Positions 1 to 64,000 of a DNA stretch of 64,000 bases are shown here, piece by piece; positions within the stretch are counted from its first letter, which is position 1; every line of letters begins with the position of its first letter. Source of the DNA: Glycomyces xiaoerkulensis. GTDB taxonomy: Bacteria > Actinomycetota > Actinomycetes > Mycobacteriales > Micromonosporaceae. The position numbers were made by a program, and so were the translations under genes. The notes under the pieces were generated by a model, which saw only the letters and a program-made list of their open reading frames with translations, had not been told where the DNA came from and searched no databases. The stretch covers positions 1-64,000 of the forward strand of contig NZ_PGGV01000012.1 of the NCBI RefSeq assembly GCF_002798405.1. The letters are read 5' to 3'.

Positions 1-884
1 ACGCTCTTGGCCAGCCGGGTCCGGGCCAGACCGCGCACCGCGAGGTCTTCGACGTACACCGCTTGGCTGTCGCGGATGAGCTGCGTCGAGACCTGGTGGT
101 GCCAGTCGCGCCGGGTATCGGCGACCTTGGCGTGCTGCCGGGCCAGCGCCGCGCGGGCCTTGGCCCGATTCTTCGAGCCTTGCTGCTTGCGGGAGAGCGC
201 CCGCTGGAGGCGTTTGAGTCGGCGTTCGGCGCGGCGCAGGAACCGCGGGTTGTCGATCCGCTTGCCCGAGCTGGTGACCGCGAACGCGGTCAGGCCCAGG
301 TCGATACCGATCGGTTCACCGGCCTGCTGGTCGGTATCGGGCGGCGGCTCGGGGCCGGTCTGGACCACGAACGACAGGAAGTACCGCCCGGCCGCGTCCT
401 TGATCACGGTCACGCTGGAGGGCGCGGCCGGGAGCTCGCGGGACCAGGCGACTTTCACCTCGCCGATCTTGGCCAGGTAGACGCGGCCGCCCTGGCGGAT
501 GGCGAAGGCGTTGGTGTTGAGCCGGATCGACTGGCGGGCGTCCTTGCGGGACTTGTACCGGGGCGGGCCAGCCTTCGGGCCCTTGCGCTTGCCCTTGACG
601 GAGTCGAAGAACGCCTTGTAGGCCGCGTCCAGGTCCCGCAGGGACTGCTGAAGCACCACCGCCGACACCTCGCCCAGCCACGCCCGCTCGGGCGTCTGCT
701 TCGCGGCGGTGATGTAGGTCTTCGACAACACCGCCGAGGGCACGTACGCCTCCCCGGCCTTGTGTGCTTCCTTTCGGGCGCGCAGGCAGTCATTCCACAC
801 CACGCGAGCGCATCCGAACGCCTGAGCCAGCGCACGGCGCTGACCCCCGTCCGGGTAGGCCCGATAGTTGTAGCGCAACTGCAT
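1..884 (-). CDS. tnpB: TnpB-type RNA-guided nuclease of an IS200/IS605 element (C-terminus outside window)
   Basis: Translating the minus strand from ATG at 882-884 gives an open frame that runs off the left edge, about 294 residues. It begins MQLRYNYRAYPDGGQRRALA, the usual TnpB/OrfB N-terminus. RuvC-like catalytic positions are visible: Asp in GIDLGLTAFAV, and Glu in YVEDLAVRGLA near the edge; the third acidic residue and the zinc ribbon would lie outside. TnpB proteins are known as RNA-guided DNA nucleases that help IS200/IS605 elements persist; that activity is inferred here. The gene is divergent from tnpA with only 24 bp between the start codons, as in IS605-type elements. The guide RNA, normally at the tnpB 3' end, cannot be seen. 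Confidence 0.9.
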   Translation of the reverse strand, partial: MQLRYNYRAYPDGGQRRALAQAFGCARVVWNDCLRARKEAHKAGEAYVPSAVLSKTYITAAKQTPERAWLGEVSAVVLQQSLRDLDAAYKAFFDSVKGKRKGPKAGPPRYKSRKDARQSIRLNTNAFAIRQGGRVYLAKIGEVKVAWSRELPAAPSSVTVIKDAAGRYFLSFVVQTGPEPPPDTDQQAGEPIGIDLGLTAFAVTSSGKRIDNPRFLRRAERRLKRLQRALSRKQQGSKNRAKARAALARQHAKVADTRRDWHHQVSTQLIRDSQAVYVEDLAVRGLARTRLAKS

Positions 885-908
885 GAGTCATATCCTACTA
901 TTGGCCTC

Positions 909-1325
909 ATGGCTAATGATGACGGATACCGCCGTGGCAGGCACGTGGTTTCGGCTATGCACGTGCACTTGGTATTCGTGACCAAGTACCGGCGCGGCGT
1001 CTTCGACGACGCCATGCTCGACTACTGCGAGCGCGTCATGCGCAAGGTCTGCGAAGACTTCGAGGCCGAGCTCAAGGAGTTCAACGGCGAACGCGACCAT
1101 GTGCACCTGCTGGTCCACTACCCGCCGAAGGTGTCGATCTCGCGGCTGGTCAACTCGCTCAAGGGCGTCTCGGCGCGCAGACTCCGCTATGAGTTCACCG
1201 GCCGCGTCAACCGCTCGATCATGCACGGGCACTTCTGGTCCCCGTCGTACTTCGCTGCCTCCTGCGGCGGTGCGCCCCTGTCGATCATCCGCCAGTACAT
1301 CGAGCAGCAGCAACGCCCCGCATAG
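909..1325 (+). CDS. tnpA: TnpA, Y1 (HUH) transposase of an IS200/IS605 element
   Basis: A 138-residue single-strand transposase. The metal-binding HUH motif is visible as H-V-H in RDHVHLLVHYPP, and the nucleophilic tyrosine is expected to be the Tyr of IIRQYIEQQ near the C-terminus. Length and motif order match the family, so the protein looks intact. The chosen ATG at 909 opens MANDDGYRRG. It lies back to back with tnpB, which suggests overlapping divergent promoters in the 24-bp gap. Potential subterminal hairpins lie just downstream (1342-1361, 1384-1401). The family moves as single-stranded circles cut at such hairpins. Confidence 0.92.
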   Translation: MANDDGYRRGRHVVSAMHVHLVFVTKYRRGVFDDAMLDYCERVMRKVCEDFEAELKEFNGERDHVHLLVHYPPKVSISRLVNSLKGVSARRLRYEFTGRVNRSIMHGHFWSPSYFAASCGGAPLSIIRQYIEQQQRPA

Positions 1326-1341
1326 TGGTGGGACGTTTCAT

Positions 1342-1401
1342 CCCCGCCCAGAAGGACGGGGCTTTCACGCCAAGGATCGGTAACCCCGCGCGTAGGCGGG
1401 G
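1342..1401. repeat. Hairpins at the tnpA-side end of the IS200/IS605 element
   Basis: Two small inverted repeats follow tnpA. The first pairs CCCCGCC (1342-1348) with GGACGGGG (1354-1361), leaving one unpaired A. An imperfect hairpin with an extrahelical base is what TnpA proteins of this family recognise. The second pairs CCCCGC (1384-1389) with GCGGGG (1396-1401). The exact cleavage site and element boundary cannot be set without a second copy. Confidence 0.6.
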
Positions 1402-1596
1402 CCGACCCTTGTTGAACTGGGATGATGTTCGCCAGAGTCGGGGGTTTTCGTTAGCATGCAGACTGAACCTGTTGCATCCTGGTCGTGATTGGTTGGAACT
1501 CAACGGATTCGATGGTCGAGTGGGCCGAGAGCATAAGGAGGCTCCTGGTAGAACGGCGAATCCTACTTCTGCCTGAACGACCACCAGGAGCTCCGG

Positions 1597-1755
1597 TTGC
1601 TCTTCTACCCGGCCGCGCTACCCCTGTCCACCTCGACCCTCAACCGAGTCGCCCGGCTCATCCGCGTCCACCGCAAGACGATCGGCTCCCGATGGCGGGT
1701 CCCCGATCCCGGCACCCAAGCCCTGCTTACCCTCGCGTACCTGCGCAAGGGCGAA
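1597..1755 (+). pseudogene. N-terminal fragment of a DDE transposase (IS5-like)
   Basis: The reading frame beginning MLFYPAALPLSTSTLNRVA and ending near LRKGE resembles the helix-turn-helix N-terminus of IS5-type actinobacterial transposases. No catalytic domain follows: after about 53 residues the frame runs into sequence that codes on the opposite strand for a different transposase. This is a decayed relic with no likely function. Family assignment is by resemblance only. Confidence 0.55.
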
Positions 1756-1875
1756 CGACTGCGTGCGGACCCGAGCAGCTTGCTTGAGCGAGGCGTGAAA
1801 GCTCTCAGCGAATACGTTGTCCGCGCTGATGCCGACCGCGAGCAGCATCATCGCAGCGCATACCCGACAGCGATC
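1730..1875 (-). pseudogene. Internal fragment of an IS3-type transposase
   Basis: Read on the minus strand, this stretch encodes VGISADNVFAESFHASLK. It corresponds to the segment around the catalytic Glu of IS3-family OrfB proteins (typically ADNALAESF followed by a basic helix). There is no start, no upstream DD residues in frame, and the frame soon merges with the antisense of the neighbouring relic. It marks an old insertion or deletion junction at about 1750. Confidence 0.6.
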
Positions 1876-1998
1876 GACGCGGCACGCCAGATGCGACCCG
1901 TGGCTTAAATCACCCCATTGTGAGGCAATCTCGGACAGACCCGGGCGTGTCGCGATTCGTAGAATCAGAATCGTTCCCCCACAAACGATTGGAGTTTC

Positions 1999-2445
1999 AT
2001 GTCAACCGCAGTCCGCAGCCTCACAGCCCTGGCAGCCGCGATGGCTCTAGTCCTGGGTCTTTCGCTTTCCACGGCCTCACCCGCACAGGCCAGCCCCATG
2101 TGCAGCGACGCTTATCAAGTCAAGGGCACCGTATACATCTACGGAGATCAGTCGACTCCGGTAGCCTCCCTCAAGCAATTCTATTCCCCCTCATGCGGTC
2201 AGAACTGGGGCTACCTGTGGGTTTGGCAGTGGGCTCTCGACGCCGGCTATTGGCTCAGGGGGGAGCTGGCGGTCTATGTCCAGAACGAGACCCTCCAAGG
2301 CACGGTGCCGTTGGGGCGATACCAAGAGTTCTACACGGACGCCGTTCCCGGATACGGCAAGTGCACCCGTGCGTACCTCAGCGCCTCCATATACGGGCCA
2401 AACAGTTCGACCTCGGTCGAGGAAGTGACCGCCTGGGGTTGCTGA
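1999..2445 (+). CDS. Small secreted protein of unknown function
   Basis: 148 residues. The N-terminus has a typical signal peptide: a hydrophobic stretch from about residue 8 to 25, then an Ala-x-Ala site near SPAQAS, predicting export and cleavage at about residue 31. The mature part is rich in aromatics (GYLWVWQWALDAGYW) and has four cysteines that could form two disulfides. The segment SLKQFYSPSCGQNWGYLWV loosely recalls the DUF2690 family of small secreted actinobacterial proteins, where a conserved Cys follows a Tyr-Ser motif; this is tentative. A purine-rich GGAG lies 5 nt before the ATG. It is the only intact non-transposase gene inside the mobile-element zone, so it may be cargo or a bystander. 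Confidence 0.75.
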   Translation: MSTAVRSLTALAAAMALVLGLSLSTASPAQASPMCSDAYQVKGTVYIYGDQSTPVASLKQFYSPSCGQNWGYLWVWQWALDAGYWLRGELAVYVQNETLQGTVPLGRYQEFYTDAVPGYGKCTRAYLSASIYGPNSSTSVEEVTAWGC

Positions 2446-2588
2446 TCTGGGATTGAGCTCGACAGTCGCTTCTCGTCTCCTCCCGGAGAACGGGCGCCTG
2501 TCGAGTCCAACAGGCAACTGGCGAGGCGGTTCCCCAACTTGATTTTTAGGTGCGCCATGAACAGGGAGGTTGCCGATGTAGTTGACTG

Positions 2589-2619
2589 TGAAGGGGGTTC
2601 GGTCTGGTGGACACTCTCC
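2589..2619 (+). repeat. Left terminal inverted repeat of the IS3-family element
   Basis: Starts TGAAGGGGG and contains GTGGACAC. Aligned to the reverse complement of 3842-3872, 22 of 31 positions match, including the outer TG, the run of five G and the whole GTGGACAC core. Confidence 0.8.
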
Positions 2620-2936
2620 CGATAGGAGAGGAAGAATCAGACCATGGCGAAACGCCGAGGACCTATACCGACCAGTTCAAGCAGGATGCCCTGAAACTGG
2701 TCGAAACCTCTGGGAAGCCTGTCTCTCACATTGTCCGTGACCTGGGTATCTCCCCGTACAGCCTGCACAACCGGGTGCAGAAGGCGAGGAAGAATCAGTC
2801 GGTGATCACGGGGGAAGAACTGACATCCGGTGAGCGGGCCGAGCTCGAACAGCTCCGCAAGACCGTGCGCCGCCAGGCCCAGGAGCTCGAAGTGCTGGGA
2901 AAAGCCACCAGGTGGTTTGCCGACCGAAGCCTGTGA
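2607..2936 (+). CDS. IS3-family transposase OrfA (N-terminus probably damaged)
   Basis: From about residue 18 the protein reads as a normal OrfA: YTDQFKQDALKLVE, a helix-turn-helix (VSHIVRDLGISPYSLHNRV), then a coiled-coil leucine zipper (LEQLRKTVRRQAQELEVL) used for dimerisation. The open frame can only start at GTG 2607. A well-placed ATG at 2644, about 14 nt behind AGGAGAG, encodes MAKRRG, the expected family N-terminus, but in the +1 frame. A one-base indel near 2660 would restore it. GGGAAAA at 2897-2903 is a plausible slippery site for the -1 shift that makes OrfAB. Confidence 0.75.
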   Translation: MDTLPIGEEESDHGETPRTYTDQFKQDALKLVETSGKPVSHIVRDLGISPYSLHNRVQKARKNQSVITGEELTSGERAELEQLRKTVRRQAQELEVLGKATRWFADRSL

Positions 2937-3842
2937 GGTTCACACTCATCGCACGCCGCGAGCAGGAGAATCAGGGCAAACCACGGGCGGATCGGATCTC
3001 GATCCGCGCCGCCTGCACGGCGCTGGGCGTTTCACCATCGGGCTATTACGCCTGGAAGGGCCGCCCGCCCTCGAACCGCGAACGGGCTGACCGGCGTTTG
3101 GTCGATCGCCTGGAAGCGCTGCATGAGCGCTACAAGCGCCGGTACGGGCTGCGCCGGCTCGATCAGATGCTGCGCCGCGAGGGCCGAGGCCACTCGATCC
3201 GGCGGCTGCGCCGCCTGGCCAGGGCGGTCAGGATCGAGTGCGTGCACCCGAAGCCGCGAGCGAAGACCACGATCGGCGGCACCGCTCGGACCGGGCTGGT
3301 CGACCTGATCGACCGCGCCTTCGTCCTCGCATCGCCCGGCCGGGTGCTGTACTCCGACATCACCTACATCCCGACCGACTCCGAAGGGTTCGTGTACCTG
3401 GTCGTGTTCGCCGACGCCTGCTCGACGGATTGTCGGCTGGGAGGTGGCCGATCACATGAGAACCGAGATGGTCACCGCCGCTCTCGATGTCGCCATCGCC
3501 GACCTGCGTCCCGAGATCGGCCAGCTTGCCATACATACCGACCGCGGCTCGCAGTTCACCTCGAACGCCTTCCGCGACAGGTGCTTCGCCGCCGGGATCA
3601 TCCCCTCGGTCGGTCGCACCGGGTCCTGTTTCGGCAATGCCCGGGCCGAGGCGCTGAACGCCACCATCAAGAAGGAGCTGATCCACCCAAGACGCTGGAC
3701 CGACCCCGCCGAGGTCCGCGCCGCCCTGTTCGAGTACATCGAGATCGAGTACAACCGCGACCGCATCCACCAGGGATTGGGCTACCTCACACCCGTCGAG
3801 TTCGAGGCCCAATCCCAGCTAGAGTTCACCGAAGCCGCATAG
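2912..3842 (+). pseudogene. IS3-family transposase OrfB, frameshifted
   Basis: OrfB overlaps orfA in the -1 frame. The first part (to about 3430) carries the HTH_21 region and the first catalytic Asp in LYSDITYIPTDSEG. The frame then breaks at DACSTD (about 3425-3435). The rest continues in another frame from the equivalent of IVGWEVADHMRTEM, with the second Asp in HTDRGSQFTS and the Glu in NARAEALNATIKKEL, ending at 3842. All three DDE residues survive, but no single frame joins them. The lesion is +1 or -2 nt relative to intact relatives. Confidence 0.88.
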
Positions 3843-3872
3843 GAACGTGTCCACTTTCCCGCTCCCCCTCCA
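3842..3872 (-). repeat. Right terminal inverted repeat of the IS3-family element
   Basis: On the minus strand it starts TGGAGGGGGAGCGGG and contains GTGGACAC, mirroring the left repeat. Its inner end coincides with the last base of the orfB stop codon (TAG at 3840-3842), as is common in compact IS3 elements. Confidence 0.8.
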
Positions 3873-4087
3873 GGTAGGGCTCCGGGGGCGTTGGTTTCCG
3901 AACCAACGACGGAAGTGCGGAGTCGGCTCCGGTGAGACGCCGAATGGCTGGTTGCTGCGGCGGAGTCCCCTGTCTGTCCTCATAGACACCGGTTTGGTTT
4001 CCACCTCGAACCAGCCTCGAAATCCTGCCACCGGTCGCCACCGGCGGCACATGGTCGCCGACTACCTGCGTGACTACCTTGGTTGTG

Positions 4088-4133
4088 AAAACGCCCCCGG
4101 TTCCGATCTGGTGATCGGAACCGGGGGCGTTTT
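4088..4133. terminator. Strong bidirectional hairpin terminator
   Basis: A perfect 21-bp inverted repeat: AAAACGCCCCCGGTTCCGATC (4088-4108) and its complement (4113-4133), with a TGGT loop. It has an A-run on the left and a T-run on the right, so it can stop transcription in both directions. It lies immediately downstream of the leftward tRNA-Gly and separates it from the mobile zone. Confidence 0.9.
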
Positions 4134-4150
4134 CCCAGCTAGTGGGGTTG

Positions 4151-4221
4151 AGCGGGCGACGAGAATCGAACTCGCGTCATTGGTTTGGAAGACCAAGGCT
4201 TTACCATTAAGCTACGCCCGC
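4151..4221 (-). tRNA. tRNA-Gly (anticodon TCC)
   Basis: The reverse complement folds as a tRNA: acceptor GCGGGCG paired with CGCCCGC, D-arm GCTTAATGGTAAAGC, anticodon arm TTGGT-CTTCCAA-ACCAA with TCC in the loop, and T-arm CGAGTTCGATTCTCG. The discriminator base is T and CCA is not encoded. The 3' end faces the IS zone to the left. tRNA 3' ends are common integration sites, but I found no second copy of the 3' end in this window to mark an attachment repeat. Confidence 0.95.
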
Positions 4222-4308
4222 GGGGCCGCCAGTCGGCGGACCGGATGCGATTCTAGCGCGTGGCAATACCTCCCGCAAAGGGACCCGGCGCCTTCGCGGC
4301 GGCCGGGC

Positions 4309-4920
4309 TCACTTGGTGGCGGCGACCAGGTGGGGGAGGGCCGAGGCGTCAGTGAAGGTGTGGACCTGCCAGCCTCGTTGGGCCGCGGCGGCGGTGTTCT
4401 TGCGGCTGTCGTCGATGAGCAGGAGCTGGCGCGGCTCGACGCCGACCGACTCCCCGAGCCGATCCTCCACGACCTCGAAGGCGGCCTGCTCAGGCTTGCG
4501 GGCGCCCAGCCGGCAGGCGAAGAAGCGATGTCGGAACCACCCGGCGACCTCGGGAAACCTGGTGTCGAAGTAATCGGCGAACAGCGGCCCGTTGTTGGAG
4601 AAGATCGCCAAGGTGAGGTTCGTGTCCGTCAGGCACGTCAGTACCGCCTCATCGAGGGTGAACGCGCTGGTCCACAGCTCGCTGAGTTCCTCGGTGGTGC
4701 CGTCGAAGCCGGTCATCTCGGCCACCTGGTCGCGGATCTGATCGGGGGCGAACTCGCCGGCTTCGCAGCGGGTTTCGAATCCGGAGTCGAACAGGAGCCG
4801 CTCGAGGTCGCCCCGCTGTAGTCCGGTTCGGGCCGCCAGGAGTTCGAAGCGATGCTCGGGGTCGAACTTGAACAGGACCGAACCGATGTCGGTCACCAGG
4901 ACGCGTACGCCGTCGGCCAC
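4309..4920 (-). CDS. HAD-superfamily hydrolase (YihX-like)
   Basis: 203 residues from a GTG at 4918-4920 preceded by GAGGTGG. HAD motifs in order: motif I as TDIGSVLF, where the second Asp is Gly as in YihX-type members; motif II Ser in IFSNNGP; motif III Lys in GARKPEQAAF; motif IV in LLIDDSRKN. The family removes phosphate from sugar phosphates or similar small molecules; the substrate here is unknown. The helical cap lies between motifs I and II, as in subfamily IA. The D-x-G motif I could lower phosphatase activity. It lies 59 bp downstream of the ThuA-like gene on the same strand, so the two may be co-transcribed. Confidence 0.85.
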   Translation of the reverse strand: MADGVRVLVTDIGSVLFKFDPEHRFELLAARTGLQRGDLERLLFDSGFETRCEAGEFAPDQIRDQVAEMTGFDGTTEELSELWTSAFTLDEAVLTCLTDTNLTLAIFSNNGPLFADYFDTRFPEVAGWFRHRFFACRLGARKPEQAAFEVVEDRLGESVGVEPRQLLLIDDSRKNTAAAAQRGWQVHTFTDASALPHLVAATK

Positions 4921-4979
4921 GGAAACCACCTCGATCTGAGATCGGATCGCATTGGCCTTAAAGCATAACGTCGCCCGGC

Positions 4980-5645
4980 TCACTTCACGGGCAGGACGCT
5001 CTGCAGCCCACCGGTAATGTGACGCAGGAAATCCGTGTCGGCGTAGGCGCTCGAGTCGTGGCCCAGCGCGGTGTAGAAGCAGCGGCCGGCCTCCAGACGG
5101 CGGTGCCAGGCGAGCGGATGCGGGCGTCCCATCGCCAGACCGGCGGTGTCGTAGGAGTCCTCGTCCGCTTCGAGCAGGACCTTGACGTGCTCCGGTCGCT
5201 CGTCGAAGCTGTACCACTCGTCGGTCCAGGTCCACGTCTCCGGCAGATGGGCGGTCGACCGGTGGCCGCGGTCGACGACCTCGACGCGTCCGGCGGTGCA
5301 GCCCGGCGGATGGCCGATGAACCGGGCCCCGACCAGCTCGCGGAAGTACGGCCACGAGCGTTCGGCGGTCGAGGCGCCGTGGATGCCGCACCAGCCCCCG
5401 CCTCCGGTCACGTAGTCGGCCAGCGCCGCGCGCCCCAGCTCGTCGAGGACGTCCCCCGAGGCCGACAGCCACACGACCGCAGCGAAGTCCGCTAGCCGCT
5501 CGGGGGTGTAGACCGCGGCGTCCTCGGTGTGCTCGGCGTGCATGCCCAGCTCGGCGGCGATGCCCTTGAGCGCCTCCACGCCCGCCGGGATCGAATCGTG
5601 CCGGAATCCGGTCGTCTTGGTGAACACGAGGATGGCGTCGGACAT
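4980..5645 (-). CDS. ThuA-like domain protein
   Basis: 221 residues, starting MSDAILVFTKTTGFRHDSI, the typical opening of the ThuA (trehalose-utilisation) fold, related to class I glutamine amidotransferases. Conserved features include VWLSASGDVLDE, GGGGWCGIHGAST and the C-terminal ALGHDSSAY. Family members are often linked to sugar or glycoside metabolism but most lack proven activity. The longer reading frame upstream to 5759 is not needed: the ATG at 5643-5645 has GAGAGCGAG upstream and gives the family N-terminus. There is no signal peptide, so it is cytosolic. Confidence 0.85.
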   Translation of the reverse strand: MSDAILVFTKTTGFRHDSIPAGVEALKGIAAELGMHAEHTEDAAVYTPERLADFAAVVWLSASGDVLDELGRAALADYVTGGGGWCGIHGASTAERSWPYFRELVGARFIGHPPGCTAGRVEVVDRGHRSTAHLPETWTWTDEWYSFDERPEHVKVLLEADEDSYDTAGLAMGRPHPLAWHRRLEAGRCFYTALGHDSSAYADTDFLRHITGGLQSVLPVK

Positions 5646-5892
5646 CGGCGTACTCGCTCTCAGATAGCGGTTTCTCGGCGTAGTGTAAGGGATCGCGAGC
5701 CCGCCCGCGGTCCCACTTCGATCGTGCGGCATGCTCGGATCCGCGGCGAGATGGGCCACACCCGGCGTGGTCGGCGCCTCGCGACGACCTAGACTCGGGC
5801 GGAGCGGGGGTGGATTCTGCGTTTCCCGCGCGCTCTGAGCCGCCGCATCGACGCAAACAGCAACGTTTAGTGAAAGCTATAGGAGTACGCCT

Positions 5893-7260
5893 GTGAAGAG
5901 CACTGTCGAGACCCTGAGCCCGACCAGGGTACGGCTTTCGGTCGAGGTGCCGTTCGAGGAGCTGGCGCCGTTCATCAACGAGGCGTACAAGACGGTCGGG
6001 CAGCAGATCCGCGTCCCCGGGTTCCGCCCGGGCAAGGCCCCGCGCCAGGTCATCGACCAGCGCGTGGGCCGCGAGACGGTCTATGCCCAGGCCATGGACC
6101 CGGCCGTGCAGTCGAACCTGAACAAGGCCGTCTCAGAGAACGAGGTCAACGTCCTCGGCCGTCCCGACCTGACCGACGTCAAGCCCATTGAAGAGGGCGA
6201 GCCTTTCGAGTTCACCGTCGAGGCCGACGTGACCCCCGCGTTCGAGATGCCGAACTTCGCCGAGCTCAAGGTCACCGTCGAGGCCGACGAGGTCTCCGAG
6301 GAGGACATCGACGCCGACCTCGATGAGCAGCGGCTCCGGTTCTCCTCGCTGAAGAACGTCGACCGGGCGGCCGCCGACGGCGACTTCGTCGTGGTCGACC
6401 TCAAGGCCACCCAGGACGGCGAGGAGGTCGAGGGCGGCTCGGTCACCGGCATGAGCCACGAGGTCGGTTCGGGCCAGTTGCTCGACGGCCTCGACGAGGC
6501 GCTGGTCGGCATGAGCGCCGGCGACGAGAAGACCATCCAGTCGAACCTGGCCGGCGAGCAGGCCGGGCAGACCGCCGACGTGGACATCCGCGTCGACCAG
6601 GTCAAGGAGCGCGAGCTGCCCGAGCTCGACGACGAGTTCGCCGAGATGTCGAGCCCGCACGACACCATGGAGGAGCTGCGGAACGCGACCCGTGAGCGCC
6701 TGGAGCAGCAGGCCGTCTCCGGGCAGGCCTCCGAGGCCCGCTCCAAGACCCTCGACGCCCTGCTCGAGGCGATCGAACTGCCGCTGCCGGAGAAGACCGT
6801 CGAGGACGAGATCCAGCACACCCGCAGCCACCTCGAGGAGCAGGTCTCGCAGATCTCGGGCAGCTTCGACGACTACCTGGCCGCGATCGAGAAGACCGAG
6901 GACGAGTTCAACGCCGACCTCCGCAGGGACGTCGAGTCGAACCTGCGCCAGTCGATCGTCCTGGGCCGCATCGCGCGTGAGCGCGAGGTCGAGGTCAGCG
7001 GCGAGCTCATGACCTCCGAGGTGGTCCGCCAGGCGCAGCAGCAGGGCGTCGAGCAGGACCAGTTCCAGCAGTTCGTCGACCAGCTCCGCGAGAACGGCGG
7101 GCTGCAGCAGATCGCCGCGCAGCTCCGCCAGCAGGTGGCGCTCGAGGAGATCGTCAAGGAGGCCACGATCGTCGACCAGGCCGGCAACGAGCTGTCCGAG
7201 GACGCGCTGTTCCCGGGCCGCAAGGAGGCCGAGGCGGCCGAGACCGCCGAAGAGGAGTAG
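5893..7260 (+). CDS. tig: Trigger factor, ribosome-associated chaperone
   Basis: 455 residues. The N-terminal ribosome-binding domain has the signature GFRPGKAP at about residues 43-50. An FKBP-type peptidyl-prolyl isomerase domain follows (about 155-245, DGDFVVVDLKA to VDIRVDQVKE), then a helical C-terminal chaperone arm ending in a Glu/Ala-rich tail. It binds nascent chains at the ribosome exit tunnel. GTG start with AGGAG seven bases upstream. It lies upstream of clpP1P2 and clpX as in most actinomycetes, but separated from clpP1 by about 1.4 kb of decayed sequence. Confidence 0.97.
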   Translation: MKSTVETLSPTRVRLSVEVPFEELAPFINEAYKTVGQQIRVPGFRPGKAPRQVIDQRVGRETVYAQAMDPAVQSNLNKAVSENEVNVLGRPDLTDVKPIEEGEPFEFTVEADVTPAFEMPNFAELKVTVEADEVSEEDIDADLDEQRLRFSSLKNVDRAAADGDFVVVDLKATQDGEEVEGGSVTGMSHEVGSGQLLDGLDEALVGMSAGDEKTIQSNLAGEQAGQTADVDIRVDQVKERELPELDDEFAEMSSPHDTMEELRNATRERLEQQAVSGQASEARSKTLDALLEAIELPLPEKTVEDEIQHTRSHLEEQVSQISGSFDDYLAAIEKTEDEFNADLRRDVESNLRQSIVLGRIAREREVEVSGELMTSEVVRQAQQQGVEQDQFQQFVDQLRENGGLQQIAAQLRQQVALEEIVKEATIVDQAGNELSEDALFPGRKEAEAAETAEEE

Positions 7261-7283
7261 CGCGCTCCCACTGATCACTCCAG

Positions 7284-7309
7284 GGGCCCGTCGCATTCGC
7301 GGCGGGTCC
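7284..7309 (+). terminator. Hairpin terminator after tig
   Basis: GGGCCCGTCGC and CGCGGCGGGTCC pair with wobble positions around a short loop and are followed by TTTGCTTTG. It ends transcription about 25 bp past the tig stop. Confidence 0.7.
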
Positions 7310-7439
7310 TTTGCTTTGCCCGCGTCCGGAATCGAAGGTGCGAAACCGGGACGGGCTTTTTACTACCGGCGGGTAGCGATGCTATTCACAACCATCTATA
7401 GTCAGCATCTATCTTCTTCAATGTCGCAGATGACCGCAC

Positions 7440-7950
7440 GGGAGTGCCCCCTTATGACCCCCGTCTTCACTTCTCGGGACACCGGATGGCGACCGCGCTG
7501 TCCGCCTGCGCACTCGAGGTCTCCATCATCGCGTGGCCGTCCGGCACTTCGGCCCAAGGCGAAACGGGAGGCGAAGTCATCCAGGCCTGTCCGATCACCG
7601 AGGCCTGGAGCTCCGGAGAAGCGGAGATGTTGGGACGTCCGACCCCCCACCGGTGAGGACTGCGTCGAAGGGGAGAGCCGAGCCGACGCCCGAGGAAATA
7701 TCCGAAGCGGAGGACGCCAAGGACCTCGAGGTCCCACTTCTGGAATGGACGTTCGATCTCTCCGAAACGGCCTCCGAATGGGCCGTCGGCCATTTCGAGG
7801 ATCACGGGGTCATGTTCACCCCGTGCTCGAGGGCGCCACTCCGGTCGACCTCTGGCAGGTCAATCTGAAACAGCCGCTGCGCGACGACCCGCAGACCCCG
7901 GTCGACGAGTACGAGTCCACCGCCGGCCGCCTGGCCGGGACCTTCGCCTA
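7440..7950 (+). other. Decayed coding sequence, frameshifted
   Basis: No single frame is convincing. The protein-like text EISEAEDAKDLEVPLLEW and TASEWAVGHFEDHG (about 7690-7815) stops making sense at 7820. It resumes one frame away as PVDLWQVNLKQPLRDD and STAGRLAGTFAYDD (about 7830-7955). This looks like an old gene broken by indels. I do not recognise the parent family. Nothing else is supported between tig and 7950. Confidence 0.4.
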
Positions 7951-7952
7951 CG

Positions 7953-8366
7953 ATGACCCGCCGCCCCGAGGAGACCCCCGAGACCGACTCCGGCTCCACC
8001 GGCGGCTCGGGCGGTGGAGACAGCGGCGTCGGGTCCGACCCCGACGCCGAAGCAGCGGCCGAGGAGGTCGAGCAGGCCGCCTTCGAGCCGGTCGAGCCGC
8101 GCATGCCCTGGTACGTGTGGGCCCTCGTCCCGGCCGGAATGGTCGGCGCCTACCTCATGTACCAGGTCATGGGCGGAACCCGTGCAGCCGCGCCGGGCAA
8201 CGGCGCGATCGACCGCATCCGCTCGCACAACCTCCACCGGAACGCCGGGGTCCTGGAGCAGGCGGACACCGCGTTCGTGATGCAAAAGGGCCGTATCACG
8301 GCCGCGGGGTCGGGAGCGCAGACGCTCGAGGACGAGGCGGTCCGGGCCGCCTACTTCGGGTCCTGA
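7953..8366 (+). pseudogene. Chimeric remnant: membrane segment joined to a LivF-like ABC ATPase tail
   Basis: A 137-codon frame. It has an acidic N-terminus (ETPETDSGSTGGSGGG), one predicted membrane helix (PWYVWALVPAGMVGAYLMY, about residues 51-69), and a last 45 residues that read like the C-terminus of branched-chain amino-acid ABC ATPases (ADTAFVMQKGRITAAG, then VRAAYFG). A transporter ATPase cannot consist of this tail alone: Walker A, the signature motif and Walker B are all missing. It is either a fused relic or a small membrane protein with chance resemblance. No good ribosome-binding site is seen. Confidence 0.5.
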
Positions 8367-8679
8367 GCGGTCTCGGCGGTCTCGCGCTCCTCTGTGGTGT
8401 ATCGATGGACGCGAGCCTCACGCTACCGCGAGGTAACTCAATCTGCCAACGCCGATGGGCGGTGTGAAGGGAGCCATAACCGGCCCGGCCGCAGTGTCGC
8501 ACCGCGTGTGCGGGCCCCGCCCGGGGGAACCCGACAGCATGGCTCCGGGCCCCCGCGAAGGGCTCCGCTCGCAGCGAACACGGTCCCCAGCCGCGTCCGA
8601 TCGCCGACCCGACGGGCTAAGGTCTGGGAGGTAACGCAAGCTGAGTGCATATCGCCGAGACAGAATGAAGGTGCAAGAC

Positions 8680-9327
8680 ATGGAGCATTCGAAGCCATTC
8701 TCCTCGGAGCGGGAGAGGAACCAATTCCTTCCCTCCGCTCGCCGCGGTAACGGAGGGACCTCTCCCGGCCTGGACGACATGGTGTTCGACCGCCTGCTCC
8801 AGGAGCGGGTGATCTTTCTCGGCTCCGAGGTGAACTCCGAGATCGCCAACCGGCTGTGCGCGCAGCTCATCCTGCTCGAGGCCGAGGACCCCGACCGCGA
8901 CATCAAGCTCTACATCAACTCGCCCGGCGGCTCGGTCTACGACGGCATGGCCATCTACGACACCATGCAGTTCATCAAGAACGACGTCGCCACCGTCGCC
9001 ATGGGCATGGCCGCCTCGATGGGCCAGCTCCTGCTGTGCGCCGGCGCCTCGGGCAAGCGCTACGCGCTTCCCCACGCGCGCATCCTGATGCACCAGCCCT
9101 CGGGCGGGATCGGCGGCACGGCCTCGGACGTGGCGATCCTGGCCGAGCAGATGCTCTACACCAAGCAGATGTTCCAAGAGCGGGTCTCCTTCCACACCGG
9201 CCGCTCGACCGAGGAGATCGAAAGCGACTCCGACCGCGACCGCTGGTTCACCGCCGAGGAGGCGAAGGACTACGGCTTCGTCGACCACGTGGTGCAGCGG
9301 GTGTCCGACGTCCCGTCCGAGGCATAG
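8680..9327 (+). CDS. clpP1: ATP-dependent Clp protease proteolytic subunit 1
   Basis: 215 residues from ATG 8680, chosen because AAGGTG lies six bases upstream; an in-frame ATG at 8665 would add five residues. Catalytic triad visible: Ser113 in GMAASMGQ, His138 in LMHQPSGG, Asp187 in DSDRDRWF. The long N-terminal extension is a processed propeptide in related actinobacterial ClpP proteins. It forms a mixed ClpP1P2 barrel that degrades proteins delivered by ClpX or ClpC. The next gene, clpP2, starts 20 bp downstream, so the two are one transcript. Confidence 0.96.
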
Positions 9328-9347
9328 CAGGAACGAGGGGAAAAGAC

Positions 9348-10010
9348 ATGGAATTCTACGCAGGCTCCGGGCCGGCCCACGACCAGCAGGCCCGCTACAT
9401 CGTCCCGTCGTTCACCGAGAAGACCTCGTACGGGGTCAAGGAGATGAACCCGTACAACAAGATGTTCGAGGACCGGATCATCTTCCTGGGGTCCCCGGTC
9501 GACGACACCTCGGCCAACGACATCATGAGCCAGTTGATCGTGCTCGAGGGCAACGATCCCGAGCGCGACATCGTCATGTACATCAACTCGCCGGGCGGTT
9601 CGCTCACGGCGCTGATGGCCATCTACGACACGATGCAGTACGTGCGCCCGGACATCCAGACCGTGTGCATGGGCCAGGCCGCCTCCGCCGCGGCCGTGCT
9701 GCTCGCGGCCGGCACCCCCGGCAAGCGCACCGCGCTGCCGAACTCCCGGGTGATCATCCACCAGCCGGCGACCGAAGGGACCTTCGGGCAGGCCTCGGAC
9801 ATGGAGATCCAGGCCCGCGAGATCATGCGCATGCGCGAGCAGTTGGAGAAGGTCCTCGCCCGCCACACCGGCCAGGCGCTGGACCGGGTCCGCAAGGACA
9901 TCGAGCGCGACAAGATATTCACCGCCGACGAGGCGGTCGAGTACGGCATGGTCGACAACGTGCTGGTCTACCGCAAGAAGAACGCGCTGCCCGCCGAGGT
10001 GGAGTCCTAG
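9348..10010 (+). CDS. clpP2: ATP-dependent Clp protease proteolytic subunit 2
   Basis: 220 residues. The triad is Ser in [12 protein letters not shown], His in [10 protein letters not shown] and Asp in [13 protein letters not shown]. Compared with ClpP1, the active-site Ser lies in QAASAAA rather than MAASMGQ, the usual ClpP2 difference. It pairs with ClpP1 in a hetero-tetradecamer. ATG start behind GAGGGG. A large hairpin follows the stop at 10028-10073, so clpX is probably transcribed from its own promoter in the 300-bp gap. Confidence 0.96.
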
Positions 10011-10027
10011 GCCCGCAACTCCACAGG

Positions 10028-10073
10028 GCCGGGGAGGCGCGGACGACCGGTCGGCCCGCCTCGCCTCCCCGGC
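10028..10073 (+). terminator. GC-rich hairpin after clpP2
   Basis: GCCGGGGAGGCG (10028-10039) and its exact complement (10062-10073), a 12-bp stem around a 22-nt loop that can itself fold. No U-tract follows, as is common for actinobacterial terminators. The rest of the gap to 10312 holds no gene that I can support; it should contain the clpX promoter. Confidence 0.65.
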
Positions 10074-10312
10074 ACCCGTGGCGACGGGGACTCGTCTCTG
10101 GACGATCGTCTTCACTTTGTCGGCCCCGGAGGGTACGGTGGCGCTGGCAGCGGATGGCCCGCCCGCCACGGCCTCCCGGTTCCGGAACACCACTGGCGCG
10201 GAGGCCGCAAATGCGAAATACTGGATTGAGACACCCGTTCGTCCTGAATCTACCGAGCGCAAGCAGGACCGGCTTACGGCTCGCGAGCTTCGCCATGGAG
10301 GGAGTAGCTGCG

Positions 10313-11614
10313 ATGGCGCCACGCCTGGGAGACAGTGAGATCTTGAAGTGCTCATTCTGCTCCAAGTCACAGCGGCAGGTCCGCAAGCTGATCGCCGGGC
10401 CGAACAACGTCTACATCTGCGACGAGTGCATCGACCTGTGCAACGAGATCATCGAGGAGGAGTTCGCCGAGGAGGCCGACGTCGCCTGGGAGGACCTCCC
10501 CAAACCCAAGGAGATCGTCGAGTTCCTCGACCAATGGGTGATCGGCCAGGACGACGCCAAGCGCTCGCTGGCGGTCGCGGTCTACAACCACTACAAGCGC
10601 GTCCAGGTCGACGAGCTCGGGTCCCAGAAGGCGGGCGTGGACCACGTCGAGCTCCAGAAGTCGAACATCCTCCTGGTCGGCCCCACCGGCTCGGGCAAGA
10701 CCCACCTGGCCCAGACCCTCGCCCGGAAGCTCGAAGTGCCGTTCGCGATCGCCGACGCCACGGCCCTGACCGAGGCCGGCTACGTCGGCGACGACGTCGA
10801 GAACATCCTGCTCAAGCTCATCCAGGCCGCGGACTTCGATGTCAAGCGGGCCGAGACCGGCATCATCTACATCGACGAGATCGACAAGGCCGGGCGCAAG
10901 GCCGACAACCCCTCGATCACCAGGGACGTCTCCGGTGAGGGCGTGCAGCAGGCGCTGCTGAAGATCCTCGAGGGCACGGTCGCCTCGGTCCCGCCGCAGG
11001 GCGGGCGCAAGCACCCCCAGCAGGAGCACATCCAGATCGACACCACGAACATCCTCTTCGTCTGTGGCGGGGCCTTCGCCGGCATCGAGGAGATCATCGA
11101 GCAGCGCATCGGCAAGCGCACCGTCGGCTTCACCGCCCCGCTCCGGTCGGACGGCGAGGAGGCCGAGGACGCGATCATCTCGCAGGTGATGCCCGACGAC
11201 CTGCTCAAATACGGGATGATTCCGGAGATGGTGGGCCGCCTGCCGGTCCTGACCACCGTGAACCACCTGGACCAGGCCGCGCTGCTGCGCATCCTCACCG
11301 AACCGAAGAACGCCCTGGTGAAGCAGTATCAGCGGCTGCTGGAGCTCGACGGGGTGGAGCTCGAGTTCGAGGACGACGCGCTGCTTCCGATCGTGGAGGC
11401 CGCGACGATGCGCGGCACGGGCGCCCGCGCGCTGCGGGCGATCCTCGAAGAGGTGCTGCAGCCGGTGATGTTCGAGATTCCCTCGCGCGCCGACGAGGTC
11501 GCCAAGGTGTGCATCACCGACGACGTGGTGCGCCGCAACGTCAACCCCACCCTGGTGCCGCGCACGAAGGCGACCCCCCGCCGCGTGCGCCCCCGCCGAG
11601 AGCAGTCCGCCTGA
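10313..11614 (+). CDS. clpX: ATP-dependent Clp protease ATP-binding subunit ClpX
   Basis: 433 residues. The N-terminal zinc-binding domain has four Cys (CSFC and CDECIDLC). An AAA+ domain follows, with Walker [13 protein letters not shown], Walker [12 protein letters not shown] and a sensor region. The ClpP-contacting loop contains IGKRTVGF. It unfolds substrates and feeds them to ClpP1P2. ATG 10313 is preceded by GGAGG about ten bases upstream; an in-frame ATG at 10295 overlaps that site and is less likely. Confidence 0.97.
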
Positions 11615-11631
11615 GGGCCCCGCATGCAGCG

Positions 11632-11655
11632 CGGGCCGGGCGAGCGCCCGGCCCG
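11632..11655. terminator. Hairpin between convergent clpX and PLDc_N genes
   Basis: Perfect 10-bp stem CGGGCCGGGC/GCCCGGCCCG with a GAGC loop, placed between two convergent genes so it can serve both. Confidence 0.75.
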
Positions 11656-11672
11656 AGTTCGTCGGATTCGGC

Positions 11673-12011
11673 TCAGTCCTCCCGGCGCTCGTCGTCGCGA
11701 AGCTGCCGGTCGAGGTCGCGCAGGAAGTCGGGGTCGTCGTCGGGAGCGGTAGGACCCTTCGGCCGCTTCGGTCCGCCGCCCATACCGCCGCCGCCCGGAC
11801 GCCCCGGAGGACCGGCCTGGCCGCCTTCCGGCTTGGCGCGGCCCACCAGGAACCACAGCACCGCGCCGGCGATCGGCAGCAGGGCGATGATGAGCACCCA
11901 CCACACGCGCGACAGCCGCCGTGGCGCCTGCTCGCCGCCGAGGCAGTCGGCGACCGCCGCGATCAGCAGCGCCAGATGGACGAGGAACACAAAGATCAGC
12001 GCGCGGACCAT
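11673..12011 (-). CDS. Small membrane protein with a PLDc_N domain
   Basis: 112 residues from ATG 12009-12011. Two membrane helices (about 2-22 and 40-62) frame CLGGEQAPRRLSRVWWVLII, the signature of the phospholipase D nuclease N-terminal (PLDc_N) domain, here without any catalytic PLD part. A Gly/Pro-rich linker and a charged tail ending in a cluster of Asp and Arg follow on the cytoplasmic side. Function unknown; such proteins are widespread in actinobacteria. Upstream in-frame ATGs at 12018-12023 are possible starts, but the family begins with the hydrophobic MVRALIF segment. Confidence 0.8.
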   Translation of the reverse strand: MVRALIFVFLVHLALLIAAVADCLGGEQAPRRLSRVWWVLIIALLPIAGAVLWFLVGRAKPEGGQAGPPGRPGGGGMGGGPKRPKGPTAPDDDPDFLRDLDRQLRDDERRED

Positions 12012-12159
12012 ACTCACCATCATGCCCTGTCGGGGCGAAAAGGGCCAACAGCGGCTCGGCGTATTACTCACTGGTAACTTAATAGGATATGATTCACGGC
12101 AGGACGCCCGGCCGATCTATGCTCACCGGCGTCACCAAGAATGACCTCGGAGGTTGTCG

Positions 12160-12936
12160 ATGAACATCGTGGTTCTGGTAAAGCAGGTGCCCGACTCGGG
12201 GCTCGCCAGACAACTCGACGCCGGGCTGCGGGTCGACCGCAGCGGCGCCAACAACGTCATGGGGGAGCTCGACGAATACGCCGTCGAAGCCGCCCTCCAG
12301 CTCAAGGAGGCCCACGGCGGCGAGGTCACCATCCTCACCCTCGGCCCCGACCAGGCGACCGAAACGATCCGCAAGACCCTCGCGATGGGCGCCGACAAGG
12401 CGATCCACGTCTGCGACGAGGCCGTCGCCGGGTCCGACGCCCTGGCGACCTCCAAGATCCTCGCCGCCGCACTCGGGCGACTCGAATGGGACCTGCTGAT
12501 CGCCGGCGCCGAGTCCACCGACTCAGGCATGGGCGTCATGCCCCACCTGCTGGCCGGCCGCCTGGGCGTCCCCGCCCTCACCGGTGCCCGCAGCATCGAA
12601 CCCGACGGCGAGGGCGTCAAAGTCGAGCACCAGCGCGACAACGGATACGACGTGCTCACCGCGCCGCTGCCGGCGATCGCCTCGGTCTGGGACACCATCA
12701 ACACGCCGCGCTACCCGTCGCTGAAGGGCATCATGGCCGCCAAGCGCAAACCGGTCGAGACGCTCACCCTCGGCGACCTCGGCATCGACGCCGCCGAAGT
12801 CGGCGGCGAGGCCGCCACCACCGAGGTGCTCACCGCCACCGACCGCCCCGAGCGCAGCGCCGGGCAGATCGTCACCGACGAAGGCGAGGGCGGTCGCGCG
12901 CTCGCCGGATTCCTCGCCGCCGAGAAGTTCATCTAG
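12160..12936 (+). CDS. etfB: Electron transfer flavoprotein beta subunit
   Basis: 258 residues. It starts MNIVVLVKQVPDSG and has the AMP-binding region DGDGAIHV-like ADKAIHVCDEA and the family segment SVWDTINTPRYPSLKGIMAAKRKP, shown here in part. With EtfA it accepts electrons from acyl-CoA dehydrogenases and passes them to the quinone pool. ATG 12160 has GGAGG eight bases upstream. EtfA follows after 9 bp, forming a two-gene operon closed by a hairpin at 13884-13912. Confidence 0.96.
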   Translation: MNIVVLVKQVPDSGLARQLDAGLRVDRSGANNVMGELDEYAVEAALQLKEAHGGEVTILTLGPDQATETIRKTLAMGADKAIHVCDEAVAGSDALATSKILAAALGRLEWDLLIAGAESTDSGMGVMPHLLAGRLGVPALTGARSIEPDGEGVKVEHQRDNGYDVLTAPLPAIASVWDTINTPRYPSLKGIMAAKRKPVETLTLGDLGIDAAEVGGEAATTEVLTATDRPERSAGQIVTDEGEGGRALAGFLAAEKFI

Positions 12937-12945
12937 GAGACCGCC

Positions 12946-13875
12946 ATGGCAGACATCCTCGTCTACGTACCCGGAATCGGCAAGCCCGCCGCCGAGGTCC
13001 TCACGCTCGCCCGCACGCTCGGCGACGTCTCCGCGATCGCCTTCGACGACCGGGCCGCGGACGCGGCCGCCGAGTACGGCGCCGCCAAGGTGTACCGCGT
13101 CAGCGCCGACGGCGCCGACGACTACTTCATCGATCCCAAGGCGACCGTCCTGATCGACCTGGCCCGGAAGGTCGGGCCGGCGGCGTTCCTGCTGCCGGGC
13201 AGCGACGAGGGCAAGGCGCTGGCCGCCCGCGTCGCGATCGGGCTCGACAACGGCCTGCTGACCGACGTCAGCGGGATCGACGCCGAGGGCACCGCCACCC
13301 AGGACATCTTCGCGGGGGCGACCGTCGCCACCTCGAAGATCACCAAGGGGTTCAATCTCGCCACGGTCAAGCCCGGTGCGGTCGCCACCGAGCCGGCCCC
13401 GAGCGAACCGGTCGTCGAGGCGGTCGAGGTGACCGTCGCCGAGGCCGACAAGCGCGTCCGCATCGCCGTACGCGTCGACGAACCGGCCGGCGACCGGCCC
13501 GGCCTGGCCGAGGCCGACGTGGTCGTCTCCGGCGGCCGCGGGGTGGGCTCGTCCGAGGACTTCGCGCTCATCGAGCGGGTCGCCGACGCGCTGGGCGGCG
13601 CCGTGGGCGCTTCGCGCGCGGCCACCGACGCCGGCTACTACCCGCACAAGTTCCAGGTCGGCCAGACCGGCACCACCGTCAGCCCGCAGTTGTACCTGGC
13701 CGCGGGCATCTCCGGAGCCATCCAGCACCGGGCCGGCATGCAGACCTCGCGGGTGATCGTCGCGGTGAACAAGGACGCCGACGCCCCGATCTTCGGCATG
13801 TCGGACTTCGGCGTCGTCGGCGACCTCTTCCAGGTCCTGCCGCAGATGCTCGAGGAGGCCGAGAAGCGCGGCTGA
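12946..13875 (+). CDS. etfA: Electron transfer flavoprotein alpha subunit
   Basis: 309 residues. The C-terminal FAD-binding domain is clear: [12 protein letters not shown], then [20 protein letters not shown] and [13 protein letters not shown]. The N-terminal half carries the heterodimer interface with EtfB. ATG behind GGAGACCGCC; the 9-bp spacing from etfB indicates coupled translation. Confidence 0.96.
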
Positions 13876-13883
13876 GCGGTCGG

Positions 13884-13912
13884 CCGAGGTGAGCCCGGCT
13901 GGCTCACCTCGG
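13884..13912 (+). terminator. Hairpin terminator after etfA
   Basis: Perfect 12-bp stem CCGAGGTGAGCC/GGCTCACCTCGG around a CGGCT loop, starting 8 bp past the stop codon. Confidence 0.8.
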
Positions 13913-14002
13913 CTGCGCAATCGAGCTGAAACAAGGGTGCGCTAAGCTTCGAGGCAACCTCTCATTGCAGAAAACCTACAGATGATGTTGGAGGAATCCG
14001 CA

Positions 14003-14614
14003 ATGGCCGCCCCATCCGCCGCGCTGTCCGCGCCCCGCGTCCTCGCCGATCTGATCCCCGGCTCCACCCGCGCGGTCGCGATCGCCCGCGACGCCGTACT
14101 GGTCCTCGGCGGTTCCGCCGCAGTGGGCGCCTCGGCGCAGGTCGCGATCACGATCCCGCAGATCAGCCCGGTCCCGTTCGTGCTCACGACCTTCACCGTG
14201 CTGCTCCTGGGCGCCGCCTACGGCCCGCTGCGCGCCGGGCTGACGCTCGCGCTCTACCTGGTCGCCGGCATGGCCGGCGTCCCGTGGTTCACCGACGGCG
14301 GTTCCGGCGTCGGATTCCCGAGCTTCGGCTACATCATCGGATTCCTGGCCGCCTCGGTACTGGTCGGCTGGCTCGCCGGGCGCGGCGCCGACCGCACGTT
14401 CCTGAACACCGTCGGCCTGATGGTCGTCGCCAACCTGGTGATCTACGCGTTCGGCGCGCCCTACCTCGCCTGGTCCACGGGCATGGACTCGGCCACCACG
14501 ATCGAACAGGGGGTCGTCCCGTTCGTGATCGGGGACCTCGTCAAACTCCTCGCCGCCGCGGCGCTCCTGCCCGGCGCCTGGTGGGCGGTCGGCCGCTTCC
14601 GCCGCGAGCAGTAG
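14003..14614 (+). CDS. bioY: BioY, biotin transporter substrate-binding membrane component
   Basis: 203 residues with about six membrane helices. BioY features are visible: AQVAITIPQISPVPFVLTTF near the first helix, GAAYGPLRAGLTLALYL, and the GFPSFGYIIGF loop. BioY is the S-component that captures biotin. No ecfA or ecfT energy genes are nearby, so it may work alone or with shared ECF modules. ATG 14003 has GGAGG eight bases upstream. It converges with the HTH gene across a hairpin. Confidence 0.93.
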   Translation: MAAPSAALSAPRVLADLIPGSTRAVAIARDAVLVLGGSAAVGASAQVAITIPQISPVPFVLTTFTVLLLGAAYGPLRAGLTLALYLVAGMAGVPWFTDGGSGVGFPSFGYIIGFLAASVLVGWLAGRGADRTFLNTVGLMVVANLVIYAFGAPYLAWSTGMDSATTIEQGVVPFVIGDLVKLLAAAALLPGAWWAVGRFRREQ

Positions 14615-14630
14615 CCCCGCAGGGCAGCAG

Positions 14631-14658
14631 GGGCGCGGTCGGAATCCCGGCCGCGCCC
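14631..14658. terminator. Bidirectional hairpin between bioY and the HTH gene
   Basis: GGGCGCGG (14631-14638) pairs with CCGCGCCC (14651-14658), with extra pairing inside the loop. It lies between convergent genes. Confidence 0.7.
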
Positions 14659-14663
14659 GTTCG

Positions 14664-15572
14664 TCAGTGCTCCCAGCCGATTCCCAGCGCTCCCGGCCGG
14701 GGCACCGGCTCGGCCAGCGCCACCGTCCGGCCCGGACCCATCTGGAGGTCGCCGGTCTCGCGCTTGTCGCGCGTCAGCGAGGACTGCGCGAACCGGTAGA
14801 CCCTCCTGGGGACCGCGTCGGGGGAGAAGCGGATCTGCAGCGAGTAGTGGTCGACCGGGTACCTGAAGGCGTTGCCGTGCCCGGCCGAGGCCCCGCCGTT
14901 GCCCTGGACGACGATCTCGAACAGGTGCGTCGCCCCCCGGGGCAGCGGCTGGTCGAACACGATCTGCGCCAGCGCCACCGGCGCCTCGGGGTGCCGGAGC
15001 ACCTCCGAGACGGTGCAGTCGCGCACCGGCTTGAACTCCATGTCGCCGATCTCGCAACCCGGGTCGCCCCGGTACAGCAGGATGTATCGGTCGACCTCGT
15101 CCCGGCGGGCCCGCACCAGCATCGACAGCTCCATCAGCGACTCCTGCCACTGGGAGTCGACGTGGACGACCACCTGCTCGCTGAGGATGTCGAGCGTGTG
15201 CTCCCGCGAGGCCGGAACCTGGTCGCACAGCTCCCGGACCGCGTCGCCGCCGAGCACCGAATCGGGCCGGGGGAGCCGCCCGCGGATCGACCGCGGCCCC
15301 CGGGCGCGCTTGGGGCCCAGCAGCGCCCGCAGGGAGCCCGGCGGCAGCTCCAGCAGGTCCTCCAGCGCCGTCACGGCGGCGAGGGACTCGGCCCGCTCGG
15401 GTCGGCTGCGGCCTGACTGCCAGTAGCTGAGGCTGGTGGTGGAGACGGTGATGCCGCGCATCGCGAGTCGGTGGCGGATCCGGTCCAGTCCCAGGTCGCT
15501 GGAGTGGATGGCGATCCGCAGGGCAGTGTGGAACGGCCCTGCCTGAAGTGCTTCGGCGAGTTCGGGCGTCAT
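14664..15572 (-). CDS. Helix-turn-helix protein with an unknown C-terminal domain
   Basis: 302 residues. The first 75 residues resemble a Cro/C1-type HTH: LDRIRHRLAMRGITVSTTSL then SYWQSGRSRPERAESLAAVTALEDLLELPPG. The remaining 200 residues look like a beta-rich domain (QVVVHVDSQWQESL, ATHLFEIVVQGNGG, DHYSLQIRFSPDAVPRRVYRF) that I do not recognise. ATG 15570-15572 is preceded by AAGGAAG; upstream codons are less likely. It is divergent from the cysteine desulfurase gene over 181 bp. A cytosolic transcription regulator is likely, but its target is unknown. Confidence 0.75.
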   Translation of the reverse strand: MTPELAEALQAGPFHTALRIAIHSSDLGLDRIRHRLAMRGITVSTTSLSYWQSGRSRPERAESLAAVTALEDLLELPPGSLRALLGPKRARGPRSIRGRLPRPDSVLGGDAVRELCDQVPASREHTLDILSEQVVVHVDSQWQESLMELSMLVRARRDEVDRYILLYRGDPGCEIGDMEFKPVRDCTVSEVLRHPEAPVALAQIVFDQPLPRGATHLFEIVVQGNGGASAGHGNAFRYPVDHYSLQIRFSPDAVPRRVYRFAQSSLTRDKRETGDLQMGPGRTVALAEPVPRPGALGIGWEH

Positions 15573-15753
15573 CGGCACACTTCCTTGTTGAGGACCCAGC
15601 CTGGTTGAGGACCTAGCCGCGGGGTGGCATCTCTCCGTCAACGGTAGAGGTCACGAAGATTTGTCAGATTCTATCGTGTGGGATCCAGGTCGATGTCACC
15701 TGCGGTCTCGGCCCGGTGGCCGACACCGATCCGCGCCGTAGACTGGAGAAGCC

Positions 15754-16911
15754 ATGGCCTATCTCGATCACGCCGCCACCACGCCCATGCTTCCCCAAGC
15801 ACTGGACGCCTACGTGCGGACCGCCCGCGAACTGGGCAACGCCTCGTCCCTGCACGCCTCCGGCCGCGCCGCCCGCCGCATCGTCGAGGAGTCCCGCGAA
15901 CGGATCGGCGAGGCGCTCGGCGCCAAACCCAGCGAGGTCGTCTTCACCGGCTCGGGAACCGAGGCCGACAACCTCGCCGTCAAGGGCCTCCACTGGGCCC
16001 GCCGCGGCGCCGGCCGCAACCGCATCGTCACCACCTCGATCGAACACCACGCCGTCGCCGACGCCGTCGCCTGGCTCGGCGACCACGAACAGGCCGAGAT
16101 CACCCAACTCCCGGCCGACAAGTTCGGCCGCGTCTGCGTCGAGGCCCTGGACGAGTTGCTCGCCGACCACGCCTCCGAGGTCACCGTCATCACCGCCATG
16201 TGGGCCAACAACGAGGTCGGCACCCTCCAACCGGTCGAGGAGATCGTCGCCCTGGCCGCCCCGCACGGCATCCCCGTCCACACCGACGCCGTCCAGGCCA
16301 TCGGCCACACCCCGGTCGACTTCGCCGCGGGCGGCGCGGACGCGCTCGCCCTCTCGGGACACAAGCTCGGCGGCCCCGCAGGCGTCGGCGCCCTCCTGCT
16401 CAAGCGCGACACCAAATGCACCCCGCTGCTCCACGGCGGCGGCCAGGAACGCGAGATCCGCTCCGGCACGCTCGACGTGCCCGGCATCGCCGCGCTCGCC
16501 GAGGCCGTGGACCTCGCCGTGCGCACCCGGGACTCCGAGGCCCGGCGCCTGACCGACCTCCGCGAGCTCCTGGTCGACCGGGTCCTGGCGATAGAGCCCG
16601 AGGCGGTCTACAACGGCGACCCCGAGCATCGCCTGCCCGGCAACGCCCACTTCTCCTTCCCCGGCTGCGAAGGCGACGCCCTGCTGATGCTCCTGGACGC
16701 CGCCGGTGTCGAATGCGCCACAGGATCGGCCTGCTCGGCCGGGATCGCCCAGCCCTCCCACGTGCTGCTCGCGATGGGCGCCGGAGAACAGGACGCCCGC
16801 TCCTCCCTGCGGTTCACCCTCGGCTGGTCCAGCGGCGAGGACGACGTCGAGGCCCTCGCCGCCGCCCTGCCCGAGGCGGTCGAGCGCGCTCGAAGCGCCG
16901 GACTCTCATAG
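15754..16911 (+). CDS. iscS: Cysteine desulfurase (IscS/NifS-like)
   Basis: 385 residues. A PLP-dependent class V fold: the PLP Lys is in [14 protein letters not shown], His in TTSIEHHAV, and the catalytic Cys in the mobile loop is in ATGSACSAG. It takes sulfur from cysteine and hands persulfide to acceptors. The partner mnmA begins 14 bp downstream, so its main acceptor here is probably MnmA for tRNA 2-thiolation rather than Fe-S assembly (no isc or suf genes are near). Confidence 0.94.
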
Positions 16912-16925
16912 TTAAGGTGGAGGGC

Positions 16926-18053
16926 GTGAAACTGCGAGTACTGGCCGCCATGAGCGGCGGGGTCGACTCCGCGGTGGCCGCCGCGCGAGCCGCCGAAGCC
17001 GGACACGACGTCACCGGCGTCCACCTCGCCCTGTCCAAGAATCCCCAGACCTACCGGTCCGGGGCCCGCGGCTGCTGCACCATCGAGGACTCCCGCGACG
17101 CCCGCCGGGCCGCCGACGTCATCGGCATCCCGTTCTACGTCTGGGACATGGCCGAGCGATTCCACGAGGAGGTCGTGGAGGACTTCTACTCCGAGTACGC
17201 CGCCGGCCGCACCCCCAACCCGTGCCTGCGCTGCAACGAGAAGATCAAGTTCGCCGCCGTCCTCGACCGGGCCATGGCCCTCGGCTTCGACGCGGTCGCC
17301 ACCGGCCACTACGCCCGCAAGGACTCCGACGGCCTGCTGCGCCGCGCGGTCGACCCCGGCAAGGACCAGTCCTACGTCCTCGCCGTCCTCACCCCCGCCC
17401 AGTTGGCGCACTCGATGTTCCCGCTCGGCGACACGCCCAAGGACCGCGTGCGCCTCGAAGCCCAGGAGCGCGGTCTGGCCGTGGCCCGCAAGCCCGACAG
17501 CCACGACATCTGCTTCATCGCCGACGGCGACACCTCCGGCTTCCTGAAGCGGCGGCTGGGCTCGGAGACCGGCGAGATCGTCGACGCCGCGACCGGCGAG
17601 GTCCTCGGCGACCACGACGGCGCCCACCAGTTCACCGTCGGCCAGCGCCACGGCCTCGGCCTCCAGCGGCCCGCCGAGAACGGCAAGCCCCGCTACGTCC
17701 TGTCGATCACGCCGGTCGACAACCGCGTCGAGGTCGGGCCGCGCGAGGCGCTGCAGGTCGAGCACATCCGCACCGGCGAGCCCGTCTGGCTCGCTCCCGA
17801 GCGCACCGGCCCGTTCGAGGCCGAGGTGCAGTTGCGCGCGCACGGCGAGGTCTACCCGGCCACCGTCACCGCCGACGAGCAAGGCCTGGCCGCCCGGCTC
17901 CACCGGCCGGCCTACGGCGTCGCCGCCGGACAGGCCCTGGTCGTCTACGACCCCGATGCCGAAGCGGGCGACGCCGTCCTGGCCTCGGGCACGATCGACG
18001 CCACCCGGAGCCCCGCTGCCGCGGACGAATCGGTCGAGGCCGCCGGTGTCTGA
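16926..18053 (+). CDS. mnmA: tRNA-specific 2-thiouridylase MnmA
   Basis: 375 residues from GTG 16926, which sits directly behind GGTGGAGGGC. The PP-loop motif [10 protein letters not shown] binds ATP. The two catalytic Cys occur in NPCLRCNEK and in [10 protein letters not shown]. The central domain contains ATGHYAR and GQRHGLGL. It thiolates U34 of Lys, Glu and Gln tRNAs using sulfur from the upstream desulfurase. The stop overlaps the start of the next gene by 8 bp. Confidence 0.96.
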
Positions 18054-19050
18054 CGACGGCCTGCCGTCCGGCGTCGCCACCGGCGTCGGCTCCCTGCCCG
18101 GCACCGACATCGGCGAGGCGGTCCGCATCGTCTTCGGCGAGCTTCCCGAGTGGCCCCACCTGCCGGAGCTGCCCTCCCGCGGCCTCGGCGCCGACATGAT
18201 CGGCCGCGGCGCCGCCCTGCTCGAGGGCCTGCCGGTCCAATGGTGGGCCTCGACCTGGCAGGTCACCGACCTGCCCGGCCGCGACGCCCGCCGCGCCGCC
18301 GACTACCTGGAACGGGACCTGGACGCCCTCTACGAGGTCGCCGACGCCACCGACGGGCCGGTGCGCCTGACCGCCGTCGGCCCGGTGACCCTCGCCGCCA
18401 ACCTGTGGCGGCGCGCCGGCGGGGCCATGATCGCCGACCACGGCGCGGTCGCCGACGTGGCCGCGTCCCTGGCCGAGGGACTGCGCGGACACCTCGCCGC
18501 CGCCCAGAACCGGCTCCCGGAGGCCCGCTTGTCGATCCAACTCGACGAGCCCGCGCTCCCGGCGGCCCTGGCCGGGCGGGTCCGCAACGAATCGGGTCTC
18601 GACTTCTACCGCCGCCTCCGGCCCGAGTCGGCCCGCGACCGGCTCCGCGAGGTCGTCGACGCCGTCGGCGTGCCCGCCGTCGTCCACTGCTGCGACCCGG
18701 GGGTGCCGCTGCGGTTGCTGCGGGAGGCCGGCGCGCAGGCGGTCTCGCTCGACCTGACCCGGGTCGACTTCGACGACGCGTCCGCGGTCGACGAGCTCGG
18801 CGAGCACCTCGACGGCGGCGGGCGGCTCATCGCCGGAGCCGTCCCCTCGACCGGCACGGCCGAACCCGGCCTCGCCGACCGCGCGACCGACCTCATCCTC
18901 GAGCTGTGGCACCGGCTCGGATTCGAGCCCGAGCGGCTGCCCCGCCAGGTGAGCGTGACGACCACCTGCGGCATGGCGGCGGCGAGCCCCGGCTACGCGC
19001 GCGCCGCGATGGAGGCCGCCCGCGAGGCCGCCGGCCGCCTCCACGGTTGA
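18046..19050 (+). CDS. Cobalamin-independent methionine synthase-like (MetE C-domain/UROD-like) protein
   Basis: 334 residues from GTG 18046, overlapping the mnmA end. The N-terminus [19 protein letters not shown] and the zinc-ligand-like residues VVHCCDP and TTTCGMA fit the short MetE-like family (COG0620) found beside mnmA in actinomycetes. It lacks the N-terminal half of full MetE, so it may use another methyl donor or be non-canonical. The function is not established. Translational coupling with mnmA suggests a shared transcript. Confidence 0.85.
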
Positions 19051-19051
19051 C

Positions 19052-19690
19052 CTATCGGCCCTCCTTGATGTCCTCGACCTGGGCGTGGAAGTCGGCCGTC
19101 GAGTTCAGGTGCGGGAACGGCTCGTCCGGGACCGGCAGACCGAGCGCGGAGCAGAGCGGCTCCCAGCCCGCACCGGTCCGGAACTCGACCAGCCGCTCGG
19201 CCGGGACCGTTTCGCGGACCCGCTCGTGGTACCGGTGGTAGGCGGCCTCGATCGCCTGCACATCGTCCAGTGGCGCCCCGTCGAACGCCCGGCTCCAGAC
19301 GCCGCGCACCATCGCCTCCCAGGCGTCCTCGCCCGGGTAGGCGCCGCTCTGGCCGCCGAAGTGCTGGAGGACGGTGTTGGAGGTGCTGGTCCACCAGGTC
19401 TCGAAGCTGTCGCGCACCGACAGGACCACGACGGCGTCGGGGTACCGCTCGGCCAGCTCGGGGTAGAACGCCGAGGCGGGCCAGTCGACGGCGGCGGCGT
19501 AGCCGGCGAACAGCTCGTCCCAGTCCGGGAAGTCGCCGTGGACGGCGGCGGAGAAGGCCGGTACGTCGATGTCCTTGCGGCCGAAGACCTCGGCCATGTG
19601 GTGGCAGGGCTCGCCGAGGAGGGTCTCCAAGGCCGCCTTGATGGTCATGGTTCCCGTGCGGGGCAGGCCCGCGCCGATAACTTGCAACAT
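19052..19690 (-). CDS. Sulfotransferase-family protein
   Basis: 212 residues. The 5' phosphosulfate-binding loop is LPRTGTMTIKAAL at about residues 9-21, and the 3' phosphate site is VVVLSVRDSFETWW. This matches the small Sulfotransfer_4 group, whose members would move sulfate from PAPS onto an acceptor; the acceptor is unknown. The gene appears leaderless: a TAGGTT -10 box lies six bases before the ATG and a TTGTGG -35 box lies 17 bp further up. It converges with the MetE-like gene (1-bp gap). Confidence 0.88.
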   Translation of the reverse strand: MLQVIGAGLPRTGTMTIKAALETLLGEPCHHMAEVFGRKDIDVPAFSAAVHGDFPDWDELFAGYAAAVDWPASAFYPELAERYPDAVVVLSVRDSFETWWTSTSNTVLQHFGGQSGAYPGEDAWEAMVRGVWSRAFDGAPLDDVQAIEAAYHRYHERVRETVPAERLVEFRTGAGWEPLCSALGLPVPDEPFPHLNSTADFHAQVEDIKEGR

Positions 19691-19696
19691 CTTCAG

Positions 19697-19725
19697 AACC
19701 TATTACGGCCCAACGCGTTCCACAA
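19697..19725 (-). promoter_or_regulatory. Promoter of the sulfotransferase gene (leaderless)
   Basis: On the minus strand: TTGTGG (19720-19725), a 17-bp spacer, TAGGTT (19697-19702), then six bases to the ATG. Spacing predicts transcription starting at or within a base or two of the start codon. Confidence 0.7.
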
Positions 19726-19812
19726 ATCGATCATGAAGGACCGTCCAGTTCGCCGGTGCTCATCCGCGGTGTCCCGCCTGGTCGCGCCTTCGATGTGACG
19801 TCGGGCATCGAC

Positions 19813-21963
19813 TCAGGCAAGCTCGTCGTACAGCTCGAACATCTGGTCGGTGAGGTCTTCGCACACCGCCCGCGCCTCGGCGTCGGTCCGACCGCCGATG
19901 ATGCTCGCCTCCAAGGTGAGCTCGTCGATGGCGAACGCGTAGGCGTACTCCCGGTACGACCGGCCCTCGAACACGGCGGTGAACCCGTCCATCGTCTCGC
20001 TGCCGAGGTCGGCCACCTCGTAGTCACTGCCCGAATAGTGGCCCCACCGCCCGTCCAGTTCGTCCGCGGCGCGCTCGGCACCGGGCCATTCCCGTAGTTC
20101 GACGATCACGTAGCCGTCGCCGGTCCCGAAATAGCCGCACTCCAGGCGGCCGTCCGGCGACTGCCCGCCGGAGAGCTCGGTGCCGCTCTGATGCGCGGTG
20201 TCGGGCTCCACGCCGTAGTCGCCCCCGGCCGAGGTCCCGAACATCTCGTCGGCCGAGGCCGTGTCGAGCCGTTCGCACGTGTCCCCGTGGAAGAAGCCGT
20301 AATCGACCGGCGCGTCCTCACCGGCCTCGTCCGACTCCGAGGACGAGCCGCGGTCCTCCTCGTAGCCGGGGCCGACGTGCGCCGGGCAGTAGCCGCCGGA
20401 GGCGCCGGCGAAATCCTCCTCGCGCTCGGAGGCGAGCGCGTACCCGCGGTTCCAGGCCGACAGCGGGCGCTCCCGGCGATCCCGCCCCTGCATCACGCAC
20501 GCCAGTTCCTCGTCCGGCAGCGCCATGAGCTCCGGAACCGCGTCGGCCGAGAGGTCCTGGAGGTAGCCCAGATCGAGCTTCCCGGTCTGCTCGAACCGGT
20601 CGACGTTGTAGCGGGCGATGAACGCATCGGGATTGATCGCGGCCAGGCCCAGCAGGACCAGCGCCCCGGAGGCGAGGATCCCGCGCGGCAGCCAGCCGGC
20701 CCGCAGCTTCCAGCAGCAGACCAGCACCAGCACGAACAGGACCGCCAACCAGAGCTCGACGGTGAACACCCACAGCCGCAGGCGCGTCAGTCCGAACGTC
20801 TCGAAGTAGACGCTCATCCGGTAGGTCGCCGAGGCGACCACCACCAGCGACATCGCGCACAGCGCCCCCAGCAGGAGCCGCACGGCCCACCGGTCCCCGC
20901 GCTCCCGGCGCGGGGCCAGCGCGGCGGCGACGGCGATGACCACCAGCGTCAGGACCGCGACGACGCCCAACTGCCAGAACCCGCGCCGGGCGTACTCGGC
21001 GAAGGTCAGCCCGGCCGTCTCCATGACGTATTCCGTGCCGCCGAAGTAGGTGCGGATCTGCATGGCGATGAACACCGCGAACAGCAGGTTCAACGCCCCG
21101 AGCGGCAGCCCGATCTCGAACCGCGACACCGTCCGGGGCCGCGGCGGCTCCTCCGGGTCGTAGTCCGGCCTGACCACCGCGGTGTAGACCCACAGCAGCA
21201 CCAGCGGGAACAGGGCGGCGGCCAGCATCAGACGCAGGATGAACGCGGCCGGGTCGGCGTCGGGCGCGAGCGAGAACATCAGGCCCGCGAAGTTCCGGTC
21301 GGCGGCCGCGAACAGCCCGCCGAACACGGCCAGCAGGCCGATGGTGATCACCACGACCCAGGCCTTGCGGCCCATGTCGCGGCGCTTGTCCTTGCGGCGG
21401 CCCCGGTTCGCCCACCGGAACGCTCCGGGGAGCCCTTCGAGGTGGCCGAGCACGGCGGCGAGCGTGCCGGTGAAGCGTCGCTGCGGTGCCAGGGCCAGCG
21501 GCGTCAGCAGCAGCGCGGTGACCGCGCAGAGGCTCACGATCCAGCCGGCGTCGCGGATCGCGGCGACCGACCACAGGGCGCCGATCAGGACCGCTCCGGG
21601 CAGCCGCGCCGCCAATCGTTCGCGGCCGGCCGCGGCGAGCGGCAGCGCGACGGTGGCGATGCCCGTGGCGGCCAGGCCGATCCCGACGCCCTCGGAGTGG
21701 AGGGCGGCCCAGCCGGCGAACAGCGCGACCACCACGGTCAGCAGGACCACGACCGGCGGCGCCCCGGAGTCGGGTTCGCCCCAGCGCCGATCGGTCAGGT
21801 CCCAGGTCGGAGGGGGTGGGCCGACGTGGACCGCACCGGTGAACGGGTGGGTCGCCACCTGCTCGGGAGGCTGCTCCGGGACGGCGGCCGCCTCCGGTTC
21901 GCCGTCGTCGGGGCGCTCTTCGTCCGCCTTCGGGGTAGGGGAGTGATCAGGGCTGTTCGTCAT
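19813..21963 (-). CDS. Large polytopic membrane protein (DUF4153/DUF4173-like) with soluble C-terminal domain
   Basis: 716 residues. The first 75 are Pro- and acid-rich and probably cytosolic. About 12 membrane helices follow (roughly 75-480). Motifs such as YFETFGLTRLRLWVFTVELW and INPDAFIARYNVDR are typical of the DUF4153/DUF4173 group. The last 230 residues are soluble and acidic, with several Cys (GGYCPAHVGP, GDTCERLD, ECGYFGTGDG), probably extracytoplasmic. Function unknown. ATG 21961-21963 gives the natural N-terminus; the frame extends further upstream without a better start. Confidence 0.75.
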   Translation of the reverse strand: MTNSPDHSPTPKADEERPDDGEPEAAAVPEQPPEQVATHPFTGAVHVGPPPPTWDLTDRRWGEPDSGAPPVVVLLTVVVALFAGWAALHSEGVGIGLAATGIATVALPLAAAGRERLAARLPGAVLIGALWSVAAIRDAGWIVSLCAVTALLLTPLALAPQRRFTGTLAAVLGHLEGLPGAFRWANRGRRKDKRRDMGRKAWVVVITIGLLAVFGGLFAAADRNFAGLMFSLAPDADPAAFILRLMLAAALFPLVLLWVYTAVVRPDYDPEEPPRPRTVSRFEIGLPLGALNLLFAVFIAMQIRTYFGGTEYVMETAGLTFAEYARRGFWQLGVVAVLTLVVIAVAAALAPRRERGDRWAVRLLLGALCAMSLVVVASATYRMSVYFETFGLTRLRLWVFTVELWLAVLFVLVLVCCWKLRAGWLPRGILASGALVLLGLAAINPDAFIARYNVDRFEQTGKLDLGYLQDLSADAVPELMALPDEELACVMQGRDRRERPLSAWNRGYALASEREEDFAGASGGYCPAHVGPGYEEDRGSSSESDEAGEDAPVDYGFFHGDTCERLDTASADEMFGTSAGGDYGVEPDTAHQSGTELSGGQSPDGRLECGYFGTGDGYVIVELREWPGAERAADELDGRWGHYSGSDYEVADLGSETMDGFTAVFEGRSYREYAYAFAIDELTLEASIIGGRTDAEARAVCEDLTDQMFELYDELA

Positions 21964-22139
21964 GGGAGGCTTTCTCTTCGGGACGGCTCCGGAGACGAGT
22001 GGACGGCCGCCGTCGGGCCGCCGCGTCTCGGGAGCGGGAACACCGACCACAATGCCGGATTCGGCCCGGGGCCGCCACCGGTCGATCGGCTGGAACCGGC
22101 CCGTCAGGAGGCGGGCGCCCGGCAGGTGACCCGACCGGG

Positions 22140-22760
22140 TCAGTGCCGTGCGGCGATGTGCTCGACCGGCATGGTCAGGTACCGGTCGATGGTCGGTCCG
22201 ATCGTCTCGGCCAGTTCCTCGGCGTCCAGCGAGGCCATCGGCTCGAGCTTGAGGATGTAGCGGGTCATGATGATGCCGAAGATCTGCGAGCCGATGAAGT
22301 TGGCGCGGACGTGGACGTGGTCGACTTCATCGCCGATGACTTCGCTGATGGTCTTGACGATGCGGCGCTCGAAGAGCTTCCGGAACATCAACGACATCGC
22401 CGGTTTGGACACGGCGGTCCTGGCCACGGCCACGAGCTTGTCGTGGTGGGGACCGTCCCAGATGGAGACGAAGGTGTGCATCAGCCGCCCGCCGGCGCCT
22501 TCGAGGCCGCCGGCCCGGAGCGCGGCGGCGATCTCGGGCCCGGGGTCGATCGGCAGCTCGATCGCCGCCAGGAACAGGTCGTCCTTGGTGCCGAAGTAGT
22601 GGTGGATCAGCGCGGGGTCGACCCCGGCGTCCGCGGCGATCCGCCGCACGCTGACCGACTCGAATCCGTGCTCGGCGAACAGCCTGCGGGCGGCGGTCAG
22701 GATCTCCTCCTTGGTATCCGGTTTGCCCGACCGCCGTCCACTGCGTTTCATTCGCGCCAC
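22140..22760 (-). CDS. TetR-family repressor of the adjacent ABC exporter
   Basis: 206 residues if started at GTG 22758-22760 (ATG 22749-22751 is possible). N-terminal TetR DNA-binding domain: EILTAARRLFAEHGFESVSVRRIAADAGV, with HTH residues then ALIHHYFGTKDDLF, quoted in part. The C-terminal helical domain is the kind found next to ABC-2 transporters. It is the third gene of a leftward operon (ATPase, permease, TetR) and probably controls the operon through the twin palindromes at 24272-24326. The inducer is unknown. Confidence 0.9.
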   Translation of the reverse strand: MARMKRSGRRSGKPDTKEEILTAARRLFAEHGFESVSVRRIAADAGVDPALIHHYFGTKDDLFLAAIELPIDPGPEIAAALRAGGLEGAGGRLMHTFVSIWDGPHHDKLVAVARTAVSKPAMSLMFRKLFERRIVKTISEVIGDEVDHVHVRANFIGSQIFGIIMTRYILKLEPMASLDAEELAETIGPTIDRYLTMPVEHIAARH

Positions 22761-22769
22761 AGGCGAACC

Positions 22770-23507
22770 CTAGCCGGTGCGCCGCCGCAACGTGGCGGCG
22801 CCGAGGACGGTTGCGACGACGACCGCACCGGCGACGATGCCGAGGTCGCCCCACATGGCGGCGGTGAGATCGCTGGAGACCTGCACTTCCTGGAGCGCCT
22901 TGACCGCGTAGGTCAGCGGCAGCGCGTCGGAGACGCCCTGCAGCCAGCCGGCCATCTGCTCGCGCGGCCAGATCAGCCCGCACAGGAACAGTTGCGGGAC
23001 GATGAGCACCGGCATGAACTGGATCGCTTGGAACTCGGTGCTGGCGAACGCGGAGACGAACAGGCCCAGGGCCATGCCGAACAGCGAGGTGACGATGGCG
23101 ATGAGCCCGACCGTCCAGGCCGAGCCGACCGTGTCGAGGTCGAGCCACAGGTACGCGACGGTGGCCGCGATCGCGGTCTGGAGCGAGGCGCAGACGCCGA
23201 AGGCGAGCGCGTAGCCGCCGACGAGGTCCATCTTGGCCGTCGGCGTGGTCATGAGCCGCTCCAGCGTCCCGCCGGTGCGTTCGCGCAGCAGCGTGATCGA
23301 GGTGATCATGAACATGAGCATGAACGGGAACGCCGCCAGCAGGATCAGGCCGACCTGGTCGAAGACCGCCGGGGCGGCGTCCATGATGGCGCTGATGAGG
23401 GAGATGATCAGGGCGGGGACGGCCAGGATCATGACGACGGTGCGCCGGTCGTTGAGCAGTTGGCGCAGGATGCGGCCGGCGGTGATGAGGGTGATTCGCA
23501 GTGACAT
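22770..23507 (-). CDS. ABC-2 type exporter permease
   Basis: 245 residues with six predicted helices. The C-terminal region LFLCGLIWPREQMAGWLQ and SDALPLTYAVKALQEV are typical of ABC-2 drug-exporter permeases. ATG 23505-23507 lies one base past the ATPase stop, so translation is coupled. It forms the channel for the ATPase at 23509-24258. Confidence 0.92.
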   Translation of the reverse strand: MSLRITLITAGRILRQLLNDRRTVVMILAVPALIISLISAIMDAAPAVFDQVGLILLAAFPFMLMFMITSITLLRERTGGTLERLMTTPTAKMDLVGGYALAFGVCASLQTAIAATVAYLWLDLDTVGSAWTVGLIAIVTSLFGMALGLFVSAFASTEFQAIQFMPVLIVPQLFLCGLIWPREQMAGWLQGVSDALPLTYAVKALQEVQVSSDLTAAMWGDLGIVAGAVVVATVLGAATLRRRTG

Positions 23508-23508
23508 G

Positions 23509-24258
23509 TCAGCGGGTCTCCTCGAGTTCGCGGATGAGGTGCAGGAAGGCCGCCTCGAGGTTCTCGGTGCCGGTGGCGGCGCGCAGGTCGCCGGGGGTGT
23601 CGTCGGCGATGAACAGGCCCTCCCGCAGCAGCAGGAGGCGGTCGCAGCGGTCGGCCTCGTCCATGACATGGCTGGAGACCACCAACGTCTTGCCCGCGGA
23701 GGCCAGGGCGCGGAACTGGCTCCACAGCTCGTCGCGGATGACCGGGTCTAGTCCGACCGTGGGCTCGTCGAGTACGAGGACCTCCGGCTCGCACACCAGG
23801 GCGCACGCCAGGGAGGTGCGGGTCTTCTGGCCGCCGGAGAGGTTGGCAGCCAGCCGCCCGGCGAACTCGCCCATGCCGACCCGCTCGATCGCGGCCATCG
23901 CGTCGGCGCGGCGGCGTCCGTAGAGCGCCGCGAAGTAGGCCACGTTGGACCTGACGCTCAGGTCGGGGTAGATCGAGGCGTCCTGGGTGACGTAGGCGAC
24001 GCGGTTGCGCAGCGGCTTGGAACCGGCCGGGTCGCCGAGCACGGTGACGCGGCCGGACTTGACCTTCTGGGTGCCGACGATCGAGCGGATGAGGGTGGTC
24101 TTGCCCGAGCCGGACGGGCCGAGCAGGCCGGTGACCGATCCGGCGGGGACGGTGGTGGACAGGTCGCGGAGGACCGACCTGCCTCCGCGGTCCACGACCA
24201 GGCGGTCGACGGTGATCGCGGGAGGAGGTGCGGAAGGTTTGGCGTCGGTGGGCGGCAT
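23509..24258 (-). CDS. ABC exporter ATP-binding protein
   Basis: 249 residues. Walker A GLLGPSGSGKTTLIRS, Q-loop VTQDASIYPDL, signature LSGGQKTR, Walker B VLVLDEPTVGLDP and H-loop SSHVMDEADR are all intact. Start chosen at ATG 24256-24258 because GGAGG lies six bases upstream. A longer frame begins at 24303 but would run through the operator palindrome. Together with the next two genes it forms a drug-type export operon under TetR control. Confidence 0.93.
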   Translation of the reverse strand: MPPTDAKPSAPPPAITVDRLVVDRGGRSVLRDLSTTVPAGSVTGLLGPSGSGKTTLIRSIVGTQKVKSGRVTVLGDPAGSKPLRNRVAYVTQDASIYPDLSVRSNVAYFAALYGRRRADAMAAIERVGMGEFAGRLAANLSGGQKTRTSLACALVCEPEVLVLDEPTVGLDPVIRDELWSQFRALASAGKTLVVSSHVMDEADRCDRLLLLREGLFIADDTPGDLRAATGTENLEAAFLHLIRELEETR

Positions 24259-24271
24259 GTTGGCCTCCATT

Positions 24272-24291
24272 AATTCATCTGTTGATGAATT
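24272..24291. promoter_or_regulatory. Operator O1, probable TetR binding site
   Basis: AATTCATC-TGTT-GATGAATT, a perfect 8-bp inverted repeat with 4-bp spacer, 14 bp upstream of the ATPase start codon. Length and symmetry suit a TetR dimer. Confidence 0.75.
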
Positions 24292-24306
24292 CGACCGTAC
24301 CACGAT

Positions 24307-24326
24307 AATTCATCGTCCAGTGAATT
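24307..24326. promoter_or_regulatory. Operator O2, second probable TetR binding site
   Basis: AATTCA-N8-TGAATT, the same 20-bp layout and outer arms as O1 with a degenerate centre. Its centre is 35 bp from the centre of O1. The operon promoter probably lies in or between the two. Confidence 0.68.
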
Positions 24327-24608
24327 AGTCTAGTGGCCCCTGAGGGACGGGCGCGTGCATAGACGCGTTCCGATGGCAGTTCGGCCCGCCGACGCGTCAT
24401 CGCGACCGGCCGAACCAACGCAAAAGGCGGAGCCGCCGCCTCTCCCCACTGCTGGAGGGCTGCGTCTTCTGCGTCTTTCATGTTGGACCACGGAGTTACT
24501 GCGGAGATGCCGAGTTGTAATGGGTTCGTGTTCGATCAGTGTGTTTCATCGGTTACCGTTGTGGCGCTTTTGCACAGTCGAAACTAGATTGGATGGGCTG
24601 TAACTTCG
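24327..24608. other. Intergenic region between the exporter operon and a lipoprotein gene
   Basis: I see no convincing gene. A 68-codon leftward frame (24275-24481) would end inside operator O1 and has no family resemblance, so I left it out. A TAGATT near 24585 could be the -10 box for the lipoprotein gene. Confidence 0.5.
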
Positions 24609-25235
24609 ATGGTTCAGCTTGAAGAGATCGCCGACCGGGCGCGGAAGCTGCTGGTCATCGCGGGCGTCGGTGCGCTCGGCACGGTCGGCCTCGCGGCCTG
24701 CGGGAGCGACGACGACACCGCCGACGATCCTGCGGAGGACGCCTCCGAGACCGCCGAAGCCGAGGAGGCCGATGAGGCGGCGGACGACGAAGGCGAGGAC
24801 CCCGCCGTCTCCTACGGCGACGGCACGAGCCCGGACGCCCCGCTCGAACCGGGCGCGACCGCCGAGATCGCCGACTGGACGGTCTCGATCGGGGAGACGG
24901 TTCCCGACGCGACCGATCAGATCCTCGAAGCAGAGTCGATGAACGACGAGCCGGAGTCGGGGAACGTCTACTTCATGTTCGAGATCGTGGCGACCAACAA
25001 CGGCGAGGACGCCGCCGACCCGTTCATGGACCTGGTCTGGGGCGTCTGGGACGGCGGCGAGGAGGTCGGCTCCGAACCGCTGGTGCTGCTTCCCGACGAC
25101 CTCGTGGACGTCGGCGACGTGGCGACCGGCGAGTCCGGATCCGGGAACGTCGTCATCGAGGTCCCCGAAGGCGACTACACCACCGTCACGGTGGGGGAGA
25201 TGATGGGCGACGAGTTCTACTTCTCGGTCGTTTAG
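24609..25235 (+). CDS. Secreted acidic lipoprotein
   Basis: 208 residues. Signal peptide with lipobox GLAACGSD, lipidated Cys at residue 31. A highly acidic Ala/Asp/Glu linker (about 34-70) is followed by a beta-rich domain (ADWTVSIGETVPDAT, NVYFMFEIVATNNGED, GNVVIEVPEGDYTTVTVG) similar to DUF4352-type immunoglobulin-like domains of surface lipoproteins. Function unknown; anchored outside the membrane. Confidence 0.85.
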   Translation: MVQLEEIADRARKLLVIAGVGALGTVGLAACGSDDDTADDPAEDASETAEAEEADEAADDEGEDPAVSYGDGTSPDAPLEPGATAEIADWTVSIGETVPDATDQILEAESMNDEPESGNVYFMFEIVATNNGEDAADPFMDLVWGVWDGGEEVGSEPLVLLPDDLVDVGDVATGESGSGNVVIEVPEGDYTTVTVGEMMGDEFYFSVV

Positions 25236-25335
25236 GTGCCGTGAGCCCCGGGTGAGATGGATCGACGCCCCGGGGCCGCCGGCCCGGACGGTAATATTCT
25301 TCATCCCGGACGAGCGGACATGAAAGGCGTCGGCA

Positions 25336-27117
<1,782 letters not shown>

Positions 27118-27148
27118 ACCGGCCGATCCGCCAGCGTGCGGCGGCGGT

Positions 27149-28597
27149 TCAGAGCACGCCCCGCCGCCACGGGCCCCAGACGGCGATCGTGCGGCCCGGC
27201 TCCAGGTCCGGGTCGCCCGGCTCGCCGCGGGTCGAGCCCTGGAGGTTCACGAACAGCACCTTGCCGTCGGGGGAGAAGGTCGCGCCGCACCATTCGGTGT
27301 CGCCCTCGTGGTAGATGAACGGGAAGACCTCGCCGTCCCGGGTCAGGCCCCGCACGGCGGGCAGGTCCCTGCCGGTGTCCTCGCACAGGACCAGGTTGCC
27401 GCTGGGGGAGACGGTGATGTTGTCGGGGAACGACAGCACCTCGCGGTCGGGCGACTCGAACACCAGGCGGAGGCGGCCGCCGCTGCGGCCGGTCGGGATG
27501 TACTCCCAGATCTGGCCCTCGCCCTCGTCGCCGCCGGAGGTCGAGACGACGTACACCGCCCCGTTGCCCCACCAGCAGCCCTCGAGGCGCCCGAACACCG
27601 CCGCGCCCTGCGCCCAGCCCTGGTCGAACACCGCCAGCGCGTTCGACTCGGCGTCCTCGGGGTCCGGGTCGGCGATGTCGACCCACTCGACCGGGATCGA
27701 CCGGCGCAGCCGCTGCCCGGTGCGGGTGTCGAAGTTCCATTCGCCCTTGACCCTCAGCATCTGCAGTTGGCCGCCCTCGGAGAGTTCGCCGGGGGTGGAG
27801 GGCAGGAAGCGGTAGAAGCCTGCGGTCGACCGGTCCTCGGTCTCGTAGACGATGCCGGTGCTCGGGTCGACGGCGACCGCTTCGTGTACGAACCGGCCCA
27901 TGTCCTTCAGCGGCACCGGGGTGACCTCCCCGGCCGCGGCCGAGGGCACCTCGTAGACGTAACCGTGTTCGGTGGCCCAGCCTGCGCCGACGCCGGCCAC
28001 GGACTCCTCGCACGAGAGCCACGAGCCCCACGGGGTCGGCCCGCCCGCGCAGTTGACGATCGTGCCCGACAGGGACATCCAGGCCTCCTCGAACACCGGA
28101 CCCTCCTGTCCCCAGCGGATCGACATGGTGGTGGTGCCGCCACCGCCGAGGGGGTCGTAGCGGTGCTCCTCGCGGCCGGAGGGGACCGCCGCCTCGGCAC
28201 CGGTGCGCTCCTCGTGGTTGCGCACGAGGCGGTAGCGGTCGGGGTCGCCGCCGGGGAAGCACGCCATCGCGTCGTGGCCGAGCGGCACCACGTTGCCGTC
28301 GCCCATCATGCTGCCGGAGGTGGAGAACACCGTGAAGTCGAATCCCTGGGGCAGCCACAGGGTCTGCTCGAAGCCGGATTCGGGGTCGGCGCGGGTGAGC
28401 TCGCGGAGCGCTCCGTAGCCGCCGTTGTCGGAGGGCTGCTTCTCCTTGTGGCCGTGCCCGCTCTGGGCGGAGGCGGCGCGGAGGGCCATACCCTCCATGG
28501 CCGCCACGGCGAACAGGCCGCCGCCCGCGGCGGTGGCTCCGCGGCGCAGGAAGCCGCGCCGGTTCGATCGGGTGGGGCCGGATGTCCGCGTAGTCAA
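27149..28597 (-). CDS. PhoX-like (DUF839) exported protein, probable alkaline phosphatase
   Basis: 482 residues. The start is TTG at 28595-28597, supported by AAGGAG six bases upstream and by the Tat signal that follows directly (NRRGFLRRGATAAGGGLF). DUF839/PhoX features include RLVRNHEE, NCAGGPTPWGSWLSCEE, GRFVHEAVAVDPSTG and FPDNITVSPSGNLVLCED. PhoX enzymes are Tat-exported, Ca/Fe-dependent phosphatases; activity here is inferred. It lies divergent to ligA. Confidence 0.9.
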   Translation of the reverse strand: MTTRTSGPTRSNRRGFLRRGATAAGGGLFAVAAMEGMALRAASAQSGHGHKEKQPSDNGGYGALRELTRADPESGFEQTLWLPQGFDFTVFSTSGSMMGDGNVVPLGHDAMACFPGGDPDRYRLVRNHEERTGAEAAVPSGREEHRYDPLGGGGTTTMSIRWGQEGPVFEEAWMSLSGTIVNCAGGPTPWGSWLSCEESVAGVGAGWATEHGYVYEVPSAAAGEVTPVPLKDMGRFVHEAVAVDPSTGIVYETEDRSTAGFYRFLPSTPGELSEGGQLQMLRVKGEWNFDTRTGQRLRRSIPVEWVDIADPDPEDAESNALAVFDQGWAQGAAVFGRLEGCWWGNGAVYVVSTSGGDEGEGQIWEYIPTGRSGGRLRLVFESPDREVLSFPDNITVSPSGNLVLCEDTGRDLPAVRGLTRDGEVFPFIYHEGDTEWCGATFSPDGKVLFVNLQGSTRGEPGDPDLEPGRTIAVWGPWRRGVL

Positions 28598-28694
28598 GGT
28601 CTGCTCCTTCTACGAGCCCGGTGGTGGCGCTGCTTACCCCGATGCTTCCGGCCCGAGTGGAGGACTCGGCGGCCATCGGATGAACACGCGGTGA

Positions 28695-30926
<2,232 letters not shown>

Positions 30927-31262
30927 TCACAAAACCATAACGATCCGTATTCCAGGACGGGGGTCGGTTCGTTAGAACCAGGCAATGTCATCGCGTGAAT
31001 TCGGCCCGCCGCACCGTGCCGCGCCCTTGCTCGCGCGCGAGGGCGCACTCGCTCAGGCTTGAGCGACGGACGCGACTCCGCAGCCGGAGAGTGGACAACG
31101 GTTTCAGTCACGAACCGGTTGCGCCTGGTGACAACTGTGCCGCCTGTGCTGCCAGCGTTGTCTGGGAGACGAAATCGCGATATGACAGAGGAGTCGGTCA
31201 CGATCGTTCAACGGTGATCCTGGCGCGTCACCGGCGGAGGTTGTGGCAGTGGGAGGAGCAAT
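30927..31262 (+). other. Intergenic region ligA to GGDEF-EAL gene
   Basis: 336 bp without a supported gene. It must hold the promoter of the next gene; GGAGGAG lies just before its start at 31263. CGCGCGCGAGGGCGC and similar short GC repeats are present, but I see no clear terminator or riboswitch. Confidence 0.5.
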
Positions 31263-33287
31263 ATGGCCACGACGCTCATGCGCAATACTGCGCCTCGCGA
31301 GCATCCGGGCCGGTACTACGGCTTCATCGCCGCCGTCGCCGTCTGCGCGGTCACGGCCGCGACGGCCGTGACGGCGACCGCCGGCGCTCCCGCCGGGGGC
31401 TGGTTGAACGTGCCGTTCGCGTTCTGGCTGACCGCCGGTCTCGCGCTGGCCGCCGAGCTCCGACCCACGCGCTGGGGCGGCCTGTGGATGTCGCCGATCG
31501 CCTCGATCTTCGTCGTCTACGTCCTGGCCACGATGGTCACCTGGGGTTTTCTCCCGGCCCTGGTGGTCCAGTCCGGCGCGCTGGTGGTGCTCGGGATCCA
31601 GATCAGCTCCTCCGTTTGGAGGGGCGTTTACAACGTCTCCCAGATGGCGCTGGCCCTGTGCGCGGCCTGGCTGGTGTGGAGCGCAGTCGGCGGCGGGGTC
31701 TGGGAGAGCTCGGTGCCGCAACTGCTCGGCATCTTCGCGGCCGGGGCCGCCTGGACGGTGACCAGCTCCAGCATGGTCGCGCTGATGATGCGGCTGCGCG
31801 TCGGCGGCACCTGGAGCGAGTACGCCTGGCAGTGGCTCAAGAGCGAGTGGGCCCTGCGGCTCACCCAGACCGCGATCGCGCCGATCCTGGCCACGGCCGC
31901 CATGACCTCCTGGTGGCTGGTGGCGGCCTCGGCGATCCCGATCTTCAGCGTCTACCGCATCCTCCAGACCGCGGCCGAGCGCGAACGCGAGGCCGACCGG
32001 GACCCGCTCACGGGCCTGCTCAACCGCAAGGGCCTCCAGCAGGCCGTCGAGGCCAAGGCCACCGACGCCGCCGAGACCGGCACCACGGCGACGGTGATGG
32101 TCCTCGACCTCGACCGCTTCGCCGACATCAACTCCGCGCTCGGCCACGACGTGGGTGACCAGGTGCTGGTCGAGCTGGCCGACCGGTTCGCGGCCGACAA
32201 GCCGCCCGGCAAGGCCATCGCGCGCCTCGGGGGCGACGAGTTCGGGTTCGTCTGGAGCGAGCTCGACGGCATGACCGACCCGCTCGAGTGCGCCCGCGAG
32301 ATCCGCGCCCGCCTCGACAAGCCGATCGTGATCGACGAGGTCAGCATCGAGGTCGACGGCTCGGTCGGCATCGCGGTCTTCCCCAAGGACGGCGAGGACT
32401 TCCACACCCTGTTCCGCCACGCCGACATCGCCATGGACGAGTCGAAGAAGCGGGCGGCGAGCTTCACCCGCTACGCGCCCGAGTTCGACCACCACTCGCC
32501 CGAGCGGCTCATGCTGCTGGGCGACCTGCGCCGCGCGCTGGACGAGCCGGGCGCGCCCGGGGTGAACCTCTACTACCAGCCGCAGGTGTGCCTGTCCACC
32601 GACGAGGTGATCGGCGCCGAGGCGCTGCTGCGGTACCACCACCCCGTGCGCGGGATGGTCAACCCCTCCGAGATCATCGCGACCGCCGAGCACTCCTCGG
32701 TGATGCGGATGCTCACCGAGCGAGTGGTCGACATCGCCCTGTGCCGGTTGCGAAGCTGGAACGAGGCCGGCTACAACCTGCGCATGGCCGTCAACGTCAG
32801 CGTCCGCGACCTGCAGTCCCCGGGCTTCACCGACTTCCTGACCGAACGGATCGCCGCCTACGGCGTCGACGCGTCCAAGCTCCAGCTCGAGATCACCGAG
32901 TCGGCGCTCATGGCCGACCCCCGGCGGGTGGTCGACAACGTGCAGCGCCTGGCCGACCTGGGCCTGGGCATCAGCCTCGACGACTTCGGCACGGGCTTCT
33001 CCTCGATGCAGCATCTGCGGCGGCTCCCGGTCACCGAGATCAAGATCGACAAGACCTTCGTGACCACCCTGGTCGACTGCCAGGACAACGCCGCGATCGT
33101 GTTCTCCACGATCGACCTGGGGCGGGCCCTGGACGTCGCGGTGGTCGCCGAGGGCGTGGAGGACGAGAAGGTCCGCAAGCAGCTCGAGGGCTGGGGCTGC
33201 CACGCCGCCCAGGGCTGGCACTTCGCCAAGCCGATGAGCGCCGACGACTTCGACCGCTGGCTCGCCGGCCACCGCCGCGGGCGCTGA
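31263..33287 (+). CDS. Membrane GGDEF-EAL protein, cyclic-di-GMP turnover
   Basis: 674 residues. About six N-terminal helices (20-235) form a membrane sensor. A GGDEF domain with an intact ARLGGDEFGF motif predicts diguanylate cyclase activity. An EAL domain follows with GAEALLRY, NVSVRDLQSPGF, LQLEITESALM, DDFGTGFSSM and EGVEDE, so the metal-binding phosphodiesterase residues look complete. A protein of this kind sits between ligA and gatCAB in streptomycetes as well, where c-di-GMP controls development. The balance of the two activities cannot be read from sequence. Confidence 0.93.
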   Translation: MATTLMRNTAPREHPGRYYGFIAAVAVCAVTAATAVTATAGAPAGGWLNVPFAFWLTAGLALAAELRPTRWGGLWMSPIASIFVVYVLATMVTWGFLPALVVQSGALVVLGIQISSSVWRGVYNVSQMALALCAAWLVWSAVGGGVWESSVPQLLGIFAAGAAWTVTSSSMVALMMRLRVGGTWSEYAWQWLKSEWALRLTQTAIAPILATAAMTSWWLVAASAIPIFSVYRILQTAAEREREADRDPLTGLLNRKGLQQAVEAKATDAAETGTTATVMVLDLDRFADINSALGHDVGDQVLVELADRFAADKPPGKAIARLGGDEFGFVWSELDGMTDPLECAREIRARLDKPIVIDEVSIEVDGSVGIAVFPKDGEDFHTLFRHADIAMDESKKRAASFTRYAPEFDHHSPERLMLLGDLRRALDEPGAPGVNLYYQPQVCLSTDEVIGAEALLRYHHPVRGMVNPSEIIATAEHSSVMRMLTERVVDIALCRLRSWNEAGYNLRMAVNVSVRDLQSPGFTDFLTERIAAYGVDASKLQLEITESALMADPRRVVDNVQRLADLGLGISLDDFGTGFSSMQHLRRLPVTEIKIDKTFVTTLVDCQDNAAIVFSTIDLGRALDVAVVAEGVEDEKVRKQLEGWGCHAAQGWHFAKPMSADDFDRWLAGHRRGR

Positions 33288-33357
33288 GGGCGCCCGTCAC
33301 CGCCGTGGCCCGCTCCGGATCTTCAAATTGTCGGTGCGACGTGCAAAGCTGGCGGTC

Positions 33358-34317
33358 ATGAACGACGTGCTGCAGTCCTTCGAGCCGCACCGCCGGGAGC
33401 TGTGCGCCTACACCTACAGGATGCTCGGTTCCTCCTTCGAGGCCGAAGACGCCGTCCAGGAGACGTTCACCCGCGCCTGGAACGCCCACGACACCTTCGA
33501 GGGCCGATCGAGCCTGCGCTCGTGGCTCTACCGGATCGCCACCAACGTCTGCCTCGACATGCTCAAGGGCCCGCAGCGCCGGGCCCGCCCCATGGACCTG
33601 GCCCCGGCCTCGGAAGCCGGCTCGCCGCTGCCGGCGCCCGAACCCGACTACGTGTGGGTCGAGCCGATCCCCGACGCGATGGCCTTCGGCGCCGACCCGG
33701 CCGAGGCCGCCGCCGCCAAGGAGACGCTGCGGCTGGCCTTCGTCGCCGCCGTCCAGCACCTGCCCGCCCGGCAGCGGGCCGTCATGCTGATGCGCGAGGT
33801 CCTCCGCTTCTCGGCCCAGGAGACCGCCGAAACGCTCGGGCTGAGCCCGGCCAGCGTCAACAGCGCCCTGCAGCGGGCCCGCTCCACGATCGAGAACCTC
33901 CACCCCTCGCCGACCGACGGCTCCCAGGCCCCCGACGAGGACCTGCGGCGCCTGGCCGACGACTACATGACCGCCTTCCAGTCCTACGACATGAAGGCCA
34001 TCACCGACCTGCTCCACCACGACGTGGCGTTCTCCATGCCGCCGATCCCCATGTGGATCCAGGGCCCGGACGCGGTGGTCGAGTTCCTGCTGGGCACCGG
34101 CTCGGCCTGCCGCGACTCGCGGCTGGTCCCGATCGGCGCCAACGGGCTGCCCGCCTTCGGCCACTACAAGCCGAGCGAGGAGCCGGGCGTCTGGTCGCCC
34201 TGGTCGGTCACGGTCCTGGAGATCGCCGACGGCGCCATTGCCGGACTCAACTTCTTCCTGGACACTCCGCGCCTGTTCCCGCTGTTCGGCCTGCCGAACG
34301 AATACCGCGAATCCTAG
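33358..34317 (+). CDS. ECF sigma factor with SnoaL-like C-terminal domain
   Basis: 319 residues. Sigma region 2: RMLGSSFEAEDAVQETFTRAW; region 4: ARQRAVMLMREVLRFSAQETAETLGLSPASVNSALQRARSTI, quoted here only to locate it (about 135-180). The C-terminal 120 residues form an NTF2/SnoaL-like fold (MPPIPMWIQGPDAVVEFL), as in SigG/SigJ-type ECF factors that lack a classical anti-sigma partner and are thought to be autoregulated by this domain. ATG 33358 follows a possible -10 (AAAGCT) by seven bases, so it may be leaderless. Confidence 0.9.
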   Translation: MNDVLQSFEPHRRELCAYTYRMLGSSFEAEDAVQETFTRAWNAHDTFEGRSSLRSWLYRIATNVCLDMLKGPQRRARPMDLAPASEAGSPLPAPEPDYVWVEPIPDAMAFGADPAEAAAAKETLRLAFVAAVQHLPARQRAVMLMREVLRFSAQETAETLGLSPASVNSALQRARSTIENLHPSPTDGSQAPDEDLRRLADDYMTAFQSYDMKAITDLLHHDVAFSMPPIPMWIQGPDAVVEFLLGTGSACRDSRLVPIGANGLPAFGHYKPSEEPGVWSPWSVTVLEIADGAIAGLNFFLDTPRLFPLFGLPNEYRES

Positions 34318-34327
34318 GGACAGCGGC

Positions 34328-34356
34328 GCGGCCGCCCCGCATCGCGGGGCGGCCGC
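34328..34356. terminator. Bidirectional hairpin terminator
   Basis: Perfect 13-bp stem GCGGCCGCCCCGC/GCGGGGCGGCCGC with an ATC loop between the convergent sigma factor and VOC genes. Confidence 0.8.
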
Positions 34357-34375
34357 GGTTTCCCGGTATCGCCGG

Positions 34376-34795
34376 TCAGGAGCCGGGGTAGTCCATCCAG
34401 AACGGTTCCCACTGATGACCGTCCGGGTCGAGGAACGTGCGCCCGTGCATCCCGACCTGCTCTTCCTGCTCACGGCGGTCCGGTTTGGACTGCTCCTCCG
34501 AGCCGCCGGCCTTCACCGCCCGCTCGGTCAGTTCGTCTACCTCGTCCTTGCTCTGCAGCGCCAGTGCGTAGGCCGCGCCCGAGAACGCCCGGGTGTCGGC
34601 GATCGGCCGCTCGGCGAAGGTCGTGTAGAACTCCCTGGTGAGCAGCATCAGGCAGATGTTGTCGTCCACCACCACGCACGCGGCGTTCGCGTCGGTGAAG
34701 TCCGGATTGATCGACCAGCCCAGCGCCTCGTAGAACGCCTTGGAGCGGTCGAGGTCCTGCACCGGCAGGTTCACGAAGATCATCTTTCCGGCCAT
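34376..34795 (-). CDS. VOC/glyoxalase-superfamily protein
   Basis: 139 residues. Opens MAGKMIFVNLPVQDLDRSKAFYEALGW, the standard VOC start, and ends with TFLDPDGHQWEPFWMD, where Glu near the C-terminus is a usual metal ligand. The likely role is a small metal-dependent lyase, dioxygenase or binding protein; the substrate is unknown. Cytosolic. Confidence 0.88.
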   Translation of the reverse strand: MAGKMIFVNLPVQDLDRSKAFYEALGWSINPDFTDANAACVVVDDNICLMLLTREFYTTFAERPIADTRAFSGAAYALALQSKDEVDELTERAVKAGGSEEQSKPDRREQEEQVGMHGRTFLDPDGHQWEPFWMDYPGS

Positions 34796-35075
34796 GAGCG
34801 CTTCCCCTTCTGCTTCGGTCGCTACACCAATGCAGACGAGGCCCCCGTCGCCGATTCATCGCTCGCGCGGTGAAGAGTCCTCCGACCGTCCGTCGACCGC
34901 TCACCGACCGCTCATCGCAGGCCCGCCGCAAGAACCGGGCGTCCAGCGACGCGCATCACATCGGCGCTTCTCAACGTCCCTCGCGCGCCTTAACTTCCTT
35001 GTCAAAGCACGTCACCGTGTCGACACGCGCCAGACGCCCCCGCGGCACGGCAACCCCTTCAAGGAGGAAGGTCTG

Positions 35076-35435
35076 ATGGCTACAACCCCCATGCGCGACG
35101 GCCCACCGCCCGATGTGACCGATGAAGACTTGGCGGCGATGCACGACGACCCGCGGTTCGTCGACCTCAAGCGCCGCCTGTTCCGCTTCATTGTGCCCGC
35201 CACCGTCGTGTTCTTCGCCTGGTACTTCCTGTACGCCCTCATGTCGGCCTACGCACGCGACTTCATGGGCACCGTCCTGTTCGGCAACATCAACGTGGCG
35301 CTCGTGTTCGGCCTGCTGCAGTTCATCTCCACGTTCGGTATCGCCTGGGCGTACTCCCGCTACGCGGCCCGGCAATACGACCCGCAGGCCCAGGAACTCC
35401 ACGACGAGATCCACTACGGAGGCGAAGCCCGATGA
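35076..35435 (+). CDS. DUF485 membrane protein, companion of the acetate symporter
   Basis: 119 residues with two helices (about 37-60 and 70-95). It has the DUF485 pattern RLFRFIVPATVVFFAWYFLY and INVALVFGLLQFISTFGIAW. DUF485 proteins are nearly always encoded just before ActP-type symporters. ATG 35076 follows AAGGAGGAAGG. Its stop overlaps the start of the symporter gene by 4 bp. Confidence 0.92.
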   Translation: MATTPMRDGPPPDVTDEDLAAMHDDPRFVDLKRRLFRFIVPATVVFFAWYFLYALMSAYARDFMGTVLFGNINVALVFGLLQFISTFGIAWAYSRYAARQYDPQAQELHDEIHYGGEAR

Positions 35436-37111
35436 ACCTCCTCGCACAAGAGGCCGGCACCGGCCGCACCCTCACGTTCACGCTGTTCCTGGTGATGGTG
35501 GCCGCCACCATCGGCATCACCGTCTGGGCCCGCCGCCACACCCGCAACGCCACCGACTTCCACTCCGGCGGTCGCGGCTTCCGGCCCTGGCAGAACGGGT
35601 TCGCGATCGCGTCCGACTACATGTCGGCCGCCTCGTTCCTCGGTATCGCCGGCGCCATCGCCCTGTCGGGTTACGACGGCTTCCTCTACTCGATCGGCTT
35701 CCTCGTGGCCTGGCTGGTCGCGCTGCTCCTCGTGGCCGAGCTGCTGCGCAACTCCGGCCGGTTCACGATGGCCGACGTGCTGTCGTTCCGCATGCGCCAG
35801 CGCCCGGTGAGGACCGCCGCCGCCATCTCCACCATGAGCGTCTCGGTGTTCTACCTGATCGCCCAGATGGTCGGCGCCGGCGCGCTCATCGCGCTCCTGC
35901 TGGGCATCCGCGAGGGCGAGACCTTCCTGGGCATGAACGCCGACGTCGCGTCCAACGCCGGCATCATCCTGGTCGGCCTGCTGATGATCCTCTACGTCGC
36001 CCTGGGCGGCATGAAGGGCACCACCTGGGTCCAGATCGTCCAGGCCTGCGTGCTCCTCGGCGGGGCCGCGATCCTGGCACTCATGGTGCTGGTCGAATAC
36101 AACTTCAACATCTCCGGACTGCTCGGCGACGCGGCCGAGGCGTCGGGAGCCGGCAGCGCCTTCCTCGAACCCGGGCTCCGCTTCGGGGCCGAGGTGCCGG
36201 GCGACCCGACGCAGACGATGTGGAACAAGCTCGACTTCATCAGCCTCGCGCTGGCCCTGGTGCTCGGCACCGCGGGCCTGCCCCACATCCTCATCCGCTT
36301 CTACACCGTCCCGGACTCGAAGTCGGCCCGCAAATCGGTCAACTGGGGCATCGGCCTGATCGGATCGTTCTACCTGCTCACGCTGGTGCTCGGCTTCGGA
36401 GCGGCCGCCATGGTCGGCGCGGAGGCGATCACGGCGCAGAACAGCGCCGGCAATACCGCCGCGCCCCAATTGGCCCAGTCGGCCGGCGAGAGTATAGCCG
36501 GATCGACCTTCGGAGCGGTGATGCTCGCGATCATCGCCTCGGCGGCGTTCGCGGCCATCCTCTCGACCGTGGCCGGGCTGGTGATCGCCTCGTCGTCGTC
36601 GCTGGCGCACGACCTGTACAACAGCGTCTTCCGGCGCGGCACCGCCTCCGACAGGGAAGAAGTGGTGTTCGCCCGGATCGCCGCCATCGGCGTCGGCGTC
36701 GTCGCGATCATCCTGGCGATCTTCGCCCAGCGGCTGAACGTGGCGTTCCTGGTGGCCCTGGCGTTCGCGGTCGCGGCGTCGGCGAACTTCCCCACCTTGC
36801 TGCTCAGCCTGTTCTGGAAACGCTTCAACACCGCCGGAGCAGTGGCGGGGATCTACGGCGGACTCGCGTCCGCCATCGGACTGGTGGTCTTCTCGCCGGT
36901 CTTCTCCAGCACTCCCAACTCGCTGCTCGGCGAGGGTGTCGACATCGCCTGGTTCCCGATGTCGAACCCCGGCTTGGTGTCAATCCCGCTCGGACTCGTC
37001 TGTGCCGTGGTCGGTACGTTGATGAGCTCCGAAACCCGACCGGACCGGTTCGCCACTCTCCAAGTACGGGCCCTCACCGGTGCCGGCTCGGAGCGGGCCG
37101 TTCGGCACTGA
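35432..37111 (+). CDS. actP: Cation/acetate symporter (ActP-like, SSS family)
   Basis: 559 residues, about 13 helices. The SSS signature region is present (ATDFHSGGRGFRPWQNGFAI, then ASDYMSAASFLGIAG), together with GLPHILIRFYTVPDSKSARKS and a conserved SSSSLAHDLYN. The family imports acetate, pyruvate or propionate with Na+ or H+. Coupled to the DUF485 gene; followed after 107 bp by a two-component system that probably controls uptake. Confidence 0.92.
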   Translation: MNLLAQEAGTGRTLTFTLFLVMVAATIGITVWARRHTRNATDFHSGGRGFRPWQNGFAIASDYMSAASFLGIAGAIALSGYDGFLYSIGFLVAWLVALLLVAELLRNSGRFTMADVLSFRMRQRPVRTAAAISTMSVSVFYLIAQMVGAGALIALLLGIREGETFLGMNADVASNAGIILVGLLMILYVALGGMKGTTWVQIVQACVLLGGAAILALMVLVEYNFNISGLLGDAAEASGAGSAFLEPGLRFGAEVPGDPTQTMWNKLDFISLALALVLGTAGLPHILIRFYTVPDSKSARKSVNWGIGLIGSFYLLTLVLGFGAAAMVGAEAITAQNSAGNTAAPQLAQSAGESIAGSTFGAVMLAIIASAAFAAILSTVAGLVIASSSSLAHDLYNSVFRRGTASDREEVVFARIAAIGVGVVAIILAIFAQRLNVAFLVALAFAVAASANFPTLLLSLFWKRFNTAGAVAGIYGGLASAIGLVVFSPVFSSTPNSLLGEGVDIAWFPMSNPGLVSIPLGLVCAVVGTLMSSETRPDRFATLQVRALTGAGSERAVRH

Positions 37112-37206
37112 GCCGCTTCCGCGGGGAGGGTCTAACCCTCGGCCCTCCCCGCACTCCCATGCCCGGACCGCGCCCCGGCGCCCGTCAGGAGACGTGTGCG
37201 CCACGT

Positions 37207-37212
37207 TACAGT
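37207..37212 (+). promoter_or_regulatory. -10 box of the histidine kinase gene (leaderless)
   Basis: TACAGT, then TGGCGG, then the GTG at 37219. No Shine-Dalgarno sequence is present. No strong -35 is visible. Confidence 0.55.
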
Positions 37213-37218
37213 TGGCGG

Positions 37219-38280
37219 GTGATCGCCCGATCCCCGCAGCAGTTCCGGCGCCGAGGCGCCGGGGCCGCGACCCTCGCCGCCCTGCGGCTCAGTCGCCAGG
37301 TCAGCGAGGCCCTCGCCGACGGCCTCGGCGGCAAACGCTGCCCAGAGGCCGTCCGGCGGCTCGGCCGCCTCGTCGGCGCCGACGCCGTCGCCCTCGCCGA
37401 CTGCGACCGCGTCATCGCAAGCTGGGGCCGGCTCGACAACACCAAGACCGCCCAGATCCTCGCCGAAACCCTCGACGAACTCGAACCGGTCACCGACCCG
37501 CCCCTCCGCGCCGCCCCCCTCATCGTCTCCGGCGACCTCGCCGGCTGCCTCATCCTCTCCGGCGACATCGGCCACGCCGAGCTCACCGAGACCGCCCACC
37601 TGGTCTCCGCCGCCCTCGACCACGCCGAACTCGACCGCTCCCGCGAACGGATCGCCGCCGCCGACCTGCGCACCCTCCGCGCCCAGATCTCGCCCCACTT
37701 CATGCACAACGCGCTGGCCGCCATCAGCGCCCACACCCGCACCGACCCCGAACGCGCCCGCGAACTGCTCTCGGACTTCTCCGACTACCTGCGCTACTCC
37801 TTCGCCGCCACCGGCGACTACGCCACCGTCGCCGACGAGCTCCAAGCCGTGCAGACCTACCTCGAACTCCAGCGCGCCCGCTTCGACGACCGCCTCGACA
37901 TCACCGTGCAGATAGCCCCGGAAGTCCTGCCCGTGCCCATCCCGTTCCTGGTCGTCCAGCCCATCGTCGAGAACGCCGTCCGCCACGGCTTCGAATCCAA
38001 GCGCGGAGTCGGCCACATAGCGGTCCGCGGCTTCTCCGAAGGACCGCTGTGCATCATAGAAGTGGAAGACGACGGCGCCGGCATGGAACCCGACCAGGCC
38101 AAAGCCGTCCTCATCGGCAGCCACGAAGGTACCGACGGGATCGGCCTGGCCAACGTCGACCGCCGCCTCCGCGCCGTCTACGGACCCGAATACGGCCTCT
38201 GGCTCGACACCGCCCCCGGCGAGGGCACCAAGGCCACCATCCGCATACCCCGCTACGCCCGAGGAGTCCACGCCCTATGA
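37219..38280 (+). CDS. LytS-type sensor histidine kinase without membrane segments
   Basis: 353 residues. A GAF-like N-terminal domain (about 40-140) precedes the His_kinase domain with phosphoacceptor His160 in QISPHFMHNALAAIS, a variant of the usual PHFLFNAL. The ATPase has the N-box PIVENAVRHGFE, G1 DDGAGM and G2 GIGLANVDRRLRAVYG. No transmembrane helix or signal peptide, so it must sense an internal signal or contact a membrane partner, plausibly one of the flanking symporters. Its stop overlaps the regulator start by 4 bp. Confidence 0.9.
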   Translation: MIARSPQQFRRRGAGAATLAALRLSRQVSEALADGLGGKRCPEAVRRLGRLVGADAVALADCDRVIASWGRLDNTKTAQILAETLDELEPVTDPPLRAAPLIVSGDLAGCLILSGDIGHAELTETAHLVSAALDHAELDRSRERIAAADLRTLRAQISPHFMHNALAAISAHTRTDPERARELLSDFSDYLRYSFAATGDYATVADELQAVQTYLELQRARFDDRLDITVQIAPEVLPVPIPFLVVQPIVENAVRHGFESKRGVGHIAVRGFSEGPLCIIEVEDDGAGMEPDQAKAVLIGSHEGTDGIGLANVDRRLRAVYGPEYGLWLDTAPGEGTKATIRIPRYARGVHAL

Positions 38281-39035
38281 AGCGCCTCCGCGTCCTCGTC
38301 GTCGAAGACGAACCGTCCACCCGCACCGAGCTCGCCGGCAGGCTCGCCGAGCTGCCCGCGGTCGACGACGTCGTATGCGCCGAGGGCGGCGACGAAGCCG
38401 TCCGGCTCCTCGGCGGGGGCACCTTCGACGCCGCGTTCCTCGACATCGCCATGCCGGGGCTCGACGGCATGGACGTCGCCCGCATCCTCGCCCGCCTGTC
38501 CCGCCCGCCCGCACTGGTCTTCGTGACCGCCTACGAAAGCCACGCCGTCGAAGCGTTCGGACTGGGAGCGGTCGACTACCTGCTCAAGCCCTTCCGGCCC
38601 GAGCGGCTCGCCGAAGCGGTCGCCCGCATCGACAACCAGCGGCGCGGCGGCCCCGCACCCTCCGGCGAGGCCGCCGACGACCTGGCCGTCGTCCAAGTCG
38701 AACTCGCCGGACGCACGGTCTTCATCCGCCGCGACGACATCGCCTTCGTCGAAGCCCACGGCGACTACGTCCGCCTCCACATCGGCGAGGACTCCCACCT
38801 GCTGCGGCAGTCCCTGTCCTACCTCGAACAGGTCTGGGAAAGCGCCGGATTCGTCCGCGCCCACCGCTCCTACCTGGTGAACCTCGCCTCCGTCGCCGAA
38901 CTGCGCGTCACCTCCACCGCCGGCCTGGTCGCCGTCACCGAATCCGGAGAGGTCCCGGTCAGCCGCCGCCACTCCAGGCTGCTGCGCGAGCGCCTGCTCG
39001 AAGCGGCCCGGACCCAGGACCGGAGCCGCCCGTGA
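38277..39035 (+). CDS. LytTR-family response regulator
   Basis: 252 residues. Receiver domain: acidic pocket VVEDEP, phosphoacceptor Asp in FLDIAMPGLDGMD, Thr in VFVTAYE, Lys in LLKPFRPE. LytTR DNA-binding domain from about residue 140: IAFVEAHGDYVRLHI, FVRAHRSYLVNL and VPVSRRHSRLLRERL. It works with the upstream kinase and probably regulates the flanking transporter genes. LytTR sites are usually paired direct repeats; I did not find a clear pair. Confidence 0.93.
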   Translation: MKRLRVLVVEDEPSTRTELAGRLAELPAVDDVVCAEGGDEAVRLLGGGTFDAAFLDIAMPGLDGMDVARILARLSRPPALVFVTAYESHAVEAFGLGAVDYLLKPFRPERLAEAVARIDNQRRGGPAPSGEAADDLAVVQVELAGRTVFIRRDDIAFVEAHGDYVRLHIGEDSHLLRQSLSYLEQVWESAGFVRAHRSYLVNLASVAELRVTSTAGLVAVTESGEVPVSRRHSRLLRERLLEAARTQDRSRP

Positions 39036-39063
39036 AGCCAGCCCCCGACCGGAACCCACGCCG

Positions 39064-39402
39064 ATGAACCAGCGAGTGCGCATCACCAGCCCCCAGACCC
39101 GCCTGGCACTGCGCCGCAAGACCGACGCGATGCGGCGGGTCAACCACAAGGCCGGCCGCCCCCCGATCGCCTCCACCGCGATCGACATGGCCGGCGCCGA
39201 ACGCGCCCTGCGCCGCCAGCGCCGCCTCGCCCTCCGCACCGCGCTCCTCCTCGGCGCCGTCCTCGGCGCCCTCCTGCTCGCCTCGGCCCTCGTCTCCGGC
39301 CTCCTCGGCTGGGCGGTGCTCTTCTTCGCCCCCTACCCGCTGCTGCTGGCGCTGGCGGCCGGCCACGTCCGCCGCGCCGAACAGATCGAGGCGGACTCCT
39401 GA
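39064..39402 (+). CDS. Small membrane protein upstream of the second symporter
   Basis: 112 residues. A basic N-terminal half (RLALRRKTDAMRRVNHKAGR) and two helices (about 58-80 and 83-100). It occupies the place of the DUF485 protein in the first symporter pair and overlaps the next start by one base, so it is probably an accessory subunit. No family recognised. Confidence 0.75.
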   Translation: MNQRVRITSPQTRLALRRKTDAMRRVNHKAGRPPIASTAIDMAGAERALRRQRRLALRTALLLGAVLGALLLASALVSGLLGWAVLFFAPYPLLLALAAGHVRRAEQIEADS

Positions 39403-40910
39403 TGCTGGGCCTCGCCGCGATCGGCCTGGTGGTCCTCAGCAGCGTCGTCATCGGCGTCTGGGGCGTGCGCGCCGCGCGATCGACCCCGGACTTCCTGGTG
39501 GCCTCCCGGCGGATCGTCCCCGGCTGGAACGCGATGGCCATCGCCGGCGAGTACGTCTCGGCCGCTTCGGTCCTCGGACTGGCCGGGCTCCTGGTCAAGA
39601 ACGGCGTGGGCGCGATGTGGTACGCCGTCGGCTTCACCGCCGGCTACGTCCTGGTCGCGGCCCTGGTCGCCGGCCCGATGCGCCGCAGCGGCGCCTACAC
39701 CGTCCCCGATTTCGCCGAGTACCGGCTCGGGTCCCTGCGCATCAGGCGCATGTGCGGCCTGGTGGTACTGGTGATCATGCTGCTGTACCTGGTCCCGCAG
39801 TTCAAGGCCGCCGGAGCCGTCCTCGAACTGACCAGCGGCATCCCCTACTGGGTCGGCGTGGTCGGCTCGGGCCTGGTCGTCTCCTCGGCGATCACGGTGG
39901 GCGGCATGCGGTCGGCCACCTACGTGCAGGCGTTCCACTACCTGCTCAAACTCGCCTTCGTCGCCGTGCCGGCCCTGTTCCTGGTATTCCTGGCCGGGCC
40001 CGAGCGCCGCGGGGCCGCGGTCGACCCGATCGGGGTGGACCCGAACTGGACCCGGCCGCTGCTCGACATCGACAACTCCGGGCACCCGGTGCTGACCACG
40101 CTGTCGGTCCTGGTCGCGACCACCCTCGGGGCGATGGGGCTCCCGCACGTGGTGATGCGCTTCCACACCGTCGCCGGGGCCCGGTCGGCCCGCCGAGTCG
40201 CGGTGAGCGTGATCGTCCTGCTCGGCCTCTTCTACCTGTTCCCGATCGTCTACGGCCTCCTCGGCCAAGTCGTGGCCCCCAATCCCGACGAGAGCGACGT
40301 GGTCACGCTCCTGGTCCCGGGCAAGATCGCCCCCGGCACGATCGGCACGGTGCTCACCGCGCTGGTGGCGGCCGGCGCCTTCGCGGCCTTCCTGTCGACC
40401 TCCTCGGGCCTGCTGCTGGCGCTGGCGGGCGGCCTCTCGCACGACCTGTTCGGCGGCTCGCTGTCCCGCCTGCGGCTCGGCGTCGTCCTCGGCACCGGCC
40501 TGGCGGTCGCGCTGGCCCTCCCGGCGGCGGACGTCGACATCAACGTCCTGGTCGGATGGGCGTTCGCGGTGGCGGCCTCGACGTTCTGCCCGTTGCTGGC
40601 CCTCGGCATCTGGTGGCGGGGACTGACCGCGACCGGCGCGACCGTGGGCCTGCTCATCGGCGCCGGCGCCTCGACCGGTTCGGCCCTGACCTCGGTATTC
40701 CTCGACCTGGAGAGCGGAGTGGTGTCGATCCTGCTGTCACAGCCGGCCATCTGGACCGTCCCGCTGGCGTTCGCCGCGATGGCCCTGGCCTCGCGCCCCG
40801 GGTCGGTCTCCGAATGGGCCGACGAATCGGTCCTGCGCCTCCACCTGCCGGTCCGGTCGGGCTCCGCGACGCCCGATAAATCATTCGACTCCGTGGGCGG
40901 AACCGGCTAG
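39402..40910 (+). CDS. Second sodium:solute symporter (SSS family)
   Basis: 502 residues, about 13 helices. Family features: TPDFLVASRRIVPGWNAMAIAGEYVSAASV (quoted in pieces), GAYTVPDFAEYRLGS, MGLPHVVMRFHTVAGARSARR and SSGLLLALAGGLSHDLFG. Related to the first symporter and likely to carry a similar short-chain monocarboxylate. The promoter of the erm leader peptide overlaps its last codons. Confidence 0.88.
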   Translation: MLGLAAIGLVVLSSVVIGVWGVRAARSTPDFLVASRRIVPGWNAMAIAGEYVSAASVLGLAGLLVKNGVGAMWYAVGFTAGYVLVAALVAGPMRRSGAYTVPDFAEYRLGSLRIRRMCGLVVLVIMLLYLVPQFKAAGAVLELTSGIPYWVGVVGSGLVVSSAITVGGMRSATYVQAFHYLLKLAFVAVPALFLVFLAGPERRGAAVDPIGVDPNWTRPLLDIDNSGHPVLTTLSVLVATTLGAMGLPHVVMRFHTVAGARSARRVAVSVIVLLGLFYLFPIVYGLLGQVVAPNPDESDVVTLLVPGKIAPGTIGTVLTALVAAGAFAAFLSTSSGLLLALAGGLSHDLFGGSLSRLRLGVVLGTGLAVALALPAADVDINVLVGWAFAVAASTFCPLLALGIWWRGLTATGATVGLLIGAGASTGSALTSVFLDLESGVVSILLSQPAIWTVPLAFAAMALASRPGSVSEWADESVLRLHLPVRSGSATPDKSFDSVGGTG

Positions 40911-40913
40911 CCT
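40884..40913 (+). promoter_or_regulatory. Promoter of the erm leader transcript
   Basis: TTCGAC (40884-40889), 18-bp spacer, TAGCCT (40908-40913), then seven bases to the ATG of the leader peptide. Transcription is predicted to start at the leader ATG. It overlaps the 3' end of the symporter gene. Confidence 0.6.
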
Positions 40914-40920
40914 CTCGGCC

Positions 40921-40992
40921 ATGGGATCGCTAGAGATCTGCGGGACCTTCGCGCCCGCCGTCCACTACATCCGGATGCGGGCAGCGGCCTAG
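40921..40992 (+). CDS. Leader peptide of the erm gene, 23 residues, with an Arg-Met-Arg motif
   Basis: Reads ATG to TAG; begins MGSLEICGTF and ends VHYIRMRAAA. It has no Shine-Dalgarno and starts seven bases after a TAGCCT -10, so it is probably translated from a leaderless mRNA. The R-M-R near the end fits the known +X+ motif (Arg/Lys-any-Arg/Lys) at which macrolide-bound ribosomes stall, as in ErmDL. The stop codon lies inside a palindrome (GCAGCGGCCTAGGCCCTGC, 40981-40999) that a stalled ribosome would disrupt. Role inferred: drug-sensing switch for the downstream methyltransferase. Confidence 0.7.
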   Translation: MGSLEICGTFAPAVHYIRMRAAA

Positions 40993-41128
40993 GCCCTGCC
41001 GACGCAATGGTCTGAGTTCCGAGGAACCTCCTCCGAGCCGTGCCGCCCTGCGAGCGGCGCCTCCTCTCCCTGGCAGCGCCTAGGCGAATCACGTGTCCTG
41101 ATTCGACTACTCCGCCAGGAGGGCACCC
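40981..41128 (+). promoter_or_regulatory. Attenuator region between the leader peptide and erm
   Basis: Contains several pairing elements: the palindrome at 40981-40999; two anti-Shine-Dalgarno tracts CCTCCT (41027-41032 and 41060-41065) complementary to the erm ribosome-binding site AGGAGG (41118-41123); and a perfect hairpin CGAATCA/TGATTCG (41085-41091 with 41099-41105). This layout allows alternative folds that hide or expose the erm start. No intrinsic terminator with U-run is seen, so translational attenuation is more likely than transcriptional. Confidence 0.6.
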
Positions 41129-41941
41129 ATGTCCCGCAGACGATCCATGCCCCATGCCCAGGACACCCGCCGCGGATCAGACCGCAGGCGGCTGTCGCAG
41201 AACTTCCTCGTGGACCCGGCCCTGGCCCGCAGGATCGTGCGGTCCTCGGGCGTCGGCGCCGACGACCTGGTGGTCGAGGTCGGCCCCGGCGACGGCATCC
41301 TTACCCGGCACCTGGCCGCCGTCTCCCGCCGGGTCCTGGCCTACGAACTGGATGCGCGGCGGGCCGACCGCCTCGGCCGTCGCTACGACGGCGACGACCG
41401 GGTCCGCTGCTTTCATGCCGACTTCCGGTCCGTCCGGGCCCCGCGCGAGCCGTTCGACGTGGTGGCGAACGTGCCATACGGGATCACCACCGACATCGTG
41501 CGCTGGTGTCTGTCCGCCGACAAGCTCCGCTCGGCGACGCTGGTCACGCAGCTCGAGTTCGCCCGCAAGCATTCCGGCGACTTCGGCCGCTGGTCCAAGC
41601 TCGCGGTCGCCCACTGGCCCCAGTGGGCGTTCGATCTCGGCGAGCGCGTCGACCGCCGCAAGTTCCGGCCGGTGCCTCGGGTCGATTCGGCGGTCCTGCA
41701 CCTGCGGCGGCGGGCCGAGCCGCTGGTCCCGGCCCGGGCGATGGGGGAGTACCGCCGCCTGGTGGAGCTCGGCTTCTCGGGTGTCGGCGGGTCCCTGGCC
41801 GCTTCGCTCCGACGCGGGCTCGGTGACCGGGCGGCCGACCGTGCCTGCGCCGCGGCGGGAATCAGCCGCGGCCGGCCGGTCGGCCTGGTGCCGCCGGAGG
41901 CGTGGCTGCGGCTCTTCGCCGCCCTGCCGGCGCGCCGGTGA
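41129..41941 (+). CDS. erm: Erm-family 23S rRNA adenine N6-methyltransferase
   Basis: 270 residues. The N-terminal SDRRRLSQNFLVDPALARRIV is the Erm/KsgA opening. SAM motif I is VVEVGPGDGILTRHLA, the acidic motif II is in LAYELDARRADRL, and catalytic motif IV is VVANVPYGITTDIV. The basic C-terminal domain ends in LPARR. Length and the NVPY motif favour Erm over KsgA. It would methylate A2058 of 23S rRNA and protect against macrolides, lincosamides and streptogramin B. ATG 41129 sits six bases behind CAGGAGGG. It converges with the next gene with no gap. Confidence 0.93.
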   Translation: MSRRRSMPHAQDTRRGSDRRRLSQNFLVDPALARRIVRSSGVGADDLVVEVGPGDGILTRHLAAVSRRVLAYELDARRADRLGRRYDGDDRVRCFHADFRSVRAPREPFDVVANVPYGITTDIVRWCLSADKLRSATLVTQLEFARKHSGDFGRWSKLAVAHWPQWAFDLGERVDRRKFRPVPRVDSAVLHLRRRAEPLVPARAMGEYRRLVELGFSGVGGSLAASLRRGLGDRAADRACAAAGISRGRPVGLVPPEAWLRLFAALPARR

Positions 41942-43069
41942 TCAGGACCCGAGCATCTCCTGCGCCCGGTCGATCAGGTCACGCATGTCCTCCTGCCAGG
42001 CGTACGCCTCCTCCTCGAATTCGAGGAAGTGCGGTCCGTAGACGGACTTCCAGGCCCGGTGGTGCTCCTGGTCGATGCCGGTCCGGTCGACGCAGTCCCA
42101 CATGTCGCCGGCGAGCCCGATCTCCCATTCCCTCCGCTCCTCGGCTCCCGAGGGGACGTCGGAGGGGGGCTCGGGGAGACCGTCGCTCAACTCCTCGACC
42201 GGATCGCTTCCATAGGCGCTGTCCACGAACTGCCAGACTTCGAGGCTGCCGCGGCGGTTGAACTCCCACCGGCCCCAGCCGGCTTCTTCGAGGCAGTCCA
42301 GGTACTCGCGGTCGCCGCTCCGCTCTTCGACCACCCGCTCGTCGAGCTCCCCGGTGGCGACCGCCTCCGAGCCCGGAGCCTGCGGGATCGTGGTCCAGGT
42401 GCCGGCGTCGTCGCCGAAATCGGGGGCGGGTTCGAATTCGGGTTCGATTCCGAGCTCCTCGGCGACCTCGCCCATGCAGCCGCCGGGTTCGACGGTCCCG
42501 ATCAGGACCGAGTCGCTCTCGACGTCGAACTCTCCGATCAGGTAGCCGTTGTCGGCGACCGCTCGATCGCGCCCGTAGTAGGCGACGTACCAGTCGAAAC
42601 GCTCCTGGTCCGAGAGTGCCTCGAACTCGGAGTTGTCGACGGTCGCGAAGCTCTCGAGGCCTTCGGGCAGGGAGAGCTCCTCGAATTCGAGGTGCTCCTC
42701 CGAGCCGTACATGTCCATCGTGGAGGTCCAGACGCCGAAGCCCCACTCGGCGTGCTCCTCGCGGTCGAGGGTCAGCCACGGTACCGACCCGGCGTCGGGG
42801 ATCGGGTCCTCCAGCGTTCCGAAGCCCCACATCACGCTCTGGTACCCGTCGTGGACGGTGTGGCCCTGCCGCTCCACGCAGTCGAGTATGAGCCGTTCCT
42901 GGGCCTCGGCGATCTGGGCGGTCAGCTCACTCTGCTCGGTGAGCATGGCCGCCACCGATTCCAGGTCCTCGTCGCTGATGGCCGCTTCGTCCTCGGACTG
43001 GAAGAACTGGCAGCCCGCGGCCAGCCCCGTCAGTGCCGCCAGGGCGGCGATTCCGGCCTTCCTCATCAT
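41942..43069 (-). CDS. Acidic secreted lipoprotein of unknown function
   Basis: 375 residues. Lipobox LAAGCQFF near residue 20 predicts lipidation. The mature protein is very rich in Glu, Asp and Trp. It has three pairs of Cys in similar settings (LDCVERQGH, EPGGCMGEV, LDCLEEAGW, MWDCVDRTG), suggesting internal repeats of a small Cys/aromatic module. No family recognised. It converges with erm and is likely monocistronic, with GGAGACG upstream of ATG 43069. Confidence 0.8.
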   Translation of the reverse strand: MMRKAGIAALAALTGLAAGCQFFQSEDEAAISDEDLESVAAMLTEQSELTAQIAEAQERLILDCVERQGHTVHDGYQSVMWGFGTLEDPIPDAGSVPWLTLDREEHAEWGFGVWTSTMDMYGSEEHLEFEELSLPEGLESFATVDNSEFEALSDQERFDWYVAYYGRDRAVADNGYLIGEFDVESDSVLIGTVEPGGCMGEVAEELGIEPEFEPAPDFGDDAGTWTTIPQAPGSEAVATGELDERVVEERSGDREYLDCLEEAGWGRWEFNRRGSLEVWQFVDSAYGSDPVEELSDGLPEPPSDVPSGAEERREWEIGLAGDMWDCVDRTGIDQEHHRAWKSVYGPHFLEFEEEAYAWQEDMRDLIDRAQEMLGS

Positions 43070-43172
43070 CGGTCGTCTCCGTTCTGTGGTGGTGTGCGCA
43101 CAAGGGACGACCCGAGCCGTCAGGGTTGTTGCAACCCCCTTGGTATCGCTTCCATAACGACGCTCGTCAATA

Positions 43173-45077
43173 TCAGACGCCTGCGGCGGCGACCGGGGCC
43201 CGCTCGGTCCCTGCCTCGCGCGGCTCGGCCCAGTGGTGGGCGCCGAGCAACCGCAGCCCGTTGAGGCCCACGATCACCGTGGACAGTTCGTGCCCTGCCA
43301 CGCCGAGTACCAGCGGCAGGTGGCCAACCAGGTCCCAGGTAGCCAGCACCGCGATGACGGCGGCGGCGAACCACAGGTTCGCCCGCGCCACGCGCTTCGC
43401 CTTGCGGGCCAGGTCCACCACGGCCGGCAGTGCGGTGAGTCGCTGCCCGACCAGCACCACGTCCGAGGACTGGAGCGCCAGATCCGAACCGGTACCGCCC
43501 ATCGCGGCGCCGACGTGCGAGGCGGCCAGCGCCGGCGCGTCGTTGACTCCGTCGCCGCAGTACACCGTCGTCGTGCCGCCCAACCGGTCGGCCTTGTCGC
43601 CCGGCAGCAGTCCGGCCTCCACATGCTCGATGCCGACCTGGTCGGCCACGCGCCGGGCCGCGGCCGCGTTGTCGCCGGTCAGCAGCAGGTGCCCGCCGGG
43701 CAGCCGCTCGCCGAGCGCGGCGACCGCCCCGGCCGCCTCGGGCCGGATCTGGTCGGTCAGGCCCACGACGCCGACCGGGCGGTGGCCGGCTATTGCGACC
43801 ACGACCGTCAGTCCGTCCGCTTCGAGATCGGCAGCGGCCCGCCGCGCCTCGGTGGCTTCCTCGGCGTCCTCGAGCAGGATCGGGTGTCCCACGCATACCT
43901 CGGTGCCGTCGACGACCGCGCGCACGCCGCGCCCGGGCATCGCCTGGAACCGTTCGGCGCCGCCGGTCGGGCCGATGGCCGACAGGACCCGGCCGAGCGG
44001 GTGCTCGCTGCGCGCTTCGGCCGCCGCGACCAGCCGCCGCAGGCGCCGCTCGTCGCCGTCGAGCGCGATGATCCGTTCGACCTCCGGCCGCCCGGTGGTG
44101 AGCGTGCCGGTCTTGTCGAAGGCGGCCCGGTCGACCTCGGTCAGCCGTTCGACCATCAACGCGCTCTTGACCAGGACTCCGCGGCGGCCCGCCAGTGCGA
44201 CCGCCGCCAGCAGCGGCGGCATGGTCGCCAGCACGATCGCGCACGGGCTCGCCACGATCATGAAGGTCATCGCCCGCAGCAGCGTCGGCTCGAACGGCGC
44301 CCCGAAGGCGAGCGGGAAGCCGACCAGCGCCAGGGTGATGGCCACGACCGCCAGCGAGTAGGGCTGCTCGACCTTCTCGATCGTCAACTGGGTCTTCGAC
44401 TTCGCCTCGGAGGCCTCCTCGACCTGCCGCGCCACCCGGGCCAGCACCGACTCCGAAGGGTCCCGGTCGACCCGGACGGTCAGTGCCCCGGTGCCGTTGA
44501 CGGTCCCGGCCAGCACCGCCGACCCGCTGGCCTTGCGGCGCGGCAGCGCCTCGCCGGTCAGGGTCGACTCGTCGACCTCCGACTCGCCGGAGGTGACCTC
44601 GCCGTCGGCCGGGACCCGGCCACCCGGACGGACCAGGACCGCGTCGCCGGGGGAGAGGACGGCCGCGTCGACCTCCTCGGCCTCGGCGCCGCGGAGGCGC
44701 ACCGCCCGCTCCGGAGCCAGCTTGAGGAGCGAACGCACCGAGTCGGCGGTCCGCTCGGTCAGCACCGCCTCCAACGCGCCCGAGGTCGCGAAGATGACGA
44801 TCAGCAGCGCCCCGTCGAACCACTGGCCGATCGCCGCCGCGGCGACCGCGGCGATCACCATCAGCAGATCGACCTCGAAGCGGGGCCGCGCCAGGGCGCG
44901 GAGTCCGTCCCAGGCCGGGCCCCAGCCGCCGGTGGCGTAGCAGGCCAGATATGCCCCGATCCAGATCCACGCGGGGGCGTCGGCCAACTGCGCGATGCCG
45001 CCGACTGCGAAGCAGGCGAGCGCCGCACTCGCCCACCGGACGTCGGGCACTCGGAAGAGTCGCTCGAATTTGCGCAT
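43173..45077 (-). CDS. Heavy-metal P1B-type ATPase (SPC motif)
   Basis: 634 residues. No N-terminal metal-binding domain. Conserved: GEALPRR after the TGE-type actuator (ESTLTGEAL), metal-site helix motif VASPCAIVLA, phosphorylation site FDKTGTLTTGRP, HP motif SEHPLG, and GDGVNDAPAL. The last helix has GHELSTVIVGLNGLRLL, where P1B-4 pumps usually show HEGGT or HEGST. SPC points to the P1B-4 (Co/Zn/Fe/Ni-type) group rather than Cu. Divergent from arsR across a 50-bp operator region, so probably derepressed by metal. Confidence 0.92.
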   Translation of the reverse strand: MRKFERLFRVPDVRWASAALACFAVGGIAQLADAPAWIWIGAYLACYATGGWGPAWDGLRALARPRFEVDLLMVIAAVAAAAIGQWFDGALLIVIFATSGALEAVLTERTADSVRSLLKLAPERAVRLRGAEAEEVDAAVLSPGDAVLVRPGGRVPADGEVTSGESEVDESTLTGEALPRRKASGSAVLAGTVNGTGALTVRVDRDPSESVLARVARQVEEASEAKSKTQLTIEKVEQPYSLAVVAITLALVGFPLAFGAPFEPTLLRAMTFMIVASPCAIVLATMPPLLAAVALAGRRGVLVKSALMVERLTEVDRAAFDKTGTLTTGRPEVERIIALDGDERRLRRLVAAAEARSEHPLGRVLSAIGPTGGAERFQAMPGRGVRAVVDGTEVCVGHPILLEDAEEATEARRAAADLEADGLTVVVAIAGHRPVGVVGLTDQIRPEAAGAVAALGERLPGGHLLLTGDNAAAARRVADQVGIEHVEAGLLPGDKADRLGGTTTVYCGDGVNDAPALAASHVGAAMGGTGSDLALQSSDVVLVGQRLTALPAVVDLARKAKRVARANLWFAAAVIAVLATWDLVGHLPLVLGVAGHELSTVIVGLNGLRLLGAHHWAEPREAGTERAPVAAAGV

Positions 45078-45081
45078 AGAA

Positions 45082-45097
45082 GTATCTTCGCAGATAC
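45082..45097. promoter_or_regulatory. Probable ArsR operator
   Basis: GTATCT-TCGC-AGATAC, a perfect 6-bp inverted repeat in the 50-bp gap between the divergent ATPase and arsR genes, close to both start codons. Confidence 0.65.
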
Positions 45098-45114
45098 GAA
45101 TATAGACAGGCAAG

Positions 45115-45120
45115 TACGCT
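45115..45120 (+). promoter_or_regulatory. -10 box of arsR (leaderless)
   Basis: TACGCT, then seven bases, then the ATG at 45128. Identical box and spacing occur before the sugar dehydrogenase gene at 59486. Confidence 0.6.
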
Positions 45121-45127
45121 GGTGACC

Positions 45128-45490
45128 ATGCATGACCGGATCGAAGACTTCAACATGCCGGACGACGAGCAGGTCCGGATCGCCGCCGACGCGCTGCGCA
45201 TGCTCGCCGATCCCACCCGGCTCCGGCTCATGTGGGCGCTGCTCCAGGGAGAGGAGAACGTCGCCTGCCTCGCGGACCTGGTCGGCGCCCGCCCCACCGC
45301 CGTCAGCCAGCACCTGGCGAAGCTGCGGCTGGCCGGGCTCGTCGACTCCCGCCGCGAAGGCACCTACATCTACTACCGCGCTGCCGACCACCACGTCCTG
45401 CCGCTGATCGAGCAGGCGCTCTCGCACGCCGTCCACGCCACCGGCCGCCCGCTCGGCAATGAACGGGAAGAGTCCGCAGCCGGCGGATGA
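45128..45490 (+). CDS. ArsR/SmtB-family metal-responsive repressor
   Basis: 120 residues. Winged helix: ALRMLADPTRLRLMWAL, then VACLADLVGARPTAVSQHLAKLRLAGLV (recognition helix), then GTYIYYRAAD. The C-terminal helix has DHHVLPLIEQALSHAVHA, an arrangement of Asp and His like the alpha-5 metal site of SmtB, NmtR and related Zn/Ni/Co sensors; the alpha-3 Cys pair of As/Cd sensors is missing (only one Cys, VACLAD). It should repress itself and the divergent ATPase. A GTG six bases upstream is an alternative start. Confidence 0.92.
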   Translation: MHDRIEDFNMPDDEQVRIAADALRMLADPTRLRLMWALLQGEENVACLADLVGARPTAVSQHLAKLRLAGLVDSRREGTYIYYRAADHHVLPLIEQALSHAVHATGRPLGNEREESAAGG

Positions 45491-45590
45491 CGGGTGCGTC
45501 GTTCGTTCAGGCAGTGGGTGCTCGGACGTGCCTGCTCCATTGGCGCTGGAAACCACCCTTGCAGCCCCGCACCGGAACCACTGTTGCGGG

Positions 45591-46442
45591 TCAGCCCCGC
45601 AGCCCGGAGAGCGCGGCCTGAGCCTGCCGGTGGAGTGGGGCCACAAGTTCTGGGAACTCGCCTGCCTCGGCGCGCAGGAGCAGTCTGGCGATAACGGTGA
45701 GCTGTGCTATTCGGCCGTCTCGTGAGTCAAGTTCTTCGGCGAACTCGGCGCGGACCTCGTTGGCGGCCGAGGTGTTGAGCAGGCTGAAGGACAGCAGCGT
45801 CGCGGGATCGTAGCCGAGTGGGGCCATGCCCCAGTGCTCCCAGTCGAGCAGCACGACCTCCGGAGCGGTGATGTTGCTCCAGTGAAGGTCGCCATGGGCG
45901 CACCTCCAGTCCCGCACCGTCGGATCGATCAGGTCGCCCCAGAAGACCCGGATGCGGCGGGTGATCTCGGCTTGTGTGACGCGCCGGCGCTCGGTCTCGG
46001 CAGGTGCGAGATTCCGCAGGTTCTGACGGAGGTCGCCCCACCATCGCGAGGGAACCTCCAGAGGTACGGGCGCGAACTCGTCGTCGGAGGCCGGGGACTG
46101 GCGGACAAAGGTCGTCAGTTCGGCGCGTTGGCTCCTGCCCCAGGTCTGGTCGTCCCAATCATCGAATTTGAGGACATGCGGCTTGGCGACTGCCGTGATC
46201 TGCTCGGCGTCCGTGTTCCCCGTCCAGGTCTCACCTCCGGCTGTAACGAAGGATTCGGTGTGAACTCGCAGCCAGCAGACACCGCGGCCGGGATGTTCAG
46301 CGCGGGCGCTGACCGAACGCAGGAACCAGCCGAAGCGCGGTTCCCCGACGACGGTCACCCCGAACGTCTCGGCCGCTTTGCCGAGGTTGCCGATCATGAA
46401 CGCCTTGAACCGCTCATCGGCGGCATTGGTTGCCCCGCTCAT
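45591..46442 (-). CDS. APH-like phosphotransferase in a peptide/ATPase operon
   Basis: 283 residues. Kinase-like fold: the catalytic loop CAHGDLHWSNIT gives the H-x-D-x-x-x-x-N pattern and VVLLDWEHWGMAPLGYD gives the metal-binding Asp. The N-terminal lobe is less conserved (VCWLRVHTESFVTAGG, KPHVLKFDDWDD). The substrate could be a small molecule or a protein side chain. ATG 46440-46442 overlaps the stop of the ATPase gene, so the two are translated together. It resembles general APH-family proteins and need not give antibiotic resistance. Confidence 0.8.
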   Translation of the reverse strand: MSGATNAADERFKAFMIGNLGKAAETFGVTVVGEPRFGWFLRSVSARAEHPGRGVCWLRVHTESFVTAGGETWTGNTDAEQITAVAKPHVLKFDDWDDQTWGRSQRAELTTFVRQSPASDDEFAPVPLEVPSRWWGDLRQNLRNLAPAETERRRVTQAEITRRIRVFWGDLIDPTVRDWRCAHGDLHWSNITAPEVVLLDWEHWGMAPLGYDPATLLSFSLLNTSAANEVRAEFAEELDSRDGRIAQLTVIARLLLRAEAGEFPELVAPLHRQAQAALSGLRG

Positions 46443-47197
46443 GCCGGTCCCGTTTCGCCGATGAGATGCCGCAGGTAGAAGTCCGGATCGCTCATGTACC
46501 TGCGCCAGTGCGCGGTCAATTCCAGGTCTTCCCACGCGACACGCTCCATACCGTGCTCGCCGACTTCGATGATCTCGGCGCCCGGTGTGGAGGCGAGGAT
46601 CGGCGAGTGGGTCGCGCAGATGACCTGAGCGCCGATCTCGCCGAGTCGGTGCATGAGCGCGATCAGGCGCAGGCAGGAGGTGAAGGAGAGCGCGGCTTCG
46701 GGCTCGTCCATGAGGTAGAGCCCGGGTTCGGCGAACATGGTTTCCAGGACGGTCAGGAAGCCTTCGCCGTGACTCATTTCGCCGAGGTTCTCGTCCCAAT
46801 AGCCGCTCATGCCGCTGACGAAGTTCAGCAGTCCGAAGGCCGTCTCGGCGCGGAGGAAGAAGCCACGCTTCTTCGAGCGCGGGCCGGTCTGCATCCGTGA
46901 GCCGGCCCGGGTGTACTCCAGGCCGATGGCTTCGCCGAGCGGGGTCTTCTCCCGGTCGTTGCCGTACTTCCGGCCCGCTCGCCCGCCGTGTGCGTCCAGT
47001 CCGAAGCCTTCGGCGATCGCCTCGATGATGGTCGACTTGCCTGAGCCGTTCTCACCGACGAGGAACGTCACGGGCTTGGTGAAGTTCAGACCCTCGCTCG
47101 TGAGCGTTCGGACAGGTGCGAGGGTGAAGGGCCACGAGGCGGCAGCCCCTGCCTCCGTGGCTTGGACCGTGGCCCGTTCCACCAGCAACTCGCTCAT
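46439..47197 (-). CDS. AAA-family ATPase (COG3910-like)
   Basis: 252 residues from ATG 47195-47197. Walker A VGENGSGKSTIIEAI, an ABC-like signature EMSHGEGFL, Walker B LYLMDEPEAALS and a His switch ICATHSPILAS are all intact, as in the small RecF/SMC-like predicted ATPases of COG3910. The start is five bases past the stop of the Cys-x-Pro peptide, within TAGAGGAGATG, so translation is probably coupled. An upstream in-frame ATG at 47221 would overlap the peptide gene. The gene end overlaps the kinase start. Confidence 0.82.
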   Translation of the reverse strand: MSELLVERATVQATEAGAAASWPFTLAPVRTLTSEGLNFTKPVTFLVGENGSGKSTIIEAIAEGFGLDAHGGRAGRKYGNDREKTPLGEAIGLEYTRAGSRMQTGPRSKKRGFFLRAETAFGLLNFVSGMSGYWDENLGEMSHGEGFLTVLETMFAEPGLYLMDEPEAALSFTSCLRLIALMHRLGEIGAQVICATHSPILASTPGAEIIEVGEHGMERVAWEDLELTAHWRRYMSDPDFYLRHLIGETGPA

Positions 47198-47202
47198 CTC
47201 CT

Positions 47203-47346
47203 CTAATACGATGGCGCACATGCTCCCACCGGTCGGCAGTTGTTCGTCGGTCGGCACGCCGGGGAGCAGGACGGACCGCAATCCGGGTTGCACATGTTCG
47301 GGACACAGGGCATGGTGACCGGCCCGGTGTCGGCGTGAGCCGACAT
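47203..47346 (-). CDS. 47-residue peptide with seven Cys-x-Pro repeats
   Basis: Too short for usual gene calling. It runs from ATG 47344-47346 to TAG 47203-47205. After an N-terminal stretch MSAHADTGPVTMP, every one of its seven Cys (positions 14, 19, 23, 27, 31, 37, 43) is followed by any residue and then Pro: CVP, CNP, CGP, CSP, CRP, CRP, CAP. Such regularity is very unlikely by chance, and third-codon GC is higher than in the overlapping frame. The stop lies five bases before the ATPase start. It could be a precursor peptide or a metal- or thiol-binding peptide; no function is known to me. The ribosome-binding site is weak (GAGG close to the ATG). Confidence 0.68.
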   Translation of the reverse strand: MSAHADTGPVTMPCVPNMCNPDCGPSCSPACRPTNNCRPVGACAPSY

Positions 47347-47578
47347 GCCTCGTTCGGAGAAGTGCTCTCTGCGTTCGGTGCGCGTCTGCTTTCAGGACGC
47401 CCCGTCCGACCTCACGCAGCCGGTCATAGCCGATGTCGGTGACCCTGAGTGCTTGCAGTTCCAACCGGTCGGCCTCGACGCGCTGGTCTTCCTTCATCTG
47501 CACGAGGCCGGCACGGATCGGGATCTGTCGGGGAGTGAGAACCTTTGGGCAGTGCGGACCGTGTTGAGGCCGCCGTCC

Positions 47579-47758
47579 TCGCCGGGGCGCGCTGTGATCG
47601 GAATCGCCCACCGGCTCGACACCGCCCACGACGCCGACCGCATCGCCGTCATCGACGGCGGCCGGGTCGCCGAGCTGGGCCGCCACCACCGACTGCTCGA
47701 ACGCGACGGTGCCTACGCCCGCCTCCGGCGAAGCCGACGCGGCACCGCGGCCGCTTAA
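47579..47758 (+). pseudogene. C-terminal remnant of an ABC exporter ATPase
   Basis: Encodes VIGIAHRLDTAHDADRIAV and ELGRHHRLLERDGAYARL, closely matching the end of the intact exporter subunit at 49535-51301 (VIAIAHRLHTAHDADRIAV, HHELLERDGHY). Only the H-loop and tail remain. It directly precedes the intact pair and looks like the leftover of a deleted or recombined copy. From 47347 to 47578 I see no certain gene. Confidence 0.75.
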
Positions 47759-47762
47759 TCGA

Positions 47763-47792
47763 TTGCCGGTCGGCAGAGACCCGCTCTACGGT
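47763..47792 (+). promoter_or_regulatory. Promoter of the ABC exporter pair (leaderless)
   Basis: TTGCCG (47763-47768), 18-bp spacer, TACGGT (47787-47792), six bases, then GTG 47799. It begins within the end of the ABC relic. Confidence 0.65.
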
Positions 47793-47798
47793 CGCCGG

Positions 47799-49538
47799 GT
47801 GAGGTTCCTCCGCGCTCCCGAACTGCCGCTCCAGGACCCCGTCTCCCCCGATGGCGCCCCGGGCACTGCCACGTCCCCTCCGCCCACCCGGCCGTGGCGC
47901 TTCCTGCTCTGGCTGGCCACCCGCCGCAAGGGGCTGGCGGTCGCCGCGCTCCTCGCCTCCGGCGTCGCACTCGGCGGCCTCCCGGCCCTGCCCTACTTCC
48001 TCACCGGCGCGGTCGACCACGGTCTGCGCGGGGGCGACTGGGGCGCCCTCACCGCCTGGTCGCTCGGCCTGGTCGGCGGCGGTTTCGTTTCCGCCGCCGC
48101 CATCGTCTGGTCCCACCGCCTGACCGTCTGGTGGCGCACTGACGCCGCCTACCGCACCCTCCAGCTCTCCACCCGCAAGGTCGGACGCCTCGGCGACGAA
48201 CTGCGGCGCAAGGTCACCACCGGCGAAGTCGTCAGCATCGGCGCCACCGACCTCCGCCGCATCGCCGACGCGGTCGACTCCCTGTCACCGCTGTTCGGCT
48301 GCGCCACCGGCATCGTCGTGGTCGGGATCCTGCTGTTCAACACCTCGATCGCCTTGGGGCTGACCATCTTCGCCGGCGTCTTCGCCGTCGGCCTCATCAC
48401 CGGACCGGTGCTCGCCCGCCTCCAGGCCCGCCAGCAGACCTACCGCGACCGCATCGGCGACATCACCGACCGGGCCTCCGACATCGTCGCCGGCCTCCGC
48501 GTCCTGCGCGGCATCGGCGGCGAGCACCGCTTCAGCGCCTCCTACCGCCGCGACTCCGAGGAGCTGCGGAAGGCCGGGTACAAGGTCGCCGGCCCGATGG
48601 CCTGGCTCAACGCCCTCGGCGAAGGCACCCCGGCGATCCTGCTCGGCGTCGTCGTCTGGATCTCCGGACGCCTGGTCGCCGACGGCTCGATCACCCCCGG
48701 ACAGATGGTCGCCGCCTTCGGCTACACCAGCGCGCTCCTGCTACCGGTCCACTGGCTCATCGGCACCACCTACCGCCTGATCGAGGGCCGGGTGGCCAGC
48801 GGGAGGATCTGCGACCTGCTCAACGTCCCCGAGCGCGCCGCCGCCGAGCGGCCACTGCCCGGGCCGCCGATCGGATCCGACCTCCACGACCCCGAATCCG
48901 GGCTCACCGTCGAGGCCCGCACGCTGACCGCCGTCGCCTCGGCCGACTCCGGCCAGGCTGCCGGCGCCTTCGACCGGCTGGGCGCCTACGCCGACGGTGA
49001 GGCCACCTTCGGCGCGGTACCGGTCCACGCCATGGACCGCGCCGAGCTCCGGCGCCGCGTGCTCGTGGCCGAGCACGACGCCTACCTGTTCTCCGGCACC
49101 CTGGCGGGCATCATCGCCGCGCGCGAGGGCCGTGACCGGGTCGCCGAGGCGGTCGAGACCGCCTCCGCCGCCGACGTCGTCGAGGCCCTGCCCGAGGGCC
49201 TCGACACCGAGGTCGGGAACCAGGTCCGCACCCTCTCGGGCGGCCAGCGCCAGCGGCTGCGCCTGGCCCGGGCGCTGGCGGCCGACCCCGAGGTCCTCCT
49301 GCTCCACGAGCCGACCTCCGCGGTCGATTCCCACACCGAGTCCCGCATCGTCGACCGGGTCGCCGCCGCCCGCTCGGGCAAGGCCACCGCCGTCGCCACC
49401 ACCTCGCCGCTGTGGCTCGGCCGCGCCGACACCGTCGCCTTCATGCGCGAAGGGAAGGTCGTCGCAGTCGGCACCCACCGCGAACTGTCCGAACAGCACC
49501 CCGACTACCGCGCCCTCGTCACCCGGGAGGACCAGTGA
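47799..49538 (+). CDS. ABC exporter half-transporter A, with degenerate ATP site but intact signature
   Basis: 579 residues from GTG 47799. The membrane domain has about six helices (40-340). In the ATPase domain Walker A is gone (ASADSGQAAGA where GPSGSGKS is expected), the Q-loop Gln is Glu (VLVAEHDAYLF), the Walker B Asp is His (VLLLHEPTSAVD) and the H-loop His is absent (VATTSPLWLG). Yet the signature LSGGQRQRLRLARAL is perfect. It therefore cannot bind ATP normally itself but can complete the ATP site of its partner, whose GTG start overlaps its stop. Substrate unknown; related pairs export lipids, drugs or peptides. Confidence 0.88.
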   Translation: MRFLRAPELPLQDPVSPDGAPGTATSPPPTRPWRFLLWLATRRKGLAVAALLASGVALGGLPALPYFLTGAVDHGLRGGDWGALTAWSLGLVGGGFVSAAAIVWSHRLTVWWRTDAAYRTLQLSTRKVGRLGDELRRKVTTGEVVSIGATDLRRIADAVDSLSPLFGCATGIVVVGILLFNTSIALGLTIFAGVFAVGLITGPVLARLQARQQTYRDRIGDITDRASDIVAGLRVLRGIGGEHRFSASYRRDSEELRKAGYKVAGPMAWLNALGEGTPAILLGVVVWISGRLVADGSITPGQMVAAFGYTSALLLPVHWLIGTTYRLIEGRVASGRICDLLNVPERAAAERPLPGPPIGSDLHDPESGLTVEARTLTAVASADSGQAAGAFDRLGAYADGEATFGAVPVHAMDRAELRRRVLVAEHDAYLFSGTLAGIIAAREGRDRVAEAVETASAADVVEALPEGLDTEVGNQVRTLSGGQRQRLRLARALAADPEVLLLHEPTSAVDSHTESRIVDRVAAARSGKATAVATTSPLWLGRADTVAFMREGKVVAVGTHRELSEQHPDYRALVTREDQ

Positions 49539-51301
49539 CCGCCGAGACCCGCCCGACCGGCCTGCTGCCGGTCGCCGAACGCGCCCAGGTGCGGCGCGCC
49601 TTCGCGGCGCTCCTGCTGTCGGAGAAGCGCCGCGCCGCCTGCGCGCTCGGCCTCCACCTGGTCGCCGCCGCGGCCGGCGCGGTCGCACCGCTGCTGCTGG
49701 GCGAGATCATCGACACCCTCGCCTCCGGAGGCACGGCCGAGGGCGTCGACCGGCTCGCCGTCGGCATCGCCGCCGCCGTCGCGGCCGTCATCGTCTTCAC
49801 CTGGGCCGGAACGTTCGTCTCGCACCGGCTCGGGGAGCTGCTGTCGGCGAAGATGCGCGAGCAGTTCGTCGACCGGTCCCTCCGGCTGCCCATGCCCGTG
49901 GTCGAGCGGGCCGGTGCCGGCGACCTCATGACCCGCTCCTCGGCCGACGTGCCCGAGGCCGGCACCCTCTTCCGCGAGGGCGTACCGGAGGTCTCGGTCT
50001 CGCTGCTGAACGTCCTGGTCCTCTTCGGCGCCATGCTGTGGGTCAGCCCGCTGCTGGGACTGTGCATGCTCGTGGCCGTCCCCCCGATCACCATCGGCAC
50101 CCGCTGGTACCTGCGCCGCGCCCGCCACGGCTACCTGCGCGAACGCGAAGCCGAATCGAACGTCGGCGACACCATCGGCGCCTCCGCCGACGGCGCCCGC
50201 ACCACCGAGGCCTACCGGCTCGAAGACCAGCGCCGCCGCGCCGGCGACCACACCGTTGCCGAACACTGGAGCGCCACCCGCTACACCCTGTTCCTGCGCA
50301 GCGTCTTCTTCCCGTTCCTCGACGCCACCTACGCCCTGCCGACCGCCGCCGTCCTGCTCATCGGCGGCGCCCTCTACTTCGACGGCACGGTCAGCCTCGG
50401 CATGGTCGCCAGTTGCGCCGTCCTCACCCGGCAGATCATGTTCCCGCTCGACCACATCCTGATGTGGGTCGAACGCGTCCAGCGCGGCTTCGCCGCCCTC
50501 GCCCGCGTCGAAGGCGTCGCCGAGGCCGAGGACACCGAGGCGCACGCCACCGCCGACCGACCGGAGGGCGGCGACGTCGCCCTCCGCGACGTCCGCTTCG
50601 CCTACCCCGCCGGCGGCGACGTCCTCCACGGCGTCGACCTCGAAGTGCCCGCCGGGCAGCGCCTGGCGGTCGTCGGCCCCTCCGGCGCCGGCAAATCGAC
50701 CCTCGCCCGCCTCGTCTCCGGCTCCGACGTCCCCCGCGCCGGGACGGTCGCCATCGGCGGCGTCGAGGTCGCCGCGCTCCCGCTCGACGAGCGCCGCCGC
50801 CGCGTCACCCTGGTGACCCAGGAGCACCACGTCTTCGCCGCGAGCCTGCGCGACAACCTGATCCTCGCCAAGGCCGAGGCCGGCGACGCCGAACTCGAGT
50901 CCGCCCTCGCGGCCGTGGGCGCCGACTGGGCCCAGGACCTGCCCTGCGGGCTGGACACCGAGCTCGGCGGCACCGCGAAGGAACTCGACGCCGCCTCCGC
51001 TCAGCAGATCGCGCTGGCGCGCATCATCCTGGCCGATCCGGACGTGGTCGTCCTCGACGAGGCCACCGCCATGCTCGACCCCCGCGCCGCCCGCGACACC
51101 GAGCGCGCCCTGGGCGCGGTCCTGGCCGGCCGCACCGTCATCGCGATCGCCCACCGGCTCCACACCGCCCATGACGCCGACCGCATCGCGGTGGTCGAGG
51201 ACGGACTGGTCGCCGAGCTCGGCGACCACCACGAACTGCTCGAACGCGACGGCCACTACGCGGACCTGTGGCGGGCCTGGCACGGGGAGTTGGCCGCATG
51301 A
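49535..51301 (+). CDS. ABC exporter half-transporter B, with intact ATP site but degenerate signature
   Basis: 588 residues. About six helices (30-310), then an ATPase with intact Walker A GPSGAGKSTLARL, Q-loop LVTQEHHVF, Walker B VVVLDEATAMLD and H-loop IAIAHRL. The signature expected as LSGGQ reads LDAASAQQIALAR instead. It complements subunit A: one working ATP site forms from B's Walker motifs and A's signature, while the other site is dead on both sides. GTG 49535 overlaps the A stop (GTGA). A hairpin ends the operon at 51315-51343. Confidence 0.9.
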   Translation: MTAETRPTGLLPVAERAQVRRAFAALLLSEKRRAACALGLHLVAAAAGAVAPLLLGEIIDTLASGGTAEGVDRLAVGIAAAVAAVIVFTWAGTFVSHRLGELLSAKMREQFVDRSLRLPMPVVERAGAGDLMTRSSADVPEAGTLFREGVPEVSVSLLNVLVLFGAMLWVSPLLGLCMLVAVPPITIGTRWYLRRARHGYLREREAESNVGDTIGASADGARTTEAYRLEDQRRRAGDHTVAEHWSATRYTLFLRSVFFPFLDATYALPTAAVLLIGGALYFDGTVSLGMVASCAVLTRQIMFPLDHILMWVERVQRGFAALARVEGVAEAEDTEAHATADRPEGGDVALRDVRFAYPAGGDVLHGVDLEVPAGQRLAVVGPSGAGKSTLARLVSGSDVPRAGTVAIGGVEVAALPLDERRRRVTLVTQEHHVFAASLRDNLILAKAEAGDAELESALAAVGADWAQDLPCGLDTELGGTAKELDAASAQQIALARIILADPDVVVLDEATAMLDPRAARDTERALGAVLAGRTVIAIAHRLHTAHDADRIAVVEDGLVAELGDHHELLERDGHYADLWRAWHGELAA

Positions 51302-51314
51302 GCGGACACGAAAT

Positions 51315-51343
51315 CGGGCCCCGGGGCTATGCCCCGGGGCCCG
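51315..51343 (+). terminator. Hairpin after the ABC exporter operon
   Basis: Perfect 13-bp stem CGGGCCCCGGGGC/GCCCCGGGGCCCG with a TAT loop, 14 bp past the stop. Confidence 0.75.
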
Positions 51344-51731
51344 CACTGGCTCGAGAACACCACCACAAGTCGGAACACCCACCGACTCGTTCTTAGCAAG
51401 GAAACAGAAAGGAAACCAGGAAACCCGTTCCGAACCAGTATCGAGAGAGTATCACGTCACAACCGCCGTGGCTAGAGCGGCTGTGCCCAGCGCACTGGCG
51501 GCCCGGTCAAGCGATTTTCGAGGTCGGGGCGCCCCGCGCACCCGGGAATGCACCGCCGTTCCGGCGGCCGGAGCGCTGGTCGCGCGCGCTTTCGGCACCG
51601 CCGGGCCCGGCCCGGCACCGAACCGCCCCGGGCCGGGCCCACACCCCGCAGGGCGGCCGACCGCCCCCGCCCCGCGCGTCCTAGACTCGATAGGTCTTCC
51701 CGCAGCTCGAAACCGTTAGGAAACACCTGTC
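51344..51731 (+). other. Intergenic region upstream of gatC
   Basis: No gene that I can support. It includes an A-rich purine stretch (about 51390-51425) and a GC-rich run of short repeats of GGGCCCGGC type. TAGACT near 51682 is a candidate -10 for the gatCAB operon. Confidence 0.5.
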
Positions 51732-52031
51732 GTGAGTACGATTTCACGCGAGGAAGTCGCGCATATGGCGCGGCTGGCCCGCCTCGAAGTCACCGATGAC
51801 GAGCTCGACGCCTTCGCCGGCCAGCTCGACGTCATCCTCGAATCGATGCAGACCCTCGGCGAGGTCGACACCGACGGCGTCGAGCCGACCTCCCACGCGG
51901 TGCCGCTGGTGAACGTGTTCCGGGAAGACCAGCCCCAGCCCTCGCTGCCGCGCGACGCCGCCCTCGCCGGCGGCCCCGACACCGCCGAGGGCCGCTTCCG
52001 CGTCCCCCGCATCCTGGACGACGAGGAGTAG
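51732..52031 (+). CDS. gatC: Asp-tRNA(Asn)/Glu-tRNA(Gln) amidotransferase subunit C
   Basis: 99 residues, full length. It has the GatC pattern [20 protein letters not shown] and ends [11 protein letters not shown]. It wraps around and stabilises GatA. GTG start; gatA follows after 4 bp and gatB 6 bp after that, giving a gatCAB operon. The complex amidates misacylated Glu-tRNA(Gln) or Asp-tRNA(Asn). Confidence 0.96.
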
Positions 52032-52035
52032 GGCC

Positions 52036-53538
52036 GTGGACGACCGCATCATCGACCGGACCGCCGCCGGCCTCGCCGCCGACATCCGCGAAGGCAGGGC
52101 CACCTCCCGCTCGGTCACCGAGGCATTCCTCGACCGCATCGACGCCGTCGACGGCGAGGTCGGGGCCTTCCTGCACGTCGACCGCGACGGCGCGCTCGCG
52201 ACCGCCTCCGAGGTCGACGCCGCGCTGGCCGCCGGCGAGGAGCTCGGCCCGCTCGCGGGCGTGCCCGTCGCCGTCAAGGACATCGTGGTCACCGGCGGCA
52301 TGCCCACGACCGCCGCCTCCAAGATCCTCGAAGGCTGGATTCCGCCTTACGACGCCACCGTCGTCGAGCGCCTCCAGGCCGCCGGGACACCGATCCTCGG
52401 CAAGACCAACCTGGACGAGTTCGCCATGGGTTCCTCGACCGAGTACTCGGCCTACCGGCGGACGGCCAACCCGTGGGACACCGCCCGCATCCCCGGAGGC
52501 TCCGGCGGCGGCTCGGCCGCGGCCGTGGCCGCCAAGATGGCGCCGCTGGCCATCGGCACCGACACCGGCGGCTCGATCCGCCAACCCGGCGCGGTCACCG
52601 GCACCCTGGGCGCCAAGCCCACCTACGGCTCCAACTCGCGCTACGGCCTCATCGCCTTCTCGTCCTCACTCGACACACCGGGGCCGGTGGCCCGCAACGC
52701 CCTCGACGCTGCGCTGCTCCACGAGGTCATCTCCGGGCACGACCCGCGCGATTCGACCTCCATCGACGCGCCCGTCCCGCCGGTGGCCGAGGCCGCCCGC
52801 TCCGGGGCGAGCGGCGACCTCTCCGGCCTCCGCCTCGGCGTGGTCGAGCAGTTCGCCGAGGGCGCCGGCGCGGCCGAACCCGGCGTCCTCGACGCCTACC
52901 TGGCCGGAGTCGACCAGCTCGTCAAGCTCGGCGCCGAGATCGTCGAGGTCTCCTGCCCGTCGTTCAGCTACGCCCTGCCTACCTACTACCTCATCGCCCC
53001 CTCCGAGGCCTCCTCCAATCTGGCGCGCTACGACGGCGTCCGCTACGGCCTGCGTTCCGGCGACGACGGGCGGCGCTCCCTCGAGGAGGTCATGGGCCTC
53101 ACCCGCGAGGCCGGCTTCGGCCCCGAGGTCAAGCGCCGCATCATCCTGGGCACCTATGCGCTGTCGGCCGGCTACGTCGACCAGTTCTACGGGCGGGCCC
53201 AGAAGGTCCGCACCCTCATCAAGCGCGACTTCGAGGCCACCTTCGAGCAGTGCGACGCGCTGATCAGCCCCACCACGCCGTTCACCGCCTTCAAGTACGG
53301 CGAGCGCACCGGCGACCCGTACCAGATGTACCTGGCCGACCTGTTCACCATCCCGACCAACCTCTACGGCGGGCCGGGCATCTCGGTCCCGGTCGGCCTC
53401 TCCGACGGCATGCCGGTCGGCCTCCAGGTCATGGGCCCGGTCATGGGCGACGACATCACCTACCGCGTCGCGTCGGCCCTGGAGTCCACGCAGGACCCGC
53501 TCCTGGCCGACACCGCGCCCGAGATCGAGGGGAAGTAA
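52036..53538 (+). CDS. gatA: Asp/Glu-tRNA amidotransferase subunit A
   Basis: 500 residues. Amidase-signature triad: Lys in [13 protein letters not shown], cis-Ser in the [13 protein letters not shown] loop, and nucleophile Ser in [11 protein letters not shown]. It releases ammonia from glutamine and channels it to GatB. GTG start 4 bp after gatC. Confidence 0.97.
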
Positions 53539-53544
53539 CGCGAG

Positions 53545-55032
53545 ATGACGAAACTCAGCACCTACGAGGCCGCCATGGCCGCCTACGAACCCGTCCTCGG
53601 CCTCGAGACCCACATCGAGCTCGACACCGGCACCAAGATGTTCTGCGGCTGCCCGACCGCCTTCGGCGCCGAGCCGAACACGCAGATCTGCCCGGTGTGC
53701 CTGGCCCTGCCCGGCGCCCTGCCGGTCGCCAACCGGGCCGCGGTCGAGGCCACCATGAAGATCGGCCTGGCCCTCAACTGCCGCATCGCCGAGTGGACCC
53801 GGTTCGCCCGGAAGAACTACTTCTACCCGGACATGCCGAAGAACTTCCAGACCTCCCAGTACGAGGAGCCGCTCTGCGAGGACGGCTACGTCGACGTGGC
53901 CGTCGACGGCGACCACTACCGGGTCGAGATCGAACGCGTCCACCTGGAGGAGGACACCGGCAAGACCCTCCACGTCGGAGGCGCCACCGGCCGCATCCAC
54001 GGCGCCACCGAATCCCTGGTCGACTACAACCGCGCCGGCATCCCCCTGGTCGAGATCGTGACCAAGCCGGTGCCGGGGGCCGGTGACCTCGCCCCCGAGG
54101 TCGCCCGCGCCTACGTCACCGAACTGCGCGACATCGTCCGCTCCCTCGGCGTCTCCGACGTCCGGATGGAGCAGGGGTCGCTGCGCTGCGACGTCAACGT
54201 CTCGCTCAACCGGGCCGGCGACGCCTGGGGCACCCGCACCGAGACCAAGAACGTCAACTCCCTGCGCAGCGTCGAGCGGGCCGTCCGCCACGAGATCCGC
54301 CGCCAGGCCGCGCTGCTGGACTCCGGCGAGAAGATCCATCAGGAGACCCGCCACTTCCACGAGGCCACCGGCGAGACCAGCCCCGGGCGCTCCAAGGAGG
54401 AGGCGACCGACTACCGGTACTTCCCCGAGCCCGACCTGGCGGTCATGGAACCCGACCGCGAATGGGTCGAACGGCTCCGCTCGGGCCTGCCCGAGCTGCC
54501 GCGCAAGCGCCGCGAGCGGCTCCGCGCCGAATGGGGCCTGGGGGAGCTGGAGATGCAGTCGGTGGTCAACGCCGACGCCGTCGAGATCATCGAGGCCACC
54601 GTCGCCGCCGGCGCGAGCCCGACCGCCGCGGTCAAGTGGTGGCTCGGGGAGCTCTCGCGCCGCGCCAACGAGACCGGCGTCGAGCTCGGCGAACTGCGCA
54701 TCGGACCCGAGCAGGTCGCCGAGCTGCAGGGCATGGTCGACGACGGGCGGCTCAACGACAAGCTCGCCCGCCAGGTCATCGACGGCGTCCTCGCCGACGA
54801 AGGCGGACCGGCCGAGGTCGCCGCCTCCCGCGGCCTGGAGGTCGTCTCCGACACCGGCGCGCTCGAGGCCGCCGTCGACGAGGCCATCGCAGCCAACCCC
54901 GATGCGGCCGAGAAGATCCGCGGCGGCAAGCACGCCGCCGCCGGGGCCCTCATCGGCGCGGTCATGAAGTCCACCAAGGGCCAGGCCGACGCCGGGGCCG
55001 TCCGCGAACTCATCCTGTCCAAACTCGGTTAG
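53545..55032 (+). CDS. gatB: Asp/Glu-tRNA amidotransferase subunit B
   Basis: 495 residues. The kinase-like catalytic core has [20 protein letters not shown] and the GatB signature [13 protein letters not shown]. YqeY-like helical and tail domains follow (from about residue 325), ending [15 protein letters not shown]. It activates the misacylated aminoacyl-tRNA with ATP and accepts ammonia from GatA. Confidence 0.97.
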
Positions 55033-55044
55033 CGACCGGTCGGC

Positions 55045-55071
55045 ACGGCGCCGGCCCGAAGCCGGCGCCGT
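55045..55071 (+). terminator. Hairpin terminator after gatB
   Basis: Perfect 11-bp stem ACGGCGCCGGC/GCCGGCGCCGT with a CCGAA loop, 12 bp past the gatB stop. Confidence 0.78.
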
Positions 55072-55216
55072 CCGCGCCCCTCAGCCGAACGTGTGAGCCG
55101 CGAGGCCGTCGGCCGCGGAACGCTTCGCCGGACCGCCGCACCTTGTTAGGCTGGAGCGCGCCGGGAGACCGAAAGACCAGCGCCGCCGCGCGGCACGGCC
55201 GGAGGAGGTGAGAGCA

Positions 55217-55321
55217 GTGGGCGACGATTCTTCAAGTCCCAGTCGAGATACCGACGAGTCGTTCCCGATTCTCGCTCATTCCGTGCTCCGCGCCCCTTCC
55301 ATGCCGAAGCGGGCGGCCTGA
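55217..55321 (+). CDS. 34-residue upstream ORF before mgtE, candidate Mg-sensing leader peptide
   Basis: GTG 55217 sits seven bases behind a near-perfect ribosome-binding site, GGAGGAGGTG, stronger than that of most genes here. The peptide begins with acidic and Pro residues (VGDDSSSPSRDTDESFP) and ends MPKRAA. N-terminal acidic/Pro stretches weaken ribosomes at low Mg2+ in known mgt leaders such as mgtL of enterobacteria. It ends 97 bp before mgtE; between them lie TGCGG/CCGCA and GGCC/GGCC pairings and a CCTC that can pair with the mgtE GGAGG. Coding status is likely from the ribosome-binding site; the sensing role is inference. Confidence 0.5.
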   Translation: MGDDSSSPSRDTDESFPILAHSVLRAPSMPKRAA

Positions 55322-55418
55322 ACCTGCGGCATCGACGCCCGCAACCGAGCCGATCCACCGCTCGCAGGCCCCACTGAGGCCGGGCACGGCTGTTTCCTCG
55401 CGCAAGGAGGTGGCTGCG

Positions 55419-56759
55419 ATGCCCCAGACCATCCAACCGATCTCACCGGCCGCCATCGACACCCTCGCGGCGCTCCGCCGAGAACTGGCCGACGTCTCGA
55501 TCGTCGAACTGTCGGAAGAACTGCCCCGCATGGACCTGGCCGACCAGGCCGTCCGCTTTCGCCTGCTGCCCAAGGACCGCGCGCTGGCCGTGTTCGAGGA
55601 GCTCGACCCCGTCCACCAGCAGGAACTGCTCGACGCGCTCAAGACCGAGACCGTCCGCGACCTGCTCGACTCCATGGAGGCCGACGACCGGGCCAAGCTC
55701 TTCGACGAGATGCCCGCCATGGTCGCCACCCGCTTCCAGGGCCGGCTCAGCCCCGCCGAGCGCCGGTCGACCGCGCAACTGCTCGGCTACGACTCCGAGT
55801 CGGCCGGGCGCATCATGACCCCCGACTACGTGTCGCTGCGGGCCTCGATGATCGCCGCCGACGCCATCGAGCGCATCCGCCACCTGCGCACCCGACCCCG
55901 GCACCTCGACGTCCTCCCGGTCACCGACGGGCACCGCAAGCTCCTGGGCACCGTCGCGCTCCCGGACCTGGTCGCCGCCGACCCCGACCGGATCGTCGCC
56001 GAGCTGATGGCCGAGGACATCCACTTCGTGCACACCGACACCGACCAGGAGGAGGCCGCCCGGCTCATCCAGGACGCGAACCTGGCCGCCCTGCCCGTGG
56101 TCGACCACGAGGACCGCCTGGTCGGGCTCATCACCTTCGACGACGCGATGGAGGTCCTGGAGGCCGAGGACACCGAGGACGCCGCCCGGTCCGGCGGCGC
56201 CGAGCCGCTGGAGCGGCCCTACCTGTCGGCGGGGGTGTTCATCCTCGCCCGCAAGCGCGCCCTCTGGCTGCTGCTGCTCGCCGTAGCCGGGATCCTGACC
56301 GTCTCGGTGCTGAACTACTACGAGGCCGCGCTGGAGCAGGTCACCGTCCTGGCGGTGTTCATCTCGCTGCTGACCGGCGTCGGCGGCAACTCCGGTTCGC
56401 AGGCCTCGGCGGTCGTCATCCGCGCCATGGCCGTCGGCGAGGTCCGCTTCTCGGACACGTTCAAGATCATCTGGCGCGAGGGCCGCGTGGGGCTGATGCT
56501 CGGGGCGATGCTGGGGACCGTCGGCGGCCCGGTCGTCGCCGTCGCCTACGGGCCCGACATCGGCCTGATCATCGCGTTGACGCTGCTGTCGATCTGCACC
56601 TGGTCGACGTTCGTGGGCGCGTTCCTGCCGCTGATCGCCCGGAAAGCCGGCATCGACCCGGCGGTGATCTCGGCGCCGATGGTCTCCACGCTGTGCGACG
56701 CCACCGGCCTGGTGCTCTACTTCTCGATCGCCGCGGCGGTGCTCGGCCCGCTCTCGTGA
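55419..56759 (+). CDS. mgtE: MgtE magnesium transporter
   Basis: 446 residues from ATG 55419, eight bases behind AAGGAGG (GTG 55410 lies inside that site). The N-domain is a superhelix of MgtE_N repeats (about 10-130) and two CBS domains follow (about 130-255: ESAGRIMTPDYVSL, LPVTDGHRKLLGTV, LPVVDHEDRLVGLIT). Five C-terminal helices contain the signature LTGVGGNSGSQASAVVIRAM. Mg2+ bound between the CBS and N-domains closes the channel in characterised members. The 97-bp stretch behind the upstream ORF may regulate it. Confidence 0.95.
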   Translation: MPQTIQPISPAAIDTLAALRRELADVSIVELSEELPRMDLADQAVRFRLLPKDRALAVFEELDPVHQQELLDALKTETVRDLLDSMEADDRAKLFDEMPAMVATRFQGRLSPAERRSTAQLLGYDSESAGRIMTPDYVSLRASMIAADAIERIRHLRTRPRHLDVLPVTDGHRKLLGTVALPDLVAADPDRIVAELMAEDIHFVHTDTDQEEAARLIQDANLAALPVVDHEDRLVGLITFDDAMEVLEAEDTEDAARSGGAEPLERPYLSAGVFILARKRALWLLLLAVAGILTVSVLNYYEAALEQVTVLAVFISLLTGVGGNSGSQASAVVIRAMAVGEVRFSDTFKIIWREGRVGLMLGAMLGTVGGPVVAVAYGPDIGLIIALTLLSICTWSTFVGAFLPLIARKAGIDPAVISAPMVSTLCDATGLVLYFSIAAAVLGPLS

Positions 56760-56760
56760 C

Positions 56761-58332
56761 TCAATCCTCGGCCGGGGTGGTGGCCGCCTCCCCGTTCTGC
56801 ACCTCTTCGGCCTCGTCCGGGGCGTCGGCCGGGACGACGGTGCGGTCCAGGGTGATGTCGGATTCGCCGATCGTCCCGACCGAGATCGAGTCGTAGGCGG
56901 TGAGGTCCTTCGTTTCGGGGTCGAAGTAGAGCACGTCGAGCTCCATCTTCATCGGCGTGTCGGTGTCGAAGGTCCGCAGCCCGGCAGCACCGGTGGAGCC
57001 CTCCACCATCAGCGTCGTGCCTTCGCCGAGGTCCTGCACGGCCCGCTTGTGGGTGTGCCCGGACAGCACCAGCGGCACGGAGCCGACCAGCGGCACCGCC
57101 ATCGGCGGCTCGTGCACCAGCGCCAGGTCGGCGCCGCCGGCGGTCTCGATCGCCTCCCGCAGCCGGTCGCCGGACTGGGTGAGCATCTGCTGGGCGTAGT
57201 CGCTGGACGGCTGGCTGCCCTTGTCGGGGGTGAAGCGCGGGTCGGCCACGCCGGCGAAGTCCAGTCCGGCGATCGACCGCACCTCGCCGTCGAGGATGAC
57301 GACGTTGTCGTATGCGGCCAGCTCCGCGACCGTGGTCGCCGAGTCGTGGTTGCCCTTGACGAACACGTACGGCACCTCGATCTGGGTCACCCCGCGCGAG
57401 TAGACCTCGGCCTCCTGCTCCGAGCCCCAGTCGTTCATGTCGCCGGTGTCGGCGACCACGTCGATGTCGAACTGGTCGACCACCGACTCCATGACGTGCC
57501 AGGCCGACGGGTTGAGGTGCAGGTCCGAGACGTGCAGGACCCGGATGGCGTCGTCGCCGACCTCGAGTTGCGGCAGGTCGGTGGCCAGGGCGTAGAACGA
57601 GGAGATGTTGGTGACGAACTTCTGCAGGTTCGCCACGTACTCCTCGTAGTCCCGCGCGATGTCCTCGGCGTTGCCGACCACCGACGGCGCGTAAGCGAGC
57701 AGGCCCTCGTAGCGCGGCTGCGAGATCGACTCGACCTGGAGGGTCGAGGCGGCGTACCCCATCGTCGCCGCCGTGACCGCCAGCGACGACAGGGCGGTCA
57801 GGAGGGTGCGGCGCACGTTGCGGAACACCAGCGCCCCCACCGCCAGTCCGCACAGCGTGACCAGGGCCAGGGCCTGGACCAGGACGCGCACGACGGCGTC
57901 GGTCACCTCCGAGGCCAGGTTCTCCGAGGCGGTGGTGACGCCGTCGGGGGTGTTGATGATGACCTGCGCCTGGTCGGGGTCGACCGAGTCGAGCCGCATG
58001 CTGAGCCCGACCGGGCCCTCGTGGCTGTCGAACACGACCTTGCCGAGCGGCGGGATGGTCACGACCGTCTCGCCGTACACGTCGGGCTGGACGGTCATGG
58101 TGGTGTTGAACGGCCCGATGTCGGCCTTGGTGCCGCCGGCGAGCGCCAGCCCCCCGGCCGCCGAGGCGGCGCCGATCAGCAGGATCGCGACGGCGACGGC
58201 GAGGCGGCGCGCGAGGCGGGAGCGGCCCGCCCGCGCCGAACCGGCCCGCGTGCGGCGCCAACCGGCGCCGAGGGCGCCGCGGACTCGCCCGGCGCCCGGT
58301 GACCGAGTGGGGTCGTCGGCACGGTCGGACAT
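56761..58332 (-). CDS. Membrane-anchored metallophosphoesterase
   Basis: 523 residues. A basic N-terminus, one helix (about 42-66), an extracytoplasmic beta-rich segment, further helices near 135-190, then a calcineurin-like domain with metal motifs VLHVSDLHLN, ADTGDMND, VKGNHDS and LSGHTHKR. The C-terminus is acidic. The catalytic face is probably outside the cell; the substrate is unknown. It shares a base with the stop of the upstream sugar-dehydrogenase gene (TGATG), so the pair is one operon. Confidence 0.88.
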   Translation of the reverse strand: MSDRADDPTRSPGAGRVRGALGAGWRRTRAGSARAGRSRLARRLAVAVAILLIGAASAAGGLALAGGTKADIGPFNTTMTVQPDVYGETVVTIPPLGKVVFDSHEGPVGLSMRLDSVDPDQAQVIINTPDGVTTASENLASEVTDAVVRVLVQALALVTLCGLAVGALVFRNVRRTLLTALSSLAVTAATMGYAASTLQVESISQPRYEGLLAYAPSVVGNAEDIARDYEEYVANLQKFVTNISSFYALATDLPQLEVGDDAIRVLHVSDLHLNPSAWHVMESVVDQFDIDVVADTGDMNDWGSEQEAEVYSRGVTQIEVPYVFVKGNHDSATTVAELAAYDNVVILDGEVRSIAGLDFAGVADPRFTPDKGSQPSSDYAQQMLTQSGDRLREAIETAGGADLALVHEPPMAVPLVGSVPLVLSGHTHKRAVQDLGEGTTLMVEGSTGAAGLRTFDTDTPMKMELDVLYFDPETKDLTAYDSISVGTIGESDITLDRTVVPADAPDEAEEVQNGEAATTPAED

Positions 58333-59486
58333 CAGACTCTTCCTTCAACGGCGTAGGCGGTGGCGAAGCGGAGGATGCGGTCGTCGGACTCGTGCGCGGT
58401 GCAGCCGCGGCCGGCGACGCAGCGGTCGTCGCGGTTCGAGGTGGTCACCCACAGCATCCCGTCCGGACCCATGGCGATCGATCGTAGCCGACCGAACTGC
58501 CCGGCCAGCGCCGGTTGCGGCTCGCCGACCACCCCGCCGCCGGCCTCGAACTCGATCACCCAGAGGCGCTGGCCGCGCAGGCACGCCGTCACCAGGGTCG
58601 CCTCGGCGAACACCGCGTCGCCGCAGGAGGCCTCGAACGGCTCCCAGGTCGCGACCGGGTCGCGGTAGTCCTCGGCTCCGCCCAGGCCCTCGTACAACGG
58701 CCACCCGTAGTTCGCGCCCGGCTCGATCAGGTTGACCTCGTCGGCCAGGTCGGCGCCGAACTCGGTGGCGTACAGGTCGCCGTCCGGCGTCCAGGCCAGG
58801 CCGTGGACGTTGCGGTGGCCCATCGAGTAGACCGGCGACTCGGGGTCGGGGTTGTCCTCGGCCGGCTCGCCTTCGGTGTCGAATCGCAGGATCTTGCCGC
58901 CCAGGGACCGGTCGTCCTGGGCGCGCTCGGCGGTGCCGGCGTCGCCGGCGGCGGCCCACAGGAACCCGTCGGGGCCGAACGCGAGCGCGCCGCCGTTGCG
59001 GTCGGTTCCGGCGGGGATGCCGGTCAGGACCGGCTCGGGCTCGGACCCGGCCTCCAGGTCGATCGCGACGACCCGGTTGTCCGCCTCGGTCGTGTAGTAC
59101 GCGTACACCGTCGAGTCCTCGTCGTATTCCGGGGAGACGGCCAGGCCGAGCAGCCCGCCGTCGCCGGCGGGGTCGACGTCCTCGACGACGTAGGCCTCCT
59201 CGGGCGAGGCGGTCGAGCCGTCCGGGGACGACTCGATCGCCAGGATGCGACCGGAGTCGCGCTCGCCGACCAGGGCGGTTCCGTCGGGCAGGAAGTCCAG
59301 GCCCCAGGGAATCTCGAGGTCCTCGGCCACCACGTCCATGTACGTGGCCGGCTCCTGGGGCCGGCTCGAGGGCGTCGGCAGGTCCGGGGGCTGGCCGCCG
59401 GTCGGCTCGGGCGGTTCCCCGAACGAGCACGAGGCGAGGGTCAACGTCGCAGCGGCCGCCAGTGCCGCCGAGGTCGATCGGCGCAT
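58332..59486 (-). CDS. PQQ-dependent sugar dehydrogenase-like lipoprotein (GSDH family)
   Basis: 384 residues. Lipobox TLASCSFG near residue 20. Six-bladed propeller motifs: LEIPWGLDFLPDGTALVGER, DGGLLGLAVSPEYDEDSTVY, GHRNVHGLAWTPDGDLYATEFG and NYGWPLYEG, quoted in part. It is related to soluble glucose/sorbosone dehydrogenases. No PQQ synthesis genes are in the window, so the cofactor must come from elsewhere or activity is lost. The gene looks leaderless (TACGCT, seven bases, ATG). Confidence 0.87.
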   Translation of the reverse strand: MRRSTSAALAAAATLTLASCSFGEPPEPTGGQPPDLPTPSSRPQEPATYMDVVAEDLEIPWGLDFLPDGTALVGERDSGRILAIESSPDGSTASPEEAYVVEDVDPAGDGGLLGLAVSPEYDEDSTVYAYYTTEADNRVVAIDLEAGSEPEPVLTGIPAGTDRNGGALAFGPDGFLWAAAGDAGTAERAQDDRSLGGKILRFDTEGEPAEDNPDPESPVYSMGHRNVHGLAWTPDGDLYATEFGADLADEVNLIEPGANYGWPLYEGLGGAEDYRDPVATWEPFEASCGDAVFAEATLVTACLRGQRLWVIEFEAGGGVVGEPQPALAGQFGRLRSIAMGPDGMLWVTTSNRDDRCVAGRGCTAHESDDRILRFATAYAVEGRV

Positions 59487-59493
59487 GAGACCC

Positions 59494-59499
59494 AGCGTA
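59494..59499 (-). promoter_or_regulatory. -10 box of the sugar dehydrogenase operon (leaderless)
   Basis: TACGCT on the minus strand, seven bases before the ATG. It is the same hexamer and spacing as the arsR -10 box. Confidence 0.6.
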
Positions 59500-59544
59500 G
59501 TGCGGCCGGGCCGCGGGCGCGCCCGCCAGTGCCCCGAGGTGGAT

Positions 59545-59550
59545 TAGGCT
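59545..59550 (+). promoter_or_regulatory. -10 box of the 2-hydroxyacid dehydrogenase gene (leaderless)
   Basis: TAGGCT, seven bases, then GTG 59558. No Shine-Dalgarno sequence and no clear -35. Confidence 0.58.
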
Positions 59551-59557
59551 TTGCCCC

Positions 59558-60469
59558 GTGAAGGTATGGATCGCTCATGACGAGGGCCGCGACCTGCTCG
59601 GGGCCCTCCCGGAGGAAGTCGGGGTCGAGGTCTACGGGGGGCGGGGCGACTACCCGTCCGATCCGGCGACCGTCGAGTTCTGGGTTCCGCCGTTCCTGGC
59701 CAAGTCGAAGGTCACCACGCCCCTGAACGACATGACCGGGCTGAAGGCGATCCAGCTCCTCAGCGCGGGCGCCGAGGTCTGGGCTCCGGTCGTGCCGGAG
59801 GGGGTCGTCCTCTGCGACGCGCGCGGCGTCCACACCGGGGTGACCGCCGAGTGGGCGGTCGGCGCGATCCTGGCCTCGATGCGCGGCTTCGACCACTTCG
59901 CCCGGCAGCAGGAGCGCCACGAGTGGAAGGTCGAATGGACCACCACCGTCTGCGACAAGCGCGTCCTCGTCGTCGGCGCCGGCGACATCGGCGAACGGAC
60001 CGCCGGGGTGCTGACCGCCCTCGGCGCCGAGGTCACCAAGGTCGCCCGCCGCGCCCGCCCCGGGGTCCACCCGGTCGCCGATCTCGAGGCGCTGCTGCCG
60101 GGGGCCGACGTCGTCGTGCTCCTCCTTCCGCTGACCGAGGCCACCCGCGGCATGGTCGACGCGAAGTTCCTGGCCCGGATGAGGGACGGCGCGCTTTTGG
60201 TCAACGCCGCCCGCGGCCCGATCGTCGACACCGACGCCCTGGTCGCCGAGGTCGCCTCCGGCCGGCTGCGGTGCGCGGTGGACGTGGTCGACCCCGAGCC
60301 GCTCCCGGCCGGCCACCCGCTGTGGGACCTGGAAGGCGCGCTGGTCACCCCGCACGTCGGGGCGTCGGTCGACGGCATGATCGACCGCGCCTATGCCCCG
60401 GTGGGCCCCCAGATCCGCCGCTTCGCCGCCGGCGAGCCGCTGGAGAACGTGGTGGCCGACGGCTACTAG
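59558..60469 (+). CDS. D-isomer-specific 2-hydroxyacid dehydrogenase
   Basis: 303 residues. NAD(P)-binding motif VLVVGAGDIGERTAGVL. Catalytic Arg in LVNAARGPIVDTDAL, Glu in DVVDPEPLPAGHPLW and His in VTPHVGASVDG. It is similar to GhrA/SerA-type enzymes that reduce glyoxylate, hydroxypyruvate or related 2-oxoacids; the exact substrate is unclear. Divergent from the sugar-dehydrogenase operon with 71 bp between start codons. Confidence 0.9.
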   Translation: MKVWIAHDEGRDLLGALPEEVGVEVYGGRGDYPSDPATVEFWVPPFLAKSKVTTPLNDMTGLKAIQLLSAGAEVWAPVVPEGVVLCDARGVHTGVTAEWAVGAILASMRGFDHFARQQERHEWKVEWTTTVCDKRVLVVGAGDIGERTAGVLTALGAEVTKVARRARPGVHPVADLEALLPGADVVVLLLPLTEATRGMVDAKFLARMRDGALLVNAARGPIVDTDALVAEVASGRLRCAVDVVDPEPLPAGHPLWDLEGALVTPHVGASVDGMIDRAYAPVGPQIRRFAAGEPLENVVADGY

Positions 60470-61102
60470 TCGGCGGCCGCCGGGCCGCGCCGTGCCCGGA
60501 TGCGGCCGTACGGGGCGAGACCGATCGGCCCGAGGCGTCCGAAAGTTTCGGAGCGTGTTGCGAGAACTGCCCGCGCCGATCGGGTCACGAACGGGCGATC
60601 CCCCGTCATTCCGGGCCGCAGTGGTGGAAGTGTTTCATGATAATTAGGGCAAATGTGGTAAAATAGATCCTATGAATTAGGTCACAATACCGGAACTTTT
60701 GCGATCTTTTCGGTACTGCGCGTAAGTGGCAGGTTCTTTGAGGTTGACGGATATCAATGTGATTACTGTGATGCTGGCGTGATCGAAACTTATTCGCTAG
60801 CATTCCGTCTGCGTCCAAAACGATCAGCATCCGAACCTCTCGAAGGAGTTCAATAGGAGCCCACCCCTTCTCGTTCCCGACTGCGGCAGTGCGCAATGAC
60901 CGAGGCTTGAACGTGCCCTCGGAACTGTTGTCGCGCCCTTATCGCAGGCTGTCCAACTATCACCCGGTCAAATTCGATAAACCCACCTAATAGTTCTCGG
61001 AGCTGTTCGGATAGTCGGCCATTGTCAACTTATATTGACCCATGTGACCGGCTTTTTCTTGTAGGCCGGAAACGTAGCCGATCAACGGAGGATCGCTCAG
61101 GC
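60470..61102 (+). other. Long AT-richer intergenic region before the biosynthetic genes
   Basis: 633 bp with no supported gene. The middle (about 60630-60800) is clearly lower in GC than its surroundings. It holds a TAAAAT at 60659-60664 as a possible -10, an inverted repeat GTCAA-CTTATA-TTGAC (61024-61039) that could be an operator, and a hairpin CCGGC/GCCGG (about 61048-61069) just before the KAS III gene. A leftward 96-codon frame here (60606-60896) has no family resemblance and is left out. The low GC suggests recently gained DNA or a large regulatory region. Confidence 0.55.
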
Positions 61103-62074
61103 ATGACCGCCATCGCAGAAGTAGCAAGTCATATACCCAGTAAGTCCGAGACGATTGAACAGGTCGGCGAACAGCTCGACATCGACAAGCGGCATATCGA
61201 GCTGTTCACGCGTTTCTTCGGACTCAGAGAAGTCAGGGTAGCCCCGGAGCGGAGCTATACCGACCGCCTGGTGGATGCCGCCGGAAACCTCGGACAATTG
61301 CAGGGAAACGAATCGCGAGTTCGATATGTGCTCATCGCTCGCACCGCTCGCGACCTGTCCACGACCACCGAGGACCCCGTCCACGAAGTGGTGGAACGGC
61401 TGGGCCTGGACAACGCCATCGGATTCGCGGTCACCGAGCACGCCTGCGCCTCGGCCCTGTACGCGATCTGGATGGGAGGCTGGCTCCTGCGCGACGAGGA
61501 TCCGGACTCGCTCGCCCTGGTCCTCATGGGCGAGGTTCCCGAAATGGAGGGCTTCTACCTCCCCGGGACCGCCGTCATGGGAGACAGCACGGCGGCGTGC
61601 CTGGTCAGCGCTTCCGGGGAGCGCGACCGGCTGTGCTCCTACGCGTTCAAACTCAACCCGAGCTGCGAGCAGGCCCTGGCCGAAGCGGTCGCCGGGTACA
61701 AGTCCACCGAAGAGGCGTTCAGCCAGCACATGGGGCACGCCACCGAGGAACTCGGGAAGATCTACATCGAGGAGCTGTCCGAGGTGCTGCAGGAGGCGGC
61801 CGAGCGGTCGGGCCTGGCCCTGGAGGACATGAAGCTCATCCTGCCGCACAACGTCAACCGGATCTCCTGGCGGCGCGTCTGCAAGCGGATCGGGTTCCCC
61901 ATGGACAAGGTGATGACCGACCTCATCCCGATCACCGGGCACTGCTACACCGCCGACAGCTTCCTGAACTACGTCGAGGCCCTGCGGCAGGACTACCTCG
62001 AACCGGGCGACCACTACATGGTCGTCGGCGTCGGTACGCACGGCAGCTTCGCCTCCATGGTCTTCCAGCGGTGA
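61103..62074 (+). CDS. Ketoacyl-ACP synthase III-like enzyme of a putative biosynthetic cluster
   Basis: 323 residues from ATG 61103, with GGAGG eleven bases upstream. Thiolase fold: catalytic Cys in TEHACASALYAIW, His in ILPHNVNRISW; where FabH has the third residue Asn (GNTS) this protein has ITGHCYTADSF. It is thus a divergent KAS III-like enzyme, perhaps acyltransferase rather than decarboxylating condensing enzyme. The C-terminal glycine-rich VVGVGTHGSFASMVF is intact. It is followed after 13 bp by an ATP-grasp ligase and then a PLP decarboxylase. Confidence 0.85.
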   Translation: MTAIAEVASHIPSKSETIEQVGEQLDIDKRHIELFTRFFGLREVRVAPERSYTDRLVDAAGNLGQLQGNESRVRYVLIARTARDLSTTTEDPVHEVVERLGLDNAIGFAVTEHACASALYAIWMGGWLLRDEDPDSLALVLMGEVPEMEGFYLPGTAVMGDSTAACLVSASGERDRLCSYAFKLNPSCEQALAEAVAGYKSTEEAFSQHMGHATEELGKIYIEELSEVLQEAAERSGLALEDMKLILPHNVNRISWRRVCKRIGFPMDKVMTDLIPITGHCYTADSFLNYVEALRQDYLEPGDHYMVVGVGTHGSFASMVFQR

Positions 62075-62087
62075 GGGGCGGCCCGAC

Positions 62088-63413
62088 ATGGACGATCTGA
62101 GCCAGGTGTACCTGGGCAATTTCGACGTCGAGGAGCAATGGGCCCGCGGCGAGCCCGGACTGCCGGCACCCTCCACCCGCGGGGCCGCCGCCGTTGCGGC
62201 CGCCACCGGCGAGCTCGCCCTGCTCATCGCCGCCGAATCGGACTTGGCGGTACTCAAACACGCCCCGGAGCCGGAGATGCTCCAGCAGCTCGAACACGTG
62301 GGGCTCGCTCCGCCGCGCATCGCGGTTCCGGAGGCCATGGAACCGGAGCGTCCGGTCACCCTGGACGCGCTGGACTCGCCGGACCTGCTGGGCCGGCTGA
62401 GCGATGAGGCGACCGGAGGGGCGCGCCTCAACCCGCACGGCTACTCCGAGGACGAAGCGCGGCTGTGCGACGCCACGGGCCTCGGGATCCCGATGCGCGA
62501 TCCGGACATCGCCAAGCGCGTCAACGGCAAGGTGTTCAGCCGGCGCCTGTGCGCGGAGCTGGACATCGCCAGCCCGCCAGGATGGGAGTGCGAGACGATC
62601 GACGAGCTGACGGGCCTGGCCGACCAGGTCCGCTCGCATCTCGACGCCGGCCGGCCGGTGGGATTCAAAGCCTCCTACGGGGTCTCGGGCAAGGGCATCA
62701 TGGTCTGCGAGCACTCCGGCCGCTTCGACCAGTTGCTGCGGCTGCTCACCCGCCGCGCCGAGCGCAGCGGCGACGGCCGGATCGAGGCGGTGATCGAGTC
62801 CTGGCAGGACAAGGAGACCGACCTCAACTACCACTTCACCGTCGCCGACGACGGCACGGTGGAGTTCGACTTCGTACTCGAGGCGATCACCGAGAACGGC
62901 ACCCACCGGGGACACCGGCTGCCGGATTCGCAGCCTCGGCGGATCCGCGAGGCCCTGACCGAGTGCGCGCACCGCATCGGAGCGCGGCTCGCCGGCGAGG
63001 GCTATCGGGGTCCGGTCGGGGTCGACGCGATCATCTGCCGCGACGGCACGCTCTATCCGGTGATCGAGATCAACGCCCGCAACAACATGTCCACCTACCT
63101 GGCCGGCATCGCCACCAGGCTCGAGGCGGCCGGATCGACCGGCGTCGCGGTCCAGATCGACCTGCCGCTGACCAGGCGCGTGCCGTATCGGGAGGTCGGC
63201 GGCGCGCTCGCCGATCTCGCGCTGGACGCCGACTGGCGGCGCGGATTCCTGGTGACGTGCGCGGCCACCCTCAATGCGGCGGCGCCGTCGGCCGGCGACC
63301 GTTTCAAAGGACGGCTCCACGGCCTCGTGGCCGGACGCGACGCCGCCGACGCGGCGGAGGTGGAGCGGCAGGTGCGCAAACGACTCGGAGCGATGGGGGA
63401 AGCCAGTGTCTGA
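62088..63413 (+). CDS. ATP-grasp ligase of the putative biosynthetic cluster
   Basis: 441 residues. ATP-grasp elements: GFKASYGVSGKGIMVC (nucleotide-binding loop), AVIESWQDKETDLNYHFTV, VGVDAIICRDGTLYPVIEINARNNMS (Mg-binding Glu/Asn). The N-terminal third is a pre-ATP-grasp domain. With a BtrK-like decarboxylase next door it recalls BtrJ, which loads an amino acid onto a carrier protein in butirosin biosynthesis; that parallel is inference. GAGGGG lies upstream of ATG 62088. Confidence 0.82.
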   Translation: MDDLSQVYLGNFDVEEQWARGEPGLPAPSTRGAAAVAAATGELALLIAAESDLAVLKHAPEPEMLQQLEHVGLAPPRIAVPEAMEPERPVTLDALDSPDLLGRLSDEATGGARLNPHGYSEDEARLCDATGLGIPMRDPDIAKRVNGKVFSRRLCAELDIASPPGWECETIDELTGLADQVRSHLDAGRPVGFKASYGVSGKGIMVCEHSGRFDQLLRLLTRRAERSGDGRIEAVIESWQDKETDLNYHFTVADDGTVEFDFVLEAITENGTHRGHRLPDSQPRRIREALTECAHRIGARLAGEGYRGPVGVDAIICRDGTLYPVIEINARNNMSTYLAGIATRLEAAGSTGVAVQIDLPLTRRVPYREVGGALADLALDADWRRGFLVTCAATLNAAAPSAGDRFKGRLHGLVAGRDAADAAEVERQVRKRLGAMGEASV

Positions 63414-64000
63414 GAACCTCACTATGCAAGGGATCCCGATCGGCGACGTTGTGGCCGAACACGGATCGCCCGCCTTCGTATACGACGGCGACGCCCTCGT
63501 CGGGCAGTACCGGGGACTGCGCGAGTCGCTGCCCGAGGCCGTCGACGTGTATTACTCGCTCAAGGCGAACCCGAACATCGCGCTGTTCGCGCTCCTCGAG
63601 CGCGAAGGCGCGGGTGCCGAAGTCTCGTCGCTCACCGAGCTGCGCACCGCCCTGCGGGCCGGCACCGACCCCGGCCGCATCATCTTCCTCGGCCCGGGCA
63701 AGAGCCGAGCGGAACTCGAGGCATGCTGCGAGGCCGGCGTCCGCGCCGTGGTCGTGGAGTCGCTCGACGAGCTGGCCCGGCTCGACGGGATATCGCGGGA
63801 ACTGGGTGTGCGCCAGCCGGTGATGCTCCGGATCAACCCGGACTTCCAGGTCAAGCGCAGCGGCCTGTCCATGGGCGGCAAGGCCAGGCAGTTCGGCATC
63901 GACCAGGACCAGGTCCTCGGCGCCCGGTCCGTGCTCGCGGACCTGCGGGCGGTGCGGGTGATCGGTGTCCACGCCTATATGGGCACCCGGATCCTGGACG
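63406..64000 (+). CDS. Type III PLP-dependent decarboxylase, BtrK/LysA-like (C-terminus outside window)
   Basis: GTG 63406 overlaps the ATP-grasp stop by 8 bp. The first 198 residues are visible and remain open at the right edge. PLP Lys in VYYSLKANPN, then AEVSSLTELRTALRAG, LRINPDFQVKRSGLSMGGKA and RQFGIDQDQV, as in alanine-racemase-fold decarboxylases such as BtrK and diaminopimelate decarboxylase. The SGLSMGGKA-type segment favours the group acting on carrier-bound or modified amino acids. Confidence 0.85.
   Translation, partial: MSENLTMQGIPIGDVVAEHGSPAFVYDGDALVGQYRGLRESLPEAVDVYYSLKANPNIALFALLEREGAGAEVSSLTELRTALRAGTDPGRIIFLGPGKSRAELEACCEAGVRAVVVESLDELARLDGISRELGVRQPVMLRINPDFQVKRSGLSMGGKARQFGIDQDQVLGARSVLADLRAVRVIGVHAYMGTRILD

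Follow-up and report, generated by a model that had tools for sequence, protein, structure and literature searches.

A Cys-x-Pro reading frame in Glycomyces xiaoerkulensis, probable relic of a radical-SAM enzyme family whose tails vary with their partner enzymes

The locus

The window, as we call the whole 64,000-nucleotide stretch of Glycomyces xiaoerkulensis DNA that was analysed, carries a short cysteine-rich reading frame, two intact genes and two further gene remnants:

47203..47346, minus strand: 47-codon ORF with seven Cys-x-Pro, very probably the surviving tail of a decayed radical-SAM/SPASM gene
46439..47197, minus strand: intact ABC/SMC-type ATPase, 252 aa; Walker A GENGSGKS, DEPEA and H-loop ATHS, identified by eye
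45591..46442, minus strand: intact APH-fold kinase, 283 aa; motifs HGDLHWSN and LDWE
47381..47530, minus strand: second remnant of the radical-SAM gene, in a frame different from that of the tail ORF
47580..47758 (extent approximate), plus strand: ABC-transporter gene remnant (3' end), its translation read by eye

The first frame comprises 47 codons and a stop, and every one of its seven Cys residues opens a Cys-x-Pro triplet. A gap of five bases lies between this stop and the ATPase ATG, and the ATPase stop overlaps the kinase ATG by four bases; this arrangement, described in a first-pass annotation of the DNA, was confirmed in the sequence. The ATPase matches AAA_21 (50.5 bits) and AAA_15 (41.1 bits) in Pfam and only generic ABC/SMC/UvrA-type chains in the PDB, and its dN/dS against Glycomyces salinus is 0.16. 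The kinase had been called APH-like, and this stands at a PF01636 (APH) score of 24.7 bits, barely over the 23.2 cut-off. In an alignment of 12 rows the invariant columns include its H183, D185, N190 and D200, and no PDB chain matched it at E 1.

The plus-strand remnant sits near the point where the radical-SAM remnant breaks off. Judged by eye, its translation (...IAHRLDTAHDADRIAVIDGGRVAELGRHHRLLERDGAYARL...) is similar to the C-terminus of an intact ABC protein at 49412-51301.

Origin of the 47-codon frame

The Cys-x-Pro pattern is not a matter of chance, since the peptide has close matches in three genomes, G021 (Glycomyces salinus; E 5e-24), G034 (E 1e-18) and G042 (E 6e-6), and a related tail is present in Nonomuraea candida. 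Weaker matches at L009, L011, L017 and L020 (E > 5e-4), and one at L003, lack the Cys-x-Pro series and were rejected. None of the four genomes has the sequence as a gene of its own: intact radical-SAM proteins end in it in G034, G042 and N. candida, and a broken one ends in it in G. salinus. The window itself has an in-frame stop shortly upstream of the tail frame, and its remnants align, in two frames, with residues 178-227 and ~274-331 of the 333-aa G034 protein. The 47381..47530 remnant, which falls inside the stretch by which the ATPase frame extends upstream, is 54% identical to G034 residues 178-227 over 50 aa (E 1e-10) and matches positions 138-189 of our enzyme profile A1 (E 1e-9). The equivalents of residues 1-177 are missing, as are some 45 residues in between, including the three SPASM Cys. 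A search of the window genome (G000) with profile A1 found no intact family enzyme: the window remnant scored 38.7 bits and two matches elsewhere in the genome 68.6 and 43 bits, whereas the intact proteins of G034 and G042 reached 385 and 391 bits.

We conclude that the 47-codon ORF is almost certainly the leftover C-terminal tail of a radical-SAM/SPASM gene that has decayed here beside two intact partner genes. The maturase that seemed to be missing would therefore exist in relatives, fused to the peptide. The first-pass annotation had taken the frame for a gene in its own right, perhaps for a precursor, a view that finds no support in the enzyme tails of the relatives or in the window's ATG, which is ACG in G. 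salinus; the coding selection that it required of the frame did act in its evolution, with a dN/dS of 0.16 against G. salinus. One of the CxP Cys has already been lost from the G. salinus tail.

It had also been proposed that short Cys-x-Pro ORFs would recur as genes, and this was not borne out: a scan of short frames across 308 loci found no clear free-standing gene with at least four CxP, the frames that did carry at least four being either fragments of enzyme genes that are interrupted or cut, or GC-rich frames that arise by chance. The start is not shared with G. salinus, and no clear case of a stand-alone peptide gene without the enzyme was seen in these loci, four of which are ambiguous. 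In these four (L077, L277, L297 and L298) a stop or frame change falls between tail and enzyme; we read them as interrupted genes, and they may instead be naturally split, with a free tail.

Intact enzymes and their tails

Loci were taken from overlapping sets of sampled genomes (1; 61; 394; 200; 200; 35; 250; 5). The enzymes were sought with a strict regular expression, which returned three loci only, then with looser expressions and then with a profile. Out of 120 distinct radical-SAM ORFs, 31 that did not span the profile (broken, cut by a contig end or divergent) were excluded; the 89 intact enzymes that remained all belong to the same bacterial class as the window.

In other genera the intact homologues measure about 300-330 aa, end in the same Cys-x-Pro tail and stand beside the same ATPase and APH-fold kinase, a recurrence which upholds the earlier view that the peptide sequence, the ATPase and the kinase belong together. 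The three radical-SAM Cys (CxxxCxxC) are present in 41 of 41 intact proteins, and PF04055 was matched at 44.8-55.6 bits in all three proteins scanned, which places the enzyme among the radical-SAM proteins; the window has lost this part of the gene. Its nearest solved structure is SkfB (6efn, E 7.6e-21). A SPASM domain holds two auxiliary clusters on about seven Cys. PF13186 (SPASM) was reached in all three scanned proteins, yet only three Cys positions are conserved in the SPASM half (40/41, 41/41 and 41/41), together with two aligned tail Cys (41/41). Between the SPASM Cys and the tail lies a spacer, 34-43 aa long in all but one of the 38 rows measured.

The tail is under purifying selection: of 10 pairs compared, seven give a defined, non-zero tail dN/dS, which lies at 0.03-0.19, one very close pair gives 0 and two are saturated. 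In those seven pairs, some of which have members in common, it is lower in the tail than in the spacer and than in the domain. We suggest, as the best reading of these sequences, that the tail would be a core peptide modified in cis, a fused RiPP of the borosin kind. The strongest rival, which we nonetheless hold to be unlikely, is that the tail binds further iron-sulfur clusters or another metal, or serves the radical-SAM domain as an electron relay, with the partner enzymes acting on another molecule; given only three conserved Cys in the SPASM half and two aligned tail Cys, the tail could indeed complete an auxiliary cluster. However, tail Cys number varies from 2 to 12 across the 89 proteins, which is incompatible with a fixed cluster, about 20 residues inside the L251 tail are duplicated in tandem, and tail motifs track the partner enzyme and, in the mosaics described below, not the radical-SAM domain.

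Tails and partner genes

A partner gene lies within 1.7 kb of 82 of the 89 intact enzymes: a PIMT-type methyltransferase in 49 (41 + 8), an APH-type kinase in 19 (a K2 kinase in 16, APH alone in 3) and kinase plus ATPase in 14, leaving seven enzymes with no recognised partner. L242, which appeared to have both partner types, was counted as K2; its PIMT match is weak and about 2 kb upstream.

Tail motifs follow these partners. Asp-Gly or Asp-Ser (D[GS]) occurs in the tails of 46 of 49 PIMT-partnered enzymes, in none of the 14 with ATPase and APH kinase, in 1 of 3 K1 and in 9 of 16 K2 tails. Within the PIMT group its density per 100 aa is 4.06 in the tail, 0.62 in the spacer and 0.95 in the domain, although it is not exclusive to that group (3.24 in K2 tails). 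The Ser motif C.PG.{1,3}S.C.P[RK] is found in all 16 K2 tails and in none of the other 73, and Ser at or next to Cys also occurs in 23 of 49 PIMT tails. A trio motif (C[ND]PQCGPSC or PDPCSPDCSPSC) is present in 14/14 tails of the trio and 0/75 others, and so was found only alongside an ATPase. Fisher tests of the association give p 1e-9 and 2e-11, values that are overstated, the 89 rows being non-independent because tails of one type group together on the tree, as do partners of one type; the K2 group has a single origin.

In two clear mosaics, the tail agrees with the partner and not with the enzyme domain. The L070 domain is 66% identical to that of kinase-partnered L065, and its tail is 96% identical to that of PIMT-partnered L067; the L252/L255 domain is sister to the MB clade, and the tail is 66% identical to that of MA-partnered L080, where either L252/L255 or the MB clade may be the one that changed. 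A third case, L160, is weak, its domain being 56% identical to both a trio protein and a kinase-only protein. Joint travel of tail and partner could also come from simple linkage, the two being DNA neighbours in most gene orders.

Since the tail changes together with the neighbouring modifying enzymes, it is probably a peptide modified by them. The first-pass annotation had suggested that the peptide might be handled by the two enzymes, and the covariation supports this in spirit, though not for a 47-codon precursor gene. The joint change would be explained equally well if the tail were a leader-like recognition handle that docks the partner enzymes, with the true substrate encoded elsewhere. 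We find this improbable, as every further protein group (at least 60 aa) is confined to 5 or fewer of 21 loci, and the Asp-Gly/Asp-Ser-rich tails of the PIMT group and the one Ser kept in K2 tails better suit substrates. Nor did an obvious protease or a single exporter emerge beyond the trio in those loci.

The third rival, a working 47-codon precursor or ligand gene co-translated with the ATPase and kinase, is very improbable, for its intact frame with all seven CxP, its low dN/dS, its tight spacing to the ATPase and the four loci with a stop or frame change between tail and enzyme frame must be set against an enzyme tail in the intact relatives, the lack of any clear free-standing version in the 308 loci scanned, the altered start and lost CxP Cys in G. 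salinus, a genome with no intact family enzyme, and the fact that low dN/dS can predate decay.

Fate of the ATPase

We compared 59 ATPases of our own selection; six partial matches and most weaker ATPase matches lay outside the wide-flank set. Of the 45 lineage ATPases, 15 are in a trio, 11 lie beside remnants or truncated genes and 19 have neither enzyme nor kinase found nearby, counts that come mostly from searches with an ATPase query, and so are biased toward finding the ATPase, and that rest on labels assigned by hand. Because the ATPase outlasts the loss of the other two genes, it might, very tentatively, protect the cell from the product or move it.

Proposed working of the intact system

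Returning to the fused core peptide, we posit that, acting in cis or within a dimer, the radical-SAM domain would modify the tail, most likely on its Cys residues or close to them, because the closest solved relative, SkfB, is a sactipeptide maturase. Kinases would then act on the conserved Ser of the tail, and PIMT-type methyltransferases on its Asp-Gly/Asp-Ser; release of the tail may fall to host proteases. Between enzymes, tail and partner would change together. That maturase and core peptide are joined in one protein, the Cys-x-Pro tail being the core and the partners adding a second modification, seems to us likely, and the account as a whole (a tail relic, a fused core peptide and a role for the ATPase) is probably the best explanation of the data. 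We are evenly divided on the broader proposal of a self-sacrificing class of actinobacterial radical-SAM enzymes, each carrying its own core-peptide tail, in which the module of tail plus partner would be exchanged to change the product and a self-protecting ATPase would outlive the rest, the window being one such cassette after enzyme loss.

If the tails are substrates, genome mining for separate precursor genes would miss such systems. The covariation of tail and partner moreover predicts the residue modified by each partner, and the ATPase, which has repeatedly survived where enzyme and kinase were lost, is a lead in the search for a gene of self-protection.

Comparison with known systems

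No description of the family was found in the openly licensed PMC literature, covered by titles and the starts of abstracts, subscription journals being mostly outside it. The NCBIfam and PADLOC identities are superfamily-level matches only. In PADLOC, the ATPase has many generic matches (best mad3, 75.9 bits), two radical-SAM proteins match viperin weakly (49-51 bits) and the kinase has no match. Among the best 25 NCBIfam matches listed for each of three proteins, none reached the cut-off of a named maturase; StsB ranked first, fourth and first at 61.7-69.2 bits against a cut-off of 625, and the highest listed match was TIGR04053, at 71.2 bits against 395. The family shares the radical-SAM domain with the sactipeptide maturases SkfB and StsB, but has three conserved Cys in the SPASM half, and the scan of CxP frames in 308 loci found no clear separate precursor gene.

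In class V lanthipeptides, an APH-like kinase (LxmK) and a lyase lie beside a separate precursor. An APH-fold kinase would act in peptide maturation here too, but no lyase was recognised among the trio's neighbours, as viewed without lyase models, and enzyme, ATPase and kinase are the only groups shared by more than 5 of 21 loci. The kinase of lasso-peptide clusters (PadeK) sits beside precursors that keep one Ser (PMC9266682), a likeness to our kinases, which are APH-type and whose presumed substrate is the enzyme tail. PIMT homologues of lasso peptides and graspetides act on peptide Asp (PMC9266682 and PMC13003496). The PIMT partners score 211-261 bits against TIGR04188 in all four scanned, under its cut-off of 380, and they differ from such systems in accompanying a radical-SAM enzyme rather than an ATP-grasp ligase or lasso machinery.

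The nearest parallel in architecture is with the OphMA-type borosins, in which the core peptide lies at the C-terminus of its own maturase, which acts within a dimer (PMC8429565). A fused tail under selection is seen here as well, and its being a core peptide and its modification within a dimer are presumed from sequence. In contrast to the borosins, the enzyme is a radical-SAM/SPASM protein and not an alpha-N-methyltransferase, the tail is rich in Cys-x-Pro, and the partners vary with the tail. If these tails are indeed substrates, they would constitute another fusion of maturase and core peptide beside the borosins, this one built on a radical-SAM enzyme.

A broken radical-SAM gene in the window

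The first-pass annotation described a 47-codon ORF (47203-47346, minus strand) with seven cysteines, each followed by x-Pro, that precedes the ATG of an ATPase by five bases, the ATPase stop codon in turn overlapping the kinase start; this layout holds, the overlap with the kinase ATG being four bases. The ATPase matches AAA_21/AAA_15 and the kinase APH in Pfam, and the kinase retains H183, D185, N190 and D200, whose alignment columns are unvarying across all 12 rows. What is not supported is the suggestion that the ORF could be a precursor gene of its own. Among 61 whole genomes, the peptide query gave strong matches in the window genome itself (G000), Glycomyces salinus (G021, E 5e-24), G034 (E 1e-18) and G042 (E 6e-6). 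Behind these came a match at E 6e-4, and the Cys-x-Pro series was absent from all four weak matches read. The kinase, used as query against a named genome collection, found two loci, in Nonomuraea candida and G. salinus. Intact radical-SAM proteins of 333, 298 and 324 aa (in G034, G042 and N. candida, respectively) have the Cys-x-Pro stretch as their C-terminus; they match PF04055 and PF13186 and are adjoined by ATPase and kinase. The suggested recurrence of peptide, ATPase and kinase is thus real as an association, but the peptide has no separate gene there.

The window retains two pieces of such an enzyme gene, in different frames, and a transporter fragment near its broken end.

47530-47381, minus strand: radical-SAM remnant 1, aligning to G034 protein residues 178-227
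Frame of the 47-codon ORF (47203-47346), minus strand: radical-SAM remnant 2, comprising the C-terminal Cys-x-Pro tail and some of the spacer (G034 protein, about residues 274-331)
47580-47758, plus strand: ABC-transporter C-terminus remnant, resembling by eye the C-terminal end encoded by the intact ABC gene (49412-51301)

Residues 1-177 (G034 numbering) and the stretch holding three SPASM cysteines are lost, and the ABC-transporter remnant suggests a rearrangement that cut the gene short. In G. salinus the enzyme copy is broken in another way, the kinase is truncated, and ACG stands at the position of the ORF's ATG. Given the fusion in intact relatives, the remnants in two frames, the missing ATG in G. 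salinus and the lack of an intact family member in the window genome (97.65% complete), we conclude that the ORF is a leftover enzyme tail. Its frame does bear the mark of coding selection that the earlier reading called for (dN/dS 0.16 between window and G. salinus tails, with 9 synonymous and 5 non-synonymous changes in 47 codons; the ATPase gives 0.16 as well), and this selection probably acted on the ancestral enzyme. The window feature is in itself an ordinary broken gene, and the finding lies in its intact relatives.

Around it, by eye, a P-type metal ATPase gene (43173-45113, minus strand) downstream of the kinase adjoins a divergent ArsR-type regulator gene (45122-45490, plus strand), and the translated ORF at 41129-41941 (plus strand) resembles Erm/KsgA-type rRNA adenine methyltransferases in its motifs.

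The enzyme family and its partners

Across the class, a single-enzyme query matched 32 of 394 genomes (E 1e-25 or better), and a search with profile A1 of these enzymes matched 64 of 250 genomes in G254's family and 15 of 35 in G403's (E 1e-50 or better). The fetched loci gave 120 distinct ORFs, 89 of which span the profile; a partner was any recognised gene within 1.7 kb.

Partner types of the 89 enzymes, with cysteines per tail
MA, PIMT-type methyltransferase close to profile: 41/89; 2-9 Cys
MB, PIMT-type, more distant: 8/89; 5-9 Cys
K2, second APH-like kinase: 16/89; 2-4 Cys
T, ATPase and APH kinase: 14/89; 7-12 Cys
K1, APH kinase alone: 3/89; 5 Cys
No recognised partner (L069, L081, L083, L289, L294, L295, L296): 7/89; 2-9 Cys

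Four MA partners scored 211-261 bits on TIGR04188, below its cut-off of 380, and the two of them scanned in Pfam both matched PF01135; of three K2 proteins, one exceeded the Pfam APH cut-off, one fell under it and one had no match. Among the partnerless enzymes, L295 and L296 stand out by their unusual tails; they may have partners of types as yet unnamed. In L243 (4912-6485) an intact K2-type kinase precedes an APH-type kinase that is broken into two frames; the pair adjoins one enzyme with a K2-type tail.

Four further loci (L077, L277, L297, itself one more trio of enzyme, ATPase and kinase, and L298), left out of the 89, carry a stop or frame change between enzyme and tail, situated in the spacer or close to where the SPASM part ends. 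We take these loci for interrupted genes or sequencing errors; possibly they are split genes with a free tail, and they are the closest approach to a free-standing tail observed. In L064 (about 7660-9250) an insertion resembling, by eye, an IS30-type transposase parts domain and tail of a PIMT-partnered enzyme, the tail frame being intact beyond it.

Decay of the trio

Three arrangements of the trio occur.

Enzyme-ATPase-kinase: L027, L074, L075, L160, L162, L163
Enzyme-kinase-ATPase: L025, L171, L178, L180, L182 (enzyme cut by contig end), L187
ATPase-kinase facing enzyme: L028, L156, L157

The next commonest neighbours at 21 trio or former trio loci, named by eye, are ABC-type proteins of different kinds (5/21), HTH-type regulators (5/21) and a sensor-kinase-like group (4/21). 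Trios account for 15 of the 45 members of the ATPase lineage (a 59-row tree minus a 12-row outer clade, L158 and L159); another 11 adjoin an enzyme or kinase gene that is broken or truncated, and 19 have neither in the fetched stretch, among them L155 with a weak tail remnant; these counts are biased by use of the ATPase itself as query. In-frame stops interrupt two of the 45 (L167, L185). Conversely, all 14 intact enzymes with the trio tail motif have the ATPase. The window is one case of a recurrent decay that the ATPase outlives. L082 (4089-14924) holds two different family members less than 11 kb apart: one belongs to a truncated trio, the other is an intact enzyme accompanied by a distant PIMT.

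Tails as putative substrates

All 89 tails contain at least two CxP units, and their motifs follow the partner. C[ND]PQCGPSC or PDPCSPDCSPSC occurs in 14/14 T tails and 0/75 others, and C.PG.{1,3}S.C.P[RK] in 16/16 K2 tails and 0/73 others. Asp-Gly or Asp-Ser is present in 46 of 49 PIMT-partnered tails, 0/14 T, 1/3 K1, 9/16 K2 and 1/7 partnerless. As a control, its density per 100 residues in the PIMT group is 4.06 (tail) vs 0.62 (spacer) and 0.95 (domain); K2 tails, however, reach 3.24, and serine at or next to cysteine is found in 23/49 PIMT tails besides the 33/33 kinase-partnered ones. In lasso peptides and graspetides, an Asp methylated by a PIMT homologue goes on to close to an aspartimide (passages of PMC9266682 and PMC13003496); PMC9266682 also describes PadeK, a lasso kinase that acts on a Ser retained in precursors accompanied by such a kinase. 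By analogy, the partner-linked features fit tails that would be substrates. In the tail of L251 (1366-2592, minus strand) a segment of about 20 residues (CDPSCAPASDSDICPPPA...) is tandemly duplicated, a pattern to be expected from repeated core units.

With tails excluded, the 89-row tree of domain and spacer requires 11 partner changes. The L070 domain is sister to that of kinase-partnered L065 (support 100/99, identity 66%), but over 24 residues the L070 tail shares 96% identity with the tail of PIMT-partnered L067 (domains only 49%), and L070 has a PIMT partner. L252 and L255 are sister to a seven-row MB clade (100/99; domain 67% identical to MB-partnered L268), with an MA partner and an MA-like tail (66% to L080, 44% to L268); tail and partner were exchanged either there or in the MB clade. 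L160 groups with K1/MA domains (99/91), yet its tail and partners are T; it weighs less, as its domain is 56% identical to both groups. In these mosaics the tail agrees with the partner, which is support short of proof, since DNA linkage could give the same outcome.

Tails are under purifying selection and spacers evolve faster.

dN/dS, tail vs spacer (L156/L157 too close to judge; tail saturated in L171/L025 and L027/L156)
L171/L178: 0.19 vs 1.44
L180/L187: 0.12 vs 0.78
L074/L163: 0.03 vs 0.32
L074/L162: 0.12 vs 0.21
L025/L180: 0.09 vs 0.32
L028/L156: 0.18 vs 0.39
L074/L075: 0.19 vs 0.41

Proposed mechanism and known systems

We propose that the tail would be a core peptide fused to its own radical-SAM enzyme, whose domain would act on the Cys-x-Pro units of its own tail or of a dimer partner's, a kinase or methyltransferase then adding a second mark. 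Among solved structures SkfB comes closest; it is a sactipeptide maturase that forms thioethers, and a thioether or related carbon-centred modification is hence our first guess. The role of the ATPase is the least certain step. The main rival is a tail that binds metal: two tail cysteines are aligned in 41 of 41 proteins, but cysteine number varies and the tail covaries with its partners.

The three intact enzymes scanned reached no NCBIfam cut-off among the matches listed, and we found no description of the family in openly licensed PMC literature, judged by title and start of abstract. The nearest architecture to the fused enzyme and tail is that of the borosins, as outlined in part of PMC8429565; the catalytic domain differs, and the family is therefore not a borosin.
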